A stretch of DNA of 64,000 nucleotides from Skermanella mucosa (lineage in GTDB: Bacteria > Pseudomonadota > Alphaproteobacteria > Azospirillales > Azospirillaceae): NCBI RefSeq assembly GCF_016765655.2, contig NZ_CP086106.1:3034501-3098500 (forward strand), in the 5' to 3' direction. Within the stretch, counting starts at the first letter, position 1. Every line of letters starts with the position of its first letter. Below are positions 1-64,000 of the stretch, one piece after another. The position numbers and the translations under genes are program-made. Below the pieces are notes generated by a model. It ran no database searches, was not told the DNA's origin, and worked only from the letters and a program-made list of their open reading frames with translations.

Positions 1-15
1 CCCCTGGACCCTGTC

Positions 16-40
16 CCCTCGCCCTTTTCGGGGGCGAGGG
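16..40 (+). terminator. Hairpin just before the first ABC permease gene
   Basis: A 9-bp perfect stem (16-24 with 32-40) has a 7-base TTTTCGG loop and no U-tract. It sits about 25 bases before the permease start. It could be the terminator of a gene upstream of the window. It could also be the hairpin often found between the binding-protein gene and permease genes of ABC operons, which limits downstream expression and protects the upstream message. Confidence 0.45.
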
Positions 41-64
41 CGAGGATACGCAAAGGAACGTCCC

Positions 65-1006
65 TTGCTGGCTTACATGGCGCGGCGTCTCGCCGTCAGC
101 ATCCCGACCCTGCTGCTGATCTCCATGCTCGTCTTCTCGCTCCAACTCCTCCTGCCCGGCGACCCGGCGCTCGCCATCGCCGGGGAGGAGCGCAGCCCGG
201 AGGTGCTGGAGGCGATCCGCGAGCGGTACCACCTGAACGACCCCGTGCCGGTCCAGTACTGGTACTGGCTGACCGGCGTGCTGTCCGGCGACATGGGTGA
301 ATCGATCCGCAGCCGCATGCCGGTGACCGAGCTGATCCTGAGCAAGCTGCCGGTCACCATCCAGCTCGCCGTCATGGCGATGATCATAGCGCTGGCGATC
401 GGCATCCCGGCCGGCATCGTGTCCGCCGTCCGCAAGGGCTCCGGCTGGGATGTCGGGGCCAACGTGGTGGCCCTGTCCGGTATCTCGATCCCCAATTTCT
501 GGCTCGGCATCATGCTGATCATGCTGGTATCGGTGCAGTGGGGCCTGCTGCCGGCATCCGGCTACGCCAACCCGCTGGAAGACCCGATCCGCAACATCCA
601 GACCATGATCATGCCGGCCTTCGTGCTGGGCACCGGCATCGCCGCGATCATGATGCGGCACACCCGCAGCGCGATGCTCTCGTCGCTCCGCGCCGACTAT
701 GTCCGCACCGCCCGCGCCAAGGGGCTGTCGGAGCGGGTCGTGGTGCTTCGCCACGCGCTCCGCAACGCGCTGATCCCGGTCGTCACCCTGGGCACGCTCC
801 AGCTCGGCGAACTGCTGTCGGGCGCCGTACTGACCGAGCAGATCTTCACCATCCCCGGCTTCGGCAAGCTGATCGTGGACGCCGTGTTCAACCGCGACTA
901 CGCGGTCGTGCAGGGCGTCGTCCTGTTCACCGGCACCGCCTTCATCCTGATGAACCTGCTGGCCGACATGCTGTATTTCCTGCTGAACCCGCGGCTTCGC
1001 GCCTGA
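65..1006 (+). CDS. ABC transporter permease, DppB/GsiC family (peptide/nickel type)
   Basis: This is an inner-membrane permease of a dipeptide, oligopeptide or nickel ABC importer, 313 aa and full length for the family. The N-terminal segment at about residues 10-30 is hydrophobic, and further membrane spans lie at about 100-120, 135-160, 180-200 and 280-305. The cytoplasmic EAA loop that contacts the ATPase is at about 211-238 (DYVRTARAKGLSE, then HALRNALIP). I chose the TTG at 65 because AAAGGA lies about 8 bases upstream and family members begin MLxYxxRRL; an ATG at 77 is the alternative. It is followed 14 bases later by a DppC-type permease. The binding protein and ATPases would lie outside the window. 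The substrate is not readable from sequence. Confidence 0.93.
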   Translation: MLAYMARRLAVSIPTLLLISMLVFSLQLLLPGDPALAIAGEERSPEVLEAIRERYHLNDPVPVQYWYWLTGVLSGDMGESIRSRMPVTELILSKLPVTIQLAVMAMIIALAIGIPAGIVSAVRKGSGWDVGANVVALSGISIPNFWLGIMLIMLVSVQWGLLPASGYANPLEDPIRNIQTMIMPAFVLGTGIAAIMMRHTRSAMLSSLRADYVRTARAKGLSERVVVLRHALRNALIPVVTLGTLQLGELLSGAVLTEQIFTIPGFGKLIVDAVFNRDYAVVQGVVLFTGTAFILMNLLADMLYFLLNPRLRA

Positions 1007-1020
1007 GGGAGGGCACCGCC

Positions 1021-1899
1021 ATGAGCATCACCAACGCGGTCGCGACCGCACCCCCCGCCGCCTGGTACCGGTCGCGCGTCTGGCGGAAGCTGGGCCGCAA
1101 CCGGACGGCGCTGGCCGGCGGCGTCATCGTGCTGCTGTTCGTCCTGATGGCGATCGCGGCCCCGCTGATCGCCCCCTACGAACCCAACGTGTCGAGCTGG
1201 CTGACCGTCCGAAAGCCGCCCAGCGCCGCCCACTGGATGGGCACCGACGATGTCGGCCGGGACGTCATGTCCAGGCTGATCCACGGCAGCCGGGCCTCGC
1301 TGTCCGCCGGCATCATCTCGGTCGTCATCGCCCTCGCGATCGGCGTGCCGCTGGGCGTCGTCTCCGGCTACTACGGCGGCTGGCTGGACGCCGTGATCTC
1401 CCGGGTGACGGAGGCGGTGCTGGCCTGCCCGTTCCTGATCCTGGCGATCGCGCTGGCGGCCTTCCTCGGCCCCAGCCTGACCAACGCCATGATCGCGATC
1501 GGCATCTCCGCCGCCCCGATCTTCGCCAGGCTCGCGCGCGGACAGGTGCTGTCGGTCAAGACCGAGGACTATGTCCAGGGCGCCCGCGCGGTCGGCTGCT
1601 CCGACCTGCGGATCATCCGCCGCTACATCCTGCCCAACATCTTCCCGCCGCTGCTGGTCCAGTCCACCCTGACCATCGCCACCGCGATCATCGCGGAGGC
1701 CAGCCTGTCCTTCCTCGGCCTCGGCCAGCAGCCGCCCGACCCGAGCTGGGGCAGCATGCTCAACACCGCCAAGAACTTCATCACCCAGGCGCCCTGGATG
1801 GCGATCTGGCCGGGCATCGCGATCTTCGTGGTGGTGTTCGGCTTCAACATCCTGGGTGACGGGCTGCGCGACGCCCTCGACCCGCGCGACAGCCGCTGA
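1021..1899 (+). CDS. ABC transporter permease, DppC/GsiD family
   Basis: This is the second permease of the same peptide-type importer, 292 aa. The start is the ATG at 1021, preceded by GAGGGAGGG; the reading frame stays open upstream only as antiframe of the previous gene. The N-terminal cytoplasmic stretch and first helix (VIVLLFVLMAIAAPLIAPY) fit the OppC N-terminal domain. The family signature near GTDDVGRDVMSRL is present. The EAA loop (DYVQGARAVGCSD, then YILPN) lies in the second half. It pairs with the DppB-like protein to form the heteromeric channel and is followed 29 bases later by a gamma-glutamyltransferase homologue, suggesting uptake of gamma-glutamyl or other peptides. That substrate link is inference. 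Confidence 0.93.
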   Translation: MSITNAVATAPPAAWYRSRVWRKLGRNRTALAGGVIVLLFVLMAIAAPLIAPYEPNVSSWLTVRKPPSAAHWMGTDDVGRDVMSRLIHGSRASLSAGIISVVIALAIGVPLGVVSGYYGGWLDAVISRVTEAVLACPFLILAIALAAFLGPSLTNAMIAIGISAAPIFARLARGQVLSVKTEDYVQGARAVGCSDLRIIRRYILPNIFPPLLVQSTLTIATAIIAEASLSFLGLGQQPPDPSWGSMLNTAKNFITQAPWMAIWPGIAIFVVVFGFNILGDGLRDALDPRDSR

Positions 1900-1928
1900 A
1901 CGAAGAAAACCAAAGGGAATCGCTCATA

Positions 1929-3722
1929 ATGTTCACCACCCGTCCGGAAATCCTCGGCACCTTCGGCGCCGTCACCTCGACCCACTGGCTGGCCTCAGCC
2001 GCCGGCATGGCGGTGCTGGAGAAGGGCGGCAACGCCTTCGACGCCGCCGTGGCTACCGGCTTCGTCCTCCAGATCGTCGAGCCGCACCTGAACGGGCCGG
2101 CCGGCGAGGTGCCGATCCTGATCTACAACGCGTCGGAGGACCGGGTCCGAGTGATCTGCGGCCAAGGCACCGCGCCGGGCGCCGCGACGATCCAGGCCTA
2201 TCGCGACCAGGGCCTGTCGCTGATCCCCGGCACCGGCCTGCTCGCCGCCGTGGTCCCCGGCGCGTTCGACGCCTGGCTCACCATGCTGCGCGACCACGGC
2301 ACCATGGAGCTGGCCGACGTGCTGGAGCCGGCGATCTACTACGCCGAGACCGGCCATCCCATGCTGGCCCGCGTCTCCCAGTCGATCGACACGGTCAGCG
2401 CCATGTTCCGGGAGGACTGGCCGACCTCCGCCGCGACCTGGCTGCCGAACGGCGAGGTGCCGAAGCCGGGCGCCCTGTTCCGCAACGAGCGCCTGGCCGC
2501 CACGTACAAGCGGCTGGTGCGCGAGGCCCAGGGGCCGACCCGCGAGTCCCGCATCCAGGCCGCCCGCGACCAGTTCTACCGCGGCTTCGTGGCCGAGGCG
2601 ATCGACGGCTTCTGCCGGACCAACGAGGTCATGGACGTCTCCGGCCGCCGCCACCGCGGGCTGCTGAGCGGGCAGGACATGGCCGGCTGGAAGGCGACCT
2701 ACGAGGACCCGCTGACCTACGACTACCGCAACTACACCGTCTGCAAGACCGGCCCCTGGGGCCAGGGTCCCGTCTTCCTCCAGCAGATCGCGTTGCTGAA
2801 GGGCTTCGACCTCGACAGCATGGACCCGAACGGCCCCGACTTCATCCATACCGTGATCGAGTGCATGAAGCTCGCCTTCGCCGACCGGGAGGCCTATTAC
2901 GGCGATCCCGACTTCGTCGAGGTGCCGGTCGAGACCCTGCTGTCCGACGCCTACAACGACGAGCGCCGCAAGCTGGTCGGCGACACGGCGTCGCTGGAGC
3001 TGCGGCCGGGCCGCATCCCCGGCTTCGAGGGGCAGGCCGACCGGGCGGTTCCCGGCGTCGCGGGCCATGCGGGAAGCGACAGCGGCGCCGGGGCCGGCGA
3101 GCCGACCATGGCGCACCTGTCCGAGCAGCGCGGCGAGCGGCGCGGCGACACCTGCCATATCGACGTGATCGACCGCTGGGGCAACATGGTCTCCGCGACG
3201 CCCAGCGGCGGCTGGCTGCAAAGCTCCCCGATCATCCCGGAGCTGGGCTTCGCCCTGACCAGCCGGGCGCAGATGTTCTGGCTGGAGGAAGGCCTGCCGT
3301 CCAGCCTGGCGCCGGGCAAGCGCCCGCGTACGACGCTGACCCCGTCCATGGCGCTGCGCGACGGCAAGCCCTACATGGCGTTCGGTACCCCGGGCGGCGA
3401 CCAGCAGGACCAGTGGCAGCCGATCTTCTTCCTGCGCCATGTCCATTACGGCCTGAACCTGCAGGAGACGATCGACCAGCCGCTGTTCCACACCGACCAT
3501 TTCCCCGGCTCGTTCTATCCGCGCGCCAGCCGTCCGGGCAGCCTTTCGGTGGAGGCGAACCTGCCCGCCTCGACCATTGAGGAATTGCTGCGGCGCGGGC
3601 ATAACGTCGAAGTAATGCCGGAATGGTCGATCGGCCGTCTGTGCGCTGCATCCCGGGAGCATGGCATCATCAAGGCGGCGGCGACGCCGCGCCTGATGCA
3701 GGCCTACGCGATCGGGCGTTAA
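1929..3722 (+). CDS. Gamma-glutamyltransferase family protein (Ntn-hydrolase)
   Basis: Protein of 597 aa homologous to gamma-glutamyltransferases, which self-cleave to expose an N-terminal Thr that transfers or hydrolyses gamma-glutamyl groups such as those of glutathione. The expected nucleophile is Thr408 in GDTCHIDVIDRWGN. The oxyanion/binding GTPGGD motif is at about 486-491. The N-terminal half carries the usual MAVLEKGGNAFDAAVA signature. No signal peptide is visible, so unlike classical periplasmic GGT it may be cytoplasmic, acting on peptides brought in by the two permeases directly upstream in the same orientation. The Gly-rich insert at 380-392, just before the processing site, is unusual and acidic/serine rich. 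Members of this subfamily are often annotated only as GGT-like, so the exact substrate is open. Confidence 0.88.
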   Translation: MFTTRPEILGTFGAVTSTHWLASAAGMAVLEKGGNAFDAAVATGFVLQIVEPHLNGPAGEVPILIYNASEDRVRVICGQGTAPGAATIQAYRDQGLSLIPGTGLLAAVVPGAFDAWLTMLRDHGTMELADVLEPAIYYAETGHPMLARVSQSIDTVSAMFREDWPTSAATWLPNGEVPKPGALFRNERLAATYKRLVREAQGPTRESRIQAARDQFYRGFVAEAIDGFCRTNEVMDVSGRRHRGLLSGQDMAGWKATYEDPLTYDYRNYTVCKTGPWGQGPVFLQQIALLKGFDLDSMDPNGPDFIHTVIECMKLAFADREAYYGDPDFVEVPVETLLSDAYNDERRKLVGDTASLELRPGRIPGFEGQADRAVPGVAGHAGSDSGAGAGEPTMAHLSEQRGERRGDTCHIDVIDRWGNMVSATPSGGWLQSSPIIPELGFALTSRAQMFWLEEGLPSSLAPGKRPRTTLTPSMALRDGKPYMAFGTPGGDQQDQWQPIFFLRHVHYGLNLQETIDQPLFHTDHFPGSFYPRASRPGSLSVEANLPASTIEELLRRGHNVEVMPEWSIGRLCAASREHGIIKAAATPRLMQAYAIGR

Positions 3723-3729
3723 GACAGGG

Positions 3730-3762
3730 GGCTCCCTCCTTCCGGGGAGGAGGGAGCCTTTT
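3730..3762 (+). terminator. Rho-independent terminator after the GGT gene
   Basis: An 11-bp perfect stem (3730-3740 with 3748-3758), a 7-base loop and TTTT at 3759-3762 lie 8 bases after the GGT stop codon. This would end the ABC-permease/GGT transcript. Confidence 0.82.
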
Positions 3763-3792
3763 CAAGGAAGGCCCCACCGTAATGGACTCGAA

Positions 3793-4617
3793 GTGACCCC
3801 GGAGATTACCCAACTCGCCGTCATGGCGGCCGTCCTGCTGGGCGTCGGACTGTTCGGCGGGATTCTCGCCGGCCTGCTGGGCGTCGGCGGCGGTATCGTC
3901 ATCGTTCCCGTGCTCTACCACCTGCTCGACCTGCTCGACATCGACAGCGACGTGGCGATGCAGCTCGCGGTCGGCACGTCGCTCTCCACCATCATCCCGA
4001 CCTCGATCATGTCGATGCGCGCTCACCTGAAGAAGGACGCCGTCGACGTGGCCCTGCTGAAGAGCTGGGGACCCGCCATCGCGTTCGGCGTGGTGATCGG
4101 TGCCGTCCTCATCGGGCTGGTCGAAGGCGAGGTGCTGATCGCGGTGTTCGCCGTCACGGCCGCCGCGGTCGCCCTCCACATGGCGTTCGCGCCGGAGAGC
4201 CTGCGGCTGTCCGACCACCTGCCCGGGGGCATTCCCCGCTTCGGCATCGGCACCCTGATCGGCCTGATCTCCACCATGATGGGGATCGGCGGCGGCACCC
4301 TGACCGTGCCGACGCTGGTGCTGTGCAGCTATCCGATCCGCCGCGCCGTCGGCACCGCCTCCGCGATCGGCCTGATCATCGCCTTCCCAGGCACCATCGG
4401 TGCCATCATCGGCGGCTGGGGCAACGACGAACTGCCGCCCTTCTCGCTCGGCAACGTCAACCTCGTCGCCTTCGCGATCCTCGCCCCCGCCACCATGTTC
4501 GCGGCTCCCTGGGGCGCCAGGATGGCCCACGCCATCGCGACCCGCGCGCTCCGCGCCGTCTTCGCCCTGTTCCTGGGCATCACATCGGCCCGGATGTTCC
4601 TCGACCTGCTGACGTAG
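3793..4617 (+). CDS. Sulfite exporter TauE/SafE family membrane protein
   Basis: Polytopic membrane protein, 274 aa, of the TauE/SafE (DUF81) family. These export sulfite, sulfoacetate or related organic anions. Two homologous halves each contain a glycine-rich helix start (GLLGVGGGIVIVPVL near residues 28-42 and STMMGIGGGTLTVPTL near 156-171), which is the internal repeat signature of the family. Several helices of 20 residues fill the sequence. The start is GTG at 3793; the in-frame alternatives are absent and a nearby ATG at 3782 runs into a stop after four codons. It is isolated between a terminator and a terminal hairpin, so it is probably monocistronic. The transported compound cannot be inferred. 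Confidence 0.88.
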   Translation: MTPEITQLAVMAAVLLGVGLFGGILAGLLGVGGGIVIVPVLYHLLDLLDIDSDVAMQLAVGTSLSTIIPTSIMSMRAHLKKDAVDVALLKSWGPAIAFGVVIGAVLIGLVEGEVLIAVFAVTAAAVALHMAFAPESLRLSDHLPGGIPRFGIGTLIGLISTMMGIGGGTLTVPTLVLCSYPIRRAVGTASAIGLIIAFPGTIGAIIGGWGNDELPPFSLGNVNLVAFAILAPATMFAAPWGARMAHAIATRALRAVFALFLGITSARMFLDLLT

Positions 4618-4645
4618 GTCGGCCTCGGCCGAAGGCCGACCTACG
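4613..4645 (+). terminator. Hairpin overlapping the TauE/SafE stop codon
   Basis: A 13-bp perfect stem (4613-4625 with 4633-4645) has a 7-base loop. The TAG stop of the exporter gene lies inside the left arm. No U-tract follows, so it is a transcript-end or RNA-stability hairpin rather than a classical terminator. Confidence 0.55.
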
Positions 4646-4767
4646 CCGCGGGCACGCAGCTCCTGACCTAATTTTGTCACAGCTTCCGGTCTCGCAGGCA
4701 ATCCTTCGTCAACTTTGGATCGTCACCCTTAAGGTCCGACGCCAAAGTAGCAGACGAAGGACCGACC

Positions 4768-5955
4768 GTGCACTCAGCCATGCCCTCCACGCCGCCCACC
4801 AACCTGTCGCTGGCCGATGTCGCGCGTCTGATGGATCAGCCCTCGGTCGCCAATCGGATCGATACGGCCGGCAAGGTCGCGGAACAGATCCGCCAGGGCG
4901 GGCTTTCCGGGTCGGCCGCCGACATGGCCGCCGACATCCTGATGCGTTTCGCGCAGGATGCCGAGATCGCGGTCCGCCAAGCCGTCGCCTGGCAGTTCCG
5001 GAACAACGACCGTCTGCCGGAATCCCTCGCGATCCATCTGGCCGAGGACGTGGCGGAGGTGGCGGCCCCCGTGCTGAGCCACCATGCCGGCTTCGAGGAC
5101 GCCTTCCTGACAACCCTGATCGGCAAGGGCGACCAGCGCAAGATGGAGGCGATCGCCGGACGGCCCCGCCTGTCCACCGTGGTCTCAGATGCCCTGATCG
5201 ACGCCGGCGACGTGGCGGTCGTGTCCTGCCTGCTGGCCAATTCGGGCGCCGAGATCGCGCCGGACGGGTTCGGCCGCATCGTGGACCGGCACGGCGACCA
5301 CCAGTCGGTGGCGACGATGGTCGCCCAGCATCCGATGCTGCCGGCGCCCGTCGCCTGGAAGCTGCTGGGCCGGGTTTCGGCTGCGGTCATGCGCGACCTC
5401 GCCAAGCGCCACAAGATCCCGGACATGGTGCTCGAACGCTGCATCACCCGCGGCCGGGAAGCCGCCATGATGATGATGATCCGTCCCATGCTGGCCGACG
5501 GCGCGCATCTGCGGGGCTTCCTGGAGCAGATGCACTGGCAGCGCCAGCTGACCACCGACCTGCTGTTCCGCATGCTGTGCGCCGGCGACCTGGAGGCCTT
5601 CATCACCGGGATGGCCGTCCGCTGCGGCGTCACCCGCGAAGCCGCGGCGGTCATGGTGATGGACGAGCGCCCGGCGGGCCTCCGCGCCGCCTTCGACCAG
5701 GCCGGCATGAAGGCCTGGCTGATGGAACCCTTCCGCATCGCCCTGGGCGTCGCGCGGCGCTGGCCCCGGGCGACGCTGGCCAGCCGCCGCCGCGATTTCC
5801 AGATCGAGGTGCTGGCCCGCGTCTTCGCCGAGTGCGCCGACACCGAGGAGCGCGACGTCAGCGACCTGATCCTCCAGGTCTTCGACCTGAGGGGCGACCG
5901 CTCCGTCGCCGAGGCCCGGGACCGGCTCAACCTGCCGTCTCCCGGCGTCCGATAA
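4768..5955 (+). CDS. DUF2336 domain-containing protein
   Basis: Soluble, helix-rich protein of 395 aa matching the DUF2336 family, common in Rhodospirillales and without an established function. The sequence is built of HEAT-like alpha repeats (for example LAIHLAEDVAEVAAPVLSHH and LLGRVSAAVMRDLAKRHKI), suggesting a protein-interaction scaffold. It has no signal peptide or membrane segment. The GTG start at 4768 has GAAGG at a spacing of 8; an ATG four codons later is possible. The next gene encodes a membrane-anchored AAA-like protein 67 bases on, so the two may be co-transcribed. Confidence 0.8.
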   Translation: MHSAMPSTPPTNLSLADVARLMDQPSVANRIDTAGKVAEQIRQGGLSGSAADMAADILMRFAQDAEIAVRQAVAWQFRNNDRLPESLAIHLAEDVAEVAAPVLSHHAGFEDAFLTTLIGKGDQRKMEAIAGRPRLSTVVSDALIDAGDVAVVSCLLANSGAEIAPDGFGRIVDRHGDHQSVATMVAQHPMLPAPVAWKLLGRVSAAVMRDLAKRHKIPDMVLERCITRGREAAMMMMIRPMLADGAHLRGFLEQMHWQRQLTTDLLFRMLCAGDLEAFITGMAVRCGVTREAAAVMVMDERPAGLRAAFDQAGMKAWLMEPFRIALGVARRWPRATLASRRRDFQIEVLARVFAECADTEERDVSDLILQVFDLRGDRSVAEARDRLNLPSPGVR

Positions 5956-6022
5956 TCCTAACGAAGGGGTTAATACGGCCTTGTCATTCCGTTCGGACCG
6001 ACGGTTGGGCTAATAACCCCGG

Positions 6023-7384
6023 ATGACCAGCCCACGACCCGAAGCGCTCCCTGGCGGGCGACCGATGACGAGCGGCATACGAATCATACCCCATGGCATC
6101 GCCCCGCCTCAGGAACCCGCACCCGATCCGCTGATGCAACGGGATGCGGTGTTCAACGCCGTGCTGATGGCCGTGATGGCGGGCCGGCGGGTGATGGTCG
6201 TGTCCGATGCCGGTGCGGATGCCGGCAGGGCGCTGGGCCGCCGCCTGGCCGGCCACATGAACTCGTCCTGCGGCCTGGGGCTGGTGGCGACCGCCCATCG
6301 CGGCGCCACCGTCGAAGATCTGCTCATGCAGGTATCGTCCGACCTGGGCGCCGGAGAGTCCCACGACCTGGAACAGTTGGCGCTGGCGCTGGAACGCGGG
6401 CTGGAAGCCGCCGGATCGGGCCTGCTGGTCGTCCTGGACGCGCACCTGCTCGACGTCGGCACCGTGACCGACCTGTTCGAGCTGTCCGGAAGCGATACCG
6501 ACGACGGCCTCTACATGCAGGTCCTGCTGGCCGGAAGCCCGGCACTGGACCAGCTTTTCGACCGGCCTGCCCTGGCCGGCGCCGCCCGGCAGGTGGCAAG
6601 CGCGCGATGGAGCATCGGGCAGGCTGCGCCCGAACCCTCGCCGGAGCCCGCTCCCGGCATTTATCCGAATCCCGCACCTGCCCGCCCGGCACCGGCAGCG
6701 GAGCCGCGGCCGCCGGTCGGCGGGGCTCCCGCCCGACCCGCGTTCCGGCCCATTCCCCTGCACATGCTTGAACCCGATCCGCCGCCGCCCGATCGTCGGG
6801 GGCTTCGATGGGCGGTCGCGGGATTCCTGGTCCTCCTGGCGTTCGGCGCCGGTTTCGTGACCAACGCCCTGTGGCCGGAGGCGCCCCGTTCCACGGCCGA
6901 TCTGCTGGACGGCGACGGGCGGTCGGCGCTGACGGCCGGCTTGCCGTCCCCGCCGCCGACGCCGTCTTTCCCGCAGGCGGCTCCCGGAATCCTGCCGGCC
7001 GAGCCCGCGCCGCAGCCTGCCGCGACCGAACTCCCGCCCGAATGGGATCAGCCGGCCGCCCAGCGTCCGCAGCAGCCGGCGCAGCCCCGGAGCGCGGCGA
7101 CCCAGCCGAAGGCGCCGGAACGGCCCGGTGCATCCGCCGCTCCGGCTCCCGCGGATGCGCGCCCCGTCGTGGCGCCCCCCGTCCGGCTGACGCCGCCGCC
7201 GCCACCTCCCGAACCGGCCCCGCGCCGGCAGGTCGCCCAGCAGCCGGCCGCGCCCCGCGACGTCTGCGCCGAGGGGGCCGGCGGCCGGGCGGCGCGCGAC
7301 GCGTCCCTGTCCGGCTTTGCCGAGGGGTTCATGTCGGACCTGAAGAGCCTCGGCCGCTGCCTCGGCAGCCTCGCCCAGCCGTGA
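6023..7384 (+). CDS. Membrane-anchored degenerate AAA (ExeA/DamX-like) proline-rich protein
   Basis: Protein of 453 aa with three parts. Residues about 35-200 look like the ExeA/GspA/DamX ATPase fold: there is a Walker-B-like strand (LLVVLDAH, 134-141) and a sensor-like LAGSPALDQLF. The Walker A position (VVSDAGADAGRA, 59-70) lacks the GK[ST] needed for nucleotide binding. One transmembrane helix follows at about 262-284. The rest, about 285-420, is a Pro/Ala-rich periplasmic tether ending in a short segment with two cysteines. In DamX-type proteins such architecture ends in a peptidoglycan-binding SPOR domain; none is visible here. Start choice is weak: ATG 6023 has no clear ribosome site, and ATG 6065 is an alternative. 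A cell-envelope role is inference. Confidence 0.7.
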   Translation: MTSPRPEALPGGRPMTSGIRIIPHGIAPPQEPAPDPLMQRDAVFNAVLMAVMAGRRVMVVSDAGADAGRALGRRLAGHMNSSCGLGLVATAHRGATVEDLLMQVSSDLGAGESHDLEQLALALERGLEAAGSGLLVVLDAHLLDVGTVTDLFELSGSDTDDGLYMQVLLAGSPALDQLFDRPALAGAARQVASARWSIGQAAPEPSPEPAPGIYPNPAPARPAPAAEPRPPVGGAPARPAFRPIPLHMLEPDPPPPDRRGLRWAVAGFLVLLAFGAGFVTNALWPEAPRSTADLLDGDGRSALTAGLPSPPPTPSFPQAAPGILPAEPAPQPAATELPPEWDQPAAQRPQQPAQPRSAATQPKAPERPGASAAPAPADARPVVAPPVRLTPPPPPPEPAPRRQVAQQPAAPRDVCAEGAGGRAARDASLSGFAEGFMSDLKSLGRCLGSLAQP

Positions 7385-7403
7385 CCGGTGCCGGGCGGCC
7401 TGT

Positions 7404-8189
7404 CTAACGGCCGCGGAACACCGGCTTGCGCTTTTCCATGAAGGCGCGCCTGCCCTCGGTGTAATCCTCGCTGGCGAAGCAGCCGCGCACCAGGCGTTCG
7501 CACATCTCGGCGTCGGGTTCGCCCGCCGGCTTGCCCAGTTCCTCGATCATCAGCTTGACCGAGCGCACGGTGAGCGGCGCGTTGTCGGCGATGGTGGCGC
7601 AGGTCTCCGCCACGGCGCGGTCCAGGTCGCCGTCCGGCACCATCCGGTTGATCAGGCCGATCCGCATCGCCTCCTCCGCCGGAAAGCGCCGGGCGGTGAA
7701 GAAGATCTCCTTCGCGAAGGCCGGCCCGACCAGGTCGTGCAGCCGCTTGACCCCGCTGAAGCGGTAGCCCAGGCCCAGCCGTCCGGCCGGAATGGCGAAG
7801 GTCGAGCCTTCCGCCGCGATCCGGATGTCGCAGCTGATCGCGACCCCCAGGCCGCCGCCGATGCAATAGCCCCGGATCATGGCGATCGTCGGCTTCGCCA
7901 CCGTCTGAAGCGCCCGCATCGATCCCTCGGCCAAGTCCTCGTAGGCCAGCACGGCCTCTTCCGAGGAGCGCATCTCCTCGAACTCGGAAATGTCCGCGCC
8001 GGAGATGAAGGCCTTGTCGCCGGCCCCGCGCAGCACGATGACCTTGACGTCCTCGTTGGCCTCGAACCGGGCGAGCGCCTCCGGCAGGGCCTGCCACATC
8101 TCGACCTTCAGAGCATTGTGGCGTTCCGGGTTCGAGAAGGTGATCCAGCCGATCGGCCCCTGCCGTTCGGCGATCAAGCGGTCGGTCAT
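7404..8189 (-). CDS. Enoyl-CoA hydratase/isomerase (crotonase) family protein
   Basis: Crotonase-fold protein, 261 aa, full length. The two oxyanion-hole segments are clear: KAFISGADISEF (about 58-69) and GYCIGGGLG (about 106-114). Family members hydrate or isomerise CoA thioesters in fatty-acid, phenylacetate or amino-acid breakdown. The usual second catalytic Glu of enoyl-CoA hydratase (near GRLGLGYRFSG) is not obvious, so the enzyme could be an isomerase or a divergent hydratase, and I would not assign a substrate. It is convergent with the AAA-like gene, with 19 bases between the stops. An Hpt signalling gene lies upstream on the same strand. Confidence 0.88.
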   Translation of the reverse strand: MTDRLIAERQGPIGWITFSNPERHNALKVEMWQALPEALARFEANEDVKVIVLRGAGDKAFISGADISEFEEMRSSEEAVLAYEDLAEGSMRALQTVAKPTIAMIRGYCIGGGLGVAISCDIRIAAEGSTFAIPAGRLGLGYRFSGVKRLHDLVGPAFAKEIFFTARRFPAEEAMRIGLINRMVPDGDLDRAVAETCATIADNAPLTVRSVKLMIEELGKPAGEPDAEMCERLVRGCFASEDYTEGRRAFMEKRKPVFRGR

Positions 8190-8243
8190 GCGTTTCCCCT
8201 GAAAAGCGGTCTGTCTGCCGGTGCTGTCCGGACGACCTTACAG

Positions 8244-9029
8244 TCAGACCACTTCGAGCGCCACGAGCGCCTTGGCGAAATCGGCCGCGAAATCCTCTCC
8301 CTTGCGGACCACCAGGATACCGCCGCCCTGGCGCCGCAGCCGGGCGCCGACCGGCTCCGCGTCCAGCTTGGAGGCGACCACGATCAGCGGGATGCACTGG
8401 GTCACCTCGCAGACCCGGATCATCCGGGCGACGTCCACGCCGTCCAGGATGTCGATGATGTTGCTGATCAGGATCAGGTCGGGCCGGGTCCGGATCGCGC
8501 TTTCGATCCCCTGGAACGAGTTGGACAGGGCCACCAGCCGGAAGCCGGTCGCCCGGATTTCCGGCTCCATCAGGCGGAGCTGGATGTTGCGCGGGCCGAT
8601 GAACAGCACCGTCTTCTGGGCCGCCGTCCGGCGCAGCGCCGGCGAGGGGTGGAAGTCCGGCAGCGACTTGAGGACCCGGCGGCCCTCCTCGCTGCCCGGA
8701 TCGCGCCGGGACTCGACGATCCGCCCGATCGCCTGGACATGCTCCAGGATGCCCTCGACCGCCGCTTCGCGGAAGTTGCCGGTCGCGATGATGTAGTCTT
8801 CGAGGTGGTGGGCGATCAGCGCGATGGTCGGAAAGCCGAAACTGGCGGCGGCGCCCTTGATGCTGTGGACATGCCGCAACAGTTCGAACGAGTCCGGCTT
8901 GACCGCAGTCTCCTTGGAGAAGCGGACGACCATCTCCTCTACGGTGCCTAACCTTTCGATGACGTCGTCGATGAAGAAAGGTAATAGTTCAGCAACCAGA
9001 TCGGCATCAATGGTATGGTCGCTTGCCAT
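8244..9029 (-). CDS. Hpt-domain protein with a degenerate receiver domain
   Basis: Phosphorelay-type protein of 261 aa. Residues about 8-105 form a histidine phosphotransfer domain with the acceptor His55 in HSIKGAA. Residues about 138-255 follow a response-regulator fold (TVLFIGPRN, PDLILIS, IPLIVVAS). The phospho-acceptor Asp is replaced by Ser189, and the acidic pair normally at the first strand is Gly-Pro, so the receiver should not be phosphorylated. It may therefore work as a docking or regulatory module fused to an active Hpt. No kinase or regulator gene is adjacent. The ATG at 9029 is the only good start. Confidence 0.8.
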   Translation of the reverse strand: MASDHTIDADLVAELLPFFIDDVIERLGTVEEMVVRFSKETAVKPDSFELLRHVHSIKGAAASFGFPTIALIAHHLEDYIIATGNFREAAVEGILEHVQAIGRIVESRRDPGSEEGRRVLKSLPDFHPSPALRRTAAQKTVLFIGPRNIQLRLMEPEIRATGFRLVALSNSFQGIESAIRTRPDLILISNIIDILDGVDVARMIRVCEVTQCIPLIVVASKLDAEPVGARLRRQGGGILVVRKGEDFAADFAKALVALEVV

Positions 9030-9263
9030 CGTTGGCCCCGAAAAACAGTATCCCTACACTATACAGCGCCACACTTCCGAAGGCATCGACATCCTGGCCG
9101 CGTATTAAAATGCCGCACCGGCGATACCCCTCGCGAACATGCTTTAAGTTCGTTTACGAATTTACTTGGACTTCCCGGCGCCGCGCACCGTTTTGCGCCG
9201 GCGGGAATCTACGCTATAGGAGGGCTGTCGGGTGACGCAGCGTAGCGGAGAGGTTCGGGTTTA

Positions 9264-10790
9264 ATGAATGTCAGCATCGACATGGGTTCGACGCAGGGAG
9301 GATCGCCGGCGACGCTGAATCTGGAGGAACTGCTGGCGACCCGGCTGCTGGTCCAGGGCAACTCCGGTTCCGGCAAGTCGCACCTCCTGCGCCGCCTGGT
9401 CGAACAGAGCGCCGCCTGGGTCCAGCAGGCGATCCTCGACCCCGAAGGGGATTTCGTGACCCTGGCCGAACGGTTCGGCCATGTGGTGGTCGATGCCTCG
9501 GCCCATTCCGAAGGGCAGCTCCAGCGGATCGCGGCGCGGGTGCGCGAGCATCGCGTGTCGGTCGTGCTCAACCTGGAAGGGCTCGACGTCGAGCTTCAGA
9601 TGCGCCACGCCGCCGCTTTCCTCGGCGGGCTGTTCGACGCCGACCGGGACTTCTGGTACCCGATGCTGGTCGTGGTGGACGAGGCCCAGATGTTCGCCCC
9701 CGCGGCGGCCGGCGAGGTCGCGGACGAGGCGCGCAAGGTGTCGCTCGGCGCCATGACCAACCTGATGTGCCGCGGGCGCAAGCGCGGGCTTGCCGGCGTC
9801 ATCGCGACCCAGCGCCTCGCCAAGCTCGCCAAGAACGTCGCGGCGGAAGCCTCCAACTTCCTGATGGGCCGCACCTTCCTCGACATCGACATGGCGCGCG
9901 CCGCCGACCTGCTGGGCATGGAGCGCCGCCAGGCCGAGATGTTCCGCGACCTGGAACGCGGCCATTTCATAGCCCTGGGGCCGGCCCTGTCCCGCCGCCC
10001 GCTGCCGCTCCGCATCGGCACGGTCGAGACCACCGGGCGGACCGGCAGCCCCAAGCTGACTCCGCTGCCCTCGACCGCGCCGGAGGACGCCCGGGACCTG
10101 ATCCTCCAGCCCGGCGAGCCCGAGCCGCCGCCCCGCCCGGTGATTCGCCGGCCGGCCCCGGCCGCCGCCCCCAACATGGACATCCTGTTCCAGCTCGCCC
10201 AGTCGCGCCCCGTCCTGACGCCGCCGCCCGAGGAGGCGGAGGAGCAGGGGCCGGAGATCGACCGCGAACCTCTTCTGGACGACATCCTGCGCAAGATCCT
10301 GGCCGACCCGGAAGCCGCGTTCCGATCGGTCGCGGTGCTGTACCAGGATTTCCTGGTCCGCTGCCGCATCCACAAGGTTCCCGGCGCTCCCCTGGACCTC
10401 GCCGCCTTCAAGCGCCGACTGTCCGCCGCCCGCGCCGGCGTCGGCGAGCAGACCGCCGACGGTCCCGAATGGGAGCAGGCGTCCGCCATCGCCGCCGACC
10501 TGCCGGAGGACATCCAGGGCGTTTTCCTGCTGATCGCCCGCGCCGCCATCGAGCGTGCGCCCTGCCCGTCCGACGCCGAACTGGCCCGCGCCGTCGGCAG
10601 CCGGTCGCCGGGCCGCGCCCGCCGGCTGCTGACCTACATGGACCAGCGCGGCTTCGTGGTCAGCCGCAACGACGGCGCCGGCAACCGCATCATCGCCCTG
10701 CCCGGCCTGGGATGGGAGACCGCCCCCGGCGACCCCAACGCCTCCGACGACGCGGCGGCCCCGCAGGGCGGCCTGTTCGACGTGGCGTGA
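9264..10790 (+). CDS. HerA/DUF87-like P-loop ATPase
   Basis: Protein of 508 aa with a clear P-loop (GNSGSGKS, 32-39) and Walker B (MLVVVDEAQMF, about 134-144), followed by the GRKRGLAGVIATQRLAKL segment typical of HerA/FtsK-like ATPases and DUF87 proteins that translocate DNA or peptides. The C-terminal third, about 330-500, is less conserved, with a helical region and what looks like a winged-helix module (RRLLTYMDQRGFVVSRN). No NurA nuclease or SIR2 partner lies beside it, so it is not part of a recognisable end-resection or defence pair. GGAGAGG lies about 10 bases before the ATG. Role unknown. Confidence 0.8.
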   Translation: MNVSIDMGSTQGGSPATLNLEELLATRLLVQGNSGSGKSHLLRRLVEQSAAWVQQAILDPEGDFVTLAERFGHVVVDASAHSEGQLQRIAARVREHRVSVVLNLEGLDVELQMRHAAAFLGGLFDADRDFWYPMLVVVDEAQMFAPAAAGEVADEARKVSLGAMTNLMCRGRKRGLAGVIATQRLAKLAKNVAAEASNFLMGRTFLDIDMARAADLLGMERRQAEMFRDLERGHFIALGPALSRRPLPLRIGTVETTGRTGSPKLTPLPSTAPEDARDLILQPGEPEPPPRPVIRRPAPAAAPNMDILFQLAQSRPVLTPPPEEAEEQGPEIDREPLLDDILRKILADPEAAFRSVAVLYQDFLVRCRIHKVPGAPLDLAAFKRRLSAARAGVGEQTADGPEWEQASAIAADLPEDIQGVFLLIARAAIERAPCPSDAELARAVGSRSPGRARRLLTYMDQRGFVVSRNDGAGNRIIALPGLGWETAPGDPNASDDAAAPQGGLFDVA

Positions 10791-10817
10791 CAGGTCGGGG
10801 TTCGGATAAAGGAGGAG

Positions 10818-10857
10818 GGTGCGCGTCCCGCGCACCATGGGCGGCGGGACGCCGCCC
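10818..10857. terminator. Tandem hairpins between convergent genes
   Basis: Two adjacent perfect 8-bp stems with 3-base loops (10818-10836 and 10839-10857) lie between the HerA-like gene and acoR, which converge. Being symmetrical, they can act on both transcripts. Neither has a U-tract. Confidence 0.55.
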
Positions 10858-10872
10858 CTCCGCACAGATCCC

Positions 10873-12816
10873 CTACCCCTCCAGCCGCGCCGGGGAGACC
10901 AGCCCGTAGCGGTTGATCTTCCGGTGAAGGGTCGAGCGGCTGATATGCAGCTCGTCAGCGGCACGGGTCACGCACCACTGGTGGCGGCGCAGGACCGACA
11001 GCAGGATGCCGGCCTCGCCCGACGGCAGCGGGTCCGGCGGGGTCGGCGCCGCCGGGGGTCGGGTGACCTCGGCCGGCAGGTCCTCCAGCCGGATCACGCC
11101 GCCTTCCGACAGGGCAGAGGCCACCCGCATCACGTTCTGCAGCTGGCGGATGTTGCCCGGCCAGCGGCAGGCCAGCAGGGCCGACAGCGCCGGTGGGTCG
11201 ATCCGGGCCGGAGCCGCCACGCCGCGGATCAGGTCGGCCTTGTCGGACCGATCGCGCAGCGGCGGCAGGGTCAGGGACAGGCCGTTCAGCCTGTAATACA
11301 GGTCCTCGCGGAACCGCCCGTCGGCGACCAGCCTCTCCAGGTCCTGGTGGGTCGCGCAGATGACGCTGAGATCGACCGCGATCGGCCGGTCATGGCCCAG
11401 CGGTAGGATCTCCCGCTCGGCCAGCACCCGCAGCAGCCGGGTTTGCGCCCCCAGCGGCATGTCCCCGATCTCGTCCAGGAACAGCGTTCCGCCGTCCGCC
11501 AGCTGGACCTTGCCGCGGACGCCGCCGCGCCGGGCGCCGGTGAAGGCGCCCTCGGCATAGCCGAACAGCTCGCTCTCGATCAGGCTTTCGGGAATGGCCG
11601 CGCAGTTGATCCCGACGAACGGCCGGGCGGCGCGGGCGCCCGCCCGGTGGATCGCCTGGGCGACCGCTTCCTTGCCGGTGCCGGTCTCGCCCAGGATCAT
11701 GATGCCGATGCCCTTGTCCAGCACCCGCCGGATGCGCTGGACATTGCCCGCCATCGCGGGATCGTTGCCGGCCAGCCGGTCCAGGTCGAGCGGCCCCGAG
11801 ACCGCACCCGGCAGCGACGGGGCCGGCACCTCCCGCCGCGGCCTCTCGCCCACCGCCGATCCCCGCAGCAAGCGCCCGGTCGGCGGGCGCAACGTGGCAT
11901 ACCAGGTGGCGCCCGTCGCCAGGCAGCGCAGCGGCTGCGGGATGCCGGTGCGCTGACGGCCGATCAGCGCCTCCATGGTGATGCCGAACAGCTCGTAAAG
12001 GCTCCTGCCCAGCAGCGGCCCCGCGTCCCCCGTGAGGCCCGCCCGGAGCGCGGTCTGGTTGGCGCCCAGGATCGTACCGCCGCCGTCCACCGCCAGCAGC
12101 CCGTCGATCACCAGATCCGCCAGTTCGCGCCCGGCGCTCAGGCCGACCACCCAGTGCCGCCGCGACCGCGCCAGGAAATAGCCGTCCTCCATCAGCCGGG
12201 CGGATCGCTTGACAAGTTCCAGCGCCAGCATCTGGCTGCGCCGGTCCGCCGGGGCCGTCATGTTGGAAACGTCCAGCACGCCCAGCATCTGGCCGGAAGG
12301 GTCGAAGATCGGCGCCACCGTGCAGGTCAGGCTGGTGTGCCGGGTGCGGAAATGCTCCTGCCGGTGGACGGTAAGCGGCTCGCGCGTTGCGATGCAGGTG
12401 CCCACCCCGTTGGTGCCCTCCTGCGCCTCCGACCAGATCGAGCCGAGATAGAGGCCGGCCTGCTTCAGCTCCTGCTCGAAGCTGGCATGGCCCAGGTAAT
12501 CCACCGCGATGCCGTTGGCGTCGGTCAGCATGACGACATAGTCGGACCCGGCGACCTGCGCGTAGAGGCGCCGCAGTTCGGCGGTGGCGATGCCGATGAA
12601 CTCCTCCATCGGCTCGCGGAACCCGCCCAGCTCCGTCTGGGTCAGGACCACCGGGCGCCCCGGCCGGGCCGGATCGAGCTGGTGGCTGTTGAGGCAGCGC
12701 GCCCAGGAGCGCCGGATCAGGTCGGGCGGGTCGGCTTCCCGTCCCGCCGCCGCTCCCGTTACGCTGGACAGTATCAGATCGACGTGCTCCCGCTCTGGCG
12801 CATGGAGACGGACCAT
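10873..12816 (-). CDS. acoR: Sigma-54-dependent acetoin regulator AcoR
   Basis: Enhancer-binding protein of 647 aa, AcoR type. The N-terminal GAF-like sensor spans about 30-200, with conserved SEAQEGTNGVGTCIA and DPSGQMLGVLDVS segments. A PAS-like linker follows. The AAA+ domain has Walker A GETGTGKE, the sigma-54 contact loop GAFTGA, and Walker B/sensor elements DGGTLFLDEIGDM. A Fis-type helix-turn-helix ends the protein (CVTRAADELHISRSTLHRKI). I chose the ATG at 12816 because GGGAGGAAGG precedes it; the frame is open 27 codons further. It follows acoC by 87 bases and should activate the -24/-12 promoter of acoA. Acetoin as inducer is family knowledge, not seen here. Confidence 0.92.
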   Translation of the reverse strand: MVRLHAPEREHVDLILSSVTGAAAGREADPPDLIRRSWARCLNSHQLDPARPGRPVVLTQTELGGFREPMEEFIGIATAELRRLYAQVAGSDYVVMLTDANGIAVDYLGHASFEQELKQAGLYLGSIWSEAQEGTNGVGTCIATREPLTVHRQEHFRTRHTSLTCTVAPIFDPSGQMLGVLDVSNMTAPADRRSQMLALELVKRSARLMEDGYFLARSRRHWVVGLSAGRELADLVIDGLLAVDGGGTILGANQTALRAGLTGDAGPLLGRSLYELFGITMEALIGRQRTGIPQPLRCLATGATWYATLRPPTGRLLRGSAVGERPRREVPAPSLPGAVSGPLDLDRLAGNDPAMAGNVQRIRRVLDKGIGIMILGETGTGKEAVAQAIHRAGARAARPFVGINCAAIPESLIESELFGYAEGAFTGARRGGVRGKVQLADGGTLFLDEIGDMPLGAQTRLLRVLAEREILPLGHDRPIAVDLSVICATHQDLERLVADGRFREDLYYRLNGLSLTLPPLRDRSDKADLIRGVAAPARIDPPALSALLACRWPGNIRQLQNVMRVASALSEGGVIRLEDLPAEVTRPPAAPTPPDPLPSGEAGILLSVLRRHQWCVTRAADELHISRSTLHRKINRYGLVSPARLEG

Positions 12817-12903
12817 TGCCTTCCTCCCATCATGCCGACGTTGGATCGCCGTTATCGGTCGAGTGTAGCACCAGCCCGCCGCCCGCGGTATCGGCACGCT
12901 CCC

Positions 12904-14028
12904 TTATGCACTGGTCATAAAGTCGGACATCAGCCGGTTGAACTCCCCGGCCTTCTCCATGTGGACCATGTGCCCGGCGCCGTCGAGCACGTGCCGCCGG
13001 CCAACCGCCTCGGCGTGCGCCGCCGGGATGATCCGGTCCGCGGCACCCCACACCGCCTGCACCGGCGCCGTCACCTGCCCCAGCCTGCCGGCCAGCACAT
13101 GGGCCTGGCGCCCGCCCGCGAAGGCCGCGTCCGCGATCGACCGCAGCGCCGCCCCGACCCCGTCCAGCCGCTTGTACTTCAGCAGCTCCTCGATCATGTC
13201 GCGGCTGACCAGCGACGGGTCGGCGAACAGCATCTCCAGCACCGACTTCATCTCCTTGCGCCGTTCGGCGGCGATGAAGCCTTCGATGTAGTCCAGGTTG
13301 ACTTCCTCCCCCAGCCCGGCGGAGCAGACCAGGGTCACCGTGGCGACCCGCGAAGGCTCCTCCGCCGCCAGGTGAAGCGCCACGGCTCCCCCCATGGAAT
13401 GCCCGCCCAGGTGCGCCCGCCGGATGCCCAGCGCGTCGAGGAAGTCCCGCACCGCGCCGGCCAGTTCCGGCACGCCGCCTTCCACCCCGTGCTTGACCGA
13501 CCCGCCATGCCCCGGCAAGTCCAGCGCATAGACGGGGCGGTCCTCCGCCAGCGCCGGCTGGTTGAACTGCCAGTTGTTCAGGTCGCCGCCGAAGCCGTGG
13601 ATCAGCACCAGGGGCGCCGCCCCTTCCGCTCCCTCGCCCATCACCAGATAGCGCAGCCGCCGCCCGCCGGCCTCGACGAACCGGGGTTCCGGCCCGGCCG
13701 CCTCGCCCGCCTCCGCCGCCTCGACCGCGAACTCCTCCTGGAACCGCGCGATGAAGGCGTCGATGTCGGCGTCGGGCACGCCCGGGTCGGCGACGACGCC
13801 CAGCAGCGCGCCGACCGGGACGGTCTGCCCGGCCTCGACCGTGCGGCGGCGCAGGGTGCCGGCGACCGGGGATTCATAGACGTTGGTGATCTTGGTCGTC
13901 TCGATCTCCAGGATCTCGTCCCCTTCCCGGACGGTGGCGCCTTCCTCGACCAGCCACGCGGTGACGGCACCCTCGGTCATCGCCAGGCCCCATTTGGGCA
14001 TGGCCAGGGCCTTGATCTCGTTTGTCAT
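12904..14028 (-). CDS. acoC: Acetoin dehydrogenase E2, lipoyl domain fused to alpha/beta hydrolase
   Basis: Protein of 374 aa with the AcoC architecture. An N-terminal lipoyl domain (about 1-80) carries the lipoylated Lys46 in EIETTKITN. A short Ala/Glu linker leads to an alpha/beta hydrolase domain with the LIHGFGGDLNNW oxyanion region, nucleophile Ser in GHSMGGAV and the C-terminal His in GAGHMVHM. It takes the acetyl group produced by AcoA/AcoB from acetoin and transfers it to CoA. The start at ATG 14028 has GGAAAGGA about 9 bases upstream; the frame extends 9 codons further. It is third in the acoABC operon; the AcoB-AcoC gap is 73 bases. No E3 (dihydrolipoamide dehydrogenase) gene is present nearby. 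Confidence 0.93.
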   Translation of the reverse strand: MTNEIKALAMPKWGLAMTEGAVTAWLVEEGATVREGDEILEIETTKITNVYESPVAGTLRRRTVEAGQTVPVGALLGVVADPGVPDADIDAFIARFQEEFAVEAAEAGEAAGPEPRFVEAGGRRLRYLVMGEGAEGAAPLVLIHGFGGDLNNWQFNQPALAEDRPVYALDLPGHGGSVKHGVEGGVPELAGAVRDFLDALGIRRAHLGGHSMGGAVALHLAAEEPSRVATVTLVCSAGLGEEVNLDYIEGFIAAERRKEMKSVLEMLFADPSLVSRDMIEELLKYKRLDGVGAALRSIADAAFAGGRQAHVLAGRLGQVTAPVQAVWGAADRIIPAAHAEAVGRRHVLDGAGHMVHMEKAGEFNRLMSDFMTSA

Positions 14029-14101
14029 GGATTGAAGTCCTTTCCAGGCAATCACCCGCCGGCCGGCACCGCTCCGGCGCCGGCCGGTCCGTTTCCTCCG
14101 G

Positions 14102-15106
14102 TCACGCCATGACGTGGCGGACGGCCTCGGCGATCCTGTCCGGCGACGGGATGTAGGCGTCCTCCAGCTCCGGCGCGAAGGGCACCGGCACGTGCGGCGG
14201 CGTCACCATGCGGATCGGGGCCTTCAGCGCCTTGAAGGCGTTCTGCGCCACCAGCGCGGAGACGTCGGCCGCCATGCCGCAGCGCGGGCTGGCCTCGTCC
14301 ACCACCACCAGCCGGCCGGTATCCTCGACCGCCTCGATGATGGTGTCCTCGTCCAGCGGGGAGGTCGTGCGCGGGTCGATCACCGTGCAGGCGATGCCCT
14401 CCTTCTCCAGCAGGTCGGCCGCCTTGTTGGCGAAGCCGACCATCCGGCCGAACGCGACGATCGTGACGTCGTCGCCCTCGCGGGTCAGGTTCGCCTCGCC
14501 GAACGGGATCGTGTAGGGCTCGTCGGGCACCTCCTCGATCTCGTCGTACATCACCTTGTGCTCCAGGAAGATCACCGGATCGTTGTCGCGGATCGACTGG
14601 ATCAGCAACCCCTTGGCCTCGTAGGCGGAAGACGGCACCACGACCTTCAGCCCCGGAATGTGGGTGAAGACGGGATAGAGGCACTGGCTGTGCTGGCTGG
14701 CGGCGCGGAACCCGGCCCCGTACATGGTCCGGATCACCACCGGCGTGACCGCCTTGCCGCCGAACATGTAGCGGAACTTGGCCGCCTGGTTGAAGATCTG
14801 GTCGAAGCAGACGCCCATGAAATCCACGAACATCAGCTCGGCCACCGGCCGCAACCCGGTCGCGGCGGCGCCGACGGCGGCGCCGATGAAGGCGCTCTCG
14901 GTGATCGGCGTGTCGAGCACCCGGTCGCGCCCGAACTCCGGCATCAGCCCCTTCGTCACGCCCAGCACGCCGCCCCAGGCGTCGTCCTCGCCGGGAGCGC
15001 CCATGCCGCCCACATTGTCCTCGCCCATCACGATGACGGTCGGGTCGCGCCGCATCTCCTGGGCCAGCGCCTCGTTGATCGCCTGGCGGTATGACTTCTT
15101 CGACAT
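14102..15106 (-). CDS. acoB: Acetoin dehydrogenase E1 beta subunit
   Basis: Protein of 334 aa, full-length beta subunit of a thiamine-diphosphate-dependent 2-oxoacid/acetoin dehydrogenase E1. Recognisable blocks are the N-terminal INEALAQEMRRDPTVIVMGEDN (read as family signature, spanning about 10-31), the GAAVGAAATGLRPVAE core and the C-terminal transketolase region ending DRIAEAVRHVMA. With AcoA it cleaves acetoin to acetaldehyde and hydroxyethyl-ThDP. The gene lies 12 bases after acoA, so translation is probably coupled. Homology alone could not exclude pyruvate dehydrogenase, but the AcoC fusion, AcoR and the sigma-54 promoter make acetoin the best call. Confidence 0.93.
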   Translation of the reverse strand: MSKKSYRQAINEALAQEMRRDPTVIVMGEDNVGGMGAPGEDDAWGGVLGVTKGLMPEFGRDRVLDTPITESAFIGAAVGAAATGLRPVAELMFVDFMGVCFDQIFNQAAKFRYMFGGKAVTPVVIRTMYGAGFRAASQHSQCLYPVFTHIPGLKVVVPSSAYEAKGLLIQSIRDNDPVIFLEHKVMYDEIEEVPDEPYTIPFGEANLTREGDDVTIVAFGRMVGFANKAADLLEKEGIACTVIDPRTTSPLDEDTIIEAVEDTGRLVVVDEASPRCGMAADVSALVAQNAFKALKAPIRMVTPPHVPVPFAPELEDAYIPSPDRIAEAVRHVMA

Positions 15107-15118
15107 GATGGCACCCTC

Positions 15119-16084
15119 TCAGTACGAGACGTAGACGTCGGTCAGCAGGCGGTCGGGGGCCGGCGGCGGGGCCGCCTTGGACTCCATGACGGACCGGTCG
15201 ATCAGCGACTTGACCTCGCCCTCGATCTCGTCGAGCTGGGCGGGCTCCAGCAGCCCGGCCTCGGTCACACGCTGGCGGAAGAATTTCAGCGGGTCGCGCT
15301 CGCGCCGCGCCGTCTCGACCTCGCCGGGCGCGCGGTAGGTCATGGCGTCGCCCTCGAAATGGCCGTAGTAGCGGGTCAGCCTGACATGCAGCAGGCTCGG
15401 CCCGCCGCCGCCCCGCGCCCGCCCGACCGCCTCTCCGGCGGCTTGGTGGATCGCGAAGAAGTCGTTGCCGTCCAGTTCATAGGAGGGAATGTCGAACGCC
15501 GCCGCCCGCTTGGACTGGCTGCCGGCCACCGACCAGACGCTGGCGGTCGCCTCGGCATAGCCGTTGTCCTCGACCACGAAGATGACCGGCAGGTTCCAGA
15601 CCTTGGCGAGGTTGTAGCTTTCCAGCGTGGTGCCCTGGTTGGACGCGCCGTCGCCGACGAAGGCCACGGCGACGCCGCCCGTCTTCAGGGTCTTGGCGGT
15701 CAGGGCGGCGCCGCAGACCAGCGGCGGGCCGCCGCCGACGATGCCGTTGGCGCCCATCATGCCGCGCGACAGGTCGGCGATGTGCATGGAGCCGCCCTTG
15801 CCGCCGCACAGCCCGTCGCCCCGGCCGAAGATCTCCTTCATCATGCCGACGACGTCGCAGCCCTTGGCGATGCAGTGGCCGTGGCCGCGGTGGGTGCTGG
15901 CGATGTTGTCGCGGCCGTCCAGGTGCATGCACACGCCGACGGCCGAAGCCTCCTCGCCGGCATAGAGATGGACGAATCCCGGAATGCCGCCTTCGGAGAA
16001 CTCGGTATGCACACGCTCCTCGAACTCGCGGATCGTGCACATGGTGCGATAGCTCTGGAGTAGCTCTTCTCGATTGAGCTGCAT
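15119..16084 (-). CDS. acoA: Acetoin dehydrogenase E1 alpha subunit
   Basis: Protein of 321 aa, E1 alpha. The thiamine-diphosphate/Mg motif is the GDG...N segment (FVGDGASNQG, then VEDNGYAEAT about 27 residues on). The catalytic-loop His region STHRGHGHCIAKG and the GGKGGSMHI block are also conserved. The ATG at 16084 is chosen because GGGAGGAG lies 5-6 bases upstream and homologues start MQLxxxxLL; the frame is open another 24 codons. It is first in acoABC and is transcribed from the sigma-54 promoter at 16140-16155. Confidence 0.94.
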   Translation of the reverse strand: MQLNREELLQSYRTMCTIREFEERVHTEFSEGGIPGFVHLYAGEEASAVGVCMHLDGRDNIASTHRGHGHCIAKGCDVVGMMKEIFGRGDGLCGGKGGSMHIADLSRGMMGANGIVGGGPPLVCGAALTAKTLKTGGVAVAFVGDGASNQGTTLESYNLAKVWNLPVIFVVEDNGYAEATASVWSVAGSQSKRAAAFDIPSYELDGNDFFAIHQAAGEAVGRARGGGGPSLLHVRLTRYYGHFEGDAMTYRAPGEVETARRERDPLKFFRQRVTEAGLLEPAQLDEIEGEVKSLIDRSVMESKAAPPPAPDRLLTDVYVSY

Positions 16085-16139
16085 GTCTGCTCCTCCCTCG
16101 GGTGCGGACCCTTGTGGACCGGGTCCGTGACGAGGGAAG

Positions 16140-16155
16140 AGCAACCGCCGTGCCA
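16140..16155 (-). promoter_or_regulatory. Sigma-54 (-24/-12) promoter of acoABC
   Basis: Read on the minus strand the sequence is TGGCAC, five bases, TTGCT, an exact match to the -24 GG / -12 GC consensus. The GC element lies about 57 bases before the acoA ATG, leaving a leader of roughly 40-45 bases. This agrees with AcoR being a sigma-54 activator. Confidence 0.92.
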
Positions 16156-16207
16156 TCAGGCCAAGCTATTGGCGGACAACGGTTTTCGGCTGAAATCCAG
16201 GCGCCGG

Positions 16208-16248
16208 TGCGACGCCTGTTGCGACAGGCCTGCGACAGGTGTCGCAGG
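16208..16248 (-). promoter_or_regulatory. TGCGACA repeat array, likely AcoR upstream activating sequence
   Basis: Three direct TGCGAC(A) copies start at 16208, 16220 and 16231, spaced 12 and 11 bases, and an inverted TGTCGCA lies at 16240-16246. Positions 16229-16248 form a perfect 9-bp inverted repeat with a 2-bp centre. Positions 16215-16228 form another with 5-bp arms. The array ends 53-94 bases upstream of the -24 element, the usual place for an enhancer-binding protein. It starts just outside the phasin stop codon. Confidence 0.75.
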
Positions 16249-16254
16249 CGCGGT

Positions 16255-16923
16255 TCAGGACTCGGGCGTCTTCGGCACCCACTGGCGGGCGAAGTCCAGC
16301 ATGGCGGCCCGGTGCTCCTCCAGGAAACGCATCTGGAGCGCCACGAGATCCACCGGTGACCGCACTTTGGCGAACTCCTCCATGAACCGGGCGTTGATCT
16401 CGACCGACAGGCGCAGATAGGTGTTGACCCCGACCAGCGTCGGCACGACCCCACCCCCGGAGGTGGCCACCTGCATCGCCTTCTGGAAATTGTGCGCGAC
16501 CTCCCCGGCCATCGCCTCGGCCTCGTGGACGACCTGCTCGGCGAGGCTCGCCAGCTTGTCCACGTCCTGGTCCACGCCAAGCTCCTCGGCCATGGCCTCG
16601 GCCGCCTCTTCGGAAGCGGCGGCCTCCGGCTCCGAAGCGGGGGCCTCGGGCTCGGGAATCGCGGCCTCGAGGGCGGCGGGCTGCGGCACAGGTTCGGCAG
16701 GTGCCGCTTCCGCCACCGGAGCCGCTTCCGCGACGACCGCGGCCTCTGGCTCGACCGGGATCTGCTCTGCGGTTTCCACCGGGTCCGTCACGGCGTCCGG
16801 CACATTCTCCGCGCTTTTCGAGCGGGACCGTACGGCGGGCTTACGGGCGGGGGTGGCAGGCTTGGCGTCGGATTGGGCAGACTGTCTGCCGGTCCGCCTT
16901 GTAGGATTCTTGGTGGCAACCAT
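16255..16923 (-). CDS. Phasin family protein (polyhydroxyalkanoate granule associated)
   Basis: Protein of 222 aa. Residues about 1-45 are basic (Lys/Arg/Ser/Ala rich). Residues about 46-115 are a very acidic Ala/Glu/Pro tract with repeated PEAAVVAEAAP-type units. Residues about 115-220 form the alpha-helical phasin domain (EQVVHEAEAMAGEVAHNFQK, then VDLVALQMRFLEEH). Phasins coat PHA granules and control their size and access. The AAEP-rich head resembles PhaF/histone-like phasin tails, though here it is N-terminal. A TGC-rich inverted repeat 51-67 bases upstream of the ATG is a possible site for the PHA-responsive repressor PhaR. Stop and the acoA enhancer array are 7 bases apart. Confidence 0.85.
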   Translation of the reverse strand: MVATKNPTRRTGRQSAQSDAKPATPARKPAVRSRSKSAENVPDAVTDPVETAEQIPVEPEAAVVAEAAPVAEAAPAEPVPQPAALEAAIPEPEAPASEPEAAASEEAAEAMAEELGVDQDVDKLASLAEQVVHEAEAMAGEVAHNFQKAMQVATSGGGVVPTLVGVNTYLRLSVEINARFMEEFAKVRSPVDLVALQMRFLEEHRAAMLDFARQWVPKTPES

Positions 16924-16973
16924 CGCTCGATCCGCTCCAGCAGAATTGCATTGCCTCCATCGTGCGACATCTT

Positions 16974-16990
16974 TTGCTGCTATGCAACAT
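16974..16990 (-). promoter_or_regulatory. TGC-rich inverted repeat upstream of the phasin gene
   Basis: TTGCTGCTATGCAACAT has five of six pairs matching around a TAT centre. It resembles the CTGC-N3/4-GCAG sites described for PhaR-type PHA regulators (from memory). Similar elements occur at 18911-18924 and 49208-49224. Confidence 0.45.
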
Positions 16991-17087
16991 CGATACTACG
17001 GAGGCATTCTGACAGAACGCCGCAAGGGATGTTCACTTGAAGTTGCATAAATATCCTGGAGCTGCATCAAGGCGCCCAGGACGGCGC

Positions 17088-17132
17088 GTCGCAGGCCGGT
17101 CCCGGCAGGAAGCGCCGGGACCGGCCTGCGAT
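17088..17132. terminator. Long perfect hairpin between GlsB gene and phasin gene
   Basis: A 16-bp perfect stem (17091-17106 with 17114-17129) extends to 18 bp at its base and has a 7-base loop. It lies 62 bases beyond the stop of the minus-strand GlsB gene, so it most likely ends that transcript. No U-tract. Confidence 0.6.
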
Positions 17133-17194
17133 CCGAACCGCCGGCATTTGAAGGCGTTACCGGCCGATTTCGAACCGGACCGCCTTCACCGCCA

Positions 17195-17452
17195 TCAGAC
17201 CCTTCGGCGGCCCGCGACGGCGTTGTAGATCCAGAGCACGACGATGGCGCCGATCACGGCGACGATCAGGCTCCAGATATTGAAGCCGGTGACCCCGGTC
17301 CCGCCGACCGCGCTGAACAGAAAGCCGCCGACGAAAGCGCCGACGATACCGAGCACCAGGTTGGTGACGAGGCCCGACCCGGAGCCGTGCATGATCTTGC
17401 TGGCGATCCAGCCTGCGATAAGTCCCAGAATGACCCAAGCGATGATCGACAT
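17195..17452 (-). CDS. GlsB/YeaQ/YmgE family stress-response membrane protein
   Basis: Small membrane protein of 85 aa, formerly called transglycosylase-associated protein. It has three hydrophobic helices (about 2-20, 29-50, 57-78) with the glycine-rich signatures GLIAGWIASKIMHG and NLVLGIVGAFVGGFLF typical of the family. Members are induced by stress or stationary phase; molecular function is unknown. The ATG at 17452 follows a GGGGG-containing ribosome site. It is 84 bases downstream of the ClpP-like gene on the same strand. Confidence 0.92.
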   Translation of the reverse strand: MSIIAWVILGLIAGWIASKIMHGSGSGLVTNLVLGIVGAFVGGFLFSAVGGTGVTGFNIWSLIVAVIGAIVVLWIYNAVAGRRRV

Positions 17453-17536
17453 TTTTCCCCCTGTGGATTGATCAAGGGTTCAACAAACACCGCCGGTTCC
17501 CGTTCAATGCCAAGATGCGCCTGCCGTAATATCCCG

Positions 17537-18178
17537 TCATATCGCCGCGTCGGAGGGCAGCAGTTCCGTGATCCAGCCCGGCACGATCCGCGCCAGGTCG
17601 AGTGCGGAAGCCCCTGTCTCCCCGTCGTCCAGCGCATCCCCGCGTTCCAGGAATTCCCGGAGCGCGGTTCCGATGCGCCCGCCGGGATCGTCAGGCACGG
17701 CATAGCGGGCCGGGTCCCCGCCGAACGGATCGGGCAGCGACACCGGCCCGATCACCACGCGGGGAGCGTGGAAGACGAACCGGGCGTTCTCCCCCGCCGC
17801 CCGGTTGCTGCCGGCCGCGAAGATGGCGGTGCAGGCCGAGGCGCACATGTTGTAACCGGCGACCACCGTCCCGACGGCCCCGTGATCCAGCACCGCCTCG
17901 CGCACGCGGTCGGCGGCCCCCGCGTAGCCGCCGGGGCTGTCCAGCACCAGACGGACCGGTTCGCCCCGGTGGGCCTCGATGAAGGCGACGATCTCGCGTC
18001 CCGCCCTGTGGGTCAGCCCGCCGGAAACGAACAGGTCGGTCCGCCTCGCCCCCACCGCCGCGTCGCGCACGTTCCCGACCGCGTCGGCCAAGCGATCCGA
18101 CAGCACGACGCCCGCCGCGACCGCCAGGACGATCGCCACCCGCACGGCCAGCCCCCGCCTGCCCAAATTTGCAATCAT
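17537..18178 (-). CDS. Exported ClpP-like (SppA/crotonase-fold) hydrolase
   Basis: Protein of 213 aa with an N-terminal signal anchor (about 10-27) and a ClpP/SppA-like core. Seen motifs are the [14 protein letters not shown] strand-turn (about 78-90), a candidate nucleophile Ser114 in CASACTAIF, and a candidate His137 in FVFHAP. This matches the COG3904-type predicted periplasmic proteases related to ClpP. It is short and lacks the N-terminal handle of ClpP, so it is unlikely to pair with a Clp ATPase. The substrate is unknown. The gene diverges from the gamma-carbonic-anhydrase gene. Confidence 0.75.
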
Positions 18179-18249
18179 GCCGACTGAACCTTGTTTTCCC
18201 AGGTCGTACCCGTCAATGGATAGCCAGCCTCAGCAAGGGAGACCAGACC

Positions 18250-18774
18250 ATGAAATACGCTTTGGGGGATGTTCGGGTTCAGACCGAAGGCGATGCCTGG
18301 TGGATAGCGCCCAACGCCGTCGTCATCGGCAACGTGATCATGAAGCGCAACGCGAGCGTCTGGTGGAACGCGGTCATCCGCGGCGACAACGAGCCGATCA
18401 CGATCGGCGAGAACTCCAACATCCAGGATGGCTGCGTGCTCCACACCGATCCCGGCTTCCCGATGGACATCGGTTCGGACGTCACGATCGGCCACATGGT
18501 CATGCTGCACGGATGCACCATCGGCGACGGTTCCCTGGTCGGGATCGGCAGCATCGTCCTGAACGGCGCGAAGATCGGGAAAAACTGCCTGATCGGGGCC
18601 AACAGCCTGATCACCGAGGGGAAGGAGATCCCCGACAACTCCATGGTGGTGGGGTCCCCCGGCAAGGTGATTCGGCAGCTCACCGAGGAACAGATCGCCG
18701 AGATGCGCAAGGGCGCCGACCGCTACGTCGCAAACTGGCAGAGGTTCAAGCAACATCTGGTTGCGGATAACTGA
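18250..18774 (+). CDS. Gamma carbonic anhydrase family hexapeptide protein
   Basis: Protein of 174 aa made of left-handed beta-helix hexapeptide repeats ([53 protein letters not shown]). The zinc ligands of the YrdA/PaaY type are placed at the conserved His residues of CVLHTD, IGHMVM and MLHGC. A C-terminal helix ends the protein. Start ATG 18250 has AAGGGAGA upstream; the frame is open another 27 codons. Members range from true carbonic anhydrases to inactive or CoA-thioesterase-associated proteins, so activity is not assured. Confidence 0.9.
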
Positions 18775-18811
18775 AGCCCGGCTTCCAAAATCCTGCTTCT
18801 CCACGCTTGTT

Positions 18812-18846
18812 TGCGCCGCACAAGACGTAGCTGATTGTGCGGCGCA
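18812..18846 (+). terminator. Hairpin after the gamma carbonic anhydrase gene
   Basis: An 11-bp perfect stem (18812-18822 with 18836-18846) with a 13-base loop lies 37 bases after the stop codon. No U-tract. Confidence 0.5.
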
Positions 18847-18910
18847 CTACGAGTCCGATGCTCCTCCTAAAGGCCGATGTTCGGCGCTCTGAAATGTAGC
18901 TATTCCAACT

Positions 18911-18924
18911 GTTGCATATGCAAC
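18911..18924. promoter_or_regulatory. Perfect palindrome GTTGCATATGCAAC upstream of lactate permease
   Basis: A 14-bp perfect palindrome lies about 115 bases before the lactate permease start. It shares the TTGC/GCAA core with the element before the phasin gene. It is a candidate operator; the binding protein is unknown. Confidence 0.45.
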
Positions 18925-18926
18925 CT

Positions 18927-18940
18927 GTTTGATACCAAAC
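18927..18940. promoter_or_regulatory. GTTTG-N4-CAAAC inverted repeat upstream of lactate permease
   Basis: GTTTGATACCAAAC lies two bases after the previous palindrome. Its shape, with TTGGT/ACCAA-like arms, recalls operators of GntR/FadR-type lactate regulators (LldR), but no lldR gene is in the window. Confidence 0.4.
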
Positions 18941-19036
18941 CGACGCGCCTCCCAAAGGCATGAATGGCCGGCATCAGGCGGATCGCATCCAGGCACACAA
19001 CAGAGCACGCCAATCAGAGCCATGGGAGGACACGCA

Positions 19037-20716
<1,680 letters not shown>

Positions 20717-20728
20717 TCCGAAAGTAAG

Positions 20729-20763
20729 GGGACGCCGCCGCCCTTAGGGGGCGGCGGCGTCCC
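20729..20763 (+). terminator. Hairpin after lactate permease
   Basis: A 15-bp perfect GC-only stem (20729-20743 with 20749-20763) with a 5-base loop lies 12 bases after the stop. No U-tract. Confidence 0.6.
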
Positions 20764-20820
20764 GCCCCTTCCAACACGGGCCGGCACGGGTTTATGATGC
20801 CGATCCGGGAGGTATGGCCG

Positions 20821-21171
20821 ATGGACCACCGTGACGCTCTGGCACCCCTGATCGAGCTGATCGGCGTCTTCGCCGCCTCGGCGGCAAGTCCCCTGACCGC
20901 CGCCGCCGTCTTCATCCTGGCCGTCTGTCTGGGCCGCTATCCCCGCTATCTTGCCCTCGCCGCCGCTATCGGCGTCTCCGACGGCGCCCTGGGCGAAATG
21001 GCCGGCGTCACTACCGTCGGAATGATCTTCGCAACCCTGACCGGCGCCGCCGCCACGCTCCTGCAAGCGTGGTGCGTCTGGCCGGTGGTATCCGTCATGA
21101 AGAACGCCGGAAACGCCGTCGTCAGGTTCGTGTCGGGCCGCGGCGCCGATATCGGGGAACCGCCATCGTGA
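20821..21171 (+). CDS. Small hypothetical membrane protein
   Basis: Predicted 116 aa with hydrophobic stretches at about 10-35, 38-55 and 62-85. The start is chosen at ATG 20821 because GGGAGG lies 8 bases upstream; an ATG nine codons earlier lacks such a site. I do not recognise the family. Third-position GC bias and the ribosome site support a real gene. It stands alone between the lactate permease hairpin and the promoter of the terminase-like gene. Confidence 0.5.
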   Translation: MDHRDALAPLIELIGVFAASAASPLTAAAVFILAVCLGRYPRYLALAAAIGVSDGALGEMAGVTTVGMIFATLTGAAATLLQAWCVWPVVSVMKNAGNAVVRFVSGRGADIGEPPS

Positions 21172-21268
21172 AAGGGGCGATGCGTGTGAAAGTACCCACT
21201 CAAAGATCCGCCCGATCTGCGGCTGATTTGGCTCTCCCGGCAACCCACGATCACGATAGCTAAAATGC

Positions 21269-21301
21269 TTGACGGTACGAAAGGAAATAGGATAATTATC
21301 C
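21269..21301 (+). promoter_or_regulatory. Sigma-70 promoter with a palindromic operator over the -10 box
   Basis: TTGACG at 21269-21274 and GATAAT at 21291-21296 are spaced by 16 bases. A perfect 12-bp palindrome, GGATAATTATCC, covers 21290-21301 and so overlaps the -10 box. A protein bound there would block the promoter. It lies 35 bases before the terminase-like gene. Confidence 0.65.
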
Positions 21302-21335
21302 TTACTATCCTTGACCGGCAGAGAAAGCATTCCGC

Positions 21336-22070
21336 ATGAACGCCCCCGCCCCCCAGCTCGCCATCCGCCAGGAACTCTTCTGCGAAGCGATCGCCGCCGG
21401 GGCTTCGGCGGCGGAGGCTGCCCGCAAGGCGGGCTACTCGCCCAAGGGGGCGAAGCAGCGCGGGCATTTCCTGCTGGGCAAGGAAGAGATCCGCGTCCGC
21501 ATCGACCGGCTTCGCGCCGACCGGCGGGCGTTCCACCAAGCCCGCCTCGACAAGGCCGCGGAGATGATGGAAACGATCATCGCCGATGCCATGGAAGCGA
21601 AGAAGCCCGGCATCGCCATGCGCGGAGTCGAATTCCAACTAAAGCTGCTCGGCGTCATCCAGGACCGCCGCATCAGCCACCATTTCCACGGTGAACGCGA
21701 CGTGGCCGACGCCGATATCGAGGCCATGACCCCCGACCCGGTGGAATGGATGGACGCCGTCCCGCCCGCTCCCGTCGAGCCCGCTTCCGTCCAGCCTGCT
21801 ACCGTCCCGGCGGCGCCCGAGCCGGAAATCGAAGCCCCGGTAGTGACCAAGGATGACCTTTCGCCGGCTTCGGAGGATGACCCCGCCCCTGCCCCCTCCC
21901 CGGTCCTGCCCCCGGGGTTGATCGAAGCCTTCAAGGCCGGCCTCCCGCCCGACTTCCTGGAAGATCTACCTGCCGATCTCCTGGACGACCTGCCCGACGA
22001 GATCGCCGGCCTGTCCTGGACCGAACTGGCCGCGCGCATCAGCCAGGTCGAGGCCGCATCGGGCGCCTGA
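21336..22070 (+). CDS. Terminase small subunit-like DNA-binding protein, stand-alone
   Basis: Protein of 244 aa. Residues about 8-90 match the phage terminase small subunit (Terminase_2) pattern: FCEAIAAGASAAEAARKAGY, the glycine/serine turn, then GHFLLGKEEIRVRIDRLRA and a coiled-coil-like helix. This is a helix-turn-helix DNA-binding fold. Residues about 125-205 are Pro/Ala/Glu-rich and low complexity. The C-terminal 40 residues form short leucine/aspartate motifs (LPADLLDDLPDEIAGLSWTEL). No large terminase, portal or other phage gene is near, so it is probably domesticated, perhaps as a regulator. It has its own promoter with an operator at the -10 box. Confidence 0.65.
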   Translation: MNAPAPQLAIRQELFCEAIAAGASAAEAARKAGYSPKGAKQRGHFLLGKEEIRVRIDRLRADRRAFHQARLDKAAEMMETIIADAMEAKKPGIAMRGVEFQLKLLGVIQDRRISHHFHGERDVADADIEAMTPDPVEWMDAVPPAPVEPASVQPATVPAAPEPEIEAPVVTKDDLSPASEDDPAPAPSPVLPPGLIEAFKAGLPPDFLEDLPADLLDDLPDEIAGLSWTELAARISQVEAASGA

Positions 22071-22199
22071 CCGGCCGCCGGCGCAGTGCCCTTGCATCGT
22101 GGTCATGAAAGATTCGCCGTAGATCCACCGTCGCCCGTCAGGGCGTACGCCGACCCGCGCACCCCGCCCCGCCGAACCCATCGGATTCACCGTGCGGGA

Positions 22200-22895
22200 T
22201 CATTGGCCGCCCTTCGACCTCTCCGGCGCCCTCTCCGCCAGGGATGCCATCAGGTCGGAGAAGCGGTCGCCCTGGATCATGATATGGTCCCGCAGCAGGC
22301 GTTCCGCCCGATCGCCGTCCATCTTCAGGATCGCGTCCACCACGGCCTCGTGTTCGGCCAGCGAGTTCGCGACGCGGTTCATTACCTGGAGCTGGATGCG
22401 CCGGTATGGCTTCAGGCGGCGGTGAAGCGCCGCGCACTGCTCGATCAGGAAGGCGTTGTGGCTCGCCGCGTAGATCGCATGGTGGAACCGCTCGTTCTCA
22501 TAATAGTAGGCGTCGGTATCGGCGGTCTCCGCCGCCCTACGGCAAGCCTCGTGGGAATCCGTCAGGTTCCGGCGGTCCGCGTCGGTCTGGCGCCGCGCGG
22601 CGAGCCGTCCGGCCATGCCTTCCAGTCCAGCCATCACTTCGAACATCTGGACCAGCCGCTCCGGCCCGACTTCCGTGACGACCGCGCCGCGCCGTGGGCG
22701 GATCTCGATCAGGCCGGCCGATGCCAGCTGGAACAAAGCCTCGCGGACCGGCGTGCGCGAGACGCCGAAACGCGCGGCCAGCGTCATCTCGTCCAGCCGG
22801 TATCCCGGCGGCATGGCGCCGGTGAGGATTTCGTTCTCGATCCGGTCCCTCAGCTTGAGCCGCGGTTCGTCCGGGTCCCGTACAGTCATGTCCAC
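22200..22895 (-). CDS. matR: GntR-family (FCD) regulator of malonate genes, MatR
   Basis: FadR-subfamily regulator of 231 aa. The N-terminal winged helix-turn-helix is at about 10-75 (YRLDEMTLAARFGVSRTPVREAL). The C-terminal FCD ligand domain, about 80-220, has the metal/ligand His residues in ENERFHHAIY and SLAEHEAVVDAI. It diverges from matA-matB-madLM, and the intergenic region carries a perfect 14-bp palindrome 12 bases before its own start, so autoregulation is likely. The assignment as MatR rests on family, position and operator sequence. Confidence 0.88.
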   Translation of the reverse strand: MDMTVRDPDEPRLKLRDRIENEILTGAMPPGYRLDEMTLAARFGVSRTPVREALFQLASAGLIEIRPRRGAVVTEVGPERLVQMFEVMAGLEGMAGRLAARRQTDADRRNLTDSHEACRRAAETADTDAYYYENERFHHAIYAASHNAFLIEQCAALHRRLKPYRRIQLQVMNRVANSLAEHEAVVDAILKMDGDRAERLLRDHIMIQGDRFSDLMASLAERAPERSKGGQ

Positions 22896-22906
22896 ACAAA
22901 CCTCAT

Positions 22907-22920
22907 TCTTGTATACAAGA
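22907..22920. promoter_or_regulatory. MatR operator TCTTGTATACAAGA
   Basis: Perfect 14-bp palindrome between matR and matA. It closely resembles the MatR site reported for Rhizobium leguminosarum bv. trifolii, TCTTGTA/TACACGA (from memory). It lies 4 bases upstream of a TTGACT -35-like hexamer (22925-22930) pointing to matA. A second half-site, TACAAGA, occurs at 22977-22983 near the ribosome site of the leader ORF. Confidence 0.82.
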
Positions 22921-23004
22921 CCGGTTGACTTTGTCTACAGGATCGCGCTTCATAATGCACACCGGCGCCGATCGCATACAAGACCCCTGTGTGGAGGAAG
23001 AATC

Positions 23005-23043
23005 ATGCGAATGCCAGCAAAGCTGATGAGGCCCGCCCCATGA
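23005..23043 (+). CDS. 12-codon leader ORF overlapping matA
   Basis: An ATG at 23005 has a near-perfect ribosome site (GGAGGAAG, 22993-23000) and opens a 12-codon frame, MRMPAKLMRPAP. Its TGA at 23041-23043 overlaps the matA ATG as ATGA. The matA start itself has only a modest site, so ribosomes finishing the leader may re-initiate on matA. Whether the peptide itself matters is unknown. Confidence 0.5.
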   Translation: MRMPAKLMRPAP

Positions 23044-24437
23044 ATACGAGCACTTCCTTCCTCGGCGACCTGATGGTCTCGATCGCGGATCGCGGCCGGT
23101 CGCTTCTCGGCCGCAGCGGGTCCGCCGGCGGACCCCTGTCGCCCGCCGACCTCGCCACCCTGTGCGAGGCGCTGCTGAGCGGGCGGGGCGAGGCATCCGG
23201 CGTGGCGCTGGCAGGCGAGATCCTGGCCCATTGGCGAAAGCTGGACACGGACGCGCGCCGCGCCTTCCTGATCCTGCTGGCGGAACGGTTCGGCCCCGAC
23301 AAGGCCAAGCTGGAGCGCGCGATCGAGGGCTATCATGCGTCGGGCGACGCCAAGGCCATCCTGGCCCTGCACAAGGCGGCGGAGCCGCGGCGGCAGGAAG
23401 TGATCCGCCGCCTGAACCTGGCGCCGTGCGGGACGGAGGCGCTGGTCCGCATCCGGGAGGAACTGACCCGCCATCTCGGCAGCCATCCCGACCTCGCGGC
23501 GCTGGACGCCGACTTCGTCCACCTGTTCTCGTCCTGGTTCAACCGGGGCTTTCTGGTGCTGCGCCGGATCGACTGGACGACGCCGGCCAATATCCTGGAA
23601 AAGATCATCCGGTACGAGGCCGTCCACACGATCCGGGACTGGAACGACCTGCGTCGCCGGCTGGAGCCGACCGATCGCCGCTGCTTCGGCTTCTTCCACC
23701 CCCAGTTGATCGACGAGCCGCTGATCTTCGTCCAGGTCGCCCTGGCCAAGGACACCCCGTCGGCCATCGGCACCCTGCTGGCTGAGGACCGTCAGCCGAT
23801 CCCGGCGGCCGAGGCGACCACCGCCGTCTTCTATTCGATTTCGAACTGTCAGGAAGGGCTGCGCGGCGTCTCCTTCGGCAACTTCCTGATCAAGCAGGTG
23901 GTCGAGGACCTGAAGCGGGAGCTTCCCGGCCTCTCGACCTTCGTCACCTTGTCGCCCGTCCCGGGTTTCGCCGGCTGGCTGGCTCGCGAGCGGTCGGACG
24001 AGGCTTCGATAATGCTGACATCCGATGACAAAACGGCGCTCGCGGCGCTGGACCGGCCGGACTGGCACGCCGATACCGCGGTCCGGGACAAGGTCCAGGC
24101 GGCGCTGATCCCTGCCGCCGCCAGCTATCTGCTCAAGGCCAAGTCGCCTTCGGGCAAGCCGGTCGATCCGGTCGCCAAGTTCCACCTGGGCAACGGCGCC
24201 CGGCTGGAGCGGCTCAACTTCCTGGGCGACCTGTCGGAGCGCGGTCTCCGCCAGGCCCACGGGCTGATGGTCAACTACCTGTACAAGCTCGACGATATCG
24301 AGACCAACCACGAGCGCTTCGCCGCCCAGGGCGAGGTCGTCGCCTCCAGCGCGGTGCGCAAGCTGCTGCGTGCCGACACGCAACAGCAGAAGCAGTCCGG
24401 CAAGGACAAAGCGAAAATTCCCGCAGGCAAAGGTTAG
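23040..24437 (+). CDS. matA: Malonyl-CoA decarboxylase
   Basis: Protein of 465 aa from ATG 23040; a GTG at 22989 in the same frame would give 482 aa but has a poor ribosome site. The all-helical N-terminal domain (about 1-160) is followed by a GNAT-like catalytic domain. In that domain GFFHPQLIDEPLIFVQVAL, the SISNCQEGLRGVSFGNFLIK CoA/acyl region, and a C-terminal VAKFHLGNGARLERLNFLGD match MCD enzymes; the catalytic His and Ser are expected in the HP/FHLGNG and SISN/SP segments. It converts malonyl-CoA to acetyl-CoA and CO2, the last step of malonate use. The stop is 4 bases before matB, so they are coupled. Confidence 0.94.
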   Translation: MNTSTSFLGDLMVSIADRGRSLLGRSGSAGGPLSPADLATLCEALLSGRGEASGVALAGEILAHWRKLDTDARRAFLILLAERFGPDKAKLERAIEGYHASGDAKAILALHKAAEPRRQEVIRRLNLAPCGTEALVRIREELTRHLGSHPDLAALDADFVHLFSSWFNRGFLVLRRIDWTTPANILEKIIRYEAVHTIRDWNDLRRRLEPTDRRCFGFFHPQLIDEPLIFVQVALAKDTPSAIGTLLAEDRQPIPAAEATTAVFYSISNCQEGLRGVSFGNFLIKQVVEDLKRELPGLSTFVTLSPVPGFAGWLARERSDEASIMLTSDDKTALAALDRPDWHADTAVRDKVQAALIPAAASYLLKAKSPSGKPVDPVAKFHLGNGARLERLNFLGDLSERGLRQAHGLMVNYLYKLDDIETNHERFAAQGEVVASSAVRKLLRADTQQQKQSGKDKAKIPAGKG

Positions 24438-24441
24438 AGCG

Positions 24442-25992
24442 ATGCCAAATCATCTGTTCGCGCTGATGCGCGACCGCATGCCGGCCGATGACCGGACCTT
24501 CATCGAGACGCCCGCCCCCGATAAATCCGGAAGCGGGTCCCGGGTCCTGACCTACGGGGACGCGGTGGCGCTGTCGTCGCGCATGGCGAACCTGCTGGTC
24601 AGGCTCGGCGTCCAGCCCGGCGACCGGGTCGCCGTCCAGCTGGAAAAGAGCGCCGAGGCGATCGTCATTTATCTCGCCTGCCTGCGTGCCGGTGCCGTCT
24701 ACCTGCCGCTCAACACGGCCTATACCCTGGCCGAGCTGGATTATTTCCTGGGCGACGCGGAACCGCGGGTCGTCGTCTGCGCCCCCTCCGCCCGGCAGGC
24801 GCTGGAGCCGCTGGCCCGGTCCAAGGGCGTGGCGGCGATCGAGACGCTGGGCACGGACGGAACCGGCTCGCTGATGGACGGCGCCGCCGCGTGCGGGACC
24901 GATTTCATCGACGTGGATCGCGGCCCCGACGATCTCGCGGCGATCCTCTACACTTCCGGGACGACCGGCCGCTCCAAGGGCGCGATGCTCAGCCACGACA
25001 ACCTGGCATCGAACGCCCTTGCCCTTGCCGACACGTGGCGCTTCTCGCCGGACGACGTGCTGCTTCACGCGCTTCCGATCTTCCACACCCACGGCCTGTT
25101 CGTCGCCACCAACGTCACGCTGATGGCCGGCTCCTCCCTGATCTTCGTGTCGCGGTTCGACGCCGAAACCATGCTCCGGCTGATGCCGCGCGCGACGGTC
25201 ATGATGGGCGTTCCGACCTTCTATGTCCGCCTGCTCCAGCATCCGGGACTGACCCGCGACGCCGTCGCCCACATGCGCCTGTTCGTCTCCGGCTCCGCCC
25301 CGCTGCTGGCCGAGACGCACGACGCCTGGGCCGAGCGGACCGGCCACCGCATCCTGGAGCGGTACGGCATGACCGAGACCAACATGAACACCTCCAACCC
25401 CTATGACGGCGACCGGATCGCCGGCACGGTCGGCCCCGCCCTGCCCGGCGTCACCATCCGGGTGACGGAGCCCGACAACGGAAAGCCCCTGCCCGGCGGC
25501 GAGATCGGCATGATCGAGGTCAAGGGACCCAACGTCTTCAAGGGTTACTGGCGGATGCCGGAGAAGACGGCGGCCGAGTTCAGGCCCGACGGGTTCTTCA
25601 TCACCGGCGACCTGGGCAAGATCGACGGTCGCGGCTACGTCCACATCGTCGGGCGCGGCAAGGACCTCGTCATCACCGGCGGCTACAACGTCTATCCCAA
25701 GGAGGTCGAGGTCGAGATCGACGCCCTTCCGGGCGTGGTCGAGAGCGCCGTGATCGGCGTCCCCCATGCTGACTTCGGCGAGGGCGTGACGGCCCTGGTG
25801 GTCCGCAAGCCGGGCACCGACATCGACGAGCGCTCGATCCTCCAGGCGCTCGAAGGCCGGCTCGCCAAGTACAAGCAGCCGAAGCGCGTCTTGTTCGTCG
25901 ACGAACTGCCCCGCAACACCATGGGCAAGGTGCAGAAGAACCTCCTGCGCGACGCCAACAAGGATCTCTACGCCCGCGCCAAGACGGGCTGA
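24442..25992 (+). CDS. matB: Malonyl-CoA synthetase
   Basis: AMP-forming acyl-CoA synthetase, 516 aa. The adenylation core shows the P-loop YTSGTTGRSKGA (about 172-183), the A5 motif ERYGMTETNMNTSNPY, A7 FITGDLG, A8 GRGKDLVITGGYNVYP and the C-terminal catalytic Lys in NTMGKVQKN. The RYGMTE tail NMNTSNP is typical of MatB rather than acetyl-CoA synthetase. It joins malonate and CoA at the cost of ATP. The ATG at 24442 with AAAGG upstream is chosen; the frame extends 24 codons into matA. Operon order matA-matB-madL-madM. Confidence 0.95.
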   Translation: MPNHLFALMRDRMPADDRTFIETPAPDKSGSGSRVLTYGDAVALSSRMANLLVRLGVQPGDRVAVQLEKSAEAIVIYLACLRAGAVYLPLNTAYTLAELDYFLGDAEPRVVVCAPSARQALEPLARSKGVAAIETLGTDGTGSLMDGAAACGTDFIDVDRGPDDLAAILYTSGTTGRSKGAMLSHDNLASNALALADTWRFSPDDVLLHALPIFHTHGLFVATNVTLMAGSSLIFVSRFDAETMLRLMPRATVMMGVPTFYVRLLQHPGLTRDAVAHMRLFVSGSAPLLAETHDAWAERTGHRILERYGMTETNMNTSNPYDGDRIAGTVGPALPGVTIRVTEPDNGKPLPGGEIGMIEVKGPNVFKGYWRMPEKTAAEFRPDGFFITGDLGKIDGRGYVHIVGRGKDLVITGGYNVYPKEVEVEIDALPGVVESAVIGVPHADFGEGVTALVVRKPGTDIDERSILQALEGRLAKYKQPKRVLFVDELPRNTMGKVQKNLLRDANKDLYARAKTG

Positions 25993-26040
25993 TCCCGGCA
26001 CCGGGGCCGAAACACCATAAGATTCTGAGGAAACGTTCAA

Positions 26041-26445
26041 ATGGTCATCTACGGAGTTGCACTCCTGTCGATATGCATGCTCGTGGGCATGATCGTCGGC
26101 GAACTGCTCGGCATGGCGATCGGCGTCCAGGCCAATGTGGGCGGCGTCGGCATCGCGATGCTCCTGCTGATCCTGGCGACCGACTACCTGAAGAAGGATT
26201 TCCGGCTGGACCAGTGGTGCCAGCAGGGCATCGGCTTCTGGAGCGCCATCTATATCCCGATCGTCGTCGCCATGGCGGCCCAGCAGAACGTGGTCGCCGC
26301 CCTGAAGGGCGGTCCCGCGGCCGTGCTGGCCGGCACCCTGGCGGTGGTCGTCAGCTTCGCCCTGGTCCCGGCGATCACCCGGATCGGCCAGCCGCGCGAC
26401 GAAGCGGAGCGGGCCGATCCCGTGGCCGTCAAGGGCGGGGAGTGA
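26041..26445 (+). CDS. madL: Malonate transporter subunit MadL
   Basis: Small membrane protein of 134 aa with four hydrophobic helices and the MadL signatures MLVGMIVGELLGMAIGVQAN and LATDYLKKDF. MadL and MadM together form a malonate (sodium or proton) symporter. It lies 48 bases after matB and 6 bases before madM. Confidence 0.93.
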   Translation: MVIYGVALLSICMLVGMIVGELLGMAIGVQANVGGVGIAMLLLILATDYLKKDFRLDQWCQQGIGFWSAIYIPIVVAMAAQQNVVAALKGGPAAVLAGTLAVVVSFALVPAITRIGQPRDEAERADPVAVKGGE

Positions 26446-26451
26446 CGGGAT

Positions 26452-27216
26452 ATGCTTGAAGCCCTCGCCGATATCCTCGTCAAGAACGCTCTCGTCACCG
26501 CCTTCGCCGTGGTCGGCGTCACTATCTGGATCTCCTACCAACTCTCGGCCAAGCTCACGCGCGGCCGGCTGCACGGGTCGGCCATCGCGATCATCCTGGG
26601 GCTGGTCGCGGCCTATTTCGGCGGTCTGTTCACCGGCGGGAACAAAGGGATCGCCGACGTGCCCCTGCTGGCCGGCATCGGCCTGATGGGAGGCGCCATG
26701 CTCCGCGACTTCGCGATCATTGCGACCGCCTTCGGCGTCAGCTTCGGCGAGATCCGCAAGGCCGGCGTCAGCGGCGTGGTCGCGCTGTTCGCCGGGATCA
26801 TCGTCTCCTTCGTGATCGGCGCCGCCGTCGCCATGGCCTTCGGCTATTCCGACGCGGTCAGCATGGCGACCATCGGGGCGGGAGCCGTGACCTACATCGT
26901 AGGCCCGGTGACGGGAGCCGCGCTCGGCGCCAGTTCGGACGTGATGGCCCTCAGCATCGCCGCCGGCCTGATCAAGTCGATCCTGGTGATGATCGGCACG
27001 CCCTTCGTCGCCAAGAGCATCGGCCTGGACAATCCCCGCTCCGCGATGGTGTTCGGCGGGCTTATGGGCACCACCAGCGGGGTCGCAGGCGGGCTCGCCG
27101 CGACCGATCCGAAGCTGGTTCCCTACGGCGCCATGACGGCGACCTTCTATACCGGCCTGGGATGCCTGTTGGCGCCGTCGGTGCTGTTCATCGCGACCCG
27201 TGCCCTGGTCGGCTGA
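26452..27216 (+). CDS. madM: Malonate transporter subunit MadM
   Basis: Polytopic membrane protein of 254 aa, eight or so helices, partner of MadL. Family blocks include WISYQLSAKLTRGRLHGSA, GLMGGAMLRDFAIIATAFG and the end GCLLAPSVLFIATRALVG. The gene follows madL by 6 bases, so translation is probably coupled. A hairpin 32 bases after its stop probably ends the malonate operon. Confidence 0.93.
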   Translation: MLEALADILVKNALVTAFAVVGVTIWISYQLSAKLTRGRLHGSAIAIILGLVAAYFGGLFTGGNKGIADVPLLAGIGLMGGAMLRDFAIIATAFGVSFGEIRKAGVSGVVALFAGIIVSFVIGAAVAMAFGYSDAVSMATIGAGAVTYIVGPVTGAALGASSDVMALSIAAGLIKSILVMIGTPFVAKSIGLDNPRSAMVFGGLMGTTSGVAGGLAATDPKLVPYGAMTATFYTGLGCLLAPSVLFIATRALVG

Positions 27217-27247
27217 CGGCGGAGCCGAAGCGGCTTGACACCGATGC

Positions 27248-27282
27248 CCCGGATCGTGCCTCTGGTCAACACGCGATCCGGG
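27248..27282 (+). terminator. Hairpin at the end of the malonate operon
   Basis: A 9-bp stem (27248-27256 with 27274-27282) with a 17-base loop lies between madM and the cyclase gene. No U-tract. Confidence 0.45.
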
Positions 27283-27334
27283 ACCACTTCTGGTAGGTTC
27301 CTGCGCCGCACCAACGACCAGCCCGAAGTTCCTG

Positions 27335-29020
27335 ATGCCCACACTCTCCGGAAGCCGCCGCTTCCAGCAACTGCGTACGATCTCGGGACTGGTGCTGTTC
27401 GCCTATGTGCTGATGCACATGCTGAACCATTCGCTGGGCTTGATCTCGCTCGAGGCCATGGACCGCTGGCGCTTCCTGCTCTCCTGGCAGTTCGCCGGGG
27501 GCTGGATCGTCATCCTGACGGCGGCGGTGGTCCATGCTGCCCACGCGCTGTGGTCGTTGTACGATCGGCGGGTGATGCGCATGCCGGCGTGGCAGTTCAT
27601 GCAGCTTCTGCTCGGGCTCGCCATTCCGTTCCTGCTGATCGAGCACGTGCTGGGCACGCGGGCAGTCACCGAACTCTACGGCGTGCAGCCCAGCTACGCC
27701 CTGGTCCAGCTGACGTACTGGCGGCTGGCGCCCCACCTCGGCATCCTGCAAAGCACGGTCATGGTCGTCTCCTGGGTCCATGGCTGCGTCGGGCTGCACT
27801 TTTGGCTGCGGCTCCGGCCCTGGTACCGATCCGTGGCGCCCGGCCTCTTCACCCTGGCGGTGCTGGTCCCGACCCTGGCGCTCCTGGGTTTCGTCGTGTC
27901 CGGGCGGGCTCTGCTGGTCGAGACGGCGGACGGCGCCGCGATCGCCGAAATACTCAAGGCGGCCCAGATCCCCGGGCCGACGTCGGCCGCCTTCGTCAGC
28001 CAGACGGCCCTGAACTTCCGCTACGGCTTCGCGGCGCTGATCGTCGCCATCCTGTTCGCCCGGGGCGTCCGCAACCTTCTGTCGTCACGGTTCGGTACGA
28101 TCACGCTCAGCTATGCCGAAGGCCCCACCGTGACCCTGCTGCCCGGGGCCAGCATACTGGAGATGAGCCGGGCCTACGGCATCCCGCACGCGTCCGTCTG
28201 CGGCGGACGGGGGCGATGCTCGACCTGCCGCGTCAGCGTCAGGCACGGCCGCGACCGGCTGCCTCCGCCCTCCTCCGCCGAACAGCGCGTGCTGTCCCGG
28301 ATCGGGGCGGCGCCCGATGTCCGCCTTGCCTGCATGGTCAGGCCGAAGCACAGCCTGACCGTGCGCCCGCTGATACCGCCGGCGTCGAATCCCGAACTGG
28401 CGCTCCAGCCTTCGACCCACCTGGAAGGCCAGGAGCGGGAGATCGTGATCCTGTTCGCCGACATACGGGGCTTCACCAGCCTGTCGGAGGCGCGGCTGCC
28501 CTACGACGTGGTGTTCATCCTGAACCGCTATTTCGAAGCCGTCGGGCAGGCGGTGGAAAGCAACAACGGCCACATAGACAAATTCATCGGCGACGGCATG
28601 ATGGCGCTGTTCGGCATCAGCGACGACCCGGTCAGGGCCGCGAAGGATGCGCTCGTGACGGCCCGGGCCATCGCCGAGCGCATCGACCGGCTGAACCGCG
28701 ACCTTGAACACGACCTGCCCCATCCCTTGCGTGTCGCCATCGGCATCCATGCCGGAACGGTGATCCTGGGCGAGATGGGCTATGGCCGCGCCCGCTCCTT
28801 CACCGCCATCGGCGACCCGGTCAACACCACCTCCCGGCTGGAGCAGATCGCCAAGGACAACGAGGTAGAGCTGGTGGTCAGCCGCGAGGTCGAGGCGCGG
28901 GCCGGCATCGACCTGGGCCGGCATCCCCTCCAGTTCGTCCCGGTCCGCGGCCGGAAGGCGGCGATGGAGGTGCGGCTCATCAGCTCGGCCGCGGCACTGG
29001 CGGCATCTCCCGTCGCCTGA
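27335..29020 (+). CDS. Membrane class III adenylate cyclase with 2Fe-2S ferredoxin domain
   Basis: Protein of 561 aa in three parts. Residues 1-250 form about six membrane helices with several embedded His (28, 32, 67, 70, 104, 134, 149, 155), reminiscent of the heme-binding SdhC/cytochrome-b-like domain of CyaC-type cyclases. Residues 255-345 are a plant-type 2Fe-2S domain with Cys289, Cys295, Cys298 and Cys333 (C-x5-C-x2-C-x34-C). Residues 365-550 are a class III cyclase with metal Asp376 (FADIRGF) and Asp420 (GDGMMALFG). The adenine-binding Lys416 in HIDKFIGD and an Asp in IGDPVNTTSRLE indicate ATP rather than GTP. It probably makes cAMP in response to membrane or quinone redox state; that is inference from architecture. 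It is convergent with the MATE gene (6 bases between stops). Confidence 0.9.
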   Translation: MPTLSGSRRFQQLRTISGLVLFAYVLMHMLNHSLGLISLEAMDRWRFLLSWQFAGGWIVILTAAVVHAAHALWSLYDRRVMRMPAWQFMQLLLGLAIPFLLIEHVLGTRAVTELYGVQPSYALVQLTYWRLAPHLGILQSTVMVVSWVHGCVGLHFWLRLRPWYRSVAPGLFTLAVLVPTLALLGFVVSGRALLVETADGAAIAEILKAAQIPGPTSAAFVSQTALNFRYGFAALIVAILFARGVRNLLSSRFGTITLSYAEGPTVTLLPGASILEMSRAYGIPHASVCGGRGRCSTCRVSVRHGRDRLPPPSSAEQRVLSRIGAAPDVRLACMVRPKHSLTVRPLIPPASNPELALQPSTHLEGQEREIVILFADIRGFTSLSEARLPYDVVFILNRYFEAVGQAVESNNGHIDKFIGDGMMALFGISDDPVRAAKDALVTARAIAERIDRLNRDLEHDLPHPLRVAIGIHAGTVILGEMGYGRARSFTAIGDPVNTTSRLEQIAKDNEVELVVSREVEARAGIDLGRHPLQFVPVRGRKAAMEVRLISSAAALAASPVA

Positions 29021-29026
29021 CGCCGG

Positions 29027-30487
29027 TCAGTCCTCGCCAGCGGCCGGCCGGACGGCCGCGAGGGTGGCGAGCGCCGCCTTGCCCGACGAGACGGGCTGGG
29101 CCGGCGGCTCGACGACGATCGGTCCGGGTCCGAGCCGATCGTCCTTCAGGCGGCCGACGACCCGGAAGGCGACGACCACGGCGGCCAGCCCGAAGACGAG
29201 CGCGCCCGCCGCCTGGCCGATCACGATCCCCTGCGCGCCGCCCGCCCAGGCGCCCAGCGTGACGAAGGGGATCGTTCCCAGTGTGGCGCGTCCCCAGTTG
29301 AAGCCGGTGGACAGCAACGGGAAGCCCAGGTTGTTGAAAGCCGCGTTGGCGACGAACAGGCAGCCGATGAACAGGAAACCTCCGGCGGTCAGCGTGCAGA
29401 ACAGGCGCACGATGTCGGCCGCCACGCCTTCCACCGAGAAGACCTGCACGAGCAGGTCCTGGCCCAGGAACAGGACGAACCAGACCGACGCGACGTAGGT
29501 CAGCATCACCGTCAGGCTGGCCCGCAGGGTCTCGCGGATGCGCTCATAGATCCGGGCGCCCAGGTTCTGCGCGAAGATCGGACCGACCGCGCCGCTGAGC
29601 GCGAAGATCACGCCGAACGCGACCGGCACGACCCGGTCGACGATCGCCAGCCCGGCCACCGCCGCGTCGCCGAACTTCGCCATGGAGAAGGTCACGTAGG
29701 CCGAGGCGACGGGTGTCGCGACATTGGTCAGGATCGCCGGCCCCGCGACCCTGAACAGCTGCCGGGCGTCCCGCGGAAGCGCCGCCATCGAGGGACGTCC
29801 CACCAGCCCGTGGACCGTGGACGCGCCGTGCCACCCGATCGCGACCAGGACGCACCGGGAAAGCAGCGCCGCGATCGCGGCCCCCATCAGGTCGAGGTCG
29901 AAACCGAAGATCAGGATCGGGTCCAGCACGGCCGTCGCCAGCCCGGCGAACAGGGTCACGTTCATGGACCGCCGGGCGTCCCCGACGGCCCGCAGCAGCG
30001 CCGAGCAGCACATGCCGACGCCGAGCAGCGGCATGGTCGGCGAGACGATCGTCAGGTAGGTCTCGGCGAACCGCTTGGTCTCCCCCCGGGCTCCGAGCGC
30101 CGACAGGATGGGGTCGAGGAACGGAACCGTCAGGATGCCGACCGCGAGGCTCGCCACCAGCATGACGACGAGGCTGGAGCCGGCGAGCCGGCGGGCCTCC
30201 TCCCGGTCGCCGGACCCGATCGCCCGGGCGACGATGGCGCCGGTGCCGATGGTCAGGCCGATGCACAGGGAGATCTGGAAGAACAGGATCGTCCCGGCGA
30301 ACCCGACCGCCGCGGCCAGTTCCCTGACCCCCAGCATGGAGATGTAGAACAGGTTCGCCAGATCGACCGCGAAGACCGCCATCAGGCCGACGGAACCGGT
30401 GGTCGTCATCACCACGACGTGGCGCAGCGGCGATCCCGACGTGAACTTGGGCGCCTGGGCCTGACCTTTGCCGGAAGCGACGGCCAT
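29027..30487 (-). CDS. MATE family efflux transporter
   Basis: Twelve-helix MATE-type exporter, 486 aa, with the two-lobe pattern of the family (AVDLANLFYISMLGVRELAA in lobe 1; VASAYVTFSMAKFGDAAVAG in lobe 2). These export cationic drugs, dyes or metabolites in exchange for sodium or protons. I chose the ATG at 30487, preceded by AGGATAGGA; 72 further upstream codons are open but cross the divergent promoter region. A GTCTCTGC-N6-GCAGAGAC inverted repeat lies about 80-100 bases upstream. The substrate is unknown. Confidence 0.88.
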   Translation of the reverse strand: MAVASGKGQAQAPKFTSGSPLRHVVVMTTTGSVGLMAVFAVDLANLFYISMLGVRELAAAVGFAGTILFFQISLCIGLTIGTGAIVARAIGSGDREEARRLAGSSLVVMLVASLAVGILTVPFLDPILSALGARGETKRFAETYLTIVSPTMPLLGVGMCCSALLRAVGDARRSMNVTLFAGLATAVLDPILIFGFDLDLMGAAIAALLSRCVLVAIGWHGASTVHGLVGRPSMAALPRDARQLFRVAGPAILTNVATPVASAYVTFSMAKFGDAAVAGLAIVDRVVPVAFGVIFALSGAVGPIFAQNLGARIYERIRETLRASLTVMLTYVASVWFVLFLGQDLLVQVFSVEGVAADIVRLFCTLTAGGFLFIGCLFVANAAFNNLGFPLLSTGFNWGRATLGTIPFVTLGAWAGGAQGIVIGQAAGALVFGLAAVVVAFRVVGRLKDDRLGPGPIVVEPPAQPVSSGKAALATLAAVRPAAGED

Positions 30488-30568
30488 GGATCCTATCCTT
30501 CGTTGTGCCAAGACCGGCAACATGCTGGAAAAACAAGCTATACCGTTTCGCGTAACCTGTCGTGAGCG

Positions 30569-30590
30569 GTCTCTGCTGATATGCAGAGAC
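30569..30590. promoter_or_regulatory. GTCTCTGC-N6-GCAGAGAC inverted repeat, operator candidate
   Basis: Perfect 8-bp arms with a 6-bp TGATAT centre lie in the 198-bp region between the divergent MATE and SNF2-helicase genes. The size and symmetry suit a TetR- or MarR-type repressor. No regulator gene lies next to it. Confidence 0.5.
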
Positions 30591-30685
30591 AGAGGTGTGT
30601 GGCAATGGCGGGCAAAAATAGGTATCCTCCGTCCTTCGCCCTCTCCTGAGATCCGACGCTTCCGTAACATCCAGCAAAAAGATTC

Positions 30686-33600
30686 ATGCCACTGGTCAAC
30701 CACACTGCGCGGGCTTCATCGCCTGCCGGCGCCCCGGTTCCCTTTGCCGAAGAGGACGTGTCGCGCGTCTTCGATCAGAAAACCCTTCAGCGTGCCCGCG
30801 GACTGCTGCTCGCCGGCGCTGCACGGCTTCTGCCTGCCCGGGAGCATATCGCCGCGACGGTGACGGACCTGGGACGGACCCACACGGTGATGGTGGTGCC
30901 GTCGCATCGCAACCAGCGCGTCACCCTGGAGCGGACCTGCACCTGCGGACGCTCGACCTGCGCGCACATGGCGGCGGCGGCACTCCTGGCGCTGGACAGC
31001 CGGCCCGAATGGCGGCGGGCGGTGCAGCCGTCGTTCCTGGACCGGGTGGCCGCCCCCAAGGCGCCGGCCGCGCCGGAGCCGGCCCCTCCCGGGGTCACTC
31101 CCGGAGCCCCCGCCGGAATTCCGCTGGCCTACTGGACGCTGGAGGCCGGCCAGGGCGACGCCGCCCTGTACGTGACCGCCACCCTGGCGGTCGGCGGCGC
31201 GCCCGAGCGGCCCGCCACTCCCCGGCAGGTGGTCGACCACGCCGCCGGGATCGAGCAGGCCGGAGCCGATCGGACCGTCGCCCGCCTGCTGGGCGCCGGA
31301 GCGCTGGTCCGCACGCCGGTGCCGAAGGGCAAGGCCGACGCGGTCGACAAGCTGCTCCGCTGCCTGCTGGCGACCGGACGGGTGCGGTGGCACAGCGGCG
31401 TTCCGCTGGTCTCCGGTCCCAAGCGCGTGGTCCGCGCGTTCCGGGATCCGCGGACCGGGACGCTGCGGCCGACCGGCCTGCCGGAGGGCGGAGCCCTGAT
31501 CAAGGGCCTGGGCCACTGGTGCGTCGATCCCGGGGCGGGACAGATCTGCGCGGTCGATCTACAGATCGTCACCATGCCGAAGGCGGCGGCCGCGACGCCG
31601 CCGGCCAAGTCGGCATCGGCGAAGCCGGAGGTGCAGAAGCCACGCATCGTGACCCGCCGGACCGCGCAGCGGACTCCGGCGCCTCGGATGGTGCCGGCCG
31701 ACGTTCCGCCCCGGCCGCCGCGGTCCGATCCCGCCGTGATCGTCGAGCGCAGCCCGAAGATCACGGCCCGCCTCGGCCGCGTCGTGTCGGCCGGTGAAGG
31801 CATGATCGACATCCTGCGGTTGGCGTTCGATTACGGCGATCCCGGCCAGCCGGCGGAGATCGAGGCCGACGACCAGCGCCAGTTCGCCCGGATCGAGACG
31901 CCGGACGGGCCGCCCGTGTTCGCGCGGCGCGACAAGGCCGCCGAGCAGGAGGCCATGGCGCGCCTCGCCCGGATCGGCTTCGCCCAGCTCCGGATCGACC
32001 CGCCGAAGGGTTCCTTGGAAGACCGGGGCACGCGGGTCCACCGCATGACCGGCAAGGATCCCGACGCCGCGTGGCGTGCCTTCTTCACCACCCAGGTTCC
32101 GGCGCTGGAAGCCGAGGGCTGGACCGTCCATATCGGTTCCGACTTCGGCACCCGCATGGTCGAGTCCGCCGGCGACGTCGCCATCACCGTGCGCGATGCC
32201 GGCGAAGGCTGGTTCGACATGGAGGTCGGCGTCGAGATCGAGGGCCAGCGCCGCTCCCTGCTGCCCATCCTGGCCCGCCTGATCGACCGCGGCGGAATGG
32301 CCGCGATGCGTGTGATCGACGGGCAGGCCCACGTGATGCTGGAGGACGGCAGCGTGCTGGCGGTTCCGGCCGACAGGATCAAGCGGCTGTTCAGCGTCCT
32401 CGAGGCCATGCTGGAGACCGGCCGGCGGTTCGAGGAGAAACTCCAGGTACCGATGGGCGAGGCCGACCTGCTGGTCGACATCGACGACCTGGTGTCCCGC
32501 CGCCCGGACGAGAGCGCCCAGATCGAGGCGTTCCTCCGCAAGCTGACCGAGGACGAGACCCTGCCCGAGGTGGCGGCTCCGGCCAGCTTCCGCGGCGACC
32601 TGCGCGACTATCAGCGCACCGGCCTTGCCTGGCTGCAGCGTCTGGCGGCCAACAACGTCGCCGGAATCCTGGCCGACGACATGGGCCTGGGCAAGACCGC
32701 GCAGACACTGGCGCACATCGCCCTGGAGCACGAGAGCGGCCGGCTGGAGGATCCTTGCCTGGTGGTGGTTCCGACCAGCTTGGTACCCAACTGGGTCAAC
32801 GAGGCGAAGCGCTTCACGCCGCACCTGCGCACCCTGGTGCTGCATGGCCTGGACCGGCACGAGCGCCGGGCCGAGATCGCCTCGGCCCAGATCGTGATCA
32901 CGACCTACGGCGTGGTCGCCCGCGACATGGACCTGATGAAGGATTGCCCGTGGCACCTGGTCGTGCTGGACGAGGCCCAGGCGATCAAGAACCCGGACTC
33001 CCGTTCTACCCGCGCCGTCTGCGCGCTGAGGGCGAAGCACAGGCTGTGCCTGTCCGGAACGCCGGTCGAGAACAATTTGGGCGAACTCTGGGCCCAGTTC
33101 GCCTTCCTGATGCCCGGGTTGCTGGGTGACCGGAAGGATTTCCAGAAGCGGTTCCGGACACCGATCGAGAAGCGCGGCGACGCGACCCGCGCCGGCCTGC
33201 TGGTGCGCCGGACCCGGCCGTTCCTGTTGCGCCGGACCAAGTCCGAGGTGGCGAAGGAATTGCCGCCCAAGACCGAGGTGATCCGGCATATCGAGCTGGA
33301 CCAGGAACAGCGCGACCTCTACGAGACGATCCGCCTGTCGGTCCACGAGAAGGTGCGGGCGGCGATCGCCAACAGCGGCCTGTCCGGCAACGCCATCACC
33401 GTGATCGACGCGCTGCTGAAACTGCGTCAGGTCTGCTGCGATCCCAGGCTGGTCAAGATTCCGGCGGCGGCCTCCGTCGGCGAAAGCGCCAAGCTGAGCA
33501 GCCTGATCGAGATGGTCGGCGAGATGGTGCCGGAAGGCCGCCGGATCCTGATCTTCTCCCAGTTCACCTCGATGCTGGAGCTGATCAAGCCGGAGCTGCG

Positions 33601-34003
33601 CAAGGCCGGCATCGCCTTCGTGGAACTGACCGGGGCCACCCGCGACCGCAACGAGCCGGTCGAGCGGTTCCAGCGCGGCGACGTGCCGGTCTTCCTGATC
33701 AGCCTGAAGGCCGGCGGGCGGGGACTGAACCTGACCGCCGCCGACACGGTCATCCACTACGATCCCTGGTGGAACCCGGCGGCCGAGAACCAGGCGACCG
33801 ACCGCGCGCACCGGATCGGGCAGGACAAGCCCGTCTTCGTCTACAAGCTGATCGCCGCCGACACCGTGGAAGAGCGGATCCTTGAGCTTCAGCGCCGCAA
33901 GGACAATCTCGCCGCGGCGACGATCGAGGGGACGGCCCTGTTCAGCACCCTCGGCACCGGCGACATCGACTACCTGTTCGGGGAGGCGGACGAGGAGGAA
34001 TGA
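30686..34003 (+). CDS. SWIM zinc finger and SNF2-family helicase protein
   Basis: Large protein of 1105 aa. A SWIM zinc finger is at about 85-94 (Cys85-x-Cys87-x4-Cys92-x-His94). A low-complexity Pro/Ala linker spans about 110-380. The SNF2 ATPase core starts near 640. Motif I is DDMGLGKT (about 663-670), motif II DEAQ (about 761), motif III LSGTPVENNLGELW, then in the second lobe LIFSQFTSMLELI, GLNLTAADTVIHYDPWWNP and motif VI ATDRAHRIGQ. Bacterial members translocate on duplex DNA or remodel RNA polymerase/DNA complexes; roles are mostly unknown. It is isolated from methylases or nucleases, so there is no evidence for a restriction or DISARM-type cluster. Confidence 0.92.
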   Translation: MPLVNHTARASSPAGAPVPFAEEDVSRVFDQKTLQRARGLLLAGAARLLPAREHIAATVTDLGRTHTVMVVPSHRNQRVTLERTCTCGRSTCAHMAAAALLALDSRPEWRRAVQPSFLDRVAAPKAPAAPEPAPPGVTPGAPAGIPLAYWTLEAGQGDAALYVTATLAVGGAPERPATPRQVVDHAAGIEQAGADRTVARLLGAGALVRTPVPKGKADAVDKLLRCLLATGRVRWHSGVPLVSGPKRVVRAFRDPRTGTLRPTGLPEGGALIKGLGHWCVDPGAGQICAVDLQIVTMPKAAAATPPAKSASAKPEVQKPRIVTRRTAQRTPAPRMVPADVPPRPPRSDPAVIVERSPKITARLGRVVSAGEGMIDILRLAFDYGDPGQPAEIEADDQRQFARIETPDGPPVFARRDKAAEQEAMARLARIGFAQLRIDPPKGSLEDRGTRVHRMTGKDPDAAWRAFFTTQVPALEAEGWTVHIGSDFGTRMVESAGDVAITVRDAGEGWFDMEVGVEIEGQRRSLLPILARLIDRGGMAAMRVIDGQAHVMLEDGSVLAVPADRIKRLFSVLEAMLETGRRFEEKLQVPMGEADLLVDIDDLVSRRPDESAQIEAFLRKLTEDETLPEVAAPASFRGDLRDYQRTGLAWLQRLAANNVAGILADDMGLGKTAQTLAHIALEHESGRLEDPCLVVVPTSLVPNWVNEAKRFTPHLRTLVLHGLDRHERRAEIASAQIVITTYGVVARDMDLMKDCPWHLVVLDEAQAIKNPDSRSTRAVCALRAKHRLCLSGTPVENNLGELWAQFAFLMPGLLGDRKDFQKRFRTPIEKRGDATRAGLLVRRTRPFLLRRTKSEVAKELPPKTEVIRHIELDQEQRDLYETIRLSVHEKVRAAIANSGLSGNAITVIDALLKLRQVCCDPRLVKIPAAASVGESAKLSSLIEMVGEMVPEGRRILIFSQFTSMLELIKPELRKAGIAFVELTGATRDRNEPVERFQRGDVPVFLISLKAGGRGLNLTAADTVIHYDPWWNPAAENQATDRAHRIGQDKPVFVYKLIAADTVEERILELQRRKDNLAAATIEGTALFSTLGTGDIDYLFGEADEEE

Positions 34004-34083
34004 GCAGGCCGGGAAATAGATAATCCTGGCCGACGTTCCGCCGCATGTGTAGCTTGCGCCGATCTCCTCCAGCCGTGAGTTCG

Positions 34084-34494
34084 ATGACCGAGTTCCGAGA
34101 ACGCCGTATCCCGACAGGCCAGGGTGTCAGAGCCGTCGCTCTGGCGCTGGTGTTCTGCCTGTTGTCGGCCTTCTGCTGGACAGGGATCCCGACCGCGCCG
34201 GGATCCGCCGCCGCGCCGTCGTCGCCGTCCGGCGGGGCCTCCGGATCGGGCGGCGGCGATGCGGGCGCCGGTGAGAGATTCCATCTGCCCCGGCAGCTCT
34301 TCGTGGAGGCGTCGCGCGCGCCCTTGCGCGATCCGCCGATGCCGGAACCGATCTTCGCCGTCCTCGTGGCGATCGCCTTCATGGCGGCCGGGGACCTGAT
34401 TTCCGCGCCGGACCGCCTGTACGCTCCGGTCCCGGTTCCGGGTATGGGCTGGGCAAGCCCCCGCATTCCCACGGGTCCCCCCGTCGCCGGCTGA
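34084..34494 (+). CDS. Hypothetical small exported or membrane protein
   Basis: Predicted 136 aa from ATG 34084; the frame is open 13 codons earlier. A hydrophobic segment at about 16-34 (AVALALVFCLLSAFCWTG) could be a signal peptide or anchor. It is followed by a Gly/Ser/Ala-rich stretch and a second weak helix at about 88-103. I recognise no family. It sits between the SNF2 helicase and secDF in the same direction. Coding potential is moderate, so a spurious frame cannot be excluded. Confidence 0.4.
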   Translation: MTEFRERRIPTGQGVRAVALALVFCLLSAFCWTGIPTAPGSAAAPSSPSGGASGSGGGDAGAGERFHLPRQLFVEASRAPLRDPPMPEPIFAVLVAIAFMAAGDLISAPDRLYAPVPVPGMGWASPRIPTGPPVAG

Positions 34495-34567
34495 CAGCCT
34501 TCGAAACTCCCGCCATCGCTGCAATGCCTTGATCATGCCGAAAGCCGGCGTGAGAAAGTTGTCATCC

Positions 34568-37102
34568 GTGCTTCATTTCTCCAAGACGAAGATCTGGATC
34601 ATCTCGGCCGTCTGTGCGCTGGGTGTCCTCTTCACGCTGCCAAACTTCATCCCCGCTGGAATCCTGCCGGGCTGGATGGCGCAGCAACGCGTAAACCTGG
34701 GCCTCGACCTCCAGGGCGGTTCCTACCTGCTGCTGGAAGTCGACATGGACACCGTCGTGCGCGAGCGCCTGGAAAGCGCGCTCGACAGCGCTCGGACGGC
34801 GCTTCGCACCGCCGGCATCCGCTACACCGACCTCGCGGTCCGCGACCGGGCGGTCACCTTCGCGCTGCCCGACCCGGACCAGGCGGAGGCCGCGCGCACG
34901 GCGCTCGCCGACCTGCTGGGAACCGGGCTGAGCCCGGCGCAGCGGGATTTCGCCTTCTCCTCGGACGGCGGACGGGTCCGCCTGGACTTCACCGATGCCG
35001 CGGTCAGCGACCGTGCGGCACGGGCCGTAGAGCAGTCGATAGAGATCGTCCGCCGGCGGATCGACGAGACCGGCGTCAACGAGCCGGTGATCGCCCGCCA
35101 GGGGACGAACCGCATCCTGGTCCAGCTGCCCGGCGTGACCGATCCCGACCGGGTGAAGCGTCTGCTCGGCCAGACCGCAAAGATGACCTTCCACCTGCTG
35201 GGCGACCAGACCGTTGCGCCGGGCACCCCCGCCCCCGCCGGAACCCAGTGGCTTCCTTCGGTCGATCCGGCGTCCCGCGGGCAGCAGTACCTGGTGCGCC
35301 GGAAGATCGAGGTGGACGGCGCCAGCCTGCTCGACGCCCGCCCCGGCAACGACCAGCGCAGCGGAAGCTGGGTGGTCAATTTCGAGTTCGACGGGCCGGG
35401 CGCCCGGCGCTTCGGCGAGATCACCAGGCAGAACGTGGGCCGGCCCTTCGCCATCGTGCTCGACGGCAAGGTGATCAGCGCACCGGTCATCCGCGAGCCG
35501 ATCACCGGCGGCCGTGGCCAGATCAGCGGTAATTTTACCACCCAGGGAGCCAACGACCTGGCGGTCCTGCTCCGCGCGGGAGCCCTGCCGGCGCCGCTGA
35601 CGATCATCGAGGAACGCACGATCGGGCCCGACCTGGGCGCCGATTCGATCCGCGCCGGCATCATCGCCTGCCTCGTGGGCTTCGTGCTGGTCGTCGGCTA
35701 CATGGTGATGTCCTACGGGCTGTTCGGCGTGTTCGCCAACATCGCCCTGATCTTCAACCTGTTCCTCACCGTGGCCGCGCTGTCGCTTCTCCAGGCGACG
35801 CTGACACTTCCGGGCATCGCCGGAATCCTGCTGACGCTGGGCATGTCGGTCGACGCCAATATCCTGATCAACGAACGCATCCGGGAGGAAACCAGGCGCG
35901 GCCGGTCGGCCTTCGCCGCGATGGAGACCGGCTTCACCCGCGCCTTCGCCACCATCATGGACAGCAACCTGACGACGCTGATCAAGATGGTGCTGCTCTA
36001 CGCTGTGGGAACGGGAACGATCCGCGGTTTCGCGGTCACGATCAGCCTGGGCATCATCACGTCGATGTTCACCGCCACGGTGGTGACCCGCCTGCTGATG
36101 GTCACCTGGCTCAAGCGGAATCGGCCCAAGGTGCTGCCGATCTCGACCGGGTTCCGGCTCGCGCCCGACGACACGAAGATCCCGTTCATGCGCGGCAAAC
36201 GGATGGGGCTGATCCTGTCGGTCCTGTTGAGCCTCGCCTCGGTCGGCCTGTTCTTCAAGCCGGGGCTGAACTACGGCGTCGACTTCGCGGGCGGAATCGT
36301 GATCGAGGTCCGGACGGAGCAGCCCGCCGACTTCCCCGAACTTCGCGAGAGCCTCGCCCAACTCAACCTGGGTCCCGTGCAACTCCAGCAGTTCGGCCAG
36401 CCGACCGACGTGCTGATCCGCTTCGAGCGGCAGCCCGGCAACGAGGCGGCCCAGCAGCAGGCGGTCAGGGCGGTCCAGGACAAGCTGGCGTCCGAGTTCC
36501 CCGGCACCACGATCCGGCGCGTCGAATCCGTGGGGGCATCGGTCAGCGGAGAGCTGTTCGAGCAAGGGATGCTGGCGCTCGGTTTGGCGGCCATCGCGAT
36601 GCTGATCTATATCTGGTTCCGCTTCGAGTGGCAGTTCGGCGTCGGCGCGGTCGTCACCATGCTGCTCGACGTGACCAAGACGATCGGCTTCTTCGCGCTG
36701 ACCGGCATGCAGTTCAACCTGACGGCCATCGCGGCGATCCTGACCATCATGGGCTACTCGATCAACGACAAGGTCGTCGTCTACGACCGCGTCCGGGAGA
36801 ACCTGCGGCTGTACCGCAAGATGCCGCTGGGAGAATTGATCGACCGGAGCATCAACGAGACGCTGAGCCGGACCATCGGCACCTCGGTGGCGCTCTTCCT
36901 GGCGACCCTGCCGCTCGCGCTGTTCGGCGGCGAGGCGCTGCAGGAGTTCGCGCTGGTTCTGCTGTTCGGCGTCGTGCTGGCGACATCGTCATCGATCTTC
37001 ATCGCGGCGCCGATCCTGCTGTATCTGGGCGAGCACCGGCTGCGCCGGGGTACGACGGAGGCGGCCCCCGATGCCGTCGGCGGCGCTCCCAGCACGCCCT
37101 GA
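34568..37102 (+). CDS. secDF: Fused protein-export subunit SecDF
   Basis: Single polypeptide of 844 aa joining SecD and SecF, which use the proton gradient to pull secreted proteins through SecYEG. The SecD half has the first helix, LGLDLQGGSYLLLEVD, the large periplasmic domain and GIAGILLTLGMSVDANILINERIREE with the key Asp. The SecF half restarts at about 560 (KRMGLILSVLLSL) with GLNYGVDFAGG and ILTIMGYSINDKVVVYDRVRENL. Twelve helices in all. The start is uncertain: GTG 34568 gives the usual MLHFSKTKIW beginning, while ATG 34535 or TTG 34529 add 11-13 residues. No yajC lies upstream, unlike in many relatives. Confidence 0.9.
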   Translation: MLHFSKTKIWIISAVCALGVLFTLPNFIPAGILPGWMAQQRVNLGLDLQGGSYLLLEVDMDTVVRERLESALDSARTALRTAGIRYTDLAVRDRAVTFALPDPDQAEAARTALADLLGTGLSPAQRDFAFSSDGGRVRLDFTDAAVSDRAARAVEQSIEIVRRRIDETGVNEPVIARQGTNRILVQLPGVTDPDRVKRLLGQTAKMTFHLLGDQTVAPGTPAPAGTQWLPSVDPASRGQQYLVRRKIEVDGASLLDARPGNDQRSGSWVVNFEFDGPGARRFGEITRQNVGRPFAIVLDGKVISAPVIREPITGGRGQISGNFTTQGANDLAVLLRAGALPAPLTIIEERTIGPDLGADSIRAGIIACLVGFVLVVGYMVMSYGLFGVFANIALIFNLFLTVAALSLLQATLTLPGIAGILLTLGMSVDANILINERIREETRRGRSAFAAMETGFTRAFATIMDSNLTTLIKMVLLYAVGTGTIRGFAVTISLGIITSMFTATVVTRLLMVTWLKRNRPKVLPISTGFRLAPDDTKIPFMRGKRMGLILSVLLSLASVGLFFKPGLNYGVDFAGGIVIEVRTEQPADFPELRESLAQLNLGPVQLQQFGQPTDVLIRFERQPGNEAAQQQAVRAVQDKLASEFPGTTIRRVESVGASVSGELFEQGMLALGLAAIAMLIYIWFRFEWQFGVGAVVTMLLDVTKTIGFFALTGMQFNLTAIAAILTIMGYSINDKVVVYDRVRENLRLYRKMPLGELIDRSINETLSRTIGTSVALFLATLPLALFGGEALQEFALVLLFGVVLATSSSIFIAAPILLYLGEHRLRRGTTEAAPDAVGGAPSTP

Positions 37103-37171
37103 TCCTGCAGGATTGTTCCCGCTCGGCTGTTTCATCAGTTCTGCCGGCGAGACGAAGACAGACGTTGGCAA

Positions 37172-37197
37172 GGCCGGCTCCTCTCAGAAAGCCGGCC
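37172..37197 (+). terminator. Hairpin between secDF and terC
   Basis: An 8-bp GGCCGGCT/AGCCGGCC stem with a 10-base loop, 70-95 bases after the secDF stop and 28 bases before terC. It could terminate or attenuate. It does not match the manganese (yybP-ykoY) riboswitch. Confidence 0.35.
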
Positions 37198-37224
37198 ATC
37201 GCCCGAATAAGGAAATTTGGACAA

Positions 37225-37863
37225 ATGGAAGAATTCGGGCTGTGGCCCCAGATGGTTGCCCTCGGGCAGGTCATCGCGATCGATCTTGTACTGGCCGGCG
37301 ACAACGCGATCGTCGTCGGCATGGCGGCCGCGGGAGTTCCCATCGAGCAGCGCCGCAAAGTCATCTTCTGGGGCATCGGCGCCGCCATCGGCCTGCGCAT
37401 CTTCTTCGCGCTGATCACCACCCAGCTTCTCGCCATCATCGGCCTGACGCTGGCCGGCGGCGTGCTGCTGCTGTGGGTCTGCTGGAAGATGTTCCGCGAG
37501 TTGCGGGACCAGGGCAAGGGGGAGATGGCACCGGACGAAGCGCTGGCGTCGGATGCCCCGGCGCCAGGGCATACCAAGAGCTTCGGCTCCGCCATATGGC
37601 AGATCGTGGTGGCCGACGTGTCCATGTCGCTCGACAACGTGCTGGCGGTCGCCGGCGCCGCCAAGGAACACCCGACGATCCTCGTGATCGGGCTGCTGCT
37701 GTCGGTCGCCTTGATGGGCGCCGCCGCCAACATGATCGCCCATGTCCTGCACAAGTACCGCTGGATCGGCTGGGTCGGCCTCGCCATCATCACCTACGTG
37801 GCGCTCGACATGATCTACCGCGGAAGCCAGGAAGTCGCGCAGCATACCACGTGGCTGCTCTGA
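37225..37863 (+). CDS. TerC family integral membrane protein (YjbE type)
   Basis: Protein of 212 aa with about seven helices and the two acidic TerC signatures: LVLAGDNAIVVGMAA (about 22-36) and VVADVSMSLDNVLAVAGAA (about 132-150), whose Asp residues line a metal path. TerC/Alx/YjbE proteins export manganese or aid metal loading of secreted enzymes. The start is ATG 37225 with AAGGAAA upstream. The neighbouring secDF fits reported cooperation of TerC proteins with the secretion machinery, but here it is only proximity. Confidence 0.9.
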   Translation: MEEFGLWPQMVALGQVIAIDLVLAGDNAIVVGMAAAGVPIEQRRKVIFWGIGAAIGLRIFFALITTQLLAIIGLTLAGGVLLLWVCWKMFRELRDQGKGEMAPDEALASDAPAPGHTKSFGSAIWQIVVADVSMSLDNVLAVAGAAKEHPTILVIGLLLSVALMGAAANMIAHVLHKYRWIGWVGLAIITYVALDMIYRGSQEVAQHTTWLL

Positions 37864-37874
37864 CCTCCCGGAAC

Positions 37875-38312
37875 TCAGGCCTTCGACCGCTGCTCCGTCC
37901 GCCGCAGCGCAGGCAGGCTGTGCGCACCCATCCCGGCCACCATGGCGACCACGAATAGCCATGTGGCCGGATCGCCGTATGAAAGAGCGGCGAGCGCCGG
38001 GCCGGGGCAGTAGCCGACCAGCCCCCAGCCGGCGCCGAACAGCACGGCACCGAGGGCAAGCCTGGCGTCCAATCCGGACTTCGTCGGCGCGGCGAACCGG
38101 TCGCCGCAGACCGGCCGCTCGCACCGGCGGGCCGCCCTGAAGCCGATCATCGCGATCGGAATGGCCGTCCCCATCACGAAGGCGAGGCTGGGGTCCCAGT
38201 TTCCGGCGACATCGAGGAAGGCAAGCACTTTCGCCGGATCGATCATTCCGGAGACGACGAGGCCGGCGCCGAACAGCAGGCCGGACACCAGCGCGACGAT
38301 CATCATGGGCAT
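37875..38312 (-). CDS. YeeE/YedE family protein, second half (DUF6691 type)
   Basis: Membrane protein of 145 aa, about four helices, with GLLFGAGLVVSGMIDPAKV at the N-terminus and the conserved GYCPGPALAAL near 110-120. It pairs with the preceding gene to form a two-part YeeE/YedE (PmpA/PmpB) sulfur-compound transporter, which in the fused form carries thiosulfate. Its ATG at 38312 lies 4 bases after the stop of the first half, so translation is coupled. An upstream in-frame extension would overlap that gene and is rejected. Confidence 0.87.
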   Translation of the reverse strand: MPMMIVALVSGLLFGAGLVVSGMIDPAKVLAFLDVAGNWDPSLAFVMGTAIPIAMIGFRAARRCERPVCGDRFAAPTKSGLDARLALGAVLFGAGWGLVGYCPGPALAALSYGDPATWLFVVAMVAGMGAHSLPALRRTEQRSKA

Positions 38313-38316
38313 GTCC

Positions 38317-38742
38317 TCATGCTCCCAGCAGGTGGCGGGCCACGAAGACGACCGCTGCCCCGCTCGCCATGAACAGACCGGTCGCGATGAGCGAGCGGAA
38401 GGACAAGCGCGCGAGCCCGCAGACACCATGGCCGCTGGTACAGCCGCTGCCCAGCCTGGTGCCGTAGCCGACCAGCAATCCGGCTACGATCAGCAGCATC
38501 GGAGAGGCCTGCAGGGCGGCAGGCCTGCCGATCCCGGCTCCTGCCCAGAGCAGCAGGGGAGCGGCGAGAAGGCCCGCCAGGAAACAGAGTCGCCAGCCGA
38601 TATCGCTGCCGCGCGCGGTCGCCAGACCGCCGACGATACCGCTGACGCCCATGATACGCCCGGCCCCGTACCACAGCAGGGCCGCGGCGGCGCCGATCAG
38701 CGCGCCGCCCGCTGCCGAAGAATACGGCGTGAACGCGTCCAT
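38317..38742 (-). CDS. YeeE/YedE family protein, first half
   Basis: Membrane protein of 141 aa with four helices and the cysteine signature [19 protein letters not shown] (about 96-114), which in YeeE-type transporters hands thiosulfate or other sulfane sulfur across the membrane. It is first of a two-gene unit and diverges from the AhpD-like gene. In relatives these pairs sit with persulfide regulators (BigR/SqrR) or dioxygenases; none is here, though a Crp/Fnr-like regulator is nearby. Confidence 0.9.
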
Positions 38743-38838
38743 TTCGAGTGCCCCCGCTCGTTAAATTAGCATTGACTTATATAAAGCGGCGGCCCTAGCG
38801 TCGCAACTGCATTCTTCTCCATATCCGAGGTATCTCCC

Positions 38839-39198
38839 ATGTCCGGAACCTGGACGAACACCACGGCCGACCTGTCGGCCGCCATCAAGGAACTGCGCGG
38901 CGGCGCTCCCGCGGTCATGCAGAGCTTTTCGGCTCTGGCGCAGGCCGCCTTGAAGGCCGACGCCCTGGACACCAAGACGAAGGAGCTGATCGCGCTCGCG
39001 ATCGCCGTCGCCACCCGGTGCGACGGCTGCGTCGCCTTCCACGCCGAAGCCGCCGTGAAGCAGGGCGCCACGCGACAGGAAGTGCTGGAGACGATGGGCA
39101 TGGCCGTCTACATGGGCGCGGGCCCCAGCGTCATGTATGCTGCCCAGGCGCTGGAGGCCTATGACGAGTTCCGCGATGTCAAGGCCCGCAACGGGTGA
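38839..39198 (+). CDS. Carboxymuconolactone decarboxylase/AhpD-like protein
   Basis: Helical protein of 119 aa of the CMD/AhpD fold. It has the redox motif Cys61-Asp-Gly-Cys64 followed by His68 (RCDGCVAFHAE), the arrangement used by AhpD-type alkylhydroperoxidases. There is an upstream Glu in TKELIALAIA. It most likely acts as a thiol-disulfide or peroxide-reducing protein. Its position between sulfur-transport halves and a Crp/Fnr-like regulator suggests redox defence, which is inference. Confidence 0.88.
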   Translation: MSGTWTNTTADLSAAIKELRGGAPAVMQSFSALAQAALKADALDTKTKELIALAIAVATRCDGCVAFHAEAAVKQGATRQEVLETMGMAVYMGAGPSVMYAAQALEAYDEFRDVKARNG

Positions 39199-39223
39199 CC
39201 TGGGCCGGGAGTCCACTACGGAA

Positions 39224-39898
39224 ATGAGCATGGCGATCGGTTGGCTGCAATCGATTCCCGCCTTGCGGGACCTGGACGACGCGGCACGCGGAATCCTCGC
39301 CCGGCAGGCGGAGCTGGTCACCCTGAAGGCCGGGACGGTGCTGTTCCGGCCGGGCGATCTCTGCGCGAACTTCCTGATCGTCCTGGAAGGCTCGGTGCGT
39401 GTCCACCTGCTGTCCGAACTGGGACGCGAGATCGTGCTGTACCGGGTCGGCCCCGGTTCGACCTGTATCCTGACCACGTCCTGCCTGATCGGAAACGAAG
39501 GCTACAGCGCGGAAGGCGTGACCGAAGCGGAAGTATCGGCGGTGGCACTGCCCAAGGCTGCGTTCGATACCCTGATCACCCGATCCGGCATTTTCCGTGA
39601 CTTCGTATTCCGGAGCTTCGGGGCCAGGCTGACCGACCTGATGAGGCTGGTCAGCGAGGTGGCGTTCGGCAGGATCGAATGCCGGCTGGCCGAGGCGCTG
39701 GTCAAGCATGCGCCCGGAGGCGGCGTGGTTCCCCTCACCCATCAGGCCCTGGCGACCGAGCTCGGCACCGCCCGCGAGGTCGTCAGCCGCCAATTGAAGG
39801 AGTTCGAGCACCGGGGATTGGTCGGCCTGGGACGCGGCAGGCTGGAGGTGCTGGACCCCGGCAACCTGCGATATCTTGCCACGGCGGCACCCGGCTGA
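39224..39898 (+). CDS. Crp/Fnr family transcriptional regulator
   Basis: Regulator of 224 aa. A cyclic-nucleotide-binding-type beta-roll occupies about 15-130 (GTVLFRPGDLCANFLIVLEG), and a winged helix ends the protein (about 165-205; ALATELGTAREVVSRQLKEFE). It has Cys at about 46, 81 and 86 but not the N-terminal four-Cys cluster of Fnr, and the phosphate-binding cassette Arg-Ser for cAMP is absent. It is therefore not an obvious Crp or Fnr. ATG 39224 or 39230 is plausible; the frame extends into the previous gene. A GTGAC-TTA-GTCAC palindrome lies just after it, before the DUF2892 gene. Confidence 0.87.
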   Translation: MSMAIGWLQSIPALRDLDDAARGILARQAELVTLKAGTVLFRPGDLCANFLIVLEGSVRVHLLSELGREIVLYRVGPGSTCILTTSCLIGNEGYSAEGVTEAEVSAVALPKAAFDTLITRSGIFRDFVFRSFGARLTDLMRLVSEVAFGRIECRLAEALVKHAPGGGVVPLTHQALATELGTAREVVSRQLKEFEHRGLVGLGRGRLEVLDPGNLRYLATAAPG

Positions 39899-39906
39899 CA
39901 CCGAAT

Positions 39907-39919
39907 GTGACTTAGTCAC
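39907..39919. promoter_or_regulatory. GTGACTTAGTCAC palindrome, operator candidate
   Basis: A perfect 13-bp inverted repeat (5-bp arms, 3-bp centre) lies 9 bases after the Crp/Fnr-like gene and about 78 bases before the DUF2892 start. The half-site resembles Crp/Fnr sites, but the spacing is shorter than the classic TGTGA-N6-TCACA. It may be the target of the adjacent regulator. Confidence 0.45.
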
Positions 39920-39996
39920 TGAGCCAAACGGCGCACGGCGCGATGCTCGCGGCACGGCCCCAAGATGGAGCCCCCAAGATGGAAAGGGAACGTGCC

Positions 39997-40197
39997 ATGT
40001 CGCTGCCAAAGAATATGGGAATGATCGACCGCGCCCTGCGGATCGTAGCCGGCCTCGTGCTGATCTCGCTGGTTTTCGTCGGTCCCCAGAGCCCGTGGGG
40101 CTGGATCGGCGTGGTTCCCCTGCTGACCGCCTTCATCGGCTTCTGCCCGGCCTACACCCTGCTGGGCATCCGTACCTGCCCGCTCAAGCAAGCCTGA
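39997..40197 (+). CDS. DUF2892 (YgaP-like) small membrane protein
   Basis: Protein of 66 aa with two helices and the DUF2892 pattern: NMGMIDRALRIVAGLVLI, then GVVPLLTAFIGFCPAYTLLGIRTC, with Cys in GFCP and RTC. The same domain forms the membrane tail of the YgaP rhodanese. Start ATG 39997 has GGAAAGGGAA upstream; an ATG six codons earlier is possible. It fits a sulfur/redox neighbourhood. Confidence 0.88.
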   Translation: MSLPKNMGMIDRALRIVAGLVLISLVFVGPQSPWGWIGVVPLLTAFIGFCPAYTLLGIRTCPLKQA

Positions 40198-40213
40198 CCG
40201 GACGGATCGGCAA

Positions 40214-40597
40214 CTACGCCGGTGCGACCCGGCGCAGTTGCCGGCCGATCACGTCCAGGAACGCGTCGGCGCCCGGCCAGCTCGTGATCCGCCCAAGCTG
40301 GCGGCGTCCGTGGAACAGGAAGAAGACCGGTATGCCATGGACGCCGAAGCGGGTCGCCATGTCGAAGTCGTCATAGACATTGTCATGGAACCAGCGCACG
40401 TCCGGGGACTGGAAGCGCTCCGGCGCCGTCATCATCGCCCGCTTGGCGATGTCGCAGTTGGGACAGTTGCGTCCCCACAGGAACAGAACCGTCAAGGCTT
40501 CCGGCGCGTCCTCGGCCAGCGCCGCGTCCAGGTCGGCACTGCCGACCCGGCGCATCGGGAACAGATCGAAGAAATCCGACAGCTCGGCTCCGGCCAA
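40214..40597 (-). CDS. Thioredoxin-family protein
   Basis: Thioredoxin fold, 127 aa, with the active site Cys45-Pro-Asn-Cys48 (WGRNCPNCDIA) and the cis-Pro loop GIPVFFLF. No signal peptide. The start is inferred as TTG 40597 because GGAGAG lies 8-9 bases upstream and any earlier start would lie in another frame of the preceding gene. It begins 4 bases after the stop of the IsdG-like monooxygenase gene, indicating coupling. It probably reduces disulfides in the cytoplasm; the partner is unknown. Confidence 0.85.
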   Translation of the reverse strand: MAGAELSDFFDLFPMRRVGSADLDAALAEDAPEALTVLFLWGRNCPNCDIAKRAMMTAPERFQSPDVRWFHDNVYDDFDMATRFGVHGIPVFFLFHGRRQLGRITSWPGADAFLDVIGRQLRRVAPA

Positions 40598-40601
40598 GGC
40601 G

Positions 40602-40931
40602 CTACTCTCCGGCGGACGGGTTGGTAACGGTCTGGATGACCTCGAAGCCTTCGAATTCCGGATGCCCCAGGTACAGGGGCTTGTTGCCGCCGGCACCCTT
40701 GTGGGCATCGCGGAAGGCCTCCGAGCGGGTCCAGCCCTGGAAGTGCTCCTCCGACTGCCAGACCGTGTGGGAGCTGTAGAGCCGGTGATCGTCACGCTGC
40801 GGGCCGCGCAGCATGTGGAACTCGACGAAACCGGGAACCTTGTGCAGGTGGCTCTCCCGGTTCAGCCAGACCGCCTCGAAATCGGCTTCCGCGCCGGGCA
40901 CCACCTTGAAGCGGTTCATCGCGATGAACAT
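40602..40931 (-). CDS. IsdG-like heme-degrading or antibiotic-biosynthesis-type monooxygenase
   Basis: Ferredoxin-like ABM-fold protein of 109 aa. The residues used by IsdG/IsdI for heme breakdown are conserved with matching spacing: Asn6 (AMNRFKV), Trp67 (FQGWTRSEAF) and His77 (RDAHKG). This makes heme degradation more likely than a quinol-monooxygenase role. ATG 40931 is preceded by AGGAGGAA, a strong site; the longer open frame upstream is not used. It is coupled to the thioredoxin-like gene, and no heme-uptake genes are nearby. Confidence 0.82.
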   Translation of the reverse strand: MFIAMNRFKVVPGAEADFEAVWLNRESHLHKVPGFVEFHMLRGPQRDDHRLYSSHTVWQSEEHFQGWTRSEAFRDAHKGAGGNKPLYLGHPEFEGFEVIQTVTNPSAGE

Positions 40932-41120
40932 TCCGCTGTTCCTCCTGCCTTGCCGCGCGGCGAACTCCGCCGCGGCTCCTTCGGTCCCAGACATGTCGCA
41001 CCGGCGGGGCTTCTGGCAAGTGCGAATGCGCCGAACGCCGTTCACTCCGCCGGCGCGGCATGCGGAGCACGGCGGCCTCGCGTTCAGCGTGCCGCCGCTT
41101 AGATAGTTACCGGACCCCAT

Positions 41121-41154
41121 AAAAAATACCCGGACAGTCTGGCGACGGTCCGGG
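41121..41154 (-). terminator. Rho-independent terminator of the beta-propeller gene
   Basis: On the minus strand a 7-bp CCCGGAC/GTCCGGG stem (41129-41135 with 41148-41154) is followed by TATTTTTT (41121-41128). It lies 45 bases after the stop of the propeller gene. Confidence 0.78.
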
Positions 41155-41198
41155 GCGGGAAGTCTCGGTTGCGTTTGCTGGAGTTTAACGGGTTGCCG

Positions 41199-42197
41199 TT
41201 AGGGCTTCACGATCACTCCCCAGGGTGCGCGGCCGACCGGGATCGACTTGATGACCCTGCTGTTCTCGACATCGATAACGCTGATGTCACTGCTGACGCC
41301 GTTGGTGGAATAAAGACGCTTCTCGTCGGGCGACAGCGCCAGGTTCCAGACGCGCTGCCCGACCAGATGGTACTTGCGCACCTCGTAGGTCGCGGGATCG
41401 ACTTCCGCCACGCGGTTGCTGGGTCCCAGGGCGACGAAGGCGCGCTTCATGTCCTTGGTGATCTGGATACCGACGGGCTGGATGGCCTCCTTCGATACGC
41501 CGCTGACGGCGAACTCGATCTTCTTGACCGGCTGGCGGGTCGCGGAGTCGATCACGCTGACGGTTCCGCCGATCTCGGCCGAGACCCACACGTGCTTGCC
41601 GTCGGAGGTGAACTCGGCCACGCGCGGCCGGCTGTCCACCAGCACGTTGGCGACGATCTCCTTGGTGGAGGTGTCGATGAAGTGGGCCATGTTGGTGGTT
41701 TCGGACGTATTTACCAGCAGCTTGCCATCCGGGCTGATGCCCATCCCCTCCGGCTCGACGCCGACCTGGATCTCGGCCAGGATCTTGCCGCCCTTCGTGT
41801 CCACGACGGAGACCATGTTGTCGTCCTCGTTGGCGACGTACAGCACGTTCTCGGTCGGATGGTGGACGAACAGTTCCGGGTCCGGTCCGGACGGCAGGCG
41901 GCCGACGACCTTGTTGGAGGACAGGTCGATCACGTCGATCCGGTTCTCGTCGCCGATGCAGACATAGAGCTGCGTCATGTCGTGGTTGAAGGTGATCCCG
42001 CGCGGCCGGCGCCCGACGCGGATCGTTTCCGTGACGGCCAGCGTTTCGCCGTCCACAACCGAAATGGTGTTATCCTTTTCGTTGGAGACGTAGATCGTGT
42101 CGGCCATGGCCGGCAATGAGGAGGCGACCGCGAGGACGCTTCCCAGCAAAATGCGCTTCAATGTGCCAAGGGAGGCCACCATGTGACGTTTCCTCAT
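41199..42197 (-). CDS. YVTN/PQQ-associated beta-propeller protein
   Basis: Exported protein of 332 aa: signal peptide 1-33 cut after PAMA, then seven repeated blades of the YVTN type (TIYVSNEKDNTISVVDGETL, VLYVANEDDNMVSVVDTKGG and so on). It matches the beta-propeller protein found beside PQQ-dependent dehydrogenases and thought to aid them in the periplasm. Here no PQQ dehydrogenase is in the window. ATG 42197 is used; ATG 42182 with AGGAAA upstream is an alternative that still leaves the signal peptide. The two-component genes upstream are probably its regulators. Confidence 0.88.
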   Translation of the reverse strand: MRKRHMVASLGTLKRILLGSVLAVASSLPAMADTIYVSNEKDNTISVVDGETLAVTETIRVGRRPRGITFNHDMTQLYVCIGDENRIDVIDLSSNKVVGRLPSGPDPELFVHHPTENVLYVANEDDNMVSVVDTKGGKILAEIQVGVEPEGMGISPDGKLLVNTSETTNMAHFIDTSTKEIVANVLVDSRPRVAEFTSDGKHVWVSAEIGGTVSVIDSATRQPVKKIEFAVSGVSKEAIQPVGIQITKDMKRAFVALGPSNRVAEVDPATYEVRKYHLVGQRVWNLALSPDEKRLYSTNGVSSDISVIDVENSRVIKSIPVGRAPWGVIVKP

Positions 42198-42360
42198 GTT
42201 TATCGCTCTTCTTCTCCGGATATACTTTCATAAGACACGTAAGTCAGCGCAACATATTTCTATGGTGGATTCACATATTCATTTTTTGACTGAACCGGGA
42301 TTCCACTTCTTCCTTGGTGTGATTGCCGAATTTTCCCGAATCCTCCTTTTCAGTTCGGAC

Positions 42361-43011
42361 TCAGGGCGTCACGCGATGCTCGACGGCGATGCGAATCAGA
42401 TCCCGTATGCTGCGCGCGCCCAGCTTCGTCTTCATGATCGTGCAGGTATTGCTCACCGTCTTGTAGCTGACGCCCAGGCGTTCGGCGATGTCGGCGATGG
42501 CGCTCCCCTGCCCCAACTCCGCCAGGACGCGCAGTTCCCGGGCCGTCAATCCCTGCAAGGGACTGCGGTTCGGGGCGAAGCTCATCACGGCGACCTCGCG
42601 CGCCATGTCGCGGCTCAGGTAGATGCCGCCTGCCAGTACCGTCCCGACGGCCGCGACCAGCTCCTCCGGCGCATCGTTCTTGGTGACGTAGCCTCGGGCT
42701 CCTGCCTCCAGGGCGCGTGCCGCGAAGACGGCATCCTCATGCATGCTGAAGACGAGGACGCGGATATCCGGAACCATGCGGCGCAGCCGATCGAGCAGGT
42801 CCAGTCCGCCGATGTCGGGCAGTCCCAGGTCCAGGACGACGGCGTCGGGAGGCTCGGCCCCGCAGAGCTCCAAAGCCCGGGCGCCGCTGTCGGCTTCCAT
42901 GATCTCGTAGGGACCAGCGGAGGCGAGGAGCCGCCGGCAGCCGGTCCGGACCACCGGATGGTCGTCCACCAGCAGCAGTCTCTCAGGCTTTCCGGCGGGC
43001 GTTCCTGCCAT
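42361..43011 (-). CDS. NarL/FixJ family response regulator
   Basis: Protein of 216 aa: receiver at about 10-130 with the acidic pair in LLLVDDH, phospho-Asp in AVVLDLGLPD, and the Lys in YVTKNDA; LuxR-type helix-turn-helix at about 150-212 (LTARELRVLAELGQGSAIAD, then VSYKTVSNTCTIMKTKLG). Its start overlaps the end of the kinase gene by 29 bases, so the two are translated together. In similar clusters the pair controls PQQ-dependent alcohol oxidation genes, consistent with the propeller gene just downstream. Confidence 0.92.
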   Translation of the reverse strand: MAGTPAGKPERLLLVDDHPVVRTGCRRLLASAGPYEIMEADSGARALELCGAEPPDAVVLDLGLPDIGGLDLLDRLRRMVPDIRVLVFSMHEDAVFAARALEAGARGYVTKNDAPEELVAAVGTVLAGGIYLSRDMAREVAVMSFAPNRSPLQGLTARELRVLAELGQGSAIADIAERLGVSYKTVSNTCTIMKTKLGARSIRDLIRIAVEHRVTP

Positions 43012-44380
43012 CTTCTTTCTCCTCTTGCGTCCGGGGGGAGCCCGGGACGAACGGGATCATCCCCTGGACCGTCACGCCGCCCCCGGGCTGCGACAGGATG
43101 GCGATCGACCCGCCAAGCGCCCTCACCTGGTCGGACATCGCATGGATGCCGATCCCGGCCCGGTCGTCGCTGGCGATACCCCGACCGTCGTCCCGAACGC
43201 TGAACCCGACCGCGTCACCCGCGCCGGGTTCCCGCACGGAACGGAGCTCGACCTCCACCCTCGTGGCGCCGGCATGACGGGCGACGTTCATCAGGCTTTC
43301 CTGCACGACCCGATAGAGGGTCACCGACGCGGTATCGTCAAGCCGGTCGATGGTATGGGCGACATCCCCGGGCAGACGGAGGTGCCAGTCGATGCCCGGC
43401 TCGTTGACGCGCCAGCGCTTGACGGTATCGGCAAGCACCGCGGACAGCGGCAAATGCTCCAGCGCCATGGGCCGCAGCCGGTCGAGCAGGCGCCGGCTCA
43501 TGCGCTGGACGGTATCGGCGAGGCCCAGCACGGTTTCGCATCGCTCGGTGACGGCACCGCCGGCAGCATCGGGCAGGGTCCGGGCGACCTGTGCGAGCGA
43601 CCGGATCTCGACCCGGATCCCGAAAAGGCAGGGTCCCAGCTCGTCATGGATCTCGCCAGCGATCTGGCGCCGCTCCGCCTCCTGGACCTCGATCAGCTTG
43701 CGGCCGAGTTCGCGGTTCCTGTCCTCCGCCTGGCGCAATTCCAGGGCCAGCGTGTTGATCGTTTCGCCGATGCGCCGGAGTTCGCGCACCCGGATCGGTT
43801 CCAGGTGGACCTGGTACTCGTGGCGGCCCAGCCGCTCCAGGGCTCCCGACAATTGCGCCAGGGGCCGCAGCGCCCGCTCCATGGCGATCCAGGAGAGGAT
43901 TATCGCGGCAGCCGAGACCATCGCCAGGATCAGCGCCAAGTTCGTCAGATCGGCCCAGACCTCGGCGATCTCGTCTTCCGGCGCCGCCACGACCAGGACC
44001 CGCGCGGGCGCGCCGTTCGACAGGCGCATCCTGATCTCCTCCTGCCGGTGGTCGGGACCGACCAGCCGGTAGAACCAGTCCGGAACACGGGTCGTCACCA
44101 GCGCCGGCAGGGCGGTCGCGGCACCGTCGGCGGCGATCGCGATCCGGACATGCCTGAGCGGCAGCATCGCCAGTGCGGAACTGATGGCATCCGCCGCCGA
44201 CCGGGGATCGGGAGCGCCGGCCAGCGTCCGGATCACCAGCGTCGTCGCCAGCTCCATGCCCGCGTCCACCTCCGTTTCGACCGCGGTCCTGGCATTGACC
44301 ACGACCGCTATGCCGGCCACCAGCACCGCCAGGGCAAGCACGGCGGAGAACAGAAGCACGAAGCGGAGCTTGAACGACAC
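42983..44380 (-). CDS. Membrane sensor histidine kinase (NarX/HisKA_3 type)
   Basis: Protein of 465 aa. Two membrane helices (about 5-28 and 146-167) flank a periplasmic sensor of about 115 residues. A HAMP region is followed by the HisKA_3 dimerisation helix with the phospho-His in QIAGEIHDELGPCLFG, and the ATPase domain has VQESLMNVARHAGATRVEV and DDGRGI...GIGIHAMSDQV. It phosphorylates the overlapping NarL-type regulator. The signal is unknown. Confidence 0.92.
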   Translation of the reverse strand: MSFKLRFVLLFSAVLALAVLVAGIAVVVNARTAVETEVDAGMELATTLVIRTLAGAPDPRSAADAISSALAMLPLRHVRIAIAADGAATALPALVTTRVPDWFYRLVGPDHRQEEIRMRLSNGAPARVLVVAAPEDEIAEVWADLTNLALILAMVSAAAIILSWIAMERALRPLAQLSGALERLGRHEYQVHLEPIRVRELRRIGETINTLALELRQAEDRNRELGRKLIEVQEAERRQIAGEIHDELGPCLFGIRVEIRSLAQVARTLPDAAGGAVTERCETVLGLADTVQRMSRRLLDRLRPMALEHLPLSAVLADTVKRWRVNEPGIDWHLRLPGDVAHTIDRLDDTASVTLYRVVQESLMNVARHAGATRVEVELRSVREPGAGDAVGFSVRDDGRGIASDDRAGIGIHAMSDQVRALGGSIAILSQPGGGVTVQGMIPFVPGSPRTQEEKEDGRNARRKA

Positions 44381-44434
44381 GACGGGATCTCCTGAGGCAC
44401 CCGACTGGCGGCGGACTCGCGGCCGCGATACGGT

Positions 44435-44467
44435 CCGGGGGCGCGGACAGGAAGTCCGCGCCCCCGG
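44435..44467. terminator. 14-bp hairpin between the DUF2076 and kinase genes
   Basis: Perfect GC stem (44435-44448 with 44454-44467) with an AGGAA loop, 37 bases after the DUF2076 stop on the minus strand. No U-tract. Confidence 0.6.
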
Positions 44468-44503
44468 GGTCAGATTGCCTCAGCCTCGACGATGGGGAAA
44501 GCG

Positions 44504-45100
44504 TCAGATCTCCTCGTCGCCCCCGAAGAAATCGCCGCCCTCGTCGGCCGCGAACTCCTCGGGAACCTGTTCCTCGACCGCGCCGACGGCTTCATCGGCC
44601 ATCGCCTCGCCCGACGAGAACATGCTGCCGAGCGCATTGCCGATCAGCATGCCGCCGGCGACGCCCATGGCCGTCTGCATGGCGCCCGCCATGAAGCCGC
44701 CGCCCTGGCGCTGCTGGTGTTGCGGGTTGGCGTAGGCGGCCACCCGCGGGTCGCCGGGAGGGGCGGCATGCCGCTGGCTTCCCCACGGCGAGTTGGACGG
44801 CGGCGCCGGCTGGCGCTGCTGCGACCCGCCGCCGAACAGGCTGCCGAACAGTCCGCCGCCCCCAGACGCCGGGCGGGACTGCAGTTCCTGCTCCAGCTCC
44901 TGGATGCGGGCCTGGGAGGCGGCAAGGGCCTGCTCCTGGATGACGATCGCTTGCGCCATCAGGTAGGGAGCCGCAGGCTGACGGGCCACCTGCTCGCGGA
45001 TAAAGCCCTCGGCCTGGGCGTCGCGCGGGCCGGACTGGGCCTCCGCTTGCCGCAGCTTGCCGAAAAGCTCGTCGATGATCTGGCGTTCGTTGTTGTCCAT
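44504..45100 (-). CDS. DUF2076 domain-containing protein
   Basis: Protein of 198 aa. The N-terminal helical DUF2076 module (NERQIIDELFGKLRQAEAQ, then REQVARQPAAPYLMAQAIVI) spans about 1-75. A glycine-rich GGGLFGSLFGGG linker and Gln/Pro-rich stretch follow. Then comes a hydrophobic glycine-rich helix (about 135-160, MAGAMQTAMGVAGGMLIG) and an acidic tail ending DEEI. Found widely in proteobacteria, possibly a periplasmic or membrane-associated ligand protein; function unknown. It follows the Bax-inhibitor-1 gene on the same strand by 58 bases. Confidence 0.88.
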   Translation of the reverse strand: MDNNERQIIDELFGKLRQAEAQSGPRDAQAEGFIREQVARQPAAPYLMAQAIVIQEQALAASQARIQELEQELQSRPASGGGGLFGSLFGGGSQQRQPAPPSNSPWGSQRHAAPPGDPRVAAYANPQHQQRQGGGFMAGAMQTAMGVAGGMLIGNALGSMFSSGEAMADEAVGAVEEQVPEEFAADEGGDFFGGDEEI

Positions 45101-45158
45101 GATTGTCCCGCTGAGATTGTTTTTATGGCGATGGGGCGAAGGATCGGTGTCCGCCCGG

Positions 45159-45896
45159 CTATTCCTCGCGCTGCCCGGTGAGCTGGAGCAGCATCTGGAA
45201 CAGGTTGATGAAGTTCAGGTAGAGGCTGAGGGCGCCCATCACGGCCAGCTTCGTGTTGGTGTCATGGCCGTAATGCTCGGCGTAGCTCTCCTTGATGTTC
45301 TGGGTGTCGTAGGCGGTCAGGCCGGTGAACACCACCACGCCGATCACGGAGATGGCGAACTGCAGCGCGCTCGACCCGAGGAAGACGTTGACGATGCTGG
45401 CGATCACGATGCCGATCAGGCCCATGATCAGGAACGAGCCCATCTTCGACAGGTCGGTCTTGGTCGTGTAGCCCCACAGGCTGGTCGCAGCGAACATCGC
45501 CGAGGTGATGAAGAAGACCCGGGCGACGCTGGCCCCGGTGAAGACCAGGAAGATCGACGCCATCGACACGCCCATCACGGCGCAGAACGCCCAGAACGTC
45601 ATCTGGAGCGCCGACGAGGACATCTGCTCGAAGCGCCAGGACAGCACGAAGATGAAGGCGAGCGGCGCCAGCATCACCACCCACTTCAGGGGCGTGGTGA
45701 AGATCGGCACGTAGAGCGCCGGGGTGCTGGCGACGAAGGCGGCGATCAGGCCGGTGATGGCCAGACCCAGCACCATGAAATTGTAGACCCGCAGCATGTG
45801 CTTGCGCAGGCCCTCGTCGAAGGCGCCCTGATCGACGGCACGGCCGAAGACTCCCGGCTGGTTGGGCGGCTGCCGGTTCGGATACTGGTTGAACAT
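45159..45896 (-). CDS. Bax inhibitor-1/YccA family membrane protein
   Basis: Seven-helix membrane protein of 245 aa. The family tail LTAYDTQNIKESYAEHYGHD and the loop GYTTKTDLSKMGSFLIMGLIG are clear, including the two Asp residues thought to gate proton-dependent calcium leak. Bacterial relatives (YccA, YetJ) modulate FtsH or ion leakage under stress. The ATG at 45896 is preceded by CAGGGAG. Confidence 0.93.
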   Translation of the reverse strand: MFNQYPNRQPPNQPGVFGRAVDQGAFDEGLRKHMLRVYNFMVLGLAITGLIAAFVASTPALYVPIFTTPLKWVVMLAPLAFIFVLSWRFEQMSSSALQMTFWAFCAVMGVSMASIFLVFTGASVARVFFITSAMFAATSLWGYTTKTDLSKMGSFLIMGLIGIVIASIVNVFLGSSALQFAISVIGVVVFTGLTAYDTQNIKESYAEHYGHDTNTKLAVMGALSLYLNFINLFQMLLQLTGQREE

Positions 45897-45958
45897 GGTT
45901 GCTCCCTGATCCTGGTTGTCTCAACAGGCTGGTTGATGTTTGGTCACAGGCCGGAGGG

Positions 45959-46729
45959 TCACCGGCTGATCCGGGCGGCCAGCGTCAGCAGGTCATCCCG
46001 GTCGGCCGATCCGCCCAGGACATAGGCGAACCATCCGGACTGCCAATAGGCGATGGTCACGCCGTCGACCTCCTCGGCATAGGGCTGGTCGATGCTGAAG
46101 CTGTCGGTCTCCACCGCGAAAAGGGTCAGCGACTCCCCGGACGGACCATGGAACAGAACCTGGACGGCATTGCCCTGGTCCCAGGGGACGAGGTGCGAGG
46201 CGACCGGCGTGAAGGTCCTGGGCAGGTGCGGCAGCGGTATCGCCGGGCTTGAGCCGGTGGCGAGGTCGGCGATACGTTCCGGCGCCGTCGCGGAGCGCGT
46301 GAACAGGGCGTTGCGCTCCTCCACCAGGATCGTCCGGTGAGCATCGACCGCCTCGTCGGCATAGACAGGCAGGATATGTGCCGCGGACGCGGGGTCCGCG
46401 CCGAGGCCGCCGAACGTTGCGTGGGCGAGCCAGCCCGTGGCGAGCAGAAGCGACGCCGCGATGGCACGCCGGCTGCGATGCAGCGTCCTGCGAAGCGCGA
46501 GGCGGCGGCCAAGGCGCTCGGCCGGAAGGATGGCCTTGTCCACCCCGGCGACGGTCGCGGCCTCCGTCAGGGCCAGCCGCAATTCGTCCCTCCGGCACAG
46601 GTCGTCCATGACCTGCGCGGCAAGCTGGGGATGCCGCGACAGGTATTCCTCTACCTCGATGCGGCGTTCGGCATCGAGCTGGTCGTCGACATAGGCCATC
46701 AGGTCGAGTTCGGATATCGGTTCGGTCAT
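45959..46729 (-). CDS. Transmembrane anti-sigma factor
   Basis: Protein of 256 aa. The N-terminal cytosolic helix bundle (about 6-70; ELDLMAYVDDQLDAERRIEV) resembles the anti-sigma domain but has no zinc HxxxCxxC motif. A single membrane helix lies at about 88-108, and a 145-residue periplasmic domain follows. It starts 3 bases after the ECF sigma gene, and sequestration of that sigma at the membrane is the expected role. The released signal is unknown. Confidence 0.87.
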   Translation of the reverse strand: MTEPISELDLMAYVDDQLDAERRIEVEEYLSRHPQLAAQVMDDLCRRDELRLALTEAATVAGVDKAILPAERLGRRLALRRTLHRSRRAIAASLLLATGWLAHATFGGLGADPASAAHILPVYADEAVDAHRTILVEERNALFTRSATAPERIADLATGSSPAIPLPHLPRTFTPVASHLVPWDQGNAVQVLFHGPSGESLTLFAVETDSFSIDQPYAEEVDGVTIAYWQSGWFAYVLGGSADRDDLLTLAARISR

Positions 46730-46732
46730 GGC

Positions 46733-47260
46733 TCACCTCACCAGGCGCAGGGAGGGTCTGTTCCCGGCCGGCACGTCGATCGGCGCGGCCGCCGAACTCC
46801 CGCGCAGGGCTTCCCGGGCACGGGCAAGGCGCGACATCACGGTGCCGACCGGGATGTCCAGCAGTTCGGCCGCGTCCTTGTAACTGAAGTTCTCGACGGC
46901 GATCAGCACCATCACCTCGCGCTGGTCGTCCGGCAGGCGCATCAGCGACGCGATGGTCTCGCTGAAATGCACCTGGGTGAACTGGGTGGGGGGAACGGCC
47001 TCCGACGCGAGGGACCCGATCTGGTCGGCGACCTCGCCCTCGAGAGCGCGCCGCCGCAGGGCCGAAGCATTCGTGTTGTGCATGATGCCGAACAGCCACT
47101 TGCGCAAGTCCCGGCGGGGGTCCCAAGACCCGGCGCCCTCGATCGCGCGCGCAAGGGTTTCCTGCACCAGATCGTCGGACTGGTCGGTGTTGCCGGTGAG
47201 CGCCAGGGCGTAGCGGCGGAGCGGCAGGATATGGTCTTTGAGCAGCGGGTGCATGGCCAT
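46733..47260 (-). CDS. ECF-type RNA polymerase sigma factor
   Basis: Sigma-70 family factor of 175 aa from ATG 47260, or 180 from GTG 47275. Region 2 (LRRYALALTGNTDQSDDLVQ, then DLRKWLFGIMHN) and region 4 (DDQREVMVLIAVENFSYKDA, then IPVGTVMSRLARAREAL) are intact, region 3 absent as usual for ECF factors. GGAA seven bases before ATG 47260 decides the start. It is co-transcribed with its anti-sigma gene. Targets are unknown; I could not define a confident promoter motif. Confidence 0.92.
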   Translation of the reverse strand: MAMHPLLKDHILPLRRYALALTGNTDQSDDLVQETLARAIEGAGSWDPRRDLRKWLFGIMHNTNASALRRRALEGEVADQIGSLASEAVPPTQFTQVHFSETIASLMRLPDDQREVMVLIAVENFSYKDAAELLDIPVGTVMSRLARAREALRGSSAAAPIDVPAGNRPSLRLVR

Positions 47261-47407
47261 CGTCTCGTTCCGCACATATTCGCGTGGCTCGACGATTTAT
47301 TCCCCGGGCTTCCACGATCCGGGAAAATTTCTTCACCGGGATGGAGATCCCGCCGCCGGCTGCGATGCAGCCTTTGAATATCCCCCACGGGACCTTAGAT
47401 TGAGACC

Positions 47408-47725
47408 ATGACACATATCGACGACCGTAGGCTCGACCGCCGTTTCGAGCGACTGGAGCGGCAACTGCCTGCGAGTGCCGCGCGCGTGCTGCGCTGGCTG
47501 CGCGATCCCCAAGCCACCTGGGTCAGGATTCCCGTCGGACTGCTGCTGGTGATCGGCGGGCTTCTCAGCTTCCTGCCGATCCTGGGGATCTGGATGCTGC
47601 CGCTGGGTCTGCTTCTGCTGGCCCAGGACATACCCGTCCTCAAGCGCCCGACCAGCAGGGCGATGATCCGCCTGGAGCGCCGGTGGGTGGAGTGGCGCCG
47701 CCGGCGGGCGGCGAGGAACCAGTAA
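47408..47725 (+). CDS. Small membrane protein, PGPGW-like
   Basis: Protein of 105 aa. A basic N-terminal helix (RRLDRRFERLERQLP), two hydrophobic segments (about 40-58 and 60-76; GIWMLPLGLLLLAQDIPVL), then a very basic tail with RRRRAARNQ. It resembles putative transmembrane PGPGW-type proteins of unknown function. Its transcript ends at the hairpin 47741-47774. The divergent neighbour is the ECF sigma gene. Confidence 0.7.
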   Translation: MTHIDDRRLDRRFERLERQLPASAARVLRWLRDPQATWVRIPVGLLLVIGGLLSFLPILGIWMLPLGLLLLAQDIPVLKRPTSRAMIRLERRWVEWRRRRAARNQ

Positions 47726-47740
47726 CGCCCGGTCAACGAA

Positions 47741-47774
47741 AAAGGGGAGAGCCGGTATTGCGGCACTCCCCTTT
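47741..47774 (-). terminator. Bidirectional terminator with a U-tract on the minus strand
   Basis: AAAGGGGAG (47741-47749) pairs with CTCCCCTTT (47766-47774), and inside it GCCG pairs with CGGC around a 6-base loop. On the minus strand it runs into TTTTT, ending the DUF1127/28-codon transcript. It can also stop the plus-strand membrane-protein gene. Confidence 0.78.
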
Positions 47775-47791
47775 CCGGATCTTCCCAAGGC

Positions 47792-47878
47792 TCAACCGAG
47801 CCACAGGCCGACATTCATCATCGCCAGGCCGAACACGGCCCTCAGCAGGATGGCCGTCTCGAGCGGGGAGCCGGTCAT
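47792..47878 (-). CDS. 28-codon hydrophobic small protein
   Basis: A short ORF, not previously listed by length-limited callers, encodes 28 residues starting MTGSPLETAILLRAVFG and ending NVGLWLG. Residues about 9-27 could span a membrane. GAGGGG sits 7 bases before the ATG, inside the 11-base gap after the stop of the DUF1127 gene, so translation is likely coupled. The minus-strand terminator begins 18 bases after its stop. These features argue for a real small protein; no family is recognised. Confidence 0.6.
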   Translation of the reverse strand: MTGSPLETAILLRAVFGLAMMNVGLWLG

Positions 47879-47889
47879 GCCGTGTCCCC

Positions 47890-48282
47890 TCAGGCGACCA
47901 GCCGGCGGCGGACATACTTGATGCGACCGGCCCGGAAGTCTTCGAGATCGCCGCGGCAGACCCCGATGTCCGCCAGATCTTCGTCGGTCATGCTCAGCAG
48001 CGTGCTGAGATCGGAGTGGCGTACCAGGGTGCCTCCATGCTGCCGGCGCGCGACCGACGGGATGCCGTCACGGTCGATGCCGATGTCGCTCAAGGCGCGG
48101 TCGCTGAGGCGGTCGAGCTGGGCCCTGGTCTGGTAAAGGGTCCAGTACCGGTAAAGGAGCGAGGAAACCCTGGCAAAGATGCTGCGATCCTCGGACGGCT
48201 TCGCCGTCTCGGGACGGGAGCCGCGGAAGCCGGAGATGGTCGGCTGGATCAGTTCGTTGGAATTGGTGGTGTAGGCGGTCAT
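47890..48282 (-). CDS. DUF1127 protein with two DUF1127-like segments
   Basis: Protein of 130 aa. The canonical DUF1127 helix pair is at about 45-78 (YRYWTLYQTRAQLDRLSDRA, then LSDIGIDRDGI). A second, degenerate copy is at about 92-120 (LSTLLSMTDEDLADIGVCRG). DUF1127 proteins are small Arg-rich proteins; some bind RNA and affect phosphate or carbon metabolism and stress adaptation in alphaproteobacteria. GGGAG lies 6 bases before the ATG. Confidence 0.85.
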   Translation of the reverse strand: MTAYTTNSNELIQPTISGFRGSRPETAKPSEDRSIFARVSSLLYRYWTLYQTRAQLDRLSDRALSDIGIDRDGIPSVARRQHGGTLVRHSDLSTLLSMTDEDLADIGVCRGDLEDFRAGRIKYVRRRLVA

Positions 48283-48413
48283 GAGTCGCTCCCAAGGAAT
48301 ACAGTACGGGTAGCGCTTCTCTCCCTGCTTCGATTCTTCGGCTCGAATGCTTGTTCGGTTCGGGTCGGATCGGTTCGTGTCAGGCCGACTCGGCGGCCGG
48401 ACGTTCCAACCCT

Positions 48414-48704
48414 TCAGTTACCGATAGTGCCCCGCAGCGCTCCGACGCTGTTGAGGCCGCCGGTGTGGACACGGAGGCCATGGCGGCCTTCCAGCGCTGC
48501 GGCAGCCCAGGAAAGATTGCCGCTGGTGACATCGACGTCCTGGCGGTCGCGGGGGGAAAGCGAGTCCAGCTCGGCCTGCAGGCGACGCTGCTCCAGGTGC
48601 GCTTCGGCCCGATGGAACCACCCGGCGACGGTATTCGCCAGAATCCGGCGGGCAGCGTGGAAGAACCCGGTGTGGATGGGCTGAGTGACGTTCATGCTCG
48701 ACAT
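48414..48704 (-). CDS. Small DUF1127-like protein
   Basis: Protein of 96 aa. A helix WFHRAEAHLEQRRLQAELDS is followed by LSPRDRQDVDVTSG, the same layout as DUF1127 but without the D-I/M-G motif after the leucines. The C-terminal 30 residues are glycine-rich. GGAA lies 7 bases before the ATG at 48704. It is the middle gene of a three-member minus-strand run. Confidence 0.65.
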   Translation of the reverse strand: MSSMNVTQPIHTGFFHAARRILANTVAGWFHRAEAHLEQRRLQAELDSLSPRDRQDVDVTSGNLSWAAAALEGRHGLRVHTGGLNSVGALRGTIGN

Positions 48705-48793
48705 AGTGCCGTTCCTTTTGACTGGGCGGACGGCGCCTCTCTCCCGGATATCCGTAACTTGCTCTTCTTGGATAGGCTTTGGCGGCGTGAGGC

Positions 48794-49033
48794 TCAGTGG
48801 CTCTCACGCAGGATGCCGAACGTGCCGGCGGCTTTCGCGCCACCCTGGCTGTTGGCGGCCTTCGCAGGCGTCAGTCTGGTCTCGGCGGCGTCGTAGGCGA
48901 TCCGCACGATGTCGCCGCGGTACAGACCCATGTCCTTGAGTTCGGCATCGGACAGCTGCGACAGTTCCGAATAGGTGGACCGGAAAGCGCGGTACTGGCT
49001 CCAGATCTGGCCGATATGCTTGAAGAGGTTCAT
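48794..49033 (-). CDS. DUF1127 domain-containing protein
   Basis: Protein of 79 aa with the classic motif WSQYRAFRSTYSELSQLSDA, then ELKDMGLYRGDI, close to the N-terminus, and a Lys/Ala/Gly-rich tail. The open frame upstream is spurious; ATG 49033 has GGAG at a spacing of 8. A perfect 17-bp inverted repeat lies 175 bases upstream. It is likely a stress-responsive RNA-binding small protein by family. Confidence 0.88.
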   Translation of the reverse strand: MNLFKHIGQIWSQYRAFRSTYSELSQLSDAELKDMGLYRGDIVRIAYDAAETRLTPAKAANSQGGAKAAGTFGILRESH

Positions 49034-49463
49034 AACTCGATCTCCGACGGTAACTGGCGCCGGCGAGGTCGATCGAGCCCCGCGATGGCCAGGAGTAGAT
49101 TGCAAGCCGCATCCCTGTGGCGCGTCTTCCCTCCCCGGCTGGGCGTGGCTCTTGTTCGGCCCGATGCTTAGTAAGGTATGTTTGCACCGCCGGCCTCGCC
49201 AACGCATATGCTGCATAGCAGCATTGAGAGAGGCGATGAAACAAATGGCGCAATGAAAACGGTCCGTTAACCGGTTTTCGGCTGATGCTGCAGTGCAATA
49301 TATCGGTCCGGAAAGCGCCGCGCGCAAGGGTGCTGGATAGCCAAGTCCGAAAGTATGCGGACTCTGTCGGGCAAGGCGCCCATTTCGGCCGTTTGACGGA
49401 ACGGTCGGGACACCTATAGGTTCATTCGGAAGAATTACGAAGAAAACCGAAAGGGAGTCACGG
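49034..49463. other. 430-bp intergenic region between divergent genes
   Basis: I see no convincing gene here. It contains the palindrome at 49208-49224 and an imperfect repeat near 49254-49278 (GAAAACGG... CCGGTTTTC). An AT-richer stretch just before the ACT gene carries the ribosome site AAAGGGAG. A small RNA is possible but not supported. Confidence 0.4.
49208..49224. promoter_or_regulatory. ATGCTGC-ATA-GCAGCAT palindrome, operator candidate
   Basis: Perfect 7-bp arms around ATA, 175 bases upstream of the DUF1127 gene. It contains CTGC-N3-GCAG, the same core seen before the phasin gene, and fits the PhaR-type consensus as I remember it. Confidence 0.5.
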
Positions 49464-50000
49464 ATGCCCTCCGCAAAGCCATCGCTCGCGCTGGTCTCGA
49501 TACTCGCGGCCGACCGTGTCGGCCTGGTTTCCGCCATCGCCGGCCGCCTCTACGATCTCGGCATCAACCTGCGGGACACGACTTTCGCGGCGATGGGCCA
49601 GGGCGCGGAATTCAGCGCAGTCTGCGAGCTTCCGGGCGATCTCGGGACCGCGGAACTGGAGCGCGAGCTGGCCGCCCTTCCCGAGCTGGCGGAAGCCCGG
49701 GTGGATGTCACCGAATACGAATACGAAGCGACGCCGGGACCCGAAAGCCTCGTCACCCATACCATCGAGCTGAGCGGCGGCGACCAGTTGGGGCTGATCG
49801 CCCGGCTGGCGGAGGTTTTCCGGGAGTACGGCGCGAACATCGTTCGGCTCGAGGCGCAGACGATCCCGGGTTCCGGCGGTGACCGCTACATGACTCGCTT
49901 CGCGGTCGCCATTCCGCCCGCCCGGGCGGAAATCTGCCTCTCGGCGGTGGCCAACACGGCAGGCAGCCTTAGACTTGATTGCAGCGTCGAGGAGGCGTGA
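49464..50000 (+). CDS. Tandem ACT-domain regulator (GcvR-like)
   Basis: Protein of 178 aa made of two ACT domains (about 8-85 and 95-172). Each begins with a strand and DRVGLVSAIAGRLYDLGINL or DQLGLIARLAEVFREYGANI, the ligand-binding helix. The size and arrangement match GcvR-type proteins, which sense amino acids and regulate glycine cleavage or related genes by protein contact. It has no DNA-binding domain. The phenylalanine hydroxylase gene follows after one gene, but a functional link is only inference. Confidence 0.87.
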   Translation: MPSAKPSLALVSILAADRVGLVSAIAGRLYDLGINLRDTTFAAMGQGAEFSAVCELPGDLGTAELERELAALPELAEARVDVTEYEYEATPGPESLVTHTIELSGGDQLGLIARLAEVFREYGANIVRLEAQTIPGSGGDRYMTRFAVAIPPARAEICLSAVANTAGSLRLDCSVEEA

Positions 50001-50049
50001 TTCCCCGGGACACGCGATCGCGATGGTGCAATCACGATAGGGCGTAGGC

Positions 50050-50460
50050 ATGGCGAGCACTGCGAAACGGACCGACCCCAAGCTTTGGGAGAAGGTGAAG
50101 CAGGAGGTGACCGCCGGCGAAAAAGGCGGCCATGCCGGGCAATGGTCGGCCCGCAAGGCGCAGTTCGCCGTTCAGGAGTACAAGCGTCGGGGCGGCGGCT
50201 ACGAGGGCGGCAAGAAGAAGGACAACAGCCTTCGCCAGTGGACCGAGGAGGAGTGGGGAACCCGGTCGGGCGCGAAGAGCACCGAGACCGGCGAACGTTA
50301 CCTGCCGAAGGAGGCGCGCGACTCCCTGAGCCAGGAGGAGTACCGGCGCACTACCGCGAAGAAACGCACGGACATGCGCAAGGGCAAGCAGTTCTCGGGA
50401 CAGCCGGCCGACGTCGCCGAGAAGACGGCGAAGCATCGCGGCACCGGCAAAGCGACGTAG
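50050..50460 (+). CDS. DUF5872 domain-containing protein
   Basis: Basic, hydrophilic protein of 136 aa matching DUF5872: KLWEKVKQEVTAGEKGGHAG, WSARKAQFAVQEYKRRGG, WTEEEWGTRSG and ERYLPKEARDSL. Highly charged, no membrane segment; probably a nucleic-acid-associated or stress protein, function unknown. Its N-terminal KGG segment recalls general-stress Gly-rich proteins. Confidence 0.85.
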   Translation: MASTAKRTDPKLWEKVKQEVTAGEKGGHAGQWSARKAQFAVQEYKRRGGGYEGGKKKDNSLRQWTEEEWGTRSGAKSTETGERYLPKEARDSLSQEEYRRTTAKKRTDMRKGKQFSGQPADVAEKTAKHRGTGKAT

Positions 50461-50641
50461 CGCCCACCGGTCGATCAGCGCTGCCGGGTTATCTTTTCGG
50501 CGGAATCCCCCTGCCTGGAGCCCCAGGCAGGCACAATATGACCATGACCGATGTGTTGTGGCTGAACCGGGCAGCGAGGGACCTGGACATCGGACTATCC
50601 TGTACCCAACGCCCGGCAGGGGCCGAACAGGGGAGGAGACG

Positions 50642-51520
50642 ATGGAGTCGACCAAGCACGGCGCGGCAGCCGGAGATGGCAAGCCTCCGGCCAGCGGGGA
50701 CTGGACCATCGACCAGGGATGGGAGTCCTACGCCGCTGAGGAACACGCGGTCTGGAAGACCCTGTACGAGCGGCAGAGCAAGCTGCTGCCCGGCAGGGCC
50801 TGCGCCGAATTCATCGAAGGCATGCGCGACCTGGGGATGGATACCGACCGTATCCCCGATTTCCGCCGCCTCAGCGAGGTGCTGGAGAAGCGGACGGGCT
50901 GGCGGGTGGTGGCGGTACCAGGCCTGGTGCCTGACGGGGTGTTCTTCGATCACCTGGCCAACCGCCGGTTCCCGGCCGGGCAGTTCATCCGCAGGCCCGA
51001 CCAACTCGACTACCTGGAAGAGCCCGACGTCTTCCACGACGTTTTCGGGCATGTGCCCATGCTGGTCCACCCGGTGTTCGCCGACTACATGGAAGCCTAT
51101 GGCAAGGGTGGCCTGCGGGCGCAGGGCATGGGAGTTCTGGCCAACCTGGCACGGGTCTACTGGTACACCGTGGAGTTCGGCCTGATCCGGAGCGGGGATG
51201 ACCTCCGGATCTATGGTTCGGGTATCGCCTCGTCCTATACGGAAACCATCTTCGCGCTCAACGATCCGTCGCCCAACCGCATTCGCTTCGACCTGGAGCG
51301 GGTCATGCGGACGCTGTACAGGATCGACGATTTCCAGGAAACTTACTTCGTCATCGACAGCTTCGATGAACTGCTGGCCCTGGCCGATATCGATTTCGGG
51401 CCGATCTATCGACGGGTGGCGGCTTTGCCCGACCTGGAGCCGGGAACGATCGATCCGGGCGACGACGTCCTGGACAAGGGTACCGGCGCCTACCACGCGG
51501 CCCGGCGGCGGGTGGCTTGA
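50642..51520 (+). CDS. phhA: Phenylalanine 4-monooxygenase
   Basis: Monomeric bacterial aromatic amino acid hydroxylase, 292 aa. The iron ligands are His132 and His137 (DVFHDVFGHVPML) and Glu178 (YWYTVEFG). It oxidises phenylalanine to tyrosine with tetrahydropterin. The start ATG 50642 directly follows GGGGAGGAG; the open frame extends 28 codons further. The pterin-recycling gene phhB is not in the window, although the following SDR gene starts 24 bases later and could be co-transcribed. Confidence 0.95.
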   Translation: MESTKHGAAAGDGKPPASGDWTIDQGWESYAAEEHAVWKTLYERQSKLLPGRACAEFIEGMRDLGMDTDRIPDFRRLSEVLEKRTGWRVVAVPGLVPDGVFFDHLANRRFPAGQFIRRPDQLDYLEEPDVFHDVFGHVPMLVHPVFADYMEAYGKGGLRAQGMGVLANLARVYWYTVEFGLIRSGDDLRIYGSGIASSYTETIFALNDPSPNRIRFDLERVMRTLYRIDDFQETYFVIDSFDELLALADIDFGPIYRRVAALPDLEPGTIDPGDDVLDKGTGAYHAARRRVA

Positions 51521-51544
51521 GACAGACAGCTTGAGGATCGACAG

Positions 51545-52258
51545 GTGGTCAGGATGGACTTCGAGAACCGCACCGTCGTCATCACCGGCGCGGCCGGAAA
51601 CCTGGGCCGAGCCGCTGCGGCCGCCTTCGCCGAGCGCGGCGCCCGGTTGGCGCTGCTTGACCACGACGGAGGCATGCTCGACAAGGTCTTCTCGGATGCA
51701 AGCGACACCCGGTTGACGATCCAGGTCGACCTGCTGGACCGGAACGCGGTTGAGGGCGCCGTTCGGCAGGTCGTGGATCGGTTCGGCCGGATCGACGTCC
51801 TGTGCAACATCGCGGGTGGGTTCCGCATGGGCGATCCGGTCCACGAGACCGACGGCGCCACATGGGACTTCCTTATGGACATCAACGCGCGCTCGCTGAT
51901 CCATGCCGCCGGAGCGGTCGTACCCCACATGCTGAGGGCGGGAGGCGGAAAGGTCGTCAACGTGGGAGCCAAGGCGGCCCAGCAGGGCGTGGCCGGAATG
52001 GGCGCCTACTGCGCGGCCAAAGGCGCGGTGATCCGGCTGACCGAATCCATGGCGGCTGAATTGCGCGAGCGCGGCATCAACGTCAACTGCGTGCTGCCCA
52101 CAATCATCGATACCCCGGAGAACCGGGCCGGCATGCCCAAGGCCGACCCGTCGCGCTGGGTCGCCCCGGCCGATCTGGCCGCCGTGATCCTGTTCCTGGC
52201 GTCCGACGCCGCCCGTGCCGTCCATGGTGCAGCGGTGCCGGTGACAGGGCTGAGCTGA
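51545..52258 (+). CDS. Short-chain dehydrogenase/reductase
   Basis: SDR of 237 aa with the cofactor motif TGAAGNLG (about 15-22), the NIAG strand as CNIAGG, and the catalytic Tyr-x3-Lys as YCAAK, preceded by the Ser position. Here the usual Ser about 13 residues upstream appears as Gly-Ala-Lys (VNVGAKAA), so the catalytic serine may be missing. GTG 51545 has GAGGA 7 bases upstream; ATG 51554 is possible. The substrate is unknown; co-transcription with phhA hints at pterin or aromatic metabolism. Confidence 0.87.
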   Translation: MVRMDFENRTVVITGAAGNLGRAAAAAFAERGARLALLDHDGGMLDKVFSDASDTRLTIQVDLLDRNAVEGAVRQVVDRFGRIDVLCNIAGGFRMGDPVHETDGATWDFLMDINARSLIHAAGAVVPHMLRAGGGKVVNVGAKAAQQGVAGMGAYCAAKGAVIRLTESMAAELRERGINVNCVLPTIIDTPENRAGMPKADPSRWVAPADLAAVILFLASDAARAVHGAAVPVTGLS

Positions 52259-52261
52259 CAG

Positions 52262-52636
52262 TCATCGGCCGAGGACGTGCAGCCGCAAGGCCTCGGCCAG
52301 ATCCTCGTCACTGAAGGGCTTGGTAAGGATCGGACGTTCCCGGTGCTCCTCCGGCAAGGCATCCGCGCCGTGCCCCGTGGTGAAGATGAACGGGATGCCC
52401 TTCGCGGCGAGGGCATCCGCGACGGCATCGATCCGCTCGCCTCCCAGGCTGACGTCCAGGAGCGCACCGCCGAAGCCGCCGGCCTCTACCAGTCCGATCG
52501 CCTGCCCGACCGTGGTGGCCGGACCGACGAGACCGGCTCCCAGGTCCTCCAGGATATTCTCGACCACCATCGCGACCAGAAGCTCGTCCTCGACGACCAG
52601 GACCGATGGCGTGGCGTTCGGCTGACTGTTGCTCAA
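52262..52636 (-). CDS. Single-domain response regulator
   Basis: Receiver-only protein of 124 aa: acidic pair in VLVVEDEL, phospho-Asp in GALLDVSLGG, Thr in IPFIFTTGHG and Lys in ILTKPFSD. The longer open frame upstream is not coding; the start is taken as TTG 52636 with GAGG 5 bases upstream. It converges with the SDR gene (3 bases between stops). Its kinase is not adjacent. Confidence 0.85.
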   Translation of the reverse strand: MSNSQPNATPSVLVVEDELLVAMVVENILEDLGAGLVGPATTVGQAIGLVEAGGFGGALLDVSLGGERIDAVADALAAKGIPFIFTTGHGADALPEEHRERPILTKPFSDEDLAEALRLHVLGR

Positions 52637-52896
52637 TTGTGCCTCGCAATTGGATGGGCCCGGCACCCAGGGTGGCCGGCACCGACGAACACTCCTATTA
52701 TGGGTTCGGACCACGGGAACGGCCAGGGGCCGTATCCTTCCGTACCTGTTCCCGTTTGCGCCGCATCGAACATGGTACCGGCGCGACGGTCGGCTTCTCC
52801 GACGCCGATGGATGTTGATGAGGGCAGTCCGCGCGGGATAGTTTGAACCCAACGGAACGTTGAGGTGTTCAGCATCCGCAGGTAGGGGAGGCGACC

Positions 52897-53190
52897 ATAG
52901 CTATCCGTAAAGCCAAGGCCGGCGGTTCCGCCGCGTCGATCGGCGCGACTTCCATCGCCCAGCAGACGGGAGAGACCATCGAACGCGACCGTCTGCGGGC
53001 GGAGATCGACCGCCTGCGCCAGGAGGTCGGAAGCCTCACCCAGCGCCTGGACGAAGCGAACGATCAGCGGGTGGCGGACGCCGACCGCCACCAGATCGAA
53101 GTCGAGCGGCTTGAATCCACGCTCAGGCACTTGCGCTCCGAGTTGGAAGACGCTCGGCGCCCGTGGCTGACCAAGCTGTGGCGGAAGTGA
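52897..53190 (+). CDS. Coiled-coil protein, apparently with an ATA start codon
   Basis: An open frame of 97 sense codons to TGA 53188-53190 encodes an Arg/Glu/Leu-rich protein with long heptads (DRLRAEIDRLRQEVGSLTQR, then VERLESTLRHLRSELEDARR) and the end WLTKLWRK. Third-position GC is strong. No ATG, GTG or TTG lies between the upstream in-frame TGA (52861-52863) and codon 60, but ATA at 52897 follows a near-ideal GGGGAGG at 5 bases. A perfect 11-bp hairpin begins 7 bases after the stop. I therefore call a real gene with a rare start, or one carrying a sequence error at the start. Function: probably a structural or scaffold coiled coil. Confidence 0.6.
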   Translation: MAIRKAKAGGSAASIGATSIAQQTGETIERDRLRAEIDRLRQEVGSLTQRLDEANDQRVADADRHQIEVERLESTLRHLRSELEDARRPWLTKLWRK

Positions 53191-53197
53191 CGACGGC

Positions 53198-53223
53198 GGG
53201 CGGAGCCGAGCGCGGCTCCGCCC
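53198..53223. terminator. Hairpin between the coiled-coil gene and the M20 gene
   Basis: An 11-bp perfect stem (53198-53208 with 53213-53223) with a 4-base loop lies between the two convergent stops. No U-tract. Confidence 0.65.
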
Positions 53224-53230
53224 GGGCGGA

Positions 53231-54463
53231 TCAGGCGGCCAGCAGGTCGGCCAGGGTCAGGGCTATCACCTGCGTCGCCTTGCGCAGGTCTTCCAGCACC
53301 AGCTTCTCGTCCGCCCGATGCCCGTTGGCATCCAGCAGCGAGCGCGGACCCGCGCCGTACAGCACGGTGGGAATGCCTGCCGCGCTGTACAGCCGCGCAT
53401 CGGTGTAGAGCGGCACGCCGTTCGCCGGGATTTCCTCGCCGATGATGTCGCGCGCGTGGTGCTGGATCAGCGCCGCCAGCTTCTCATGACCCGGCAGCGG
53501 GGTAAGCGGCCGGGCGAGCAGGATCCGGCGGATGGCGACCCGGATCCCTGGGGTTTCGGCGCAGGTCCTCTCGATGAAGGCACGCATGTCGGCCTCCACC
53601 TGTTCCGGGTTCTCCTCCGGGATCATGCGGCGGTCTATCCGGAGCGTCACCACGTCGGGCACGACGTTGGTATTGATGCCGCCGCTGATCAACCCGACCA
53701 CCAGGGTCGGATGGTCGATGCCATCCACTTCCGACCTGGTGCTCCCGAAATCGTCGTTGAGGGCATAGAGCGCGGTCAACAACCGGTTGGCGGCCCGGAG
53801 CGCATCCACACCGGTATCGGGCCGAGCGGCATGGGCCGACTTGCCTTCGACCCGCACTTCCAGGTGCAGGCAACCGTTGTGCGCGACGACGACGTTATAG
53901 GAGAAGCCGGCGCTGATCGCGAAGTCAGGCTTGCTGATCCCCTGCTCCAGCAGCCAGCCCGGACCGATCAGGCCGCCGGCCTCCTCGTCGTAGGTCAGGT
54001 GCAGCTCGACGGTGCCGGCCAGCGGCAGCCCGCTTTCCTCCAGGGCCTTCAGGGCGAAGGCGTAGGTCGCGAAGTCGGACTTGGAGACGGCGACGCCCCG
54101 CCCGTACATGACGCCGTCGCGGATCTCCGCGCCATAGGGATCGGTCGACCAGCCCTCGCCCGGCGGAACCACGTCGCCATGGGCATTCAACGCCACCACC
54201 GGCCCCGGACCAAACTTCCGCCGGATCACGAGGTTCGTGGCGCTGATCATGCCGTTGGCCTTGACTGTGGCCTCGGGCACCACATGCCGCTCGACGGTGA
54301 AGCCCATCCCCTCCAGCAGTTCGGCGGAACGCGCGGCGTGGGCGGCGCAGTCACCCGGCGGATTGTCCGACGGCACCTTGACCAGTTCGGCAAGAAACTC
54401 GGTCTGGGCCTTGTGCCGCCGGTCTATGCTGTCTCGGATCTTCTGCTGCTGGTCGGGAGTCAT
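53231..54463 (-). CDS. M20 family (ArgE/DapE-like) peptidase homologue with altered metal site
   Basis: Protein of 410 aa with the M20 two-domain layout: catalytic parts about 1-190 and 310-410, dimerisation lid about 195-305 (SAHAARPDTG). Seen are the first metal His95 with Asp97 (NAHGDVV), the catalytic/ligand pair Glu160-Glu161 (YDEEAGG) and the C-terminal His (DANGHRADEKL). The metal-bridging Asp expected in GRGxxDMK is Val126 (GRGVAVSKSD), and the later Glu/Asp ligand (ISAGF region) is not evident. It may be a divergent subfamily, use Asp130 instead, or be inactive. The TCAATATTGA palindrome 69-78 bases upstream may be an operator. Confidence 0.82.
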   Translation of the reverse strand: MTPDQQQKIRDSIDRRHKAQTEFLAELVKVPSDNPPGDCAAHAARSAELLEGMGFTVERHVVPEATVKANGMISATNLVIRRKFGPGPVVALNAHGDVVPPGEGWSTDPYGAEIRDGVMYGRGVAVSKSDFATYAFALKALEESGLPLAGTVELHLTYDEEAGGLIGPGWLLEQGISKPDFAISAGFSYNVVVAHNGCLHLEVRVEGKSAHAARPDTGVDALRAANRLLTALYALNDDFGSTRSEVDGIDHPTLVVGLISGGINTNVVPDVVTLRIDRRMIPEENPEQVEADMRAFIERTCAETPGIRVAIRRILLARPLTPLPGHEKLAALIQHHARDIIGEEIPANGVPLYTDARLYSAAGIPTVLYGAGPRSLLDANGHRADEKLVLEDLRKATQVIALTLADLLAA

Positions 54464-54756
54464 GGCGTCCTCATTCTGCGCGTGGCGTTCGCCTTCGAGA
54501 TCCCGGAGCGTAAACCTTCAAAATGATGTTTTCAATATTGAGGAACAGTGAAAATGCATTTTTGGAAGCCGCAGACCTGGGTGGCCGGGGGCGTCCGGAA
54601 CAAAGAAAAGGTTTCGACCGTTGGGCAGGCTTCATGCCGAGGCGATGCGACGAATGCCCGAGCCGACACCCTCCACCACGATAGTCATCGCGGCCCCCGC
54701 CCGCAGCAGGGTGCGGAGCAATTGACGGCACCCGGCCTGCAGGATCGGGCCGCCCC

Positions 54757-55488
54757 ATGACCGCGACCGGACCGATGGAACCCGACTCCGATCCGCCGGT
54801 CCGTCATCCCTGGGCGGACCTGCCCTTGCGGTTGGCGGACCTGGTTATCATCGTGGCCCTGGCGATCGGCGCGCTGTTGGCCCTCCGGCTGTTCCTGACC
54901 CCTCGGGAGATCACCAGCGGCTTGGTGATATCCTTCCTGATCGGCCAGAACGTGGCCCTGGTGGCGATAATCTGGCTGATCGCGGTCGCTTGGCGACGGA
55001 CGCCCTGGCACGCACTGGGCTTCGTGCCCGCCGGCGGACGCTGGTACCGCAGGATCGTCCCCTTGGCCTTGCTGGTCCAGGTCTTGGTCATCCTGACCAA
55101 CGTCCTGATTTCGCTGGGCCTCGGCGAGCCGTTCGACAATCCGCAGATCGCGCTGATCATGCCGGAGCCGGGCGACTGGACCGCCATGGTCGGCATCCTG
55201 CTCGCGACCTCCGTGCTTGCCCCCTTCGCCGAGGAACTGGCCTTGAGGGCGGTGCTCTATGGCTGGCTCCGCCACCATGCCGGCCCGCTCCTGTCGGCGC
55301 TGGTGAGCGCCATGGTGTTCGCCATGTTGCACGGAAGCCTGATCCTATTGCCCGGAACGTTCCTGGTCGGTCTGGTGCTAGCCTGGGTCTATGAGCGGAG
55401 CGGTTCGCTGATCCCCTGCATCCTGCTGCATGGATGCTTCAACGCGATCTCGACTCTGCTCGTCTTCGCCGTCGCGGCCAATGCATGA
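54757..55488 (+). CDS. CPBP family intramembrane glutamic endopeptidase
   Basis: Protein of 243 aa with about seven helices. The CPBP/Abi active-site motifs are present: EELALRAVLYGWLR (Glu-Glu-x3-Arg), FAMLH with the second motif His, and HGCFN. Such proteases process prenylated or small peptides, including bacteriocin maturation or immunity. The ATG at 54757 is used. The following ATP-grasp gene begins 30 bases after its stop in the same direction, so the genes may belong together. Confidence 0.9.
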   Translation: MTATGPMEPDSDPPVRHPWADLPLRLADLVIIVALAIGALLALRLFLTPREITSGLVISFLIGQNVALVAIIWLIAVAWRRTPWHALGFVPAGGRWYRRIVPLALLVQVLVILTNVLISLGLGEPFDNPQIALIMPEPGDWTAMVGILLATSVLAPFAEELALRAVLYGWLRHHAGPLLSALVSAMVFAMLHGSLILLPGTFLVGLVLAWVYERSGSLIPCILLHGCFNAISTLLVFAVAANA

Positions 55489-55518
55489 GGGACCCCTTAT
55501 CTGCATGAGTGAAGTTGC

Positions 55519-56682
55519 ATGAGCGAGAAACCGGACAAGCGGGCCCTGGCCTGCGTCATGGGCGACATGAACATGGTGCGCGCCCTGGGCATGGGCGGCA
55601 TCGGCTGCGCGCTGGTGACAGGACCCGGCGACCCGGCCCTTCATTCGCGCTACACGCGGCAGGCCATTTTCTGGGACGACTTCGAGAACGGCCACGCCGA
55701 GCTGATCGACCTTCTGGTCGGGTTCGCCTCCCGCCAGCCGGAACCGCCGGTGCTCTACTATCAGCAGGACGCCCAGCTGCTGATGGTGTCGAGGCACCGC
55801 GACCGGCTGGCCGGTTCGTTCAAGTTCGTCGTGCCGGAAGCCGGCCTGGTCGAGGATCTGGTGGACAAGGCCCGGTTCCAGATCCTGGCGGAGCGCCTGC
55901 GGCTGCCGGTTCCACGGACCCGCCGGATCGATTTTTCCGTCGGGGCGCCGGACGTGGTGCCGTCGGACATCGACCTGCGCTTTCCGATCATCGTCAAGCC
56001 GCTGACCCGCTACATCGCATGGGGTGCCATCGGGGGGGCCGGCAAGGCGTTGCGGATCGACAGTCCCGGGGAACTCCAGGCTTTGTGGCCCGACCTGGTC
56101 GCCGGCGGAATGGACCTGCTCGCCCAGGAGATGATCCCCGGTCCGGAAACCCGGATCGAGAGCTACCACTGCTACGTCGACACCGCCGGCAGCGTGGTCG
56201 GCGAGTATACCGGGCGCAAGATCAGGACCTATCCCGAAGCTCTCGGCCACAGCACGGCCCTGACGATAACCGACGAGGCGGACGTCAGGGCGCTGGGACG
56301 GGAGATGGTCGACAAGCTGGCACTGACCGGAGTCGCCAAGTTCGACTTCAAGCGCGCACCGGACGGCACGCTGCACCTGCTGGAGGTCAATCCCCGTTTC
56401 AACCTGTGGCACTATGTCGGGGCGGTCGCCGGGGTCAACCTCCCTGCCCTGGTCTACGGCGACCTGCTGGGCCTGCGCCGCCCCGCGGTGCCGCGCGCCC
56501 GGGCGGGAGCCTCCTGGTGCAACATCACCAGGGACAAGCTGGCGGCACGTGAAAGCGGGGTGCCCATGGCGGAGTGGTGGCCCTGGATGATCCGGTGCGA
56601 GGCCAAATCCATAACCTTGCGCGATCCCATGCCGTTCCTGCGCAAGACGGTGTCGCGCGTACTGCCGGCGCGCTGGCGATGA
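55519..56682 (+). CDS. ATP-grasp domain protein (carboxylate-amine ligase type)
   Basis: Protein of 387 aa. The N-terminal pre-ATP-grasp domain (about 1-110) has a Rossmann-like start, ACVMGDMNMVRALGMGGIGC. The ATP-grasp domain includes FPIIVKPLTRY (ATP Lys), QEMIPGPETRIESYHCYVD, and the metal site FDFKRAPDGTLHLLEVNPRF (Glu-x-Asn). Such proteins join a carboxylate to an amine via acyl-phosphate and are common in peptide and polysaccharide modification clusters. The stop overlaps the next gene's ATG (ATGA at 56679), so the phosphoesterase is translationally coupled. The substrate is unknown. Confidence 0.88.
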   Translation: MSEKPDKRALACVMGDMNMVRALGMGGIGCALVTGPGDPALHSRYTRQAIFWDDFENGHAELIDLLVGFASRQPEPPVLYYQQDAQLLMVSRHRDRLAGSFKFVVPEAGLVEDLVDKARFQILAERLRLPVPRTRRIDFSVGAPDVVPSDIDLRFPIIVKPLTRYIAWGAIGGAGKALRIDSPGELQALWPDLVAGGMDLLAQEMIPGPETRIESYHCYVDTAGSVVGEYTGRKIRTYPEALGHSTALTITDEADVRALGREMVDKLALTGVAKFDFKRAPDGTLHLLEVNPRFNLWHYVGAVAGVNLPALVYGDLLGLRRPAVPRARAGASWCNITRDKLAARESGVPMAEWWPWMIRCEAKSITLRDPMPFLRKTVSRVLPARWR

Positions 56683-57479
56683 TCGCCGTCATCTCGGACA
56701 TCCATGCAAACCTGGAAGCCCTCGAAGCGACGCTCGCGGCGATCCGGACCGAGCGGGTCGCGCGTATCCTCTGCCTGGGCGACATCGTCGGCTACAATGC
56801 CGATCCGGCCGGATGCATCGACCTGCTGAGGGAAGCCGGCGCCGTCTGCGTCGCCGGGAATCACGACCGTGCGGTGACCGGGCAGATCACGACCGAAGGC
56901 TTCAACCCCCTGGCCGCCCGCGCGGTCGAGTGGACCAGGATGCGGCTCGGCCCCGGCGACCTGGACTGGCTGCGGGACCTTCCCCTCAAGCTCGACCTCG
57001 CCGAGGAGGGCGGCCCCGGACTGGTAGCCGTCCACGGTGCGCTCCACCCCGACACCGGATGCGAGCTGGTAAGGCTGGACACCGACGAGCGACGCGCGCT
57101 GAGCTTCGCGGCGCTGGAAGCGCACCCGTCGGGTGCCCGGATCTGCGCCTTCGGCCACACCCACCGCATCGGGATCTTTGAGAAGCGGGAGAATGCGGTG
57201 ACCGCCCACCAGGGCGACGGGGCGGTCATCCGGGACGGATCGTTCTTTCTCGTCAACCCCGGGACTGTCGGCCAGCCGCGGAGTTCCGATCGCCGGGCCA
57301 GCTTCATGCTGGTCGACCCCGCGACCCGGACCCTCCAGGTACGCCGGGTTTCCTATGATTACCGGCGGGCGATGGCGAAGACCCGGAAAGCCGGCTTGGC
57401 CGCCCGCCTGTCCCGGGTGCCGGAGCCCTTGAGAGGCCCCATCCGCCGGATTTATCACGCGATCCGCGGCCGGACGTAG
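56679..57479 (+). CDS. Calcineurin-like metallophosphoesterase (YfcE type)
   Basis: Protein of 266 aa with all metal-binding blocks: SDIHANLEAL (about 6-15), CLGDIVGYNADP, GNHDRAV, VHGALHPD and FGHTHRIGIF. It hydrolyses phosphomono- or diesters. The ATG overlaps the ATP-grasp TGA, indicating a coupled pair. The C-terminal 35 residues are basic. Physiological substrate unknown; acting on a product or by-product of the ligase is inference from coupling. Confidence 0.92.
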   Translation: MIAVISDIHANLEALEATLAAIRTERVARILCLGDIVGYNADPAGCIDLLREAGAVCVAGNHDRAVTGQITTEGFNPLAARAVEWTRMRLGPGDLDWLRDLPLKLDLAEEGGPGLVAVHGALHPDTGCELVRLDTDERRALSFAALEAHPSGARICAFGHTHRIGIFEKRENAVTAHQGDGAVIRDGSFFLVNPGTVGQPRSSDRRASFMLVDPATRTLQVRRVSYDYRRAMAKTRKAGLAARLSRVPEPLRGPIRRIYHAIRGRT

Positions 57480-57495
57480 CGTATCGAGCGGCAAG

Positions 57496-58677
57496 TCATG
57501 GATTGCCTGGTGCTGCCCTCGGCTTCAGAAGCCGGCGGCGCAGCGACCGGAGCGATCTGTCGATGCGGCCGAGGCCGGCTTCGACCTTCCGGCCCAGCCG
57601 GTCGGGCCCGATGGAGACCCAGGTCATGGGCGCCTGGGCATTGGACAGGTGGGCCTTGTGTCCCGAGGACCCCGCCATGAAGTCGTAAGCGGCCTCGCCC
57701 CGGTCCAGGGCGTCCTCGATGGCCAGGACATGGCTGACGAGGCCGGGCTTCAACTTGTTGTCGGACTCGTAGGCGAAGCCGCTTTGGTAGTTCAGCACCG
57801 TGCCACGCCAGACGAAATTGTAGAGATAGCCGAAATCCGCGCCGCCGGCCGCGGCGCGGCATAGTCTCACCACGCCGGAATGGATGCCGCGCCGGATCAG
57901 CTCGCGATGGAACGTGCCGAACATGGGATTGCTGAAGGCGTCGGTCTTTCCCCGCGCGGCCCAGACTTGGCGGTGGAGCGTTTCGAGCCCGTCGAAGAAG
58001 GCCAGGGCTTGGCCCTCGTCAGAGGCCACCTGGAAGTCGATGCCGCCGCGCGCCTCGTACAGCCGGATGGCCCGGTTGACGCCGGCGCGGGTGCTCTTGC
58101 CGAGGCCGGCGCGGTAATTCCCTCCCCGCTTGCGCACGGCGCCCAGATCGACCCACTTGGCCGAGTCCGAGCGGCGCACCTGGAGGCGGTATCCGAGCTG
58201 GTCCGCCAGGGAGCGCACGGCCCCCTCCGTCCGCTGGTCCAGGCCCGCCAGCACCAGTTCGTCGCAGCCGGGAAGATTGCGCGCCATCCAGAGCAGGCAG
58301 GCCGAGGTCACCTCGTCGGCGCAGGACCGGTCGGCAAGGATCCCGTTGTACTCGATCGTCAGGTTATCGATCCCACGATCGCCGGTCTCGTGGAGCAGCC
58401 AGGACGGTGTCCGCACCACGCCGTAGCGCCAGACCGTCCGCCGGCACAGGATCGCCAGCCCCACGACCTGCCCGGCCCGCTTCGCCACCAGCACATGGGG
58501 CTTGGCCCATTCCGGCAGTTGGTCCAGCCAGCAGCCGATCCAGTGCCAAGACAGGAAGAACGAGCCGTCGGCCCGCGGCTCCAAGTCCGTCCAGGCGGCC
58601 TCCAGGCCGGGCATGCGACTGGCCGGCAGGAAATCGATTTCCACCGCCAAGTCGTGTTTCAACGAACTACCATCCAT
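57496..58677 (-). CDS. GNAT/FemAB-like acyltransferase (CelD/BioF2 type)
   Basis: Protein of 393 aa. The acyltransferase core is at about 150-340 (KSTRAGVNRAIRLYEARGGI, then GFAYESDNKLKPGLVSHVLA and AIEDALDRGEAAYDFMAG). This is the CelD/BioF2 family of GNAT folds found in exopolysaccharide, cellulose and peptidoglycan-type modification. N-terminal residues 1-60 begin with the family WxxLE and FLSWHW-type elements. It converges with the phosphoesterase gene (16 bases between stops). An ATTATA/TATAAT -10 box (58701-58706, minus strand) lies 24 bases before its start. Confidence 0.85.
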   Translation of the reverse strand: MDGSSLKHDLAVEIDFLPASRMPGLEAAWTDLEPRADGSFFLSWHWIGCWLDQLPEWAKPHVLVAKRAGQVVGLAILCRRTVWRYGVVRTPSWLLHETGDRGIDNLTIEYNGILADRSCADEVTSACLLWMARNLPGCDELVLAGLDQRTEGAVRSLADQLGYRLQVRRSDSAKWVDLGAVRKRGGNYRAGLGKSTRAGVNRAIRLYEARGGIDFQVASDEGQALAFFDGLETLHRQVWAARGKTDAFSNPMFGTFHRELIRRGIHSGVVRLCRAAAGGADFGYLYNFVWRGTVLNYQSGFAYESDNKLKPGLVSHVLAIEDALDRGEAAYDFMAGSSGHKAHLSNAQAPMTWVSIGPDRLGRKVEAGLGRIDRSLRSLRRRLLKPRAAPGNP

Positions 58678-58983
58678 CCTGATCGCTTAGCTGCCTTGCA
58701 ATTATACCCTGGGCGAAACGACTTTGCATAACAACCCGATGGAGCCGCGGGGCCAGCGTTCATTGGACTTACGACTGTTGTCGGGCGTGGCGCGACCGGC
58801 TGCCGAGCCTATCTTGAGGAGCGTGGGCATCCCCTCGGAGCTCATCCCGCAGCGGCTTAATTACATACCAGCCATGTCATACAGGGACCATCTGCGGCGC
58901 CCTGCCGCGGAAAATATTGTTGTGCGGTGCGCTGCGTTTGTACATATATGACGGCAACCCCGGTGACAGCCAGATAAGACGCG
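58678..58983. other. 306-bp divergent intergenic region with a possible regulator remnant
   Basis: The region separates the acyltransferase and fpr genes. It has TATAAT (minus strand, 58701-58706) and, on the plus strand, a 75-codon frame (58724-58951). That frame's middle (LRLLSGVARPAAEPILRSVG, then IPSELIPQRLNYIPAMSY) recalls the N-terminus of AraC-type regulators. There is no ribosome site. It may be a decayed fragment or nothing. Confidence 0.3.
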
Positions 58984-59757
58984 ATGTCCAATATTCTGAG
59001 AGAGACGGTCCTAGAGGTCCACCACTGGACCGACAGCCTGTTCAGCCTGAAAACCACACGCGATCCCGGCTTCCGTTTCGACAGCGGCGAGTTCGCCATG
59101 ATGGGCCTCGAAGTCGACGGGCGTCCGCTGCTGCGCGCCTACAGCGTGGTCAGCTCCCCCTACGAGGAGCAGTTGGAGTTCCTGTCGATCAAGGTTCCCA
59201 ACGGTCCCCTGACCAGCCGCCTGCAACACGTCAAGCCGGGCGACACCATCCTGATCAACCGGAAAGCCACCGGAACCCTGCTGCTGCACAATCTGCTGCC
59301 CGGCAAGACCCTGTGGCTGCTGTCCACCGGCACCGGCCTGGCGCCTTTCCTGTCGATCGCCAAGGACCCGACCGTCTATGACCGGTTCGACCGGATCGTC
59401 ATCACCCACACCGTGCGCCACAAGGCGGAGCTGGAGTGCGGGGAGAAGGCGCTGGAGATCCTTCGCGAGAACGAATATATCGGCGAACTCGCCGCCGAGA
59501 AGCTGGTCTACTATCCGACCGTGACGCGGGAGGCATTCCGCAACGAAGGCCGGATCACCGATCTTCTGCGATCCGGCAAGGTGTACCAGGACCTCGGCCT
59601 GACGCCGCTCGACCCCGCGGGCGACCGCGTCATGATCTGCGGCAACCCGCACATGACTTCCGAGCTGACCCGGTACATGGAAGAGCTCGGTTTCGAGATG
59701 GGCGCCAACAACAAGCCGGGCACCTTCGTCATCGAGAAGGCCTTCGCCCAACGCTGA
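58984..59757 (+). CDS. fpr: Ferredoxin--NADP+ reductase
   Basis: FAD enzyme of 257 aa, bacterial subclass II. The FAD site is RAYSVVSSP (about 51-59), the NADP site STGTGLAPF (about 113-121) and the C-terminal end NNKPGTFVIEKAFAQR, close to that of Azotobacter/Rhodobacter-type FPR. It exchanges electrons between NADPH and ferredoxin or flavodoxin, often under oxidative stress. The gene ends at a convergent hairpin with sapC. Confidence 0.95.
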   Translation: MSNILRETVLEVHHWTDSLFSLKTTRDPGFRFDSGEFAMMGLEVDGRPLLRAYSVVSSPYEEQLEFLSIKVPNGPLTSRLQHVKPGDTILINRKATGTLLLHNLLPGKTLWLLSTGTGLAPFLSIAKDPTVYDRFDRIVITHTVRHKAELECGEKALEILRENEYIGELAAEKLVYYPTVTREAFRNEGRITDLLRSGKVYQDLGLTPLDPAGDRVMICGNPHMTSELTRYMEELGFEMGANNKPGTFVIEKAFAQR

Positions 59758-59777
59758 CCGGCGGGCGCTGACCGGCG

Positions 59778-59816
59778 GGGATCGGACGGAAGCCTCCGGG
59801 CCAGCCGTCCGATCCC
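59778..59816. terminator. Bidirectional hairpin between fpr and the SapC gene
   Basis: A 12-bp perfect stem (59778-59789 with 59805-59816) with a 15-base loop lies between the convergent genes. Confidence 0.68.
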
Positions 59817-59823
59817 GAAACCG

Positions 59824-60600
59824 TCAGAGTCCCGACGCCAGCGCCATCAGCCGCTGCCAATTCAGCGAAGACGCGATCTGGAGGTGGATCAGGCCGATCC
59901 AACCCTTCCGGCGGAAGTCCAGATACACGTCGTCCGGCAGGGCATCGAATTTCCCAGGATTGATTCCCAGGAATCCGGTCAGGTTGAACACCTCCCCGCC
60001 GTTCAGCTTGATTTCCGCCGTATAGCGGTCCAGCAGGTCATGGCTCCTGAGAGCCTCGGCGAACTGCCGGGTGTCGGCGATCTGGTTCTGGTAGGCCCGA
60101 CAGAACTCCATGGCCTCCTGGCCGGCTTTCGAAAGCTCGCCGCCCGCCTCGAAGATCGGCGGGCCGTCCGGGAATTCCCCCGCCTCGTCGATGCAGACGG
60201 TGAACTCGCCGGGCTTCGCGGTTTCCATCAGGACCAGCGGGTAGCGCCTGACATAGGCGGGCACATAGGTGTCCGCCCGCCACGCCGGCCGGCCGTCCTG
60301 CTCGCGCAGGAACAGGTTCTGCCGGTCGCGCAATCCCAGCAGGACGATCGGCATGCAGACGGGGCCGTCCGTGAACAGGATCGGGTAGTCTCGCGCCGAC
60401 AGGGCGAACTCCTCGATCATCACGGGGAGGCTGTTGGCCTCGGCCGCGAAGCCGAGATCCGACGACGCACGCAGGCGGGCCGCTCCGTGGCGGTTGCGGT
60501 CGAGCGGGACGGGCCTGCGGTAGAAAAGAGGCAGTTTGGATGCCGAATCGGCTGCCGCTTCGGGGCTGCCGGAGTGTTGGACGGCGCTGCTGTCGGTCAC
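59824..60600 (-). CDS. SapC family protein
   Basis: Protein of 258 aa matching the SapC family: LPLFYRRPVPLDRNRHG, FALSARDYPILFTDG, PAYVRRYPLVLM and the end KGWIGLIHLQIASSLNWQRL. Known from Campylobacter surface-layer-like contexts and many alphaproteobacteria, where the role is unclear. It is cytoplasmic by sequence, lacking a signal peptide. The next upstream minus-strand gene ends 17 bases before it. Confidence 0.87.
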   Translation of the reverse strand: MTDSSAVQHSGSPEAAADSASKLPLFYRRPVPLDRNRHGAARLRASSDLGFAAEANSLPVMIEEFALSARDYPILFTDGPVCMPIVLLGLRDRQNLFLREQDGRPAWRADTYVPAYVRRYPLVLMETAKPGEFTVCIDEAGEFPDGPPIFEAGGELSKAGQEAMEFCRAYQNQIADTRQFAEALRSHDLLDRYTAEIKLNGGEVFNLTGFLGINPGKFDALPDDVYLDFRRKGWIGLIHLQIASSLNWQRLMALASGL

Positions 60601-60617
60601 GCGTGGTGCTCCTGTGC

Positions 60618-60857
60618 TCAGGCTTCCAGAACGACCTCGACCTCCGGCATGTCGCTCAGCCGCTCGGCCAGCAGCGGCGTGCAGCTCACTTCCAGGATAC
60701 CGAAAGCCGAAGAGGGGAGAACCCGGTCGAGTTCCCCCACTAGGCCATTGCCTGACAGAAACTCCTTAAGAATTTCTACGTTTACGTCGCGTTCCTGGCG
60801 CCCGCGGGATCGCGCCGGCGCCGGCTGCGAGAAGTGGACCTTGTACCGCCTGAACAT
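60618..60857 (-). CDS. Small hypothetical protein downstream of the YchJ gene
   Basis: Predicted 79 aa, basic N-terminus (FRRYKVHFSQPAPARSRGRQ) and an acidic C-terminus. The ATG at 60857 directly follows the TAG of the YchJ-family gene with no gap, suggesting translational coupling. No family is recognised. Since the 3' part lies 17 bases from sapC, the three genes may form one operon. Confidence 0.5.
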   Translation of the reverse strand: MFRRYKVHFSQPAPARSRGRQERDVNVEILKEFLSGNGLVGELDRVLPSSAFGILEVSCTPLLAERLSDMPEVEVVLEA

Positions 60858-61343
60858 CTATGCCGCCGCTCCGTGGCATTTCTTGTATTTCTTGCCGCTG
60901 CCGCAGGGGCACGGGTCGTTCCGCCCGATCTTTGACGCGACACGGGGTCGCGGGCCCATGATGCCGTCGACATAGTACCAGCGGTCGTCGCGCCGGGCGA
61001 AGCGGCCGGTCTCGTGATGCACATGGGGCTTTCCCTGCATCGTGAAGTGGGCCACGAATTCGACGAACCCTTCGGAGTCGTCCTTGCCGCCGTCGGTCGT
61101 CGAGCGCACTTCCAGCCCGGTCCACTCGCTGCCCTTCGCCCACTGCTCGGTGTCGGCCCGGCTGAAGTCGCCGCGGGTCTCCGGCAGCAGGGAGCTTTCC
61201 AGATAATCGACGTTGGCCGTCGCGAAGGCGGAGTAGCGCGAGCGCATCAGGGCTTCGGCCGTGGGCGGCGAGTCCGTGCCGGCAAGATAGGGGCCGCAGC
61301 AGTCGTCGAAGGCGCGGCCGGATTTGCAGTAGCAGTCGGTCAT
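60858..61343 (-). CDS. YchJ-family protein with SEC-C motif
   Basis: Protein of 161 aa. The N-terminal cysteine motif ([17 protein letters not shown]) and C-terminal SEC-C zinc motif ([16 protein letters not shown]) flank an NTF2-like fold (about 30-125), the YchJ/UPF0225 layout. Its function is unproven; SEC-C proteins bind zinc and often the translation or secretion machinery. The start is ATG 61343, with GGGAGACC before it; the frame is open 25 codons further upstream. Confidence 0.88.
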
Positions 61344-61451
61344 ATGTCGGGTCTCCCTGTTTCGGGGCATTGGTTTAGCGGAACCGATCCTTCGATGCCA
61401 CGGGCAACAGGGGTGCAAACGGCGCGGTAGGCGCGACGAACCCGCCGGGCT

Positions 61452-62459
61452 ATGATGAGCGCCTCATTTCCCGATCGGGGCCCTGTGGTGACCAAGACGA
61501 TTTCCCAAGCGCATCTGAGCAACGTGCTGCGCGACGCGACGATCCCCGAACTGCCAGGCCATTACCGGGGCAAGGTCCGCGACAACTACGATCTGCCCGA
61601 CGGACGGCGCATCATCATCGCCACCGACCGGCTGAGCGCGTTCGACCGCATCCTGACCGCCGTGCCGTTCAAGGGGGAGGCGCTGACCCAGATCGCCCGC
61701 TTCTGGTTCGAGCGGACGGCCGACGTCTGCCCCAACCACGTCATCGACTACCCCGATCCCAATGTCGTCGTATGCCGCCGGCTGGAAATCATGCCCGTCG
61801 AGATCGTCGTCCGCGACTATCTCACCGGCACGACCAGCACGTCGATCTGGTCGATGTACAAGGCCGGGCAGCGCGACATGTACGGTATCCGTCTGCCGGA
61901 CGGCATGACCGAGCACCAGAAGCTGCCGGACACCATCATCACCCCGACCACGAAGGCGTTCGACGCCGGCCACGACGAGCCGCTGACGCCGGCGGAGATC
62001 ACGGGACGCAGGCTGCTGACCCAGGCGCAGTGGGACGAGGTATCGGGCTTGGCGCTGGCGCTGTTCGACCGCGGGCGCGAGATCGCGGCGCGGCAGGGCC
62101 TGATCCTGGTCGATACCAAGTACGAGTTCGGGTTCGACGGCGACGGCAGGATCATCCTGGCGGACGAGATCCACACCCCCGACAGCAGCCGCTACTGGTT
62201 CGGCGAAAGCTACGGGCGGCGGGTCGCGGCGGGCGAACGGCCGGAAAGCTTCGACAAGGACTTCGTCCGCACCTGGGTGACCGCGCGCTGCGATCCGTAC
62301 AAGGACCCGATCCCGGAAATCCCGGACGAGGTTGTGCTCCAGGCGGCGGCCCTCTATATCGACGTCTTCCAGCGGATCACCGGGACGGATTTCCCCATTC
62401 CCGATGACCCGACGCCGGTCCTGGAGCGGATCCGCGCCAACCTCGCGCGCTATTTCTGA
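61452..62459 (+). CDS. purC: Phosphoribosylaminoimidazole-succinocarboxamide synthase
   Basis: SAICAR synthetase of the long type, 335 aa, purine biosynthesis step 7. Core blocks are [20 protein letters not shown] (ATP loop), [29 protein letters not shown] and [13 protein letters not shown]. The start is ambiguous: ATG 61452 or 61455 lack a ribosome site, while GTG 61485 or 61488 would give a protein starting at [10 protein letters not shown]. It does not sit with other pur genes. Confidence 0.93.
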
Positions 62460-62505
62460 CCGCTCCGCCGGCGGGTTTCCTCCCCGTCACCCCAGGGTTT
62501 GACCG

Positions 62506-63810
62506 TTGACCTACGTCGGCATCGATTTCGGCACCACCAACAGCGCGGTCGCCGTGGCGGAGGCGTCCGGCCCGTCGCGGCTGGTGCCGCTGGCGGCAGC
62601 CGGCCGGACATTCGACACCTTCCGCTCGGTCCTGTTCTTCGAGAAGCAAGAAGACCGGCTGGGATCGACGCTGGTCCACTGGGCCGGTCCCGAAGCGATC
62701 GATGCCTATCTGGAAAGCGACGGCGAAGGCCGGTTCGTCCAGTCGGTGAAATCCTACCTGGCCGCGAAGGACTTCACCGGCACCAGCATCCTGGGCAAGC
62801 AGTTCGGCATCGAGCCGCTCGTATCGCTGATCCTGAAGGACCTGAAGGCGAAGGCCGAAGCCTCCGCCGGCCCCCTGCCCGCAACCGTCGTCGTCGGACG
62901 GCCGGCGCACTTCGTGGGCGAGGCAGGCGAGGATGCCGAGGCGCTGGCGCTGGAGCGGCTGCGCGACGCCTTCGCCCGGGCCGGCATGACCGACATCAGG
63001 TTCGAGCTGGAGCCGGTCGCCGCCGCCTATCATTACGAAAGCGGCCTCGACCGCGACGAGACGGTGCTGATCGCCGATTTCGGCGGCGGCACGAGCGATT
63101 TCTGCCTGCTGCGGGTCGGCCCCAAGGCCCGTGGGCGGGCGGAAGCCGGGGAAGACCGCGCCGGCGACATCCTGGGCGTGGGCGGCGTCGGGATCGCCGG
63201 GGACAGCTTCGACAGCAGGATCGTCGAGCACTGCGTGACGCCGCATCTGGGCAAGGGAACGCGCTACCGGGCGATGGACGGGCAGATGCTGCCGATGCCG
63301 GTGTGGCCCTTCGAATACATGCGCCGCTGGCATCTGCTGTCGTTCCTGAACACCGGCCAGACCCGGCGGATGCTCGCCGACATCCTGCGCACCGCGGAGG
63401 AGCCGGAGCGGGTCCGCGCCCTGATCACCGTGATCGAGGAGGGCCTGGGCTTCCATCTGCACCGCGCGGTGGAGCAGGCCAAGGTCGCCCTGTCGGCGGA
63501 GCCCCGGACCCTGTTCCGGTTCGCCCTGCCCGGTACGGTCATCAAAACGCCGATCCGCCGAGCCGAGTTCGAGGAATGGGTGAGGCCGGAAACGGAAGCC
63601 ATCGCCGCCTGCGTCGATGACCTGATGGCGCGTACCGGCGTCGGCGCGGCCGGGGTGGACCGGGTATTCCTGACCGGCGGATCATCGTTCATCCCGGTGA
63701 TCCGCAGGCTGTTCGCCGACCGGTTCGGCGAGGGCAAGCTGAAGACCGGCGGCGAGTTGACCTCGGTCGCGAGCGGCCTCGCGCTGGCCGCCCGCAACGC
63801 CACCCGGTAA
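62506..63810 (+). CDS. Hsp70 family protein (YegD type)
   Basis: Protein of 434 aa with only the actin/Hsp70 ATPase fold: phosphate 1 GIDFGTTNSAVAV (about 5-17), phosphate 2 IADFGGGTSDF (about 186-196) and the adenosine motif FLTGGSSFIPV near the C-terminus. No substrate-binding domain follows, as in YegD. The role is unclear. The start is TTG 62506 with AGGG nine bases upstream; ATG alternatives do not exist before the phosphate-1 motif. Confidence 0.9.
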   Translation: MTYVGIDFGTTNSAVAVAEASGPSRLVPLAAAGRTFDTFRSVLFFEKQEDRLGSTLVHWAGPEAIDAYLESDGEGRFVQSVKSYLAAKDFTGTSILGKQFGIEPLVSLILKDLKAKAEASAGPLPATVVVGRPAHFVGEAGEDAEALALERLRDAFARAGMTDIRFELEPVAAAYHYESGLDRDETVLIADFGGGTSDFCLLRVGPKARGRAEAGEDRAGDILGVGGVGIAGDSFDSRIVEHCVTPHLGKGTRYRAMDGQMLPMPVWPFEYMRRWHLLSFLNTGQTRRMLADILRTAEEPERVRALITVIEEGLGFHLHRAVEQAKVALSAEPRTLFRFALPGTVIKTPIRRAEFEEWVRPETEAIAACVDDLMARTGVGAAGVDRVFLTGGSSFIPVIRRLFADRFGEGKLKTGGELTSVASGLALAARNATR

Positions 63811-63825
63811 GGAGGAAGCTTCCGC

Positions 63826-64000
<175 letters not shown>

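Follow-up and report, generated by a model that had tools for sequence, protein, structure and literature searches.

Does the frame at positions 52897-53190 on the plus strand of a 64,000-nucleotide stretch of Skermanella mucosa DNA (the window, which lies within a 6.4-Mb contig) encode a protein that begins at ATA, and if so, what could such a start codon mean for the gene? The reading that we favour, with a probability of about three in four, is that of a genus-restricted helical protein whose translation would be attenuated by a weak AUA start behind a strong Shine-Dalgarno sequence, with initiation factor IF3 discriminating against that start.

Architecture of the frame

The frame opens with ATA at 52897-52899, runs for 97 sense codons and closes with TGA at 53188-53190. 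An in-frame TGA at 52861-52863 bounds it upstream, and the 11 intervening codons contain no ATG, GTG or TTG. The first-pass annotation had placed the earliest of these three codons at codon 60; the long absence of canonical starts that it described is real, while the codon in question, a GTG, is codon 59. The Shine-Dalgarno sequence GGGGAGG at 52885-52891 on the plus strand ends 5 nt before the ATA, precisely as had been claimed. GC content at codon positions 1, 2 and 3 is 0.70, 0.48 and 0.82, in keeping with the earlier description of 97 sense codons rich in third-position GC.

Orthologues and selection on the frame

Orthologues with the frame kept are present in all five Skermanella genomes examined, the window's own included, and the four others (S. 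stibiiresistens and the genomes G001, G002 and G003) encode proteins 73-96% identical to that of the window. A length difference of 15 nt among the orthologues is in frame. In a profile search of 82 genomes of the family, only the five Skermanella genomes matched at E 1e-5 or better; none of the 77 others did so at this threshold, with only 62 candidate places scored in many of them. Three weak matches in other genera of the family, from a single-sequence search (E 2e-4 to 6e-4), were read as generic coiled coil, and a Planctomycetaceae match (L010, 39% identity over query residues 4-81) looks like generic coiled coil as well. A plasmid search gave no match in a comparison that possibly left out near records.

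The frame bears the marks of purifying selection. Over codons 2-97, dN/dS lies at 0.06-0.18 in all ten pairs of orthologues. Over codons 2-58, which precede the first canonical start, it lies at 0.07-0.16 in eight of the ten; it is 0.53 between the window and G002, where changes are few, and undefined between the window and G001, where synonymous change is saturated. Codons 2-32, which precede the first CTG, GTG, TTG or ATG, are conserved as protein. Between the window and S. stibiiresistens, 11.0 of 20.5 synonymous sites have changed in this part against 5.0 of 57.5 nonsynonymous sites (Fisher p=9e-5), and the corresponding comparison with G001 gives p=1.5e-7. Close pairs yield p=0.043 for G002 and p=0.17, not significant, for G003, the closest relative of the window. 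Judged by its frame and by the selection acting on it, 52897-53190 is a real gene specific to Skermanella, and the coding sequence, stop included, is best described as that of a 97-residue protein predicted to form a single coiled-coil helix.

The start codon in five species

The position of the start is drawn from the comparison between species. The column occupied by the ATA of the window also holds ATA in G003 and G002, with ATC in G001 and ATG in S. stibiiresistens, and GGGGAGG with its 5-nt spacing is invariant in all five orthologues. The 29 nt preceding the start are identical in the window and S. stibiiresistens, and over codons 2-11 the same two sequences differ at codon positions 1, 2 and 3 in zero, zero and five places, respectively. 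An identical leader followed by differences confined to third positions indicates that change of the coding type begins directly behind the start codon, where fMet would be expected to be incorporated. The leader is a net 3 nt longer in G001, and that of S. stibiiresistens contains one additional T.

Two features by which an AUN start may be recognized, a non-canonical codon that recurs in one column across several species and a strong Shine-Dalgarno sequence at suitable spacing, are thus both found here. A further one, the absence of a canonical start upstream, is seen in the window, G002 and G003, which have none in the 11 codons that separate the ATA from the upstream stop and none before codon 59; S. 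stibiiresistens has an ATG, and G001 has an upstream ATG. In-frame upstream ATGs lie 11 codons away in S. stibiiresistens and 16 codons away in G001, neither behind a Shine-Dalgarno sequence that convinces by eye, and the one in G001 gives its ATC less certainty as a start than ATA has in the window, G002 and G003. On this alignment, AUA appears to be the start codon of the gene in three species, and AUC in a fourth. The first-pass annotation, in which the gene seemed to start at ATA, had left its reading open to orthologues that begin elsewhere or lose the frame; what the comparison returned was the same ATA in two further genomes, a conserved frame and a start in a single column.

Chance expectation and screens for similar genes

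The motif as such is no rarity. In the window, the single occurrence of GGAGG-N5-ATA compares with an expectation of 0.73. The whole genome contains 30 matches to GGAGG-N4-8-ATAGC, which fall on 28 distinct ATA sites because two sites are each matched twice, and a reversed control gives 47. The genome is therefore not enriched for this pattern and gives no sign of a wider set of AUA starts, although the pattern would miss Skermanella infC, the Shine-Dalgarno sequence of which differs. With counts at the level of chance the motif alone is no evidence, and it is the comparison between species that makes this ATA site more than a chance occurrence. Among the 30 matches, the coiled-coil gene alone combines GC3>GC1>GC2 with an upstream open stretch of <20 codons and a distant first canonical start. 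In the window, 35 long frames with 15,109 codons between them contain 32 ATA codons.

We also screened a sample consisting of 458.5 kb of the window genome (G000) against 400 kb of G002, which gave 245 strict coding frames. In 63 of these, the first canonical start is preceded by 15 or more aligned codons, and a loose test applied by eye to the table of values (at least 30 codons, overlap <0.1, pN<pS and GC3>GC1>GC2) was passed by three, the coiled-coil gene and two others; the remaining 60 were set aside on table values alone. The two others have an ordinary GTG or ATG directly behind a Shine-Dalgarno-like sequence and were rejected, which leaves the coiled-coil gene as the one frame in which 30 or more conserved codons pass without a canonical start. 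It scores weakly in this close pair, with four synonymous and six nonsynonymous changes before its first canonical start, and short cases are missed, so that no more can be concluded from the screen than that genes of this kind are uncommon.

Alternative accounts of the start

A misread or misassembled base at 52899, with ATG as the true codon, would call for a single-base change and would restore the codon of S. stibiiresistens. However, ATA stands in the same context in two other genomes and ATC in a third, and the make-up of the start column, together with the invariant GGGGAGG before it, makes such an error very unlikely, to the extent that we give it next to no weight. Under a second account, translation would begin at another codon: the ATC of codon 3, one of the internal codons CTG33 and GTG59, or a near-cognate codon upstream of the ATA. 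The lack of a canonical start at the ATA site, the presence of CTG33 in all five orthologues and the upstream in-frame ATGs of S. stibiiresistens and G001 lend this account some appeal, but we consider it improbable: codon 3 is ATC in the window and ATT or TCG in two more distant species, purifying selection on codons 2-32 shows in the distant pairs, and GTG59 is replaced by GTC in G001. An upstream start sits poorly with a leader that is unlike the coding part, both in the 29 nt shared with S. stibiiresistens and in the net 3-nt gain of G001, and the only Shine-Dalgarno sequence that is strong by eye points at the ATA.

Drift deserves more attention. Here an ancestral ATG would have become ATA, and ATC in another lineage, and the strong Shine-Dalgarno sequence would sustain sufficient translation; AUA would be used but tolerated rather than selected, with no regulation attached. 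This account overlaps that of an attenuated start, and we hold it possible, at clearly less than even odds. It gains from the ATG of S. stibiiresistens, which shows that a weak start is not obligatory, from the close relationship of the three ATA species (dS 0.22-0.34 over codons 2-97), in which ATA may represent a single event, and from a genome in which AUA starts are not enriched. It loses from the fact that ATA is common to three species although one transition gives ATG, that a second lineage has ATC, and that the protein is under purifying selection and presumably needed. Across the five species, the weak start may serve regulation or be tolerated drift.

Leader, hairpins and neighbourhood

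A weak promoter candidate was picked out by eye at 52815-52842 on the plus strand, comprising TTGATG, a 16-nt spacer and GATAGT. TTGAWG stands 16 nt before GATAGK in all five orthologues, while the spacer sequence varies, and within the region of the candidate GCGGGATAG is invariant by eye in all five. A consensus scan called neither a promoter nor a terminator at the gene. Downstream of the candidate, the short inverted repeat CAACG-GAA-CGTTG at 52850-52862 on the plus strand is a weak candidate for an RNA hairpin or an operator in the leader. In the alignment of five sequences, 24 of 25 cells are paired, two of the five pairs have changed on both sides, and 17 of 500 shuffles do as well; the 88-nt leader from 52848 folds no better than shuffled sequence (z 0.15; 110 of 200 shuffles match or better it). 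An upstream frame of six codons (GTG 52865 to TAG 52883) was rejected by eye, because G001 and S. stibiiresistens both lack it.

The perfect hairpin that the first-pass annotation saw 7 bases past the stop lies at 53198-53223 on the plus strand, with the 10-bp stem and loop GGGCGGAGCC-GAGCGC-GGCTCCGCCC. It stands between convergent genes and is a terminator candidate, one that has no T-run. By eye, all 10 pairs are kept in G003 and nine of 10 in G002, where one has changed on both sides; S. stibiiresistens and G001 have no hairpin directly after the stop.

Upstream of the gene lies a response-regulator gene, scanned at 52262-52624 on the minus strand, and downstream an ArgE/DapE-family deacylase gene at 53231-54463, also on the minus strand. 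Simple gene calls show neither neighbour at the S. stibiiresistens locus, where the coiled-coil gene is still present, which suggests that it is probably a unit of its own; in G003 the same kind of calls do not show the response regulator at the locus. Upstream of the gene in G003 lies a frame of 372 aa, similar by eye to a short-chain dehydrogenase; G002 and the window (about 52700-52810) apparently retain only remnants of this frame.

The predicted protein

After a short N-terminus, basic and disordered, the protein would form one long helix that has the periodicity of a coiled coil; the C-terminal sequence is RRPWLTKLWRK. AlphaFold2 predicts a single helix over residues 11-96 (mean pLDDT 85) after an N-terminus of low confidence, and the hydrophobic 3.5-residue periodicity over residues 26-88 is equalled in strength by 65 of 5000 shuffles. 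These data bear out the coiled-coil composition ascribed to the frame beforehand. No family claims the protein: none of the best 25 of 42 Pfam matches exceeds its cut-off (the top one, Sec2p, scores 23.2 against 28.5), so that among the Pfam matches listed no score rises above the curated cut-off for SlyX, ZapB, Sec2p or other coiled-coil families. The one NCBIfam match scores 20.7 against a cut-off of 300, two weak PHROGs matches are both of unknown function, and the PDB gave no match at 0.001. As a guess, the product might associate with itself and serve as a scaffold or adaptor of which the cell needs few copies.

infC in the same family

The gene for IF3, infC, offers a second view of ATA starts in these genomes. 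ATA stands at its likely start in all 35 Azospirillaceae loci inspected, five from Skermanella and 30 from other genera, the latter being the best-scoring loci of an infC search of 82 genomes and not a random draw. The ATA is followed by GCC in 34 loci and by GCA in one, and a Shine-Dalgarno-like sequence precedes it in all 35; in three of the five Skermanella loci, the infC frame also contains an ATG farther upstream. The wider context reads ATA GCC AGR in the 34 and ATA GCA CGG in the one, as seen, for instance, upstream of G000:C1:5662400-5662609. In one genus (g3, G006-G050), 33 of 45 genomes have more than one infC match (32 have two and G038 has three), often on different contigs.

In a class-wide alphaproteobacterial sample, infC was found in 110 of 115 genomes. 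Thirty of these loci were fetched, and the frame could be located by motif in 15, of which eight have ATA and four ATC at the likely start by eye, some with an ATG nearby. From these loci AUA and AUC look common as the start of alphaproteobacterial infC, and the coiled-coil gene has the same two codons. The ATA at the likely start of infC in the same genomes makes IF3 dependence of the coiled-coil gene more plausible.

Proposed mechanism and comparison with known systems

Under the preferred reading of an attenuated AUA start, the strong GGGGAGG would position ribosomes for initiation with fMet-tRNA on AUA, and the imperfect pairing between AUA and CAU would lead IF3 to reject most of the initiation complexes. 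The protein would then be made at a low, attenuated rate, which would rise when IF3 is scarce relative to 30 S subunits. We infer the use of AUA, the attenuation and the control by IF3 from starts of the infC and pcnB type. A bolder proposal, which we put forward as speculation and think unlikely, is that the gene belongs to an IF3-sensing circuit of Skermanella, in which an AUA start common with infC would let the protein track lax initiation (low IF3 or excess 30 S subunits) and act on ribosomes or the cell envelope at such times.

Gene finding limited to ATG, GTG and TTG would lose most of a conserved small gene. The five orthologues also form a natural set, three with ATA, one with ATC and one with ATG behind the same Shine-Dalgarno sequence, that would make the effects of start codon and IF3 directly testable in an alphaproteobacterium. 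Searches of the literature on Skermanella, AUA and other non-AUG starts, infC, pcnB and proteogenomics returned nothing on the coiled-coil gene among the matches listed.

A close comparison is with infC, which in Escherichia coli is under autocontrol. Like the coiled-coil gene it has a Shine-Dalgarno sequence followed by an AUN start other than AUG, and its likely start is ATA in each of the five Skermanella genomes; unlike it, infC is widespread and its product discriminates between start codons, whereas the coiled-coil gene was seen in no genus but Skermanella and shows no kinship with IF3. In E. coli pcnB, which differs in encoding a known enzyme, poly(A) polymerase, expression is reportedly limited by an inefficient AUN start (AUU), a finding ascribed to Binns and Masters in 2002, and output limited by a weak AUN start is what we propose for the Skermanella gene.

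Among the matches listed for AUA, ATA and non-AUG starts, the only one to describe conserved AUA or AUC starts in bacterial genes other than infC was a study of Staphylococcus aureus. That study describes a strong Shine-Dalgarno sequence with a near-cognate start in S. aureus infC, ccpN and cvfC1 (PMC13009471). In its reporters for ccpN, cvfC1 and citZ, AUA or AUU gave about 10% of the output of AUG in poor medium, and the non-canonical start of ccpN reached up to 30% in rich medium (PMC13009471). As presented there, ccpN of S. aureus and Bacillus subtilis (AUA) and cvfC1 of S. aureus (AUU) likewise join a conserved non-canonical start to a strong Shine-Dalgarno sequence outside infC, and cvfC1, like the Skermanella gene, encodes a small protein, of 61 aa (PMC13009471). 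They differ in belonging to another phylum and encoding other proteins, and the S. aureus starts, according to the same study, were tested by ribosome profiling and reporters, whereas the Skermanella start is read from sequence (PMC13009471). Set beside these systems, the coiled-coil gene adds one more conserved gene with an AUA or AUC start, and not a new mechanism.
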